Shown: in pieces, positions 1 through 32,345 of the stretch
Layout: the number at the start of each line of letters is the position of its first letter
How positions within the stretch are numbered: the first letter of the stretch is position 1
Assembly: GCA_023266635.1 (NCBI GenBank)
Contig: JAHFPU010000006.1
Coordinates: 1-32,345, forward strand
Length of the DNA: 32,345 nucleotides
From: Sphingobium sp.
GTDB lineage: Bacteria > Pseudomonadota > Alphaproteobacteria > Sphingomonadales > Sphingomonadaceae
Direction of reading: 5' to 3'
Made by a program: the position numbers and the translations under genes
The notes under the pieces: generated by a model
What the model saw: only the letters and a program-made list of their open reading frames with translations
The model's database searches: none
Told to the model about the DNA's origin: nothing

Positions 1-1047
1 CAGCAGCAGGCCGGCCTCTGACTCGGTGATGTCGGCGACCGCCTTGATGACGCGCTGGTCGAACGGCGCGGCGTCTTCGCCGGGACGACCGATCGTGTCC
101 GTGAAGCGCATCCATTCGGCGCGATAGTCATAGCGATGCTGGAAGAAATGCTTGGCGACCTGCACCTTCACCAGCGCCCGAAGGCCCCGCGCAGGCAGTA
201 GGCCCAGGACCGCTACCGCAAGGAAGAAGATGACGCCGATCTCTATGAAGCGCGCATAAGGCCCGGCGATCCAGTCGATCCCCGCCATGATAACCGCAAC
301 GACGATGATATAGACGCCAACGGCAACGAGGGAGAGCGACCGGAACGCAACCGTGCGCGACAGCCGCAGCCGTCCGCCGCCCGCCGCCCGCGCGCTCAGC
401 GCCATCACCGGCGCGACGAAGGCCATGACGATACCGCGCAGAGCAAACAGCTCATCCACATTGCCGCGCGTCAGATAGCTCAGCGCATAGAGGTTGAGGT
501 CATAGGTCCACATCGCCACCAGCGCCGCCATCAGCAGGCCGATGCGCGCACGCCCCTCCGGCGCGGAAATGGTGAAAAGGTGATGGACGAGCAACAGAGC
601 GCCCGCCGCAACCATCATTCGCAGGATGCGCACCGTATCGAGCGCCGTGCTGAACACCTCGGTGTTGCGGCCGATGTCCAGCGCATAGAGCGCAATGCCG
701 ATCTGCATGACCAGCAACAGGCCCAGCACCCCGTAAATTACGGTGATGGCGCGCGGATGCGCCGTCTGCCGCCCCTCGCCCCGGTGCAACAGCGCGAAGA
801 TGAAGATCAGCCAGGCGGCATTGCGCACGCATTCGGAAATGCCAAGGAACGCCCCACGCATGCCGCTGAACGCCGCATAGAGCGCCCAGAAGGCCGTCAC
901 GCCCAACGCCATGACGAGCAGCCGCCGCTCCGCGCTACCGTCCGCGCCGCTATCCCGGCCGCGCGACACCCATATCGCCAGCGCCGCAAACAGAGCGGCG
1001 GCCAGGGCATGGCCCCAGTCGCCCAGAAATTGCAGGAGCATGTTCAT
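1..1047 (-). CDS. prsK: XrtA/PEP-CTERM system histidine kinase PrsK-like, N-terminal part (runs off left edge)
   Basis: Manual translation of the complement from ATG at 1047 is open for 349 codons: MNMLLQFLGDWGHALAAALFAALAIWVSRGRD...KVQVAKHFFQHRYDYRAEWMRFTDTIGRP...; multi-TM N-terminus and HFFQHRYDYRAEW motif fit PrsK; sits 8 bp from the PEP-CTERM-type sugar transferase. Absent from ORF track because it has no stop in the window. Confidence 0.85.
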   Translation of the reverse strand, partial: MNMLLQFLGDWGHALAAALFAALAIWVSRGRDSGADGSAERRLLVMALGVTAFWALYAAFSGMRGAFLGISECVRNAAWLIFIFALLHRGEGRQTAHPRAITVIYGVLGLLLVMQIGIALYALDIGRNTEVFSTALDTVRILRMMVAAGALLLVHHLFTISAPEGRARIGLLMAALVAMWTYDLNLYALSYLTRGNVDELFALRGIVMAFVAPVMALSARAAGGGRLRLSRTVAFRSLSLVAVGVYIIVVAVIMAGIDWIAGPYARFIEIGVIFFLAVAVLGLLPARGLRALVKVQVAKHFFQHRYDYRAEWMRFTDTIGRPGEDAAPFDQRVIKAVADITESEAGLLL

Positions 1048-1054
1048 GGCCGCC

Positions 1055-2443
1055 TCAGCGCGCCCCCTCCGGCCACAATATGACGCGCAGGGTCTGCAGC
1101 AGGATCAGCAGGTCAAGGAACGGTGTATAGTTCTTCGCATAATAGAGATCATATTCCAGCTTGTGCCGGGCATCCTCGATCGACGCGCCATAGGGATAGT
1201 TGATCTGCGCCCAGCCGGTGATGCCCGGCTTCACCATATGGCGCTCCGCATAATAGCGCAGATGCTGCTCCAGATCCTCGACGAACTGGCGGCGTTCCGG
1301 GCGCGGACCGACGAAGCTCATCTCGCCTTTCAGCACCGTCCAGCTCTGCGGCAGTTCGTCGATGCGCAGCTTGCGCAGCCAACGGCCAAGGCGGGTGATG
1401 CGGGGGTCGTCGACCTCCGCCCAGATCGCCTGTCCATGCACCTCGGCATCCTGCCGCATCGTGCGAAGCTTGATGATCTGAAACTCCTGACCATAGAGGC
1501 CGATGCGCAACTGGCGGTAGAAAGCCGGTCCCTTGCTGTCGAGCTTCACCCAGATCGCCGCGATCGCGATGATTGGACCCGTCAGGACCAACAATATGGC
1601 GCTGGCGATGATGTCGAACAGCCGTTTGGCGAAGCTCGAAATGCGCCGCCCGGCCGAAAATCCGTCGGAGAAGATCAGCCAGCTCGGATTGACAGTGTCC
1701 AGATCGACCCGCCCGGTCTCGCGCTCAAGGAACGTCGAGAGGTCGTTGACGTGAACACCCGTGGTCTTGATGCGGATAAGGTCCTGCATGGGGAGCGCGT
1801 TGCGCCGTTCCTCCAGCGCCAGCACCACCTCGCTCGCGCCCAGCTTCACGACGAAATCGGACAGGTTGTAGATGGCGGTGCGGTTGATCGCCTCGGCCAC
1901 GACCTGGGGGCCGTCATTCATGCCGATATAGCCGACGATCAGGAACCCCGCGCCCTTGCGCTGCTCAAGCTGGCGGATGCGGTCGGCGCGATTGCCCGCG
2001 CCCAGCACGATCAGGCGGCGCTTGAATGCCTCGCCGCCAAGCATCGAGCCCAGCACGATCCGCAGCGTGAGAAGGAACAGGAAGGCCAGGATCATCGCAT
2101 AGAGCGAATTGGACCGCCACAGCGTCATCCCCGGAATCAGGAAGTAGAGCACCGAAAGGAAGATCACGCCCAGCGAGATGGCGACGATCAGCCGCGCGAC
2201 GGCGAAGCGGAGCGATTGCAGCGCCTCCACGCCATACACGCCGACCGCGATCATCGCGACCTGGAGCGACACGCCGAAGCTCAGCAGCGGCGCATAGCGT
2301 TCCTGGATGCCATGGACCGCCATGCCGATCTGCTGCGCGCGCAGCACCCATCCGGCCTCGGCGGCGGCGATGAGGAGCATGAAATCCAGCAGCCCAAGCA
2401 GCAGGACCGCATGGGGCACATAATGTTTGAACAACCTGATCAT
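1055..2443 (-). CDS. TIGR03013-type sugar transferase (XrtA/PEP-CTERM associated, undecaprenyl-phosphate glycosyl-1-phosphotransferase family)
   Basis: 462 aa; N-terminal TM helices; C-terminal KRLFDIIASAILLVLTGPI...KLDSKGPAFYRQLRIGLYGQEFQIIKLRTM...ELPQSWTVLKGEMSFVGPRPER bacterial sugar transferase signature. Confidence 0.92.
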   Translation of the reverse strand: MIRLFKHYVPHAVLLLGLLDFMLLIAAAEAGWVLRAQQIGMAVHGIQERYAPLLSFGVSLQVAMIAVGVYGVEALQSLRFAVARLIVAISLGVIFLSVLYFLIPGMTLWRSNSLYAMILAFLFLLTLRIVLGSMLGGEAFKRRLIVLGAGNRADRIRQLEQRKGAGFLIVGYIGMNDGPQVVAEAINRTAIYNLSDFVVKLGASEVVLALEERRNALPMQDLIRIKTTGVHVNDLSTFLERETGRVDLDTVNPSWLIFSDGFSAGRRISSFAKRLFDIIASAILLVLTGPIIAIAAIWVKLDSKGPAFYRQLRIGLYGQEFQIIKLRTMRQDAEVHGQAIWAEVDDPRITRLGRWLRKLRIDELPQSWTVLKGEMSFVGPRPERRQFVEDLEQHLRYYAERHMVKPGITGWAQINYPYGASIEDARHKLEYDLYYAKNYTPFLDLLILLQTLRVILWPEGAR

Positions 2444-2592
2444 GCGATACGCGCTTCCTGCGTTGTTCCGGCACCGGACATCGGGAAAGTTTACAGACGC
2501 GTGTCAATATTCCCGACACAGCAGAGAGTGTCGCGCAAAATCACCAATATTTCCTGAATGCCGGACTAACTAATGCTGTCGCGGTGGGCCGA

Positions 2593-2877
2593 TCAATGTC
2601 CGGACTGGAGCTTTTCCGCCGCCTTTTGGGTGGCGTCGCCGACATTGCGGGCGGCGCTGTCCACGGCTTCGGCCGCGCCGATGGCGGCATTGGCGCGCGC
2701 ATCCTCCCGACGTTCTGCCGAGATATAAAAGAAAGCCACCGCCAGAATCACGGCGATCCCGATGATGGCGATAATGAGCCCGCTGCCCCGAAAGCGCGAC
2801 TGCTCGCACAACGGCCGATCGTCCACGACCTCTGGAGACGTCCCGGCATCCTTGCCGTTCATGGATCCCTGGATCAT
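2593..2877 (-). CDS. small single-TM hypothetical protein
   Basis: ORF with hydrophobic segment GSGLIIAIIGIAVILAVAFFYI; AGGGAG RBS ~7 nt upstream of ATG at 2877; EcfG-like promoter upstream. Confidence 0.7.
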   Translation of the reverse strand: MIQGSMNGKDAGTSPEVVDDRPLCEQSRFRGSGLIIAIIGIAVILAVAFFYISAERREDARANAAIGAAEAVDSAARNVGDATQKAAEKLQSGH

Positions 2878-2905
2878 GACCAATCTCCCTTTTGCATGGC
2901 GGGAG

Positions 2906-2931
2906 AACGAACATGGTCGGCCGATCGTTCC
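2906..2931 (-). promoter_or_regulatory. EcfG-type general stress promoter (GGAAC-N17-CGTT)
   Basis: Complement reads GGAAC GATCGGCCGACCATGTT CGTT; -10 ends 29 bp upstream of ATG 2877. Confidence 0.6.
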
Positions 2932-2943
2932 GGCGGCATCGGG

Positions 2944-4329
2944 TCAGTCGGCGAATGCAAAGGGAGAGAGGCCACGCTCCCGCTCGCTGAACTGGAGCGT
3001 GCGGCCACGCGGCATCGCACTGCGCTGCGTGCAATCCGGCAGTGTGCAGGCGACGCAGCCAAGCCCCACCGGCTGCGCCGCCCCCCCCTCCAGATCGACG
3101 CCCCGCGCTAGGCTCAAGGCAGCGCCGAACTCTGCCTTCAACCCGACCGACACCGAGAATATCGCGCGTTCATTGCCCAGCCCCGAGGCCTGTCCCTCGA
3201 CCGTGCGGGACAGGGTGAACCACCGCTCACCATCCTCCATCTCCACCAGATGCGGCACAATATGCCCCGGATTGCCGAAGGCGGCATGGATATCCCATAG
3301 CGGGCAGCGGCCATCGGCCTCCACCAGCGGCGCGGAGCTTGCGCCGGCATAGCGCTTCGACACCTGCCCCGCCCGGTCGATCCGCAGCATGAAGAAGGGC
3401 AACCCACGCGCGCCCACCCGCTGCAGGGTCGTCAGCCGGTGTGCAACCTGCTCGAAGCTCGCCCCGAAACGGCGCTGCAGCAGCAGGAAGTCATAGCCGC
3501 TGCCCTCGCAGGCGCGCAGGAAGCGGGCATAGGGCATCATGATGGCGGCGGCGAAATAGCCCGTCAGATGGCGGCGATACAGGCGATCGGCGGTCCGGTC
3601 GGCAAAGGCCGCGCCATTGACCAGCGCATCGATCTGGTCCCGCCCCTCCAGATCGCCGAGCAGATAGGCGGCGTGGAACAGGCGGGATGCTCCATCCAGC
3701 ATTTCCGACAGCTGCAACTGGCGCGCATGCAGGTCGAGGCGGCGTATCCTGTCCGGCAAGGTGTCGGATGGGAGTATGCGGATCGCCAGTTGATGTCTAA
3801 CCCGCAACCGGTCGGAGATCGCCCCATAGAGATCGCCCGCCGTCAGGCGCAACTCATCGGCAACCGCCTCCGCCTGCGCATCCAGATCGGCGAAATGGTT
3901 GCGCCACCGCTCAATCTCCCGGCGGACCAGCGTGATAGATCCCGCTTCCGTCGCCAGGGCGTCGCCGCCCACGCCCATCCGGTCGAACGCGCGGGCAAAG
4001 GCTTCTGCGCCGCCGGGCGCAGCCGCCAGCCATTCCTCCATTTCCGCCCGGTCAACGCCGAGGTCGGCAAACATCGGGTCGGCCAGCCTGCGCCGTAGGC
4101 CGTCCATGCCTCCACCCGGCTCCTGACCGCCAAGCCGCCGGGGATCGAAATCGAACCGCTCGGCCAGGCGCAGCATCATCGCGGCGGACAGGGGCCGCTG
4201 GTTCCGCTCGATCAGATTGAGATAGCTTGGCGAGATGTCGAGCGTATCGGCCAGCGCCACCTGGGTCAGCCCACCGGACCGGCGAAGGCGGCGGATGGCA
4301 TGGCCTGCGAAAATCTTGCTGTTGGCCAT
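2944..4329 (-). CDS. XRE-family short-chain fatty acyl regulator (ScfR/RamB/PrpR-like, DUF2083)
   Basis: N-terminal HTH AIRRLRRSGGLTQVALADTLDISPSYLNLIERNQRPLS; large C-terminal domain with several Cys near the end (GLGCVACTLPDCTQR) as in this family. Confidence 0.85.
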   Translation of the reverse strand: MANSKIFAGHAIRRLRRSGGLTQVALADTLDISPSYLNLIERNQRPLSAAMMLRLAERFDFDPRRLGGQEPGGGMDGLRRRLADPMFADLGVDRAEMEEWLAAAPGGAEAFARAFDRMGVGGDALATEAGSITLVRREIERWRNHFADLDAQAEAVADELRLTAGDLYGAISDRLRVRHQLAIRILPSDTLPDRIRRLDLHARQLQLSEMLDGASRLFHAAYLLGDLEGRDQIDALVNGAAFADRTADRLYRRHLTGYFAAAIMMPYARFLRACEGSGYDFLLLQRRFGASFEQVAHRLTTLQRVGARGLPFFMLRIDRAGQVSKRYAGASSAPLVEADGRCPLWDIHAAFGNPGHIVPHLVEMEDGERWFTLSRTVEGQASGLGNERAIFSVSVGLKAEFGAALSLARGVDLEGGAAQPVGLGCVACTLPDCTQRSAMPRGRTLQFSERERGLSPFAFAD

Positions 4330-4367
4330 GCGGCAAATTCCCGGAAGCGCGTCAGACAGGTTTGTAT

Positions 4368-4395
4368 ATTGTATGATTGTTTACAATTTTACAAT
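4368..4395. promoter_or_regulatory. symmetric four-half-site operator ATTGT-3-ATTGT-2-ACAAT-3-ACAAT
   Basis: Read directly: ATTGT atg ATTGT tt ACAAT ttt ACAAT in the divergent promoter between the ScfR-like regulator and the 50-aa ORF. Confidence 0.6.
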
Positions 4396-4497
4396 CTCGT
4401 GTCATCATTTCCCGACACTATCACATCAAATCTTTACAAAATTCCTCGCGTTCCGCCATCCGGTCGGCCACATGCTGGTGACAGAAGGAGAATGACC

Positions 4498-4650
4498 ATG
4501 ACCGAACCCACCCGTTCCCGCGCAGTCTTCTCGACCGAAGACTTTGGCCTGATGAAGGAAGCGATCGCGGACTATATCAAGAAGATCCAGGACAAGCCGG
4601 AATCGGCGAAGTTCAGCAATCTCTACCACCGCCTCGGCCGCCTCGGCTAA
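4498..4650 (+). CDS. 50-aa conserved-looking hypothetical protein
   Basis: MTEPTRSRAVFSTEDFGLMKEAIADYIKKIQDKPESAKFSNLYHRLGRLG; GAAGGAG RBS 8 nt upstream of ATG 4498; terminator-like hairpin downstream. The track's 4300 start is too far upstream and overlaps the divergent gene. Confidence 0.7.
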   Translation: MTEPTRSRAVFSTEDFGLMKEAIADYIKKIQDKPESAKFSNLYHRLGRLG

Positions 4651-4692
4651 CGCCAGACACGCATTTTTGACCTTTCCTGGGGAGGAAAGACT

Positions 4693-4725
4693 GGCCCGCC
4701 ACGGTGAAGACCGTGGCGGGCCTTT
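4693..4725 (+). terminator. Rho-independent terminator-like hairpin
   Basis: GGCCCGCCACGG tgaaga CCGTGGCGGGCC, perfect 12-bp stem then TTTC. Confidence 0.7.
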
Positions 4726-4750
4726 CGATGTGGAGATTAGGGCGGTCGAG

Positions 4751-4943
4751 AAAATTTCCGTTCGTCCTGAGTAGCCATTGAGCGAAGTCGAAATGGCGTA
4801 TCGAAGGACCGGAACTTGGTGCAACGATGCTTCGATACCGCATCGGGTGAAACATCCCCCGGATGTTTCAGGATCGTCCGGGGGACTATCCGACCCAATG
4901 CGCTTCGACAAGCTCAGTCTCTACTCAGCACCAACGGAATTTT
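4751..4943. repeat. composite inverted-repeat (MITE/REP-like) element
   Basis: Outer arms AAAATTTCCGTTCGTCCTGAGTAG / CTACTCAGCACCAACGGAATTTT are near-perfect inverted repeats; internal nested hairpins at 4849-4869 and 4855-4885. Confidence 0.7.
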
Positions 4944-4959
4944 GTAATTTCCTACCTGA

Positions 4960-6378
4960 TTACCGCACAGCCCCATCCGCAAAATCCGCCCCAATCACCC
5001 GGTACAAAGTAATCCGGTTGTTGATCGCGGTCAGTTCCGTCGCGATCGCACTCTGCCGCGCCGAATAGAGCGTGCGCTGCGACGTCAGGCTATTGAGGAA
5101 GGTGTCTATACCCGCGCGATAGCGCTGGTCGGCAAGATCATAGGATTTCTGGCTGGCCGTCAGCAAGGCCTGCTGCGCTGCCTGCTGCCGGTCGATCGTG
5201 CCCGCCCGGGCCAGCGCGTCCGCCACTTCGCTAAACGCTGTCTGCACCGCCTTCTCATATTGGGCGACATACAGGTCCCGCTGGGCCTTGCTGTAATCCA
5301 GATTGGCCTTCACCCCGCCGCCGAAGATCGGCATGCTGACTGAAGGCGCCACCGACCAGGTATGCGCGTCCCCCGTGAACAGGGAGGACAGGCCCGCGCT
5401 CGCGACGCCGATCGCCGATGTCAGGCTGATGGAGGGGAAAAAAGCCGCGCGCGCCGCGCCGATATTGGCATTGGCCGCCTTCAGCTGATGCTCCGCCTGC
5501 AACACATCGGGGCGCTGCAACAGGATATCGGAGGAAAGCCCAGCGGGCGTTTCCGCTATGCCCGGCGCAAGCGTTGCAAGCGTGCCCGGCAAAAGCGCAT
5601 CCTCGACCGGGGCACCGACCAGCAGGTTGAGGGCATTCCTGTCCTGCGCCACCTGCGTCGTACTCGATTCGACATCCGACAGCGCCTGCTGAAGCACGGT
5701 TTCTGCCTGATGCACATCCAGTTTGCCCGACAGGCCCGCTATATTGAGCGATTGCGTCAGTTTCAGCGAGCGGCCCGCGCTCGCCGCCGTATCCTTCGCG
5801 ACGGCCAGCAATTCTTGATCGGCCGCAAGCGTCGCATAGGCGCTGGCCGTTTCCGCGATCAGGGTGATGCGCGTCGATCGCGCGCCTTCCTCCGTCGCAA
5901 GATAGGTTTCCAGCGCCGCCTTCGTTAGGTTGCGCACCCGGCCGAACAGGTCGATCTCGAACGCGCTGAAGCCGACGTCCGCACTGTAGGATTCCTGGAC
6001 TCCGCTGCCCTGAAAGGCCGTATTGCCCGAGTTCGCCTGCGAATTATGGCGGAAGGTTGCGCTGCCGTCCGCCGTAATCGCCGGGAGCAGGTCGGCGCGC
6101 TGCACGCGATATTGCGCGCGGGCGGACACCACGTTCGCCAGCGTCGCGCGCAGGTCGCGATTGTTCGCCAGCGCCCGATCGATAACCGTCTTCAGCTTCG
6201 CGTCGGTCACGAGTTGCTGCCACGGCAAACCCGGCTTCTCCGCAGCCGTCTGGGCGGCATAGGCCGGTCCTTCCGGCAGCGTCGCTGGAACCGGGGGCGC
6301 TGGCCGCACATATTTTGGCGCCAGATTACAGGCAGACAGCAGCATGACCGACGCCATCAGTATAGCACGATAGGTCAT
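4960..6378 (-). CDS. RND efflux outer membrane lipoprotein (OprM/NodT family)
   Basis: Lipobox signal MTYRAILMASVMLLSACNLAPKYVRP; typical OEP repeats and GRVRNLTKAALE; 4-nt overlap with upstream permease gene. Confidence 0.93.
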   Translation of the reverse strand: MTYRAILMASVMLLSACNLAPKYVRPAPPVPATLPEGPAYAAQTAAEKPGLPWQQLVTDAKLKTVIDRALANNRDLRATLANVVSARAQYRVQRADLLPAITADGSATFRHNSQANSGNTAFQGSGVQESYSADVGFSAFEIDLFGRVRNLTKAALETYLATEEGARSTRITLIAETASAYATLAADQELLAVAKDTAASAGRSLKLTQSLNIAGLSGKLDVHQAETVLQQALSDVESSTTQVAQDRNALNLLVGAPVEDALLPGTLATLAPGIAETPAGLSSDILLQRPDVLQAEHQLKAANANIGAARAAFFPSISLTSAIGVASAGLSSLFTGDAHTWSVAPSVSMPIFGGGVKANLDYSKAQRDLYVAQYEKAVQTAFSEVADALARAGTIDRQQAAQQALLTASQKSYDLADQRYRAGIDTFLNSLTSQRTLYSARQSAIATELTAINNRITLYRVIGADFADGAVR

Positions 6379-9300
6379 GCCGGCACCTCGCTTGCGGGGG
6401 CTGGTGGGGGCATCTTCTCCGCCCGGGTGAAGAGCTTGCTCACCGTCAGGAAGAAGAGCGGCACATAGAATATCGCAAGCACCGTTGCGGTCAGCATGCC
6501 GCCGATCACCGCGGTGCCGATCGCGATGCGGCTCTGCGCGCCTGCGCCGCTGGCGATGGCGAGCGGAATGACGCCCGCAATGAAGGCCAGCGACGTCATC
6601 AGGATCGGGCGGAACCGCAGCCGCGCCGCTTCCACGGCAGAGGCGAAGGCGTTCTTGCCCTGGCGATGCGCCATTTCGGCAAACTCCACGATCAGGATGG
6701 CGTTCTTCGCGGCGAGGCCCATGGTGGTGAGCAGGCCGACCTGGAAATAGATATTATTGTCGAGGCCCCGCAGCGTCACCGCCAGCACCGCGCCGATCAG
6801 GCCGAGCGGGATGACGAGCAGCACCGCCAGCGGGATCGACCAGCTTTCATAGAGCGCAGCGAGGCAGAGGAACACGACCAGCATCGACACGCCGTAGAGC
6901 AAAGGCGCTTGCCCGCCGCTCAACTGCTCCTGATAGGATAGGCCGCTCCAGGCGAAGCTGGTGCCGGCGGGTAGTTGCTCCTGCAAGGCGACGATACGGT
7001 CCATTGCGTCACCCGAACTGGCGCCTGCACCCGCCTCGCCCTGGATTTCGTAAGAGGACTGGCCGTTGAAGCGGGACACGGTGCTCGGTCCCTTTTCCCA
7101 GCGCGTCGTCGCAAAGGCGGAGAAGGGCACCATTTCGCCCGTCGATGTCGAACGGACCTGCCAGTTATCGATATCGCTCGGCAAGGCGCGGAACGGCGCA
7201 TCGGCCTGCATATAGACGCGCTTCACCCGCCCGCGATCGACGAAGTCGTTGATATAGGTGCTGCCCCATGCCGCGCTCAGCGTCTGGTTCACATTGGCCT
7301 GGGTCAGGCCAAGGACGCTCAGCTTGGCGGTGTCGATATCGACCTTGAGCTGCGGATTATCCTCCAGCGTCGCCGCGCGGACCGAGGCCAGCGCCGGGTC
7401 CTTATTGGCCGCCGCGATCAACTGGTCGCGCAGCGCAAGGAACCGCTCACGGCTGAGGCCACCGGTATTGAGCAGTTCGAAGGTGAAGCCATTGGACTGT
7501 CCAAGACCCTGGATCGCGGGCGGCGTCATGGCGAACACCTTCGCATCGCGGATTGCGGAGAAAGCGCCCGTCGCCCGGCCCGCTATGCCCGCCGCGCTAT
7601 TGGCCTTGCCCGAACGATCGTCCCATGGCGCAAGGCTGACGAAGGCCATGCCAGTGTTCTGCCCCGAACCGGAAAAGCTGAAGCCGGAAATGGAGAAGAT
7701 ATAATTGGTGTTCGCCTTCTCGTCGTTCAGGAAATAATCCTCGACCTTGCTGGAAACGGCCCGCGTACGCTGGCCGGTCGCGCCGGACGGCAGGGTATAT
7801 TGGACCATGTCCATCCCCTGGTCCTCGACCGGCAGGAAGCTGGTGGGCAGCCGCACGAAAGTGAACCACAGCACCACCAGCACGAGCGCATATCCCGCCC
7901 AATAGATCCAGCGACCGTTCATGACCTTCTCTACGCCGCCGACATATTTTTCGGTCGTGCGCCCGAACCAGCGATTGAAGCGGCCCGCCAGTCGCCCGGC
8001 CAGCCCCTTCTCCTCCATCTCCGGGTCCTTGGGCTTCAGCAGCGTCGCGCATAGCGCCGGGGACAGGATCAGGGCGACGACCACCGACAGCGCCATCGAC
8101 GACACGATCGTGATCGAGAACTGGCGATAGATGACGCCCGTCGATCCGCCGAAAAAGGCCATGGGCAGCAGCACGGCGGACAGGACCAGAGCGATACCGA
8201 CCAGCGCGCTGCCGATCTCCTCCATCGACTTCACGGTCGCGTCGTGCGGAGAGAGATCCTCCTCCTCCATCAATCGCTCGACATTTTCGACCACGACGAT
8301 GGCGTCGTCGACCAGCAGGCCGATGGACAGCACCATGCCAAACAGGGTCATGGTGTTGATGGAATAGCCGAATAGCGCCAGCACGCCGAAGGTGCCGAGC
8401 AGCACGACCGGCACCGCAAGCGCCGGGATCAGCGTCGCCCGCCAGCTCTGCAGGAACACGAACATGACGATGATGACCAGGATCACCGCCTCGACCAGCG
8501 TCCAGACGACCTCCTCCACCGACACTTTGATGAAGGGCGTGGAATCGCGGGGATAAGCGACGGTGTAGCCGCTGGGCAGGTCTTTCGACAGTTCGGCAAC
8601 CTGCGCCTTTACCAGCTCTGCGGTCTTGAGGGCATCCGCGCCCGGCGCGAGCTGCAGCGCCATGCCGGACGCCGGATGCCCGTTCATGCGGGCGTTGGAC
8701 GTGTAGTTCTCGTTCCCCAGTTCGACCCGCGCGACGTCCGACAGGCGCACGATCGATCCATCGGTCTGCGTCTTGACGATGATGTTGCGGAACTGCTCGG
8801 GTGTTTCCAGGCGCGACTGCGCGGTCACCGTCGCGTTCAGCTGCTGCCCTTCAGGGGCCGGCTCCTGCCCGATCTGGCCTGCCGATATTTCGACATTCTG
8901 CGCCTGGATGGCGGTCTGGACATCGGACGGCATCAGCTTGACCGCAGCCAGCTTATAAGGGTCGAGCCAGACCCGCATCGCATATTGTGATCCGAAGATG
9001 CGGCTGGTGCCCACACCGGTGACGCGTGAGATCGGGTCCTGGAAATGATTGACCAGATAATCGGAAATGTCGGACTGCTTGGACTTGTCCGTCGTATCGT
9101 ACAGCCCCACCAGGATCAGGAAGTCGGTCTGCGCCTTGGTGACGGTCAGGCCCTGCTGCTGCACGGCGCTCGGCAACCGGCTCAGCGCCTGCTGCACCTT
9201 GTTCTGCACCTGCACCTGAGCAGTATCGGGATCAGTGCCCTTCTCCAGCGTGACGCTGATCCGCGCCGAACCGTCGGAACCCGACGTGGAGGAAAAATAC

Positions 9301-9530
9301 AGCAGGCCGTCGATGCCGGTCAGCTGCTGCTCGATCACCTGCGTAACGCTGGTCTCGACGGTCTCTGCCGAAGCGCCCGGATAGGTGGCGCTGATGCTGA
9401 CCGATGGCGGCGCAATATCGGGATATTGCGCGATCGGCAGCGTCATGATCGAGCCCAGGCCGGCAAGCATGATGCCGATGGCAATGACCCATGCGAAAAT
9501 GGGCCGCTCGATGAAGAATTTGCTGAGCAT
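6375..9530 (-). CDS. RND multidrug efflux permease (HAE1/AcrB-MexB family)
   Basis: 1051 aa, MLSKFFIERPIFAWVIAIGIMLAGLGSI...; GLLVDDAIVVVENVERLM, AAKNAILIVEFA signatures. Confidence 0.97.
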   Translation of the reverse strand: MLSKFFIERPIFAWVIAIGIMLAGLGSIMTLPIAQYPDIAPPSVSISATYPGASAETVETSVTQVIEQQLTGIDGLLYFSSTSGSDGSARISVTLEKGTDPDTAQVQVQNKVQQALSRLPSAVQQQGLTVTKAQTDFLILVGLYDTTDKSKQSDISDYLVNHFQDPISRVTGVGTSRIFGSQYAMRVWLDPYKLAAVKLMPSDVQTAIQAQNVEISAGQIGQEPAPEGQQLNATVTAQSRLETPEQFRNIIVKTQTDGSIVRLSDVARVELGNENYTSNARMNGHPASGMALQLAPGADALKTAELVKAQVAELSKDLPSGYTVAYPRDSTPFIKVSVEEVVWTLVEAVILVIIVMFVFLQSWRATLIPALAVPVVLLGTFGVLALFGYSINTMTLFGMVLSIGLLVDDAIVVVENVERLMEEEDLSPHDATVKSMEEIGSALVGIALVLSAVLLPMAFFGGSTGVIYRQFSITIVSSMALSVVVALILSPALCATLLKPKDPEMEEKGLAGRLAGRFNRWFGRTTEKYVGGVEKVMNGRWIYWAGYALVLVVLWFTFVRLPTSFLPVEDQGMDMVQYTLPSGATGQRTRAVSSKVEDYFLNDEKANTNYIFSISGFSFSGSGQNTGMAFVSLAPWDDRSGKANSAAGIAGRATGAFSAIRDAKVFAMTPPAIQGLGQSNGFTFELLNTGGLSRERFLALRDQLIAAANKDPALASVRAATLEDNPQLKVDIDTAKLSVLGLTQANVNQTLSAAWGSTYINDFVDRGRVKRVYMQADAPFRALPSDIDNWQVRSTSTGEMVPFSAFATTRWEKGPSTVSRFNGQSSYEIQGEAGAGASSGDAMDRIVALQEQLPAGTSFAWSGLSYQEQLSGGQAPLLYGVSMLVVFLCLAALYESWSIPLAVLLVIPLGLIGAVLAVTLRGLDNNIYFQVGLLTTMGLAAKNAILIVEFAEMAHRQGKNAFASAVEAARLRFRPILMTSLAFIAGVIPLAIASGAGAQSRIAIGTAVIGGMLTATVLAIFYVPLFFLTVSKLFTRAEKMPPPAPASEVPA

Positions 9531-9539
9531 CGGTCCGCC

Positions 9540-10673
9540 TTACTTGCCGGCCGTGATAGCGACGGGCTTTACCACAGCGCCAGGCGCCGCCTTGTCCGTG
9601 CCTTCGACGATCAGCTTGTCCCCGGCCTTGAGACCAGAGGTGATCAGCCATTTGTCGCCGATCGCCTGGGCGGCAACCACGGTGCGGCTCTCCACCTTGT
9701 TATCCTTGCCGACGACCAGCGCGGTCGCATCGCCCTTTGCGTCGCGGGTAATGCCCTGCTGCGGCGCGAGGATGGCGTTGGGCAGGACGGACTGCGGCGC
9801 GACGACGCGCACGAACATGCCGGGGAGCAGCATGCCGTCCGGATTGGGGAATTGCGCGCGCAGGGTCACGGTGCCGCTGTTCACGTCCACGATCGGCTCG
9901 GCGAACTGGATGGTGCCGGTCTGTGGATAGTCCGTTCCGTCGTCCAGCTTCAGGCGGATCGTCGCGCTGGCAGGCAGCGCCTTGCCCGAAGCCATCGCGC
10001 GGCGCAGCTCCAGGAGCTTGGAGCTGGACTGGGTGATGTCGACATAGATGGGATTGAGCTGCTGGATCGTCGCCAGCGGATCGGTCTGGCTGGCGGTGAC
10101 CAGCGCGCCCGGCGTCACGACCGAACGGCCGATCCGGCCGCTGATCGGCGCGAACACGCGGGTGAAGGCCAGGTTGATGCGCGCGGTCTGCAACGTGGCT
10201 GACGCCTGCTTGACCGAAGCATTTGCCTGCCGGGCGGCGGCGATGACATCATCATTATCCTGCCTGCTGACGGCTTCGGTATCATTGAGGCCCTTGTATC
10301 GGTTGGCCTTCGCCTGCGCTGCAGCCAGTGTCGCCTGGGCATTGGCGAGCTGGGCGGACGCCTCGTCCCGCGACGCGGTGTAGAGCTGGGGGTCGATCTG
10401 ATAGAGCGGCTGGCCCGCCTTCACCATCGACCCTTCCGTGAACAGGCGCTTCTGGACGATGCCGGCCACCTGCGGACGCACTTCGGAGATCATGAAGGCA
10501 TTGGTGCGCGCGGGCAATTCGGTCGAGACGGTGACCCGCTCGGTCTTCAGCGTCAGGACGCCCACTTCCACCGGCCCGCGCTCGGGCGGCTTCTTGGCTC
10601 CACATCCTGCGAGCAGGATGCTGAGGGCGATGGGAGCTAGGATACGGGTATTGACGGGCAAGAGCTTCACCAT
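9540..10673 (-). CDS. RND efflux periplasmic adaptor (AcrA/MexA family)
   Basis: Lipoprotein signal MVKLLPVNTRILAPIALSILLAGCGAKK supports start at 10673 rather than 10802; PLYQIDPQLYTASRDEA and AFTRVFAPISGRIGRS motifs. Confidence 0.93.
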   Translation of the reverse strand: MVKLLPVNTRILAPIALSILLAGCGAKKPPERGPVEVGVLTLKTERVTVSTELPARTNAFMISEVRPQVAGIVQKRLFTEGSMVKAGQPLYQIDPQLYTASRDEASAQLANAQATLAAAQAKANRYKGLNDTEAVSRQDNDDVIAAARQANASVKQASATLQTARINLAFTRVFAPISGRIGRSVVTPGALVTASQTDPLATIQQLNPIYVDITQSSSKLLELRRAMASGKALPASATIRLKLDDGTDYPQTGTIQFAEPIVDVNSGTVTLRAQFPNPDGMLLPGMFVRVVAPQSVLPNAILAPQQGITRDAKGDATALVVGKDNKVESRTVVAAQAIGDKWLITSGLKAGDKLIVEGTDKAAPGAVVKPVAITAGK

Positions 10674-10785
10674 GTGCAAGTGGCCAACATGTAATAAGGA
10701 TATGCAGCTGAACGCTTGTCGCGGTGCAGCATAGACAATTTTGGTGTCTTGATTGCACAGTACGGTCGTTGCAACCGACAGTTCC

Positions 10786-10810
10786 GTATCGTCATGTATC
10801 ACACTGTATC
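10786..10810. promoter_or_regulatory. three GTATC direct repeats at 10-bp phasing, candidate OmpR-family regulator site
   Basis: GTATC gtcat GTATC acact GTATC at 10786, 10796, 10806, in the intergenic region between efflux operon and two-component genes. Confidence 0.55.
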
Positions 10811-10862
10811 AGGCGGGGTCCGGCAAGCAGACTTTCGGCCAAGCCTGTATTAGAACGCCCCT

Positions 10863-11585
10863 ATGTCCGATCCGACCCCACAGCCGCGCATCGTCGTCGT
10901 CGAGGACGATGAGGATATTCGCGATCTCATCATCGGGCAGCTCCAGCGCGAAAATTATGAGGTGGAACCGGCGGCGACGCTGGGCGAACTGCGCGCCATA
11001 TTGCAGGACAAGGTGGTCGACCTGCTCGTGCTGGACCTCAACCTGCCGGACGGCGACGGCCTCAGCCTCTGCCGGGATCTGCGGGCGGAGGGCTGGTCTG
11101 TCGCCATCATCATGGTGACGGCACGGGGCTCCGCGATCGATCGCGTGCTTGGGCTGGAGTTGGGCGCGGACGATTATCTGACCAAGCCGTTCGAGCCGCG
11201 CGAATTGCTCGCCCGCGTGCGCAACCTGTTGAAGCGGACACGCACCGATACCGCCACCCGGCCCGCCAACGCGCGGACAGTGGTCATCGGGCCATGGCGG
11301 TTGGATTTGTATCAGCGCCGGTTGATCGCGCCGGACGGCAAGCTGGTCATGCTCTCCTCGGCCGAATTCCGTTTGCTGGGACGCTTCGTCGATGAACCGA
11401 ATACCGTCCTGTCCCGCGAAGCGTTGCTCCCCGAAAGGCGCGCGACCGTGGCGTTCGACCGGTCGATCGACCTGCAGGTCAGCCGCCTGCGGCAGAAGCT
11501 GGCGGCGATACCGGGTGGCGAGGAGCTGGTGCTCACCGTGCGCAACGAAGGCTATGTCCTCGCCTCGCCCGTCCGGTACGAATGA
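10863..11585 (+). CDS. OmpR/PhoB-family response regulator
   Basis: Receiver (VVVEDDEDIRDL, LLVLDLNLPDGDG, GADDYLTKPFEPRELLARV) plus winged-helix DNA-binding domain. Confidence 0.95.
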   Translation: MSDPTPQPRIVVVEDDEDIRDLIIGQLQRENYEVEPAATLGELRAILQDKVVDLLVLDLNLPDGDGLSLCRDLRAEGWSVAIIMVTARGSAIDRVLGLELGADDYLTKPFEPRELLARVRNLLKRTRTDTATRPANARTVVIGPWRLDLYQRRLIAPDGKLVMLSSAEFRLLGRFVDEPNTVLSREALLPERRATVAFDRSIDLQVSRLRQKLAAIPGGEELVLTVRNEGYVLASPVRYE

Positions 11586-12952
11586 CGATGACGCCTATCC
11601 GCAGCATCGTGCGATTTTTGCGATCCATGGCAGGGCATATCTTCGTGCTGCTGACTGTCGGCATGTCCGCCGCCGCCATCCTGTCTCTTTACATCGCGGA
11701 ACAGGCTCGCAAGCATGATTTCGAACGGCTCCGTACGCAACGCGTGATCGCAAGCGCCGCCGATGTCGCACAGCGCCTGCAACAGAATCCTGAGCGCATA
11801 GGCGCTATGCTGGCGGCGCAACAGATTATGGGTGCAGCCCTCGCACCCGACGGAATTGCGCTGACCAAGCCGGACTCGATCCTTAAGACCGCGCTAGAGG
11901 AGCGGTTCGGCCCACATGCCGATCCGGAAGCCGGCCAGGTGCCTACGGGGTTTTGTTTTCCCGCGATCAAAGTGAATTTTAAGGAACGCGCGGCGGGGCT
12001 GATCGGCGCGCCCCGCCCCGACTGTTGGATCGTCCGTTTCACGGATCAGACGGGAGAAAGGCGGTCGATGGCCATCTATCTCCCGCACATCGCGATCGCG
12101 CCCAGTTCGACGCTCAATCCGCTTTATCTGCTGCTGATTGTGGCATCGAGCGCAGGTCTGTCGATCATAGTCGCGCGCTTCGTGTCGAAGCCGCTGCGGC
12201 GGCTGGAGAAGGCGGCAGAGGCCTTTTCCGTTTCGCTCGATCCCGAACCGATATCCGAGCGTGGGCCAGAAGAAGTCCGGGCAGCGCTATCCACCTTCAA
12301 CATGATGCAGCAGCGCGTGCGCGAAGGGTTCCTGGAACGCACGCAGCTGCTTGCGGGCATCGGCCACGATCTTCAGACGCCCCTGACGCGCCTGCGGCTA
12401 CGGCTGGAACAGGTCGAGGATACAGCCCTTAAAGACCGACTGATTCATGATCTGTCTGCCATGCAGACGCTCGTGCGGGAGGGGCTGGACTTGGCGAGCA
12501 GTGCAGACTCTGGCGAGGATTGGTCCCTTATCGACATCGATTCCCTGCTGGCGAGCATGGCGGAAGATGCCCAGGAATTCGACAGCCCCGTCACCTTCCT
12601 CTCCGGCTGCGGCGGCACCGTGCGGGTCAAGCCCAATGCCCTGCGCCGGTGTATCGGCAACCTCGTCGATAATGCCGTCACCTATGGCGGCAGCGCCGAA
12701 ATCGCCTGCGCACGCGAAGTCGGCAAGCTGGTCATCACCGTGCGCGACCGGGGCAAGGGGATCGACGAAGCCTTGCTGGACAAGATGTTCGAGCCTTACA
12801 CGCGCGGCGAGGCGGGACAGGCTGGCGGCCGGGCGGGTACGGGCATCGGGCTGACGATCGCGCGAACCCTCGCCCTGACCTTCGGCGGCTCCGTCAGATT
12901 GCGCAACGCGCCCGATGGCGGCGTCATCGCCTCCATCAGCATCAAGGAATAG
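11582..12952 (+). CDS. sensor histidine kinase (EnvZ-like)
   Basis: Two TM segments, HAMP-like region, H-box [20 protein letters not shown]-box [24 protein letters not shown]; 4-nt overlap with response regulator. Confidence 0.94.
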
Positions 12953-12971
12953 ACCGGAATTTTCTCTCCTA

Positions 12972-13060
12972 TTCCGTCATCCTGATGAAAATCAGGATCC
13001 ATTCGGAGCAACGTGTCAGGGGAGCGCTGAATGGATGCTGATTGCCATCAGCATGACGGC
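12972..13060. repeat. REP-like palindromic intergenic element, copy 1
   Basis: CGTCATCCTGATgaaaATCAGGATCCATTC ... GAATGGATGCTGATtgccATCAGCATGACG; each arm is itself a hairpin; same family as 26326-26442. Confidence 0.75.
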
Positions 13061-13136
13061 GGCATGGGAAAGCCGGCATCTCGATAAATCCCAGATACAA
13101 TTGCCCATCTCCGCCAAAGCCCGCTACAGCGCAGCG

Positions 13137-14201
13137 ATGCTTAGCCGCCTTACCGTCAGTGACTTTCGCAATCATGAGGATGCGCTGATCGTTCCAAACC
13201 ACCCGTTTATAGTGCTGACGGGGGAGAATGGCGCGGGCAAGACCAACATATTGGAGGCGGTATCGCTGCTGGCGCCGGGCCGGGGCCTGCGCGGCGCGCC
13301 TTTGCGGGAAATGGCGCGGCAGGGCGGCGGCGGCGGTTTCGGCGTGGCCGCACAGGTTGACGGGGTGACGCTCGGCACCGGGGTCACAGCGGAAGCGCCG
13401 GATCGGCGACAGGTCCGGGTCGGCGGCACGGCGAGCACCGCGACCGCCCTGCCCGAGCACCTCGCCGTCCTGTGGCTGACCCCGGCGATGGACCGGCTGT
13501 TCACCGAAGCGCCCGGCGGGCGGCGACGGTTTCTCGACCGGCTGACGCTGGCGCTGCATTCCAGTCATGCCACGCACAGCGCGCGCTATGAGGCGGCGAT
13601 GCGCGCCCGGACCAAATTGCTGACCGATGATCGCCCCGCCGACCCATCCTGGCTGGCGGCGCTTGAGGCGCAGATGGACGAGCATGGCAGCGCGCTGGCC
13701 GCAGCCCGGCAGGAAGCGATCGCCGCTTTGGGAGCAGCCCTTGCCACGCAACCGGACAGCCCCTTCGCCCGCCCCCTCCTCTCGCTCGACGGCTGGACAC
13801 CGGGCGGCGAACCGCTGGCCGACCAGTTGCGCGACGGGCGGCGCAGGGACGCCACCGCCGGGCGCGCATTGAAGGGGCCCCACCGCACCGACCTCTCCGT
13901 GATCCACGCCGAAAAAGGCCAGCCCGCCGCGCTCTGTTCCACGGGCGAGCAAAAGGCGCTGCTGCTTTCGATCATCATCGCCCATGCAGCGCTGGTGGCC
14001 GAGCGCGCCGGACGCCCGCCCATATTGCTGCTGGATGAAGTGGCCGCGCATCTCGACCCGGCCCGCCGCGCGGCGCTGTTCGACCGTCTTGCCGCCACCG
14101 GCGGTCAGGTCTGGATGACCGGCACCGAATCCGAACTCTTCTCGGCGCTCGGCGCGGCGACCCGACTGCATGTCGAGCAGGGCCATATTCGCCCCGATTG
14201 A
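13137..14201 (+). CDS. recF: DNA replication/repair protein RecF
   Basis: [52 protein letters not shown] (Walker A); [20 protein letters not shown] (Walker B). Start moved from 12915 to 13137. Confidence 0.95.
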
Positions 14202-14337
14202 AAGACGCCGGTGCGATGAACCGTTCTTTGACGCATTGCAGCAACGACTCATCGCAGGATCGACAAAGGTCGTATTTTCTTATTAACCGCGACCTGCCTT
14301 AACCCTTCCAACGATAAAGCGAGGGGTCGCAAATCGC

Positions 14338-14853
14338 ATGATTAAGGGTTTTCGCGCAGCCATTGCGCTGATGTTGGCGTTTGGCTGTCTGACAGTCGCA
14401 AATCCGGCCGTTGCTGGTGTTCTGCAATGCGCGCCCTATGCGCGTGAAGTCTCCGGCATCCAGCTTTTCGGCCGCGCAGCCAACTGGTGGTCGCAGGCCG
14501 AGGGTCTCTACGACGAGGGCCATGAACCCCGCGAAGGCGCGGTCCTCTCTTTCTCTTCCAGCCGCTCGATGCCAGCCGGCCATGTCGCTGTCGTCAGCCA
14601 CATCGTCAATTCGCGCGAAGTGCTGCTGGACCATGCCAACTGGTCATATCGTGGCGGTATCGAGCATGACGTGCGCGCCATCGACGTATCGCCGAACAAT
14701 GACTGGACCGACGTGCGCGTATGGTACGGCCCGATCGGCGACCTGGGCATCCGCAGCAACCCGGCGAACGGCTTCATCTATCCGGAGGCGCACAAGACGC
14801 TGAACGGCTCGATGCAGATCGCATCGGCCGGCCGTATCGGCGGCGGCAAATAA
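14338..14853 (+). CDS. secreted CHAP-domain (amidase/peptidase-type) protein
   Basis: Signal peptide MIKGFRAAIALMLAFGCLTVANPAVAG; LQCAPYAREVSGI..., GHVAVVSHIVNSREVLLDHANW CHAP features. Confidence 0.85.
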   Translation: MIKGFRAAIALMLAFGCLTVANPAVAGVLQCAPYAREVSGIQLFGRAANWWSQAEGLYDEGHEPREGAVLSFSSSRSMPAGHVAVVSHIVNSREVLLDHANWSYRGGIEHDVRAIDVSPNNDWTDVRVWYGPIGDLGIRSNPANGFIYPEAHKTLNGSMQIASAGRIGGGK

Positions 14854-14877
14854 TCTAATTAAGCGTAACCGGGGCGC

Positions 14878-15153
14878 TTATTCGCCCTTATCGTTGCCCG
14901 CTTCTTCGATTTCGGGCGGATTTTCATACCAGGCTTCAACAGGGCCGGACAGCTTGATCGTCAGCGGCTGGCCGTGCCGGTCGCGGGTCTTGCCAGCGGC
15001 GACGCGGATCCAGCCTTCCGAAATGCAATATTCCTCGACATCGTTGCGCACCCTGTCCTTGAACCGGATGCCGATGCCGCGCTGGAGCACGTCCATGTCG
15101 AAATGGGGGCTGCGCGGGTTGGTCGAGAGGTGATCTGGCGGCGTGTCTGTCAT
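14878..15153 (-). CDS. DUF3297 family protein
   Basis: GIGIRFKDRVRNDVEEYCISEGWIRVAAGKTRDRHGQPLTIKLSGPVEAWYE matches the family as I recall it. Confidence 0.85.
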   Translation of the reverse strand: MTDTPPDHLSTNPRSPHFDMDVLQRGIGIRFKDRVRNDVEEYCISEGWIRVAAGKTRDRHGQPLTIKLSGPVEAWYENPPEIEEAGNDKGE

Positions 15154-15177
15154 GGCAGAGCGCCTAGCGCCGATGCA

Positions 15178-15219
15178 GCCGGGCCGTCAACCGCCTGTAG
15201 AGGCGATCGACGGCCCGGC
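15178..15219 (-). terminator. hairpin terminator candidate
   Basis: GCCGGGCCGTC aac CGCCT gtag AGGCG atc GACGGCCCGGC; lies just past the stop of the minus-strand secreted protein; no U-tract. Confidence 0.5.
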
Positions 15220-15229
15220 ATCAGATTAT

Positions 15230-15541
15230 TCAGCGACAGATTTTGACGCGCACGTCGCGGTGGCGATAGCGGTCATAGCGCCATTCCTTCCAACAGCGGC
15301 GGCGGTCGTCGCGATAGACGTAGCGGCGATGGTCGCGCCGCCATTCGCGGCGGTCACGCCAGTCGCGGCGATCGCGTCTGTCCCAGCGGTCGCGCCGGTC
15401 GCCGCGCCATTCGCCGCGATAAGTGTCGCCGCGCCAGCCATAGCCGTCACGATAATCGTTTGCCTGGGCGGGGGCCGAGACACCCGCCATGACGCTGCCG
15501 GCTATCAGAATTGCCGTGACGCCTTTCCACAAAATGTTCAT
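15230..15541 (-). CDS. secreted Arg/Asp-rich low-complexity protein
   Basis: Signal peptide MNILWKGVTAILIAGSVMAGVSAPAQA followed by RGDRRDRWDRRDRRDWRDRREWRRDHRRYVYRDDRRR. Confidence 0.75.
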   Translation of the reverse strand: MNILWKGVTAILIAGSVMAGVSAPAQANDYRDGYGWRGDTYRGEWRGDRRDRWDRRDRRDWRDRREWRRDHRRYVYRDDRRRCWKEWRYDRYRHRDVRVKICR

Positions 15542-15676
15542 TTCACGCTCCTCCGTATCCGGGCCGGAGGGGGTAGCCGCCAGCCTGTAGACAAAGACAT
15601 ATTCCCGCCCGGCTGAACCGGACGGGAATATAGCGTTAAGAAAACATTCAGCCGCCCGGGACGGTTGGCGAAGTCG

Positions 15677-17509
15677 TCAGGCCGCCTTGGAGCGGGACTG
15701 GCGCTTGCGCTCATTGGGATCGAGCCAGCGCTTGCGCAGGCGGATCGACTTGGGCGTCACCTCGACCATCTCGTCATCGTCGATATAGGCGATCGCCTGC
15801 TCCAGCGTCAGGCGGCGCGGCGGGGTCAGGCGCACGGCGTCGTCCTTGCCGCTGGCGCGGAAGTTGGTGAGCGCCTTGCTCTTCATCGGGTTGACTTCCA
15901 GATCGTCGGGCTTGGCGTTCTCGCCGACGATCATGCCCTCATAGAGCGCCTCGCCCACGCCGACCATCAGGATGCCGCGCTCTTCCAGCGGACCCAGCGC
16001 ATAGGCATTGGCCTCTCCCGCGCCGTTGGAGATCAGAACGCCATTCTTGCGGCCTTCGATCTTACCCTTGTGCGGACCGTACTTCTCGAACAGCCGGTTC
16101 ATGATGCCCGTGCCGCGCGTGTCGGACAGGAATTCGCCATGATAGCCGATCAGGCCGCGCGACGGCGCGGAGAAGGTGATGCGGGTCTTGCCGCCGCCCG
16201 ACGGACGCATGTCGGTCATCTCGGCCTTGCGGATATTCATCTTCTCGACAACGGTGCCCGAGAATTCCTCGTCCACATCGATGACGACGGTTTCGTACGG
16301 CTCGGTCCTGCCACCAGTCTCGTCTTCGCCAAACAGCACGCGCGGGCGGCTGATGCCCAGCTCATAGCCCTCGCGACGCATCGTCTCGATCAGCACGCCC
16401 AACTGAAGCTCGCCACGGCCGGCGACTTCGAAGCTGTCCTTGTCGGCGCTCTCCGTCACCTTGATCGCGACGTTCGATTCGGCTTCGCGCGCCAGACGAT
16501 CGCGGATCATGCGGCTGGTCACCTTGCTGCCCTCACGGCCCGCCATCGGCGAATCATTGACGGCAAAGCGCATCGACAGCGTCGGCGGATCGATCGGCTG
16601 CGCCTGGATGGGCACGGTGACCGAGGTGTCGGCAATGGTGTTCGCCACGGTCGCGACGGCGAGCCCCGCGAGCGAGATGATGTCGCCGGCCTTGGCTTCG
16701 TCCACGGGAACGCGCTCCAGACCCTGGAAGGACATGATCTTCGAGGCGCGGCCCGTCTCGATGACGTTGCCGTCCATGTCGAGCGCGTGGATCGCCTGGT
16801 TGACCTTTACCCGGCCGGAGGTGACGCGACCGGTCAGCACGCGGCCAAGGAAGTTGTCGCGGTCGAGCAGCGTCACCAGGAAGGTGAAGGGCGCATCGAC
16901 GTCGAGCGCGGGCGGCGGCACATGATCGACGATCTTCTGGAACATCGGGATCAGCGTGCCGGAGCGCGCCGAGGGGTCCTCGCTGGCGTAGCCATTACGG
17001 CCAGACGCATAGAGAACCGGAAAATCGAGCTGCTCGTCGGTGGCCTCCAGGCTCACGAACAAGTCGAACACCTCGTCCAGCACTTCCTGGATCCGTTCGT
17101 CCGGACGGTCGACCTTGTTGACGACGACAATCGGGCGCAGACCCAGCGCCAGCGCCTTGCCGGTCACGAACTTGGTCTGCGGCATCGCGCCTTCGGACGA
17201 ATCGACCAGCAGGATCACGCCGTCGACCATCGACAGGATGCGCTCCACCTCGCCGCCGAAGTCGGCGTGTCCGGGCGTGTCGACGATATTGATCCGGGTG
17301 TGCTCACCGGTCGGGCTGACCCACTCGACGGAGGTCGGCTTCGCCAGAATGGTGATGCCGCGCTCCTTTTCCAGGTCGTTGCTGTCCATTGCGCGCTCTT
17401 CGATGCGCTGGTTGTCGCGGAACGTGCCGGACTGGCGGAACAGCTGGTCGACCAGCGTGGTCTTGCCATGATCGACGTGCGCGATGATGGCCACATTGCG
17501 GAGGCTCAT
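15677..17509 (-). CDS. typA: translational GTPase TypA/BipA
   Basis: MSLRNVAIIAHVDHGKTTLVDQLFRQSGTFRDNQRIEERAMDSNDLEKERGITILAKPTSV...DTPGHADFGGEVERIL; start 17509 rather than 17587. Confidence 0.97.
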   Translation of the reverse strand: MSLRNVAIIAHVDHGKTTLVDQLFRQSGTFRDNQRIEERAMDSNDLEKERGITILAKPTSVEWVSPTGEHTRINIVDTPGHADFGGEVERILSMVDGVILLVDSSEGAMPQTKFVTGKALALGLRPIVVVNKVDRPDERIQEVLDEVFDLFVSLEATDEQLDFPVLYASGRNGYASEDPSARSGTLIPMFQKIVDHVPPPALDVDAPFTFLVTLLDRDNFLGRVLTGRVTSGRVKVNQAIHALDMDGNVIETGRASKIMSFQGLERVPVDEAKAGDIISLAGLAVATVANTIADTSVTVPIQAQPIDPPTLSMRFAVNDSPMAGREGSKVTSRMIRDRLAREAESNVAIKVTESADKDSFEVAGRGELQLGVLIETMRREGYELGISRPRVLFGEDETGGRTEPYETVVIDVDEEFSGTVVEKMNIRKAEMTDMRPSGGGKTRITFSAPSRGLIGYHGEFLSDTRGTGIMNRLFEKYGPHKGKIEGRKNGVLISNGAGEANAYALGPLEERGILMVGVGEALYEGMIVGENAKPDDLEVNPMKSKALTNFRASGKDDAVRLTPPRRLTLEQAIAYIDDDEMVEVTPKSIRLRKRWLDPNERKRQSRSKAA

Positions 17510-17605
17510 GAAGAATTTGCTCGTTCTGTGAGGAATGTTGGCCGCGCCATTAGCGGAAAGTCCGCTGCGCCGCAACAGCGCGGTCATAAAGACCGATTTG
17601 GCGTC

Positions 17606-18553
17606 TTAATGCTTGGTGGTCTTCAGCCCGCACTTCTTGCGGATATAGCGCGCCAGGTTCGGATCGCTGAGACCATTGCCCTTTTCATAGGTGGCGTGCA
17701 GCTCATCCCGGACCTTCTGCGCAGCGCTGCGCCGGTCGAGATCGCCGAAGCCGGTCTCGACGGACACAAGCTTTTCCAGCGCGGCATGAATGCTTTCGCT
17801 GACCTTCGAGCGGGCCGGTGTCTTGGGTTCTGGCCTTACTTCGACAGGATGCGTCGACGCGACGGCGGCGGATTCGACCGGCTTCGCTGCTATTTTCGCC
17901 TTCTTCGATGGCTGGCCAGCGTCCTTCTTGGCCTTCACCTTTGGCAGCTTGTCCTTTTTCGGAGGCTTTGAGACCAGCGCCACTGGGGCCACCGCTTCCG
18001 CCACAGGCGCTGGTTCCGCCAGTGGTGCCTGTTCAATCACAGCCGCTTGTTCAGCAACAGGCGCCGCTTCTAGAGCTACCACCGTCTCCACGCTCCGGAC
18101 CGGAGCGACGAAACCGTCTCCCAGCGCAGCGGGATCGGTGACCCGCACGCGCTCATAGGTCGTCCCGTTCAGGCGGACGACGCTATTGTCCCAATCGGCG
18201 CTTGCCTCGGCAAAGAAGGCCGGGTCGATCGGAACCGGCGTTCCGTTCGCGCCCTTGGCCGAATAGCCGGTGGCGATCAGATGATCGGTGGCCAGCACCT
18301 CGATCAACATGTCCTGCAACAGCTTGCGGCTTTCCACCTTGTCGAGATGGGCCTTGCCGACTTCCTGAAGAGCGGAGAGGATTTTCTTGCCGTCCCGCGT
18401 GCTCTGCGCGACCGACACCAGATGCTGGAGCGTCCCCGTAAAGCCGGGCTTGCTTTCATGCTCCTCGCGCACCGCCTGCTCGGCAAAATGCAGCCATGCG
18501 TCGCTCAGGGCCACGCCGGCTTTCCAGATCTGCCTTGATGGATCGGTTGTCAT
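17606..18553 (-). CDS. hypothetical protein with Ala/Pro/Lys-rich central linker
   Basis: 315-aa ORF; structured-looking ends, low-complexity middle (APVAEQAAVIEQAPLAEPAPVAEAVAP...KPPKKDKLPKVKAKKDAGQPSKKAK). Confidence 0.7.
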   Translation of the reverse strand: MTTDPSRQIWKAGVALSDAWLHFAEQAVREEHESKPGFTGTLQHLVSVAQSTRDGKKILSALQEVGKAHLDKVESRKLLQDMLIEVLATDHLIATGYSAKGANGTPVPIDPAFFAEASADWDNSVVRLNGTTYERVRVTDPAALGDGFVAPVRSVETVVALEAAPVAEQAAVIEQAPLAEPAPVAEAVAPVALVSKPPKKDKLPKVKAKKDAGQPSKKAKIAAKPVESAAVASTHPVEVRPEPKTPARSKVSESIHAALEKLVSVETGFGDLDRRSAAQKVRDELHATYEKGNGLSDPNLARYIRKKCGLKTTKH

Positions 18554-18693
18554 CGGAAGCTGTTAACCAAAGACCAGAAACAGGAGGGACAGGATTCGCA
18601 AATAGCCACGGATTGCAACGATAGACTAGCGTGAAATCGCAGCATCATGGTTACTGGCCCCGCTAGCAGCGAATTGTTTCATCTTGCAACACG

Positions 18694-20088
18694 TCAAATG
18701 CGCGGCATCCGGTTCCATGCATCGAGGGCCGCGATCTTGTACGCCTCCGCCAAGGTGGGATAGTTGAAGGTGTTCTCAATGAAATAATCGAGCGTTCCGT
18801 GAAGGTTAAGGACTGCCTGGCCGATATGGATCAACTCGGTCGCACCTTCGCCCAGGATGTGGACGCCAAGAAGACGCCGGGTCTTGAGCGAGAAGATCAT
18901 CTTCATAAGCCCTTGATCCAGCCCCATGATATGTCCGCGCGACGTTTCGCGGAAGCGCGCGACGCCGCATTCATATTTAATGCCCTTCTCCCGCACCTCC
19001 TGCTCGCTCATCCCCACGGTCGAGATTTCCGGCACGGCATAGATGCCATAGGGGAAATATTGCGGTGCGGGCGGCATCGGCAGGTTGAAGGCGTGGCAGG
19101 CGGCGATGCGCCCCTGCTCCATCGACGTCGACGCCAAGCTGGGAAAGCCGATGACGTCCCCGGCCGCATAGATATGCGGGACGGATGTCTGGAAGGTGGC
19201 CGGGTCAACGGTCAGGCGGCCGCGCTTGTCGGTCTCCAGCCCGCATGTGTCGAGGCCGAGCGTGGCGGTGGCCCCTACCCGTCCGGCGGCATACAGCAGC
19301 ATCTCGGTGCGGATCGACCGCCCATCCTCCAGCGTGGTGACGACCTTCCCGCTCTCGTCCTTCTCCACAGTCGCCACCGGCGAACCTAGGCGGATGATCA
19401 TCCCCCTGTCTCGCAGCTGGTGAATGAACTCCTCGATGATCTCCCGGTCGATGAAGTCGAGAAAGGTCGTGCGGGGTTCGACCAGTGTGACCGCCACGTC
19501 GAGCGCGCTGAAGATCGTCGCATATTCGATGCCGATGACACCAGCGCCCACGACCGTTAGGCTGCGAGGCACGCGAGGCGCCTCGATCACGGCATCGCTG
19601 TCGAGGATGCATGTGTCGTCGAAGGGAATATCGTCGGGACGGAAGGGCGATGTGCCCACGGCGATCAGGAATTTTTCGGCTTGGACGACCAGTTCGCTCT
19701 CGTCCGGGGAGGTGACCGCGATCCGGTGCGGGTCCAGGAAGCGGGCGAAGCCGGACATTGTCCGCACGCCGTTACGCTGGAACTGGTGCTCCAGAACATC
19801 GACTTCATGCTCTAATGTTTTGGTGAGGCGCGATCCCAGATCGCTGCTGTCGATATCCTTCTTGACCCGATAGGATCGGCCATAGAAGCCGCGCTCGCGC
19901 CAGCCTGAAAGATTCAGCACGGTTTCGCGCAACGTCTTGGACGGGATTGTGCCGGTATGGACGGAAACGCCGCCGACGCGCCTGCGCCCCTCGACCACAA
20001 GGACAGTCTTGCCAAGTTTGGCGGCCTGCACGGCGGCGCGGCGCCCTGCCGGGCCGCTACCGATCACGACGAGATCATATGGCTCCAT
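18694..20088 (-). CDS. sthA: Si-specific NAD(P)(+) transhydrogenase (soluble pyridine nucleotide transhydrogenase)
   Basis: MEPYDLVVIGSGPAGRRAAVQAAKLGKTVLVVE...VGGVSVHTGTIPSKTLRE; GVIGIEYATIFSAL; GGGGGGAA RBS before ATG 20088. Confidence 0.93.
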   Translation of the reverse strand: MEPYDLVVIGSGPAGRRAAVQAAKLGKTVLVVEGRRRVGGVSVHTGTIPSKTLRETVLNLSGWRERGFYGRSYRVKKDIDSSDLGSRLTKTLEHEVDVLEHQFQRNGVRTMSGFARFLDPHRIAVTSPDESELVVQAEKFLIAVGTSPFRPDDIPFDDTCILDSDAVIEAPRVPRSLTVVGAGVIGIEYATIFSALDVAVTLVEPRTTFLDFIDREIIEEFIHQLRDRGMIIRLGSPVATVEKDESGKVVTTLEDGRSIRTEMLLYAAGRVGATATLGLDTCGLETDKRGRLTVDPATFQTSVPHIYAAGDVIGFPSLASTSMEQGRIAACHAFNLPMPPAPQYFPYGIYAVPEISTVGMSEQEVREKGIKYECGVARFRETSRGHIMGLDQGLMKMIFSLKTRRLLGVHILGEGATELIHIGQAVLNLHGTLDYFIENTFNYPTLAEAYKIAALDAWNRMPRI

Positions 20089-20319
20089 GGCTTCCCCCCA
20101 CGCGCCGGCACACGGCGCCTTGTCGGCCACAGACATCCCCTAATATGGTTATCATTATGTGAAACACGCCGGAATGCAACGGAAAGCGGCGGACTTGATC
20201 CTGCGGGCTTGATCGTCCGGGATGGCTTCCGTCGAGCGGCCATCGCCGTTATACCACCTCAGCGCATCGCCACTTGATGCCAAGGTGTTTTATATACATA
20301 TGACACCTAAGGAGATGAT

Positions 20320-21546
20320 ATGGCCTCGACCGCGACGACGACCGAAACGCAAGACGCAATCGAAACGCTGACACTGGACGCGCCGAACCCGGTGCCCACC
20401 GTTACGCCGGAAAAGGCGGCGGGACTGGTGCCGCTGGATGACGGCAAGCGCTCGAAGCTGGACGAGAAGGTCGACGCTTTTGTCGAGGACCTGGTGGCGC
20501 AGGACGCGAACAGCCCCGAATTCGGCATGCGGGTCGATCAGCTCACCAATATGGGCCGCAAGGAAATCGCCGACGCCGCCGGGCATAGCAACCGCTTTCT
20601 CGACCGCCCGGTCCGCGCGATAGATTCCGACAACAGCGTCGGCGCGGACCTCGCCGAACTGCGCCGTACGGTCGAGGATCTGGACCCCGCGAAGCGCGGC
20701 AGCCTGACCGCGCCCCGCAAGCTGTTCGGCATCATCCCGTTCGGCAACAAGATGCGGAATTATTTCGACGGCTACAAAAGCGCGCAGGGCCATATCAACG
20801 GCATCCTTGGCAGCCTCGCGGGCGGCAAGGACACGCTGATCAAGGACAATGCCGCCATCGACGTCGAACGCCAGAATATGTGGGCGTCGATGGGCAAGCT
20901 GGAGCAGATGATCCACATCAGCAAGACGATGGACGCCCGGCTGGAGGCCAAGGCGCTCGAACTGGATTCCTCCGATCCTGCCAAGGCCAAGGCAGTCCGT
21001 GAGACCGCGCTCTTCTACGTCCGGCAGCGCAGCCAGGACTTGCTGACCCAGATGGCGGTGACGGTGCAGGGCTATCTCGCGCTCGATCTGGTCAAGAAGA
21101 ACAATGTCGAGCTGGTGAAGGGCGTCGACCGCGCATCCACCACCACGGTCGCCGCGCTGCGCACCGCCGTCACCGTCGCGCAGGCGCTGGTCGGGCAAAG
21201 GCTGGTGCTGGAGCAGATCACCGCGCTCAACACCACGACCGCGAACATGATCGATTCGACCGGCGAGATGCTCAAGACGCAGACCGCCCAGATCCACGAA
21301 CAGGCGGCCTCCAGCACCATTCCTATCGAAACGCTGCAGCGCGCGTTCCAGAATATCTACGACACGATGGACAGCATCGACACCTTTAAGCTGAAGGCGC
21401 TGGAATCGATGAAGACGACCATCGGCACCCTCTCCAACGAGGTCGAGAAGTCGAAAGGCTATATCGCCCGCGCCGAGGGGCAGGCGCAGTCGCAGCTGAG
21501 CGGCGGATCGGCCAGCAATCCCCTGCTGAGCGCCATCGAGGCATAG
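20320..21546 (+). CDS. toxic anion resistance protein TelA/KlaA/YaaN family
   Basis: 408 aa; MGRKEIADAAGHSNRFLDRPVRAI, LIKDNAAIDVERQNMWASMGKLEQMI, QDLLTQMAVTVQGYLALDLVKKNNVELVKGVDRAS; AAGGAG RBS. Confidence 0.92.
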   Translation: MASTATTTETQDAIETLTLDAPNPVPTVTPEKAAGLVPLDDGKRSKLDEKVDAFVEDLVAQDANSPEFGMRVDQLTNMGRKEIADAAGHSNRFLDRPVRAIDSDNSVGADLAELRRTVEDLDPAKRGSLTAPRKLFGIIPFGNKMRNYFDGYKSAQGHINGILGSLAGGKDTLIKDNAAIDVERQNMWASMGKLEQMIHISKTMDARLEAKALELDSSDPAKAKAVRETALFYVRQRSQDLLTQMAVTVQGYLALDLVKKNNVELVKGVDRASTTTVAALRTAVTVAQALVGQRLVLEQITALNTTTANMIDSTGEMLKTQTAQIHEQAASSTIPIETLQRAFQNIYDTMDSIDTFKLKALESMKTTIGTLSNEVEKSKGYIARAEGQAQSQLSGGSASNPLLSAIEA

Positions 21547-21549
21547 GGG

Positions 21550-22269
21550 ATGGCGCGGTCCGACCAGGTTCTCGCCGACGCAGAGGCGATTCTGCGCCGC
21601 CATAGCGAGCGAGGGCAGAGCCTGTCGACGCGCGCCCGCGCCAGGCGCAACGCCGGGATCATGCGCAAGCTGGGCCGGATCACAGCCGTAGCCTTCGCGA
21701 TCCTGATGGCGGCGATGGTGACCGGCTGGTTCATCCCGCTGGGTGCGAACGGCGTCATGATCGTCCTGGCCGCATTGATCCTGGCGACGCTGTTGGTGGC
21801 GCTCCTTCCTTCAGAGCGGACCGTGAAGGCGACGGCGCTGGCCGAGACCGATCTGAAGGCCCTGCCGCTCCAGACCGAAATCTGGCTCGAAAGCCAGCGC
21901 AAGGCTCTGCCCGCCCCGGCCGTGAAGCTGATCGACAGCATCGGCGTGCGGCTGGAAACGCTGGCGCCGCAGCTAAGCCGCCTCAATCCGCAGGAGCCGG
22001 CAGCGGTGGAGGTGCGCAAGCTCCTGTCCGATCATCTGCCCGAACTGGTCACCGGCTATCAGAGCATCCCCGAACCGCTCCGCCGTGAAGAGCGCAACGG
22101 CCGCGTGCCGGAGCAGCAGCTGATAGACGGCCTGTCCGTCATCAACGGCGAGATCGACCGGATGACGGAACAGCTCGCCAGCGGCGATCTCGACAAGCTC
22201 GCCACGCAGAACCGTTTTCTGGAACTGAAATATCAGGAAGCCAAGGCCCTGGGGGAGCCGGGGCTGTAG
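21550..22269 (+). CDS. XpaC-like (5-bromo-4-chloroindolyl phosphate hydrolysis family) membrane protein
   Basis: Two TM helices then helical C-terminus with QTEIWLESQRKALPAPAVKLIDSIGVRLETLAPQL; immediately downstream of telA, matching the xpaC-yaaN association in Bacillus. Confidence 0.65.
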   Translation: MARSDQVLADAEAILRRHSERGQSLSTRARARRNAGIMRKLGRITAVAFAILMAAMVTGWFIPLGANGVMIVLAALILATLLVALLPSERTVKATALAETDLKALPLQTEIWLESQRKALPAPAVKLIDSIGVRLETLAPQLSRLNPQEPAAVEVRKLLSDHLPELVTGYQSIPEPLRREERNGRVPEQQLIDGLSVINGEIDRMTEQLASGDLDKLATQNRFLELKYQEAKALGEPGL

Positions 22270-22443
22270 CCGTCCCGGAACCGGCCCCTGATCCACCTCA
22301 CCCTCATCCTCGTCGACTTCCTCACCGGCCTCATCGTGGCCGGGGTTTGGGCGCTGCTCGCCATATCGGCGGGCGTCGCCGCGATGGTCGGTCTGGCGGT
22401 CGCGGGGGTCACGGCATTCCGCCGTTGGCGTGGCCGTCAATAG
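22270..22443 (+). other. 57-codon hydrophobic open frame directly following the XpaC-like TAG stop, same frame
   Basis: PSRNRPLIHLTLILVDFLTGLIVAGVWALLAISAGVAAMVGLAVAGVTAFRRWRGRQ*; very high GC3, no upstream ATG. Confidence 0.5.
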
Positions 22444-22470
22444 GGTTAACGACCCTTTATTGCCTTTTTG
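22441..22470 (+). terminator. weak terminator candidate
   Basis: AGGGT taacg ACCCT followed by TTATTGCCTTTTT. Confidence 0.35.
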
Positions 22471-22684
22471 CGGCGAGTTGAGTAAGAAAAGGCCAAGAAC
22501 AAGAATCGCCATGGGCAAAACTGGACAGGTCGCGATGTCCGAATTTGCTGAATTCTCTGAAAATCAGATGCGCGAACTGAAAGAGCCGGCCCCTCCCAGC
22601 CATGCATTTGGCAAAGATCATGGGAAAGCCGGCCGCCGGAAATCGCACCTCGTGCGGTCAACGGCATGAGGGAGGAATGGTCCG

Positions 22685-22873
22685 ATGAATTCAAGCCCAA
22701 CGACAGATATACATCCCGTCGTCAGTGCGCCCGAACAGGTGGACCTGAACTGGAACGAGCAGCTGACTCAGTTCTACAAAGAGCATTCGGACAGCGCGCG
22801 TTTCCTGTTCAAGATCGGCGCGACCTTCGCCTTCATCACCGCAACGATTTCGCTACTGGCCCTGATGGCCTAA
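22685..22873 (+). CDS. small single-TM hypothetical protein
   Basis: 62 aa with C-terminal TM (FLFKIGATFAFITATISLLALMA); GGGAGGA RBS before ATG. Confidence 0.65.
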   Translation: MNSSPTTDIHPVVSAPEQVDLNWNEQLTQFYKEHSDSARFLFKIGATFAFITATISLLALMA

Positions 22874-22878
22874 AAGCT

Positions 22879-22898
22879 GGGGCCTGACGACAGGCCCC
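22879..22898. terminator. bidirectional hairpin between convergent small genes
   Basis: GGGGCCTG acga CAGGCCCC perfect 8-bp stem. Confidence 0.5.
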
Positions 22899-22902
22899 GC
22901 GG

Positions 22903-23088
22903 TCAGATGAATTGCCTGACCGCCATGACGCCCAGAATGACCGACGCCCCCAGCGACAGCCCGCACAGCATATAGCCGACATAGATCAGCACGGGGGGAT
23001 GCGCCCGCTGCAGCTTAACGTTGCGGCTCGCCGCAGACAGGATGAAGCTGGCCAGAAACCCGTAGGTCAGCGCCGCGAATGCCGTCAT
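22903..23088 (-). CDS. small two-TM hypothetical membrane protein
   Basis: MTAFAALTYGFLASFILSAASRNVKLQRAHPPVLIYVGYMLCGLSLGASVILGVMAVRQFI. Confidence 0.65.
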   Translation of the reverse strand: MTAFAALTYGFLASFILSAASRNVKLQRAHPPVLIYVGYMLCGLSLGASVILGVMAVRQFI

Positions 23089-23153
23089 GATCCCTTACCC
23101 CGAAATGCCCGTTCGCAGCCTGTTTTGCCGGGGAAAGATTAGAACATCATTAA

Positions 23154-23786
23154 CTACGCAACCGGTTGGTCGAAATTTCCGCCCAGCTCTTCCCTATGCG
23201 GCCGCTCTTTACGCCGCAGTCGGGCGAACAGCCGGCGCAGCAGCATCAGCGCCACGATCGTCCCCGCGATCATCAGGACCGCGAGCAGCACAGCAAACGC
23301 AGGATGAGCGAACACCGCGAACAGCAGTCCGGCGGACACCACATCCTCCCCCGTCGAGACGACCGCATTGCTGAACGGCTCCGGACTCGCACTCACGACC
23401 GCGCGCGTCCCCGCCTTCGCCGAGTGAGTAAGCAACGTCGCGCCCCCGCCCAGCAGCAGCGTCGCCACCTGCCAGGCCGGATCGCCGGCATCGACGAGCG
23501 CCAGCGCCAGAAGCGCCCCGCCCACCGGCCGCACCAGCGTATGCACCGCGTCCCATACGGTATCGACGATGGCGATCTTGTCCGCCAGAAACTCCGCCAG
23601 CGCGCCCGCCGCCGCGATCCCGATGATCCAGCCATTGGCCAGCACATCGAGCGCGTGCAGATGCTCCGGCATCGCAACCCATCCGAACCGCATCGCCATC
23701 CCCACGGCGAACACGCACAGATATAGCCGCCAGCCCGCCAGCAGACTGACGCTCGCGGCCACGCCCAATATCTGGATGATGTCCAT
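23154..23786 (-). CDS. DUF4126 family membrane protein
   Basis: MDIIQILGVAASVSLLAGWRLYLCVFAVGMAMRFGW...FLADKIAIVDTVWDAVHTLVRPVGGALL. Confidence 0.85.
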   Translation of the reverse strand: MDIIQILGVAASVSLLAGWRLYLCVFAVGMAMRFGWVAMPEHLHALDVLANGWIIGIAAAGALAEFLADKIAIVDTVWDAVHTLVRPVGGALLALALVDAGDPAWQVATLLLGGGATLLTHSAKAGTRAVVSASPEPFSNAVVSTGEDVVSAGLLFAVFAHPAFAVLLAVLMIAGTIVALMLLRRLFARLRRKERPHREELGGNFDQPVA

Positions 23787-23847
23787 CCACGCAGCCTATC
23801 ACGGCGCACGACGGGTCGCCTATGCAAAACGCGCTGGGAGGGAGTGC

Positions 23848-23921
23848 TGGATGCCCCGCGAGGATTCGAACCTCGATTGACGGAGTCAGAGTCCGTAGTC
23901 TTACCATTAGACGACAGGGCA
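23848..23921 (-). tRNA. tRNA-Gln (anticodon CTG), CCA encoded
   Basis: Complement TGCCCTGTCGTCTAATGGTAAGACTACGGACTCTGACTCCGTCAATCGAGGTTCGAATCCTCGCGGGGCATCCA: acceptor, D, ACGGA-CTCTGAC-TCCGT anticodon arm, CGAGG-TTCGAAT-CCTCG T-arm. Confidence 0.93.
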
Positions 23922-24307
23922 TCATGTCCGGCCACAGGCCGAAGCGAAGTGCGCAGATAGGCCCAGTTGTCGGGAGGGTCAAGACCGTTCGCGCGCCATC
24001 CCGGTTACAAAATTATCCGCAAAACCCTCTGGCGACGCGCGCCGGAAATGCGGGACATTCCGGGCGCGCCGCGTCCGTCCGGAGCGCGGACATCTGTACT
24101 TCGGGGCCCATCCTGTCCCGCCTTGGACCGCCCAATCCCGTCAACTTGCGCTTTCCCGATGCCCGGCCTACTCTGTCATCAAGTACCGGCGCCTTCCCGG
24201 CGTGCGGAGAGCATAAGAGTACGGCCTTGGCGCAGCGCAGCAGCCCATCGCCGCAGAATCCCCCGACTGGTCCCATAAAGGGCGGGGGTGCCACTGCGGC
24301 TCCCCCC

Positions 24308-25342
24308 ATGGCCCCTTCCATGGCCCCTCCCATGTCCAAGCCGGCAATGGCAAAGGCGCAGCCCCGATCCGGCTGGGCAGGCCGCAAATCCTACGCCGCG
24401 ATCGACCTTGGCACCAACAATTGCCGGCTGTTGATCGCCCGGCCATCCGCCGACGGTTTCGTGGTCGTCGACGCCTTTTCCCGCATCGTCCGCCTTGGCG
24501 AGGGGCTGGCGGGCTCGGGCCGGATCAGCGACGCGGCGATCGAACGGGCCATCGCTGCGCTCACGATCTGCGCGGAGAAACTCAAGCGCCGCCACGTCAC
24601 CCTCGCCCGCTCCGTCGCGACGGAGGCCTGCCGCCGGGCGAGCAACGGCAATGATTTCATTGAGCGCGTCTATCGCGAAACCGGCATCGCCCTGGATATC
24701 ATCACCGCGCAGGAGGAAGCCCGCCTTGCGGTGCTGGGGTGCCACGCGCTGCTGGAGCCGGGCGACGGCCCAGCCCTCATCTTCGACATTGGCGGCGGCT
24801 CGACCGAGCTTGTGCTGGTCGACACCAGCACGGAAGTGCCCCGGATCCTCGATTGGCAAAGCGCGCCCTGGGGCGTCGTGTCCCTCACCGAAAGCGAGAT
24901 ATTTGACCCCGAAAGCCCTTCGGCGCGCCTGACCGCCTATGCCCGCATGCGCGAGCGCGTGACGGACGCGTTCCAGGCGCTCGCCAGCCGCCTGCCCAGG
25001 GACGCGGATGACATCCGGCTGCTGGGCACGTCGGGGACGGTCACGACCCTCGCCAGCCTTCACTTGGAATTGCCGCGCTATGATCGGCAGGCGATCGACG
25101 GCCTGATCGTCCCGTCGGAGGCGATGCGCGGCATATCGTCCCGCCTCGCGCAGATGTCGATCGCCGAGCGGCGGCAGCTTCCCTGCATCGGCAATGAGCG
25201 GGCCGACCTCGTCGTCGCGGGCTGCGCGATACTGGAGTGCATATTGGATATCTGGCCGGCCAAGAGCTTGGGCGTCGCGGATCGCGGCATCCGCGAGGGC
25301 ATTTTGCGCGGCCTCATGGACCGTGACGGAAACATAAGATGA
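24308..25342 (+). CDS. Ppx/GppA phosphatase family protein
   Basis: YAAIDLGTNNCRLLIARP, TLARSVATEACRRASNG, LIFDIGGGSTELVLVD; four in-frame ATGs (24308, 24320, 24332, 24347) make the start uncertain; ORF-track start at 23822 crosses the tRNA. Confidence 0.9.
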   Translation: MAPSMAPPMSKPAMAKAQPRSGWAGRKSYAAIDLGTNNCRLLIARPSADGFVVVDAFSRIVRLGEGLAGSGRISDAAIERAIAALTICAEKLKRRHVTLARSVATEACRRASNGNDFIERVYRETGIALDIITAQEEARLAVLGCHALLEPGDGPALIFDIGGGSTELVLVDTSTEVPRILDWQSAPWGVVSLTESEIFDPESPSARLTAYARMRERVTDAFQALASRLPRDADDIRLLGTSGTVTTLASLHLELPRYDRQAIDGLIVPSEAMRGISSRLAQMSIAERRQLPCIGNERADLVVAGCAILECILDIWPAKSLGVADRGIREGILRGLMDRDGNIR

Positions 25343-26037
25343 GGGGCGCTGGCGGCCGGGTAAAGGTCAAGACCGGCAAGGGACGCACGGCGCAATCCAA
25401 CCGCTGGCTGGAGCGGCAACTCAACGACCCCTATGTCCGCCGCGCAAAGGCGGAAGGATATCGGAGCCGCGCCGCATACAAGCTCATCGAACTGGACGAG
25501 AAGTTCGCGCTGCTGCGCCGGGCGCGCTATGTGGTCGACCTGGGCGTTGCGCCAGGCGGCTGGGCGCAGGTGGTGCGCAAGGTTGCACCCAAGGCGCAGA
25601 TCGTCGGCATCGACCTGCTGCCGGTCGACGCAATCAATGGCGTGACCCTGCTCCAGATGGATTTCATGGACGACAAGGCGCCGGGCCTGCTGCGCGATGC
25701 ACTCGGCGAAGCGCCTGACCTGGTATTGTCGGATATGGCCGCCAACACCGTGGGCCATGCCCAGACGGACCATCTGCGCACCATGGGGCTGGTCGAGGCT
25801 GCTGCCTGGTTCGCGATCGAAACCCTGCGCCCGGGCGGCACCTTTGTCTCCAAGGCTTTTGCGGGCGGGACCGACACGGAATTGCTGGCGGTGCTCAAGA
25901 AGCATTTCGCGACCGTCAAACATGCCAAGCCCCCCGCCAGCCGAAAAGGCAGCGTGGAATGGTATGTCGTCGCGCAGGGGTTCAAGGGCCGGGGCGATGC
26001 GGATGATGGCGTGGCCGTGAACTCCAGCGAAGACTGA
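25339..26037 (+). CDS. rlmE: 23S rRNA (uridine(2552)-2'-O)-methyltransferase RlmE/FtsJ
   Basis: RSRAAYKLIELDEKFALLRRARYVVDLGVAPGGWAQV...DLVLSDMAANTVGHAQTDH; ATGA overlap with ppx/gppA. Confidence 0.93.
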   Translation: MRGAGGRVKVKTGKGRTAQSNRWLERQLNDPYVRRAKAEGYRSRAAYKLIELDEKFALLRRARYVVDLGVAPGGWAQVVRKVAPKAQIVGIDLLPVDAINGVTLLQMDFMDDKAPGLLRDALGEAPDLVLSDMAANTVGHAQTDHLRTMGLVEAAAWFAIETLRPGGTFVSKAFAGGTDTELLAVLKKHFATVKHAKPPASRKGSVEWYVVAQGFKGRGDADDGVAVNSSED

Positions 26038-26106
26038 TGCGCCCAGCCACGGGCCGAAATCGCACAGGCTGAGGCCTAGGATTTAACTCTACATCCGCTC
26101 GGGCTG

Positions 26107-26134
26107 TTCAAGCGAGACGCGTAGCTCGCTTGAA
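26107..26134. terminator. perfect 10-bp hairpin downstream of rlmE
   Basis: TTCAAGCGAG acgcgtag CTCGCTTGAA; no U-tract. Confidence 0.4.
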
Positions 26135-26196
26135 TGTCGAAGCCCTGCCCTTCTTTGTGGCCTAGAGCGAGATCACATGGGACAGAATCCCCACCG

Positions 26197-26268
26197 CCGT
26201 TCGTGTCGAGCGCAGTCGAGACACCTCAGCGCCGCGCGTGGTCCCTCGACTTCGCTCGGGACGAACGG
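26197..26268. repeat. REP-like inverted repeat
   Basis: CCGTTCGTGTCGAGCGCAGTCGAGACAC ... GTCCCTCGACTTCGCTCGGGACGAACGG, imperfect 28-bp arms; arm related to ends/core of the 4751-4943 element. Confidence 0.7.
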
Positions 26269-26325
26269 ATCAAGGTAGAGGCATCCCGCTATAAAAAAGT
26301 GCGGCCCGAACAAAGCGCAGTCTAC

Positions 26326-26442
<117 letters not shown>

Positions 26443-26484
26443 CGCTTTCGGATGCTCCACCCTAACCCACATCAGCCGAGGAAG

Positions 26485-26850
26485 TCAGGCCTTAACCACC
26501 AACAGCGTATTTTCATATTTCGGATCGGCCGGATCGAAGCTTTCCAGCGCGACGAACCTCTGCCCGGTCATCGCAATATCGTTCAACCCGGACAGCTTGA
26601 ACGTGCCGATCTTTGGCTCGCGCGGCGGCTTGCCGTCGCACTCGATCGTCATGGCGTCGATGAACAACTCATCATGCTTCTTGTAAAGCACATGGGGCGC
26701 CATCAGGAACGACGCCTTGTTGTAAATCGCGGTCAGGCACACCCGGACCTGAATGGCCTGGGCGATAAGATTGGCGGGATCGTCAGGCGCCAGATCAGGC
26801 AGCTGATCTTTGGAGACCTTGATTGATAAGGTTTTTCGATTCTGTTGCAT
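26485..26850 (-). CDS. hypothetical protein (121 aa)
   Basis: MQQNRKTLSIKVSKDQLPDLAPDDPANLIAQAIQVRVCLTAIYNKASFLMAPHVLYKKHDELFIDAMTIECDGKPPREPKIGTFKLSGLNDIAMTGQRFVALESFDPADPKYENTLLVVKA; start 26850 preferred over 27012. Confidence 0.65.
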   Translation of the reverse strand: MQQNRKTLSIKVSKDQLPDLAPDDPANLIAQAIQVRVCLTAIYNKASFLMAPHVLYKKHDELFIDAMTIECDGKPPREPKIGTFKLSGLNDIAMTGQRFVALESFDPADPKYENTLLVVKA

Positions 26851-27104
26851 CGCAACATTGCCCTTATCCTCCTCGGGGCTTGGTGGCAATCCGGGTTCGA
26901 CCAGTAGACAGGTGGCAATACAGGGACTTCCTGCGTTAACGATTTGGAAACCGACGAATGTAGTATCGACATTTTTGCCGTTCGACTGTTTAACAACACA
27001 GGGCCGCTTCAATCGAGCGGAGTCGGAGGGTATGTGTCAGCCACCTTGTTTCGGGGGTCTTACGCGCGACGTGTAAACGCCGAGCGGATGGGGATTTTGG
27101 CGCT

Positions 27105-27539
27105 GTGACCGGCATGAAACATGCCCGATCCGGATCGACGACGGCTCTCAAAATACTCTGTGTCGACGATGAACCGGATGTTCGCGCCGTCCTGGAAATA
27201 TGCTTGAAAATGGACCCGCATATGGACGTGCGCTCTGCCGGATCGGCCAGGGATGCTCTGGAGATGCTCACGCCCAACGGCTGGCTTCCCGACATTGCGC
27301 TTCTGGATATGATGATGCCGGAGATGAACGGATGCGAACTGGCTGCCGCCCTTCGCGCAACCGACCATATCGCTGATGTCGCCATCATTTTCGTCAGTGC
27401 AAACGACCGGCCGTCAGACTTGGACCGATATCGGTCCGTCGGAGCGATAGGCTATATCCGCAAGCCCTTCGATCCCATAACCCTGCCCAAGCTCGTGCGT
27501 GATCACATGTCTGGAGCGGTCACCAGCCTTGCTGAATGA
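27105..27539 (+). CDS. receiver-only (CheY-like) response regulator
   Basis: KILCVDDEPDVRAVLEICLKMD, LPDIALLDMMMPEMNGCELAAAL, VGAIGYIRKPFDPITLP; no output domain. Confidence 0.92.
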   Translation: MTGMKHARSGSTTALKILCVDDEPDVRAVLEICLKMDPHMDVRSAGSARDALEMLTPNGWLPDIALLDMMMPEMNGCELAAALRATDHIADVAIIFVSANDRPSDLDRYRSVGAIGYIRKPFDPITLPKLVRDHMSGAVTSLAE

Positions 27540-27560
27540 CCGCCCGAGACAGATTTCTGC

Positions 27561-27746
27561 CTAGTCGATCGCGTTCTTTATGCCTTTTCCGGCCAGAAGG
27601 CCGAGAACAAGGAAGAGCACGAATATCGCGACAGCGATGAAGAACAATATCTTGGCAATGCCGACGAACGTTCCGGCCGCTCCGCCGAACCCCAAAATCG
27701 CAAGCACGGCTGCGATAACCAGTGAAATAATGGCAAGCCGGATCAT
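27561..27746 (-). CDS. DUF1328 family small membrane protein
   Basis: MIRLAIISLVIAAVLAILGFGGAAGTFVGIAKILFFIAVAIFVLFLVLGLLAGK. Confidence 0.9.
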   Translation of the reverse strand: MIRLAIISLVIAAVLAILGFGGAAGTFVGIAKILFFIAVAIFVLFLVLGLLAGKGIKNAID

Positions 27747-27777
27747 GATGGCACCTCTTGGATATTAGGGTCATCTG

Positions 27778-27803
27778 AACCACTCCAAGCGCGGATTTGT
27801 TCC
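27778..27803 (-). promoter_or_regulatory. EcfG-type promoter candidate (GGAAC-N17-GGTT) for DUF1328 gene
   Basis: Complement GGAAC AAATCCGCGCTTGGAGT GGTT, 32 bp upstream of ATG 27746. Confidence 0.5.
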
Positions 27804-27849
27804 GCAATCGCGCGATGCAAGAGAAAGTTCATAACGCAGATTAGTGCCC

Positions 27850-27874
27850 GGAACGGCCCGTAAAATGGCGCGTT
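27850..27874 (+). promoter_or_regulatory. EcfG-type promoter (GGAAC-N16-CGTT) for transglutaminase-like gene
   Basis: GGAAC GGCCCGTAAAATGGCG CGTT, 62 bp upstream of ATG 27937. Confidence 0.65.
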
Positions 27875-27936
27875 ACGCAGGATGATAGAGCCGTCTCCGG
27901 CCCGCTCCTGCTACTCGCCATGGGAACTGCGCATTC

Positions 27937-28752
27937 ATGCTGATCCGCGCCGGATATGAGATCGTTTTTGATACGCAGACGCCTACCGCGATGCTGGCGC
28001 TGCTCACCATTCACCCATCACGCAACAAGGACTTGCGGACACCGCATCGCATTCAGGTCTCGCCAGACATCCCCATGTATAACTACACCGATATCTTCGG
28101 GAACAGTTGCACACGCCTGACCATGCCGGCGGGCGGCATGACGCTCTCGACCGACTTCGTGATATCCGATGATGGCGAACCGGATGTCCGGGCACCCGAC
28201 GGCCCGCAAATGCCGGTGGAGGAACTGCCGGATGACGTGCTGATCTACCTGCTCGCCAGCCGTTACTGCGAGACCGATCGGCTAATGCAGATCGCGTGGG
28301 GACAATTTGGCGGCATTATGTCCGCACGGGATCGTGTGGAGGCGATTGTCGACTTTGCCCACAAACATATCAGCTTCGGATATGAGCATGCGCGCGTCGA
28401 CCGCACGGCGTGGAACGGCTACGAAGAGCAGGTCGGCGTCTGCCGGGACTTCGCCCATCTGGCTGTCACACTATGCCGCTGCATGAATATTCCGGCTCGC
28501 TACTGCACCGGCTATCTGGGCGATATCGGCATCCCGCCGGTGGACGCGCCGATGGACTTCAGCGCCTGGTTTCAGGTCTATGTCGATGGCGCATGGTACA
28601 TCTATGACGCGCGGCACAATTTCCCCAGGATCGGGCGGATATTGATGGCCTGCGGTCGGGACGCCACCGATACGGCCCTGACCACCGCCTTCGGCACGGC
28701 CGTCCTGACATCTTTCAAGGTCCATACCGACGAAGTGACGACCTTACCTTAG
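27937..28752 (+). CDS. transglutaminase-like family protein
   Basis: Catalytic-type motifs EEQVGVCRDFAHLAVTLCRCMNIPARYCTGYLG and SAWFQVYVDGAWYIYDARHN. Confidence 0.92.
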   Translation: MLIRAGYEIVFDTQTPTAMLALLTIHPSRNKDLRTPHRIQVSPDIPMYNYTDIFGNSCTRLTMPAGGMTLSTDFVISDDGEPDVRAPDGPQMPVEELPDDVLIYLLASRYCETDRLMQIAWGQFGGIMSARDRVEAIVDFAHKHISFGYEHARVDRTAWNGYEEQVGVCRDFAHLAVTLCRCMNIPARYCTGYLGDIGIPPVDAPMDFSAWFQVYVDGAWYIYDARHNFPRIGRILMACGRDATDTALTTAFGTAVLTSFKVHTDEVTTLP

Positions 28753-28813
28753 AAATTTTTGCGTTCTCAACGGCTTGCGGGGAACCAGTTCGTCTTTCGA
28801 GCGATTAACCGAA

Positions 28814-28954
28814 ATGACCGACATGGAACGCCTCACCGCCGCCGCGCGAAACTATCGCAAGCTTGCTGGCCGGATGCCGCTCGGGCGATCGCGCAAGGCG
28901 CTGCTGGAACTGGCGACGGAATGCGAATTAAAGTCGATCTCCAACCGCGCCTGA
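28814..28954 (+). CDS. 46-aa hypothetical protein
   Basis: MTDMERLTAAARNYRKLAGRMPLGRSRKALLELATECELKSISNRA*; GC3-rich codons; below the ORF-track size cut-off. Confidence 0.5.
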   Translation: MTDMERLTAAARNYRKLAGRMPLGRSRKALLELATECELKSISNRA

Positions 28955-28989
28955 TCTGACTTATGACAGTGAGGAACGCCAACAGGCGT

Positions 28990-29289
28990 TCAGCGCGCCC
29001 GCCGTCCATGGTGTGGAAAGGCCACCACATTGTCGTTCGAAGCATAGCTTTCCGCACCATTCTTCGCCGAACTGTGCTGAAACGCGGCGAAAGCTGCCCA
29101 ATCCGTTGCAAATGCGGCGTCAGATATCGTCGCTTTGCCCTGGGCGTTTATGACGGTGAGCTTCCAGCCGCCGCCTTCATAGGGGCGAAAGATGACCACA
29201 TCCAGAAACACGCCATCCAGCGTGATGCGCTGCGACAGGCCTGAATAGACATAGCGTTGGTTGGAATGCTGCGCGGCGCGGCGGTACAT
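28990..29289 (-). CDS. hypothetical protein (~99 aa)
   Basis: ORF with ATG 29289 (track uses TTG 29292); YSGLSQRITLDGVFLDVVIFRPYEGGGWKLTVIN looks like a folded domain. Confidence 0.6.
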   Translation of the reverse strand: MYRRAAQHSNQRYVYSGLSQRITLDGVFLDVVIFRPYEGGGWKLTVINAQGKATISDAAFATDWAAFAAFQHSSAKNGAESYASNDNVVAFPHHGRRAR

Positions 29290-29414
29290 CAATTAAGGCT
29301 CTGCTCTTCAAAGGAAATATGCGCCATGACGCGCCGGACAGCCGCGACCGCTCCCCCCGCCGCCGTCAGCAGCAGGGATGCGATCGCCAACAAAGTGAAA
29401 TCACCCTCATCCAT
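29289..29414 (-). CDS. 41-aa small single-TM ORF, translationally coupled to 28990-29289
   Basis: MDEGDFTLLAIASLLLTAAGGAVAAVRRVMAHISFEEQSLN*; TGATG stop/start overlap with next gene. Confidence 0.5.
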   Translation of the reverse strand: MDEGDFTLLAIASLLLTAAGGAVAAVRRVMAHISFEEQSLN

Positions 29415-29534
29415 AGTCCGGTAACGCTTTGGAAACCAATTGTTCCCCTATTAACCATAGAATCCTGCAAATAAAAAGAGTCCCCAATCATCCACACACT
29501 TCGCCGACAATATCGGACGCCCAAAACCGCTGGA

Positions 29535-31229
29535 TTACGGCGCTTTTGACGCGGTCACCTCATCCCCGATGAGCGCAGGCGGAACGATCCCCGCCGCAAT
29601 GATCTTGGCGAATGCCTCCCCGACCACGAACGGCTTCCCAGCCCGGTCCGCCTGCTGCGAGGCGTCAGCAATCAAGCGATCCAGTTGCAGCTTTCCAAGC
29701 ACATAGCTCGGCCCATATCCCGGTTGGCGCAAATATAGCAGCTGCTCGAAACCGACCAGCGGACTGTCCGGATCCGACCAATGGCGCGGCGTCCATTCGG
29801 CATGAAACTTCCCAGCCCGCGCCAGATCCATCTCATTGGCCTGAACGTAGAGAGAAGCGAGCCCCCGCGCCGCGCGGTTCGCAAGCATGATCCAGACCAA
29901 TTCGCGACCATGTGGAATGTCGTCGTACAAGCCCGCCTGCATGACGATCTCTTCCATCGCCGTGGCGAAGCCTTCGGAACGGTCGGCGAATATATTGAAC
30001 AGCGGCGGCACCTGCCGGATCGGGCTGGACCGGGGCTCATGCTTCAGCCGCGCAAGTTCGATCCAGTGTGTCGCATGAGACAAGAGCGGCAAGGGATCGA
30101 GCGCGGTCCCATGATAGAAGAAGTTGCGATCGGCCGGTGCCACATACACGCCGGTTTGCGCCTCCATAGCTGCCCGGAAATACGGCTTGTCCGGTACAAG
30201 GCCCGTGGCCACTAGGAAGTCGTTGAACTTCGCGGTCTTCGCCTCCGCCATCTTCCGGTATGCGGCCGGATCGCTGATCTCGGCGATCGGCGGCAAGGCC
30301 CGGTTGCGCAGTTCCTCCAGCCGTAGCGACGCCAACGACCGATCCAGTTCGCGACGCAGCAACAGGACCTGCGCATCCCAATCATAGGGCGAAAGTTCTA
30401 CATGCGCGGCATACCAATTATAATTGTCTTTCCCCACGCCCGACGAACCGCTTTTCTTCTGCGCTTCGGACGCAACCCACGCAGCGAAATCATCGGTCGC
30501 CGCTTTCGCTGCGCGCACAGCCCGTCGCAGCGCAGGGCTTGCCCCGTCGAGAGTGGCTTTCCGCTTCCCTTCCAAGATCGTCATTGTCAGAGCGCCCTGA
30601 TCCAGCGCAGCCAGCGTCGCGCTTTGCTCCCTGAAGGCGCGATCACCATAAACCCAGAGATCGCGCGCGTTGCTTTCCGCAAGATTGACGCGCGCGGCCG
30701 ATAAAGTCGCGGGTATCGTGTTCATCAGTGTCGTCAGGCGACGGTCATCGGCCCGAGACAAGGGCCAGGAAAATCGGAACAGGTCAATGTTCGGACTGGC
30801 CGACGGCCCTTCATGCGCGGGAACGTCGCTCTCATCCGCAAATATGCTTTGGTAAAAGCTGGGATCGCGCGACCATGGCGACAGCACGCGCAGAAAGAAA
30901 TCGAAGCCATTCATCTCGGCCGCGATCAATCGGTAGTCGGTGATATCTGCGGCATTCCAGCCCTGTGTGTCGATGGCCTTCAAGCGCTCCTGATAGCGGG
31001 GCAATTCGGTAGCTTTTTTCGCCATCGCCGTCCGACTGTAATCGGGTACGCCATGCACCATGTGCGGCTCATCGAATGCCCGCCAATCTGAAAATAGCTT
31101 CAACAATGCCGCGTTGCCGGCAGACGCCTGTACCGAAGCGCTTGCGGGGGCCGGCTCGCTGGCAAGCGCTGGAACTTGCGAAATGCCAAGCAGCACAGTG
31201 CAAAATGCGATCGTGAAATCGGCGCGCAT
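29535..31229 (-). CDS. secreted DUF885-like protein
   Basis: Signal peptide MRADFTIAFCTVLLGISQVPALA; FADRSEGFATAMEEIVMQAGLYDD and LQLDRLIADA regions resemble DUF885 proteins. Confidence 0.75.
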   Translation of the reverse strand: MRADFTIAFCTVLLGISQVPALASEPAPASASVQASAGNAALLKLFSDWRAFDEPHMVHGVPDYSRTAMAKKATELPRYQERLKAIDTQGWNAADITDYRLIAAEMNGFDFFLRVLSPWSRDPSFYQSIFADESDVPAHEGPSASPNIDLFRFSWPLSRADDRRLTTLMNTIPATLSAARVNLAESNARDLWVYGDRAFREQSATLAALDQGALTMTILEGKRKATLDGASPALRRAVRAAKAATDDFAAWVASEAQKKSGSSGVGKDNYNWYAAHVELSPYDWDAQVLLLRRELDRSLASLRLEELRNRALPPIAEISDPAAYRKMAEAKTAKFNDFLVATGLVPDKPYFRAAMEAQTGVYVAPADRNFFYHGTALDPLPLLSHATHWIELARLKHEPRSSPIRQVPPLFNIFADRSEGFATAMEEIVMQAGLYDDIPHGRELVWIMLANRAARGLASLYVQANEMDLARAGKFHAEWTPRHWSDPDSPLVGFEQLLYLRQPGYGPSYVLGKLQLDRLIADASQQADRAGKPFVVGEAFAKIIAAGIVPPALIGDEVTASKAP

Positions 31230-31367
31230 GATCTCTCTCCTGTCGGCGGCTATGCCAAGCGGCGACGCTACCGGTTAAACCATGCGGGTCAATCCGTGTG
31301 CTTGCCATGGCTTGCATTCCGATGGCATAGGCAGCCGCTTCGAAGCTCGTGGCGCCGGAAAATCATC

Positions 31368-32345
31368 ATGACAAGCTCCGGCGCCGACGTGCTCGGCCTC
31401 GATTTCGGCACGACGAATAGTGTCGCATCACTCGTAAGCGCAGATTCTGCGCCAGATCTTGTCGAATTCTCTAATAATGGCGAAAGCAGCGCAGTCTTTC
31501 GCTCCGCCCTGTGTTTCTGGCACGATGATGACGTAAAGGGTGGCCTCGCGATTGAGGCGGGTCCGTGGGCGATCTCCGAATATCTGGAATATCCTCAGGA
31601 AAGCCGGTTCATCCAGTCGTTCAAGTCCGTCGCGGCCAGCGCAAATTTTGAGCATGCCTCCGTATTTGACAAGCGATTCAAGTTCGAAGACCTGGGTCGC
31701 ATATTCGTCGACAAGCTGATTGCGCATGCGGGGACCAGACTATCCGCGATCCCATCCCGTCTGATAGTGGGCCGGCCCGTCGAATATGCAGGAAGCCGCC
31801 CCGACCATGCGCTGGCACGTCAGCGCTATGACATGATGTTCGGACATCTGGGCGCCGATATCCACTATGTCTACGAGCCACTGGGCGCCGCGTTCAGCTA
31901 TGCGTCGCGTCTGACACATCCTGCGACGATATTGGTCGCCGACTTCGGCGGCGGCACAAGCGATTTTTCCGTGGTGAGAGTGGCCGCGCCGGGCGAGGCG
32001 CGCCGATGCATTCCCCTGGGCCATGCCGGTATCGGCATTGCCAGAGACCGTTTTGATTATCGCATCATCGACCGCCTCGTCCTACCAATGCTGGGCAAGG
32101 GCGGCAGCTATCGATCGTTCGACAAGATATTGGAAATCCCGCGCAGCTACTTCGCGGATTTTGCCGACTGGTCGCGGCTTGCCCTCATGCGAAACCGACG
32201 GACGATGGAGGAACTGGCGCGGCTACAGAAGAACGCCATCGATCCTGACGCCATCGGGCGCATGATCGCGGTGATCGAAAACGAACTGGGTTATCCGCTT
32301 TATGAGGCAGTCGGTCTACTCAAACGTACCTTGTCCAGCGAGGAA
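31368..32345 (+). CDS. Hsp70 family (YegD-like) protein, N-terminal part (runs off right edge)
   Basis: Manual translation from ATG 31368 is open for 326 codons: MTSSGADVLGLDFGTTNSVASLVS...VYEPLGAAFSYASRLTHPATILVADFGGGTSDFSVVRV...; absent from ORF track because it has no stop in the window. Confidence 0.88.
   Translation, partial: MTSSGADVLGLDFGTTNSVASLVSADSAPDLVEFSNNGESSAVFRSALCFWHDDDVKGGLAIEAGPWAISEYLEYPQESRFIQSFKSVAASANFEHASVFDKRFKFEDLGRIFVDKLIAHAGTRLSAIPSRLIVGRPVEYAGSRPDHALARQRYDMMFGHLGADIHYVYEPLGAAFSYASRLTHPATILVADFGGGTSDFSVVRVAAPGEARRCIPLGHAGIGIARDRFDYRIIDRLVLPMLGKGGSYRSFDKILEIPRSYFADFADWSRLALMRNRRTMEELARLQKNAIDPDAIGRMIAVIENELGYPLYEAVGLLKRTLSSEE

Follow-up and report, generated by a model that had tools for sequence, protein, structure and literature searches.

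A candidate operator of an ScfR-family regulator in Sphingobium and its occurrence in orthologous regA and relocated aceA promoters

Two regulators provide the closest described systems. In M. tuberculosis, PrpR (also RamB) is a tetrameric protein that binds a [4Fe4S] cluster and CoA (PMC6765138); it regulates icl1 and probably its own gene (PMC3420887, PMC6765138). RamB of P. denitrificans, a class 2 RamB and member of the ScfR family that can act both as an activator and as a repressor of the glyoxylate operon, binds two boxes of TNACA-like half-sites (PMC10370305). The experimentally tested boxes carried by its wild-type oligonucleotide are TGACAAACCTTACAG and TGACAATACTGACTG; each is a direct pair of half-sites with a 9-bp period, and the two are 18 bp apart (PMC10370305).

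The locus considered here lies in a 32,345-nt stretch of Sphingobium sp. DNA, which as a whole is referred to below as the window. An earlier note, made from the letters alone, had proposed a symmetric operator of four ATTGT/ACAAT half-sites between an ScfR-like regulator and a 50-aa open reading frame. The features of the region are as follows.

2944..4329, minus strand: regA, ScfR-family regulator of 461 aa (assigned by Pfam and alignment to PrpR structures)
4368..4395, minus strand: proximal box, TGTNA-N3-TGTAA-N6-TNACA (comparison of 84 promoters)
4389-4393, 4380-4385, and 4370-4374, minus (regulator) strand: half-sites TGTAA, TGTAAA, and ATACA of the proximal box
4376..4380, no strand assigned: inner-right ACAAT as read on the regulator strand, the second ATTGT of the earlier note; not conserved
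4396..4497, no strand assigned: remainder of the divergent promoter region; aceA, divergent in most relatives, is missing here
4423..4438, minus strand: distal box, TTTTGTAAAGATTTGATGT region on the regulator strand, kept at −43 to −28 from the proximal box
4498..4650, plus strand: orf50, conserved 50-aa protein, predicted helical hairpin (codon comparison, distribution, AlphaFold2)
4693..4722, no strand assigned: G+C-rich stem-loop of 13 pairs after orf50, with a T-rich tail on the minus strand

The regA gene is intact, and its product follows the ScfR domain plan, with HTH_3 (PF01381), IrrE/M78-like (PF06114), and ScfRs C-terminal (PF09856, 159 bits) domains all scoring over the Pfam gathering scores. 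Residues 143–449 align to the M. tuberculosis PrpR structures (E = 2e-45). All four Cys ligands of the [4Fe4S] cluster are conserved: the CVACTLPDC and GRCPLW segments line up with those of PrpR, which are arranged as C-x2-C-x4-C with one further Cys upstream. The domain plan and the C-x2-C-x4-C ligands are thus shared with PrpR/RamB (PMC3420887, PMC6765138). Against the RamB equivalog model NF038139, regA scores 293 bits, which is under the curated cutoff of 700. The nearest relatives of regA are found in Sphingobium and other Sphingomonadaceae, the closest being that of S. phenoxybenzoativorans (88% identical).

The 28-bp element and its counterparts in orthologous promoters

The element ATTGTatgATTGTttACAATtttACAAT occupies positions 4368–4395 with no mismatches to the noted arrangement ATTGT-atg-ATTGT-tt-ACAAT-ttt-ACAAT. 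It lies 39–66 bp upstream of the regA ATG (4329) and ends 103 bp ahead of orf50 (start at 4498), so the distances given in the earlier note were also correct. No other match with up to three mismatches exists in the window, and 100 shuffles yielded none. The genome-wide scan that the note had suggested, performed, like all our scans of this kind, by pattern matching, revealed no second copy in the 3.0-Mb genome to which the window belongs (78% complete). When exact 5-mer nested double palindromes were searched for freely, the 28-mer was again the sole instance in the window. With free spacers, 4 of 200 random windows of the same composition (2%) contain such a palindrome; among random versions of the local AT-rich 90 bp, 1 in 20,000 does. 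The symmetry of the 28-mer is therefore above chance, yet less extreme than the fixed-pattern count implies.

To see what relatives keep, we used 84 non-redundant upstream regions orthologous to the regA promoter. The motif TGTNA-N3-TGTAA-N6-TNACA, which corresponds to positions 3–7, 11–15, and 22–26 of the 28-mer on the regulator strand, was present at 12 or more of its 13 bases in 61 of these promoters and in none of the shuffled regions. Changing the spacing by 1 bp led to the loss of most matches; a minority of loci have N5 instead of N6 in the right-hand gap. In the collected sites, whose base frequencies are biased upward since they were picked by the pattern's own positions, the outer ATTGT/ACAAT pair is 83–89% complementary and symmetric about the very center proposed in the earlier note, G12 and T13 of the inner half-site are invariant, and columns outside the picking pattern are skewed as well (A at position 16 in 57 of 73 sites; T or G at position 23 in 66 of 73). 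Two observations here count against a regA operator: in 11 of the 84 promoters, no more than 9 of the 13 bases match, so that a good site is lacking, and the right half-site of the window, CATACA, is a weak form of TTTACA/TTGACA.

The other inner half-site behaved differently from the outer pair. G is invariant at position 12, but the C that would pair with it at position 17 occurs in just 1 of the 72 other sites, making the pair complementary in 1% of them; relative to the 20-base pattern of the earlier note, orthologous sites differ at 3–11 positions. In S. phenoxybenzoativorans, the closest relative, the region of 4376–4380 is AAATT, and the whole site reads GTTGTAAATTTGTAAAAATTCATACAAG. 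A fourth half-site downstream of the right arm was not found in regA promoters (columns 29–38, 17 sites). The four-fold ATTGT/ACAAT arrangement was ruled out as a conserved unit by the orthologous promoters. Since the inner-right half-site is absent in orthologs, including the nearest relative, the perfect four-fold appearance is, by this comparison, a private addition of the window genome over a conserved three-half-site box. The outer pair and one inner half-site belong to the conserved site as judged from this footprint, and the half-site at 4376–4380 is private; the symmetry first noticed largely holds for its outer pair and fails for its inner one. Overall, the window site is very probably a genuine operator that is conserved and belongs to a known regulator family. 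The earlier suggestion of a putative, plausibly autoregulatory operator beside an ScfR-type regulator is thereby upheld, while its four-part symmetry is not.

A second element, TGTNAA-like or TNACAAA-like, is found upstream of the 28-mer at −43 to −28 and in fixed phase in orthologs. In the window, this distal box contains TTTACA at 4433–4438 on the plus strand and is ~50 bp from the proximal box, center to center. By sequence, the two boxes of TNACA/TGTNA half-sites match the P. denitrificans RamB operator in kind, not in geometry. Common to both systems are an ScfR-family regulator, tetrameric in P. denitrificans and presumably so here, divergence from glyoxylate-cycle genes, and two boxes of TNACA-like half-sites (PMC10370305). 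In contrast to the direct pairs of P. denitrificans, the proximal box here combines a direct pair of 8-bp period with an inverted half-site, the distal box is much farther off, and aceA is missing from the window locus. Layout and distance thus depart from the two near-identical boxes, 18 bp apart, of a class 2 RamB operator.

The half-sites had been thought to differ from those of RamB/PrpR-type regulators, and this held only in part: M. tuberculosis PrpR recognizes TTTGCAAA palindromes 1 bp apart (PMC3420887, PMC6765138), whereas the window half-site is TGTAA; TGTNA/TNACA is, however, also the half-site in the tested P. denitrificans RamB boxes. To our knowledge, the predicted layout of three half-sites plus a phased second box has not been reported previously. 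PccR of Rhodobacter sphaeroides reportedly recognizes the motif TTTGCAAA-N4-TTTGCAAA (Carter and Alber 2015). The conserved inner pair of the window, TTTGTAAA-N4-TTTACAAA, has equal spacing but carries T/A for C/G at the box centers, and the target genes are other ones.

Relocated aceA genes, regB, and a sister regulator group

Most relatives have aceA (isocitrate lyase) divergent from regA, with the 50-aa gene next in line behind aceA. Five genomes (that of the window, S. phenoxybenzoativorans, G236, G158, and G203) lack aceA at the regA locus, and there the 50-aa gene is directly opposite regA. Comparison of these loci indicates that the two-box operator is ancestrally placed between the ScfR regulator and aceA, with the 50-aa gene downstream of aceA. 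G236, G158, and G203 form a single clade in the aceA tree (100/98 support), and no ScfR gene was detected within 1.5 kb on either side of their relocated aceA. In G236 and G158, the motif is nevertheless found 111–112 bp upstream of aceA, with 0 and 1 mismatches; the relocated aceA promoters carry both boxes in the same phase, −41 to −42 (counted by eye). In G203, the left half-site has decayed, which counts against the operator reading, and the motif is missed at one mismatch.

Scans of whole genomes allowing one mismatch yielded two matches in G158, which are the regA and aceA promoters, and three in G236, two of which are these promoters. Since a reversed-pattern control gives 0–3 matches per genome, it is the position of the matches rather than their bare count that carries the argument about relocated aceA. 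In some lineages, a different isocitrate lyase family (NF011645 instead of NF005074) lies behind the same operator. Judged from these arrangements, the operator persists when another gene comes to lie behind it.

In both the window genome and S. phenoxybenzoativorans, aceA adjoins another ScfR gene, regB, whose product is ~39% identical to regA and scores 368 bits with NF038139 (cutoff 700). In the window genome (G000), regB is divergent from aceA on contig 123 (L088:3357-6551), and the promoter element there has the same half-sites: the regB site, TGTAATGTTGTAA-N5-[AG]TACAAACC, is similar to the window site and spaced differently. Across the family, aceA and its ScfR partner have changed several times.

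A sister group of Sphingobium ScfR regulators, ~40% identical to regA, is divergent from the same 50-aa gene and shares the 8-bp direct half-site period. Unlike the regA promoters, these loci (L104, L105, L106, and L201-L218) contain a full nested four-half-site palindrome, GGTCATNNTGTCATNNNATGACANNATGACC, in the intergenic region between the ScfR and 50-aa genes. Eighteen of 19 Sphingobium sites score 20–24 of 24, with a shuffled maximum of 17. In the loci shown, the palindrome ends a few bases from the ATG at the regulator start, and its inner spacing, TGTCA-N5-TGACA, is unlike that of the window 28-mer. By this comparison, the four-half-site architecture is real in this regulator family, but not in the regA branch.

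Readings of the window site

We consider it likely that the window site is the main binding box of a regA operator. This reading is based on sequence comparison: the motif is conserved and in phase with a second box, it lies beside regA and aceA, and it recurs where aceA has been relocated; from these, we infer protein binding, autorepression, occupancy by a tetramer, and sensing of CoA esters. A regA dimer would most likely read TGTAA-N6-TNACA, whose half-site centers are 11 bp apart, about one DNA turn. The other DNA-binding domains of a tetramer may, as in RamB/PrpR, contact the additional TGTNA, which is 8 bp upstream, and the distal box that lies in phase. The earlier idea of a dimer of dimers or a tetramer agrees with the tetrameric state of the nearest solved relative of the regulator, though the four-half-site symmetry adduced for it is not conserved. 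In most relatives, 0–15 bp separate the end of the proximal box from the regA start (38 bp in the window), and autorepression is predicted from this position at the regulator start; repression of regA would be the simplest effect of binding there. Together with the distal box, it could form a switch by which acyl-CoA controls the divergent gene, which was isocitrate lyase in the ancestral arrangement and is orf50 alone here. Such acyl-CoA-dependent activation or repression is suggested by analogy with RamB and PrpR (PMC10370305, PMC6765138).

The same DNA can be read in other ways. In one of these, regB is the main user of the box and regA a decaying orphan. The position of aceA beside regB in the same genome, with a similar site there, counts against the assignment to regA, as either protein might use the window site. 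The regB site shares its half-sites and its TACAAACC end with the window site, and the recognition helices, SPSYLNLIERNQRP and SSSYVALLERNQRP, are alike. Yet the regA gene is intact, its product sharing 88% identity with the ortholog in S. phenoxybenzoativorans, and the geometry of the window site is that of the regA group, not of the regB group; we regard this possibility as unlikely. Another proposal is that all four ATTGT/ACAAT half-sites around one center are bound jointly by two dimers or a tetramer. The exact symmetry is there in the window, and the sister ScfR genes (18 of 19 sites) indicate that the family can use this layout. Against it stand the loss of the inner-right half-site in orthologs, the different internal spacing of the sister palindrome, and the crowding of the inner ATTGT-tt-ACAAT, whose centers are only 7 bp apart and which overlaps the conserved TGTAAA. 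This makes joint binding of the four quite unlikely.

An AT-rich symmetry that arose by chance within a divergent promoter, with overlapping −35/−10 elements, would be in line with the two promoter-like matches that overlap the region and with the 2% of random windows containing a generic double palindrome. It is very improbable given that the motif is conserved across the 84 promoters in the proportions given above and recurs at relocated aceA genes. The preferred reading, a regA operator, gives the glyoxylate-shunt regulators of an entire bacterial family a testable candidate operator, one that may outlive the loss or relocation of its target gene. That related ScfR regulators are paired with a three-part operator in one group and a four-part operator in its sister could help to explain how DNA is occupied by a tetrameric regulator.

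The 50-aa protein and neighboring sequence

The 50-aa open reading frame is a real conserved gene: 15 synonymous and 0 nonsynonymous codon differences separate it from its S. phenoxybenzoativorans counterpart, and 10 residues are invariant in 27 sequences. AlphaFold2 predicts a helical hairpin (mean pLDDT of 86), for which a structure search returned only non-significant helical hairpins; comparison with Pfam and NCBIfam gave no match. In the genus, orf50 is present in 88 of 94 genomes, at least 86 of which have it next to an ScfR gene. Exactly the six genomes that lack a RamB-like ScfR (best ScfR match weak or absent) are also without orf50, and none of these six has a full-length isocitrate lyase from the 531-aa family. 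Across the bacterial family, orf50 occurs in 76 of 151 genomes and in 0 of the 17 without any isocitrate lyase match, these co-occurrence counts being raw and uncorrected for relatedness; shared ancestry and joint loss of the neighborhood could explain part of the association. Since orf50 is found only where isocitrate lyase occurs, we tentatively suggest that it might be a partner protein dedicated to the glyoxylate shunt, perhaps modulating isocitrate lyase or the ScfR protein, and still under ScfR control after aceA had left. It is in any case an unstudied conserved protein tied to isocitrate lyase.

Farther along the window, a repeat-like intergenic stretch at 4760–4920, CCTGAGTAGCCATTGAGCGAAGTCGAAATGG ... 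TTCGACAAGCTCAG, resembles a dispersed palindromic repeat. It is followed at 4960–12952 by genes of an RND efflux pump (outer-membrane subunit, permease, and adaptor), which are divergent from an OmpR/EnvZ-like two-component pair.
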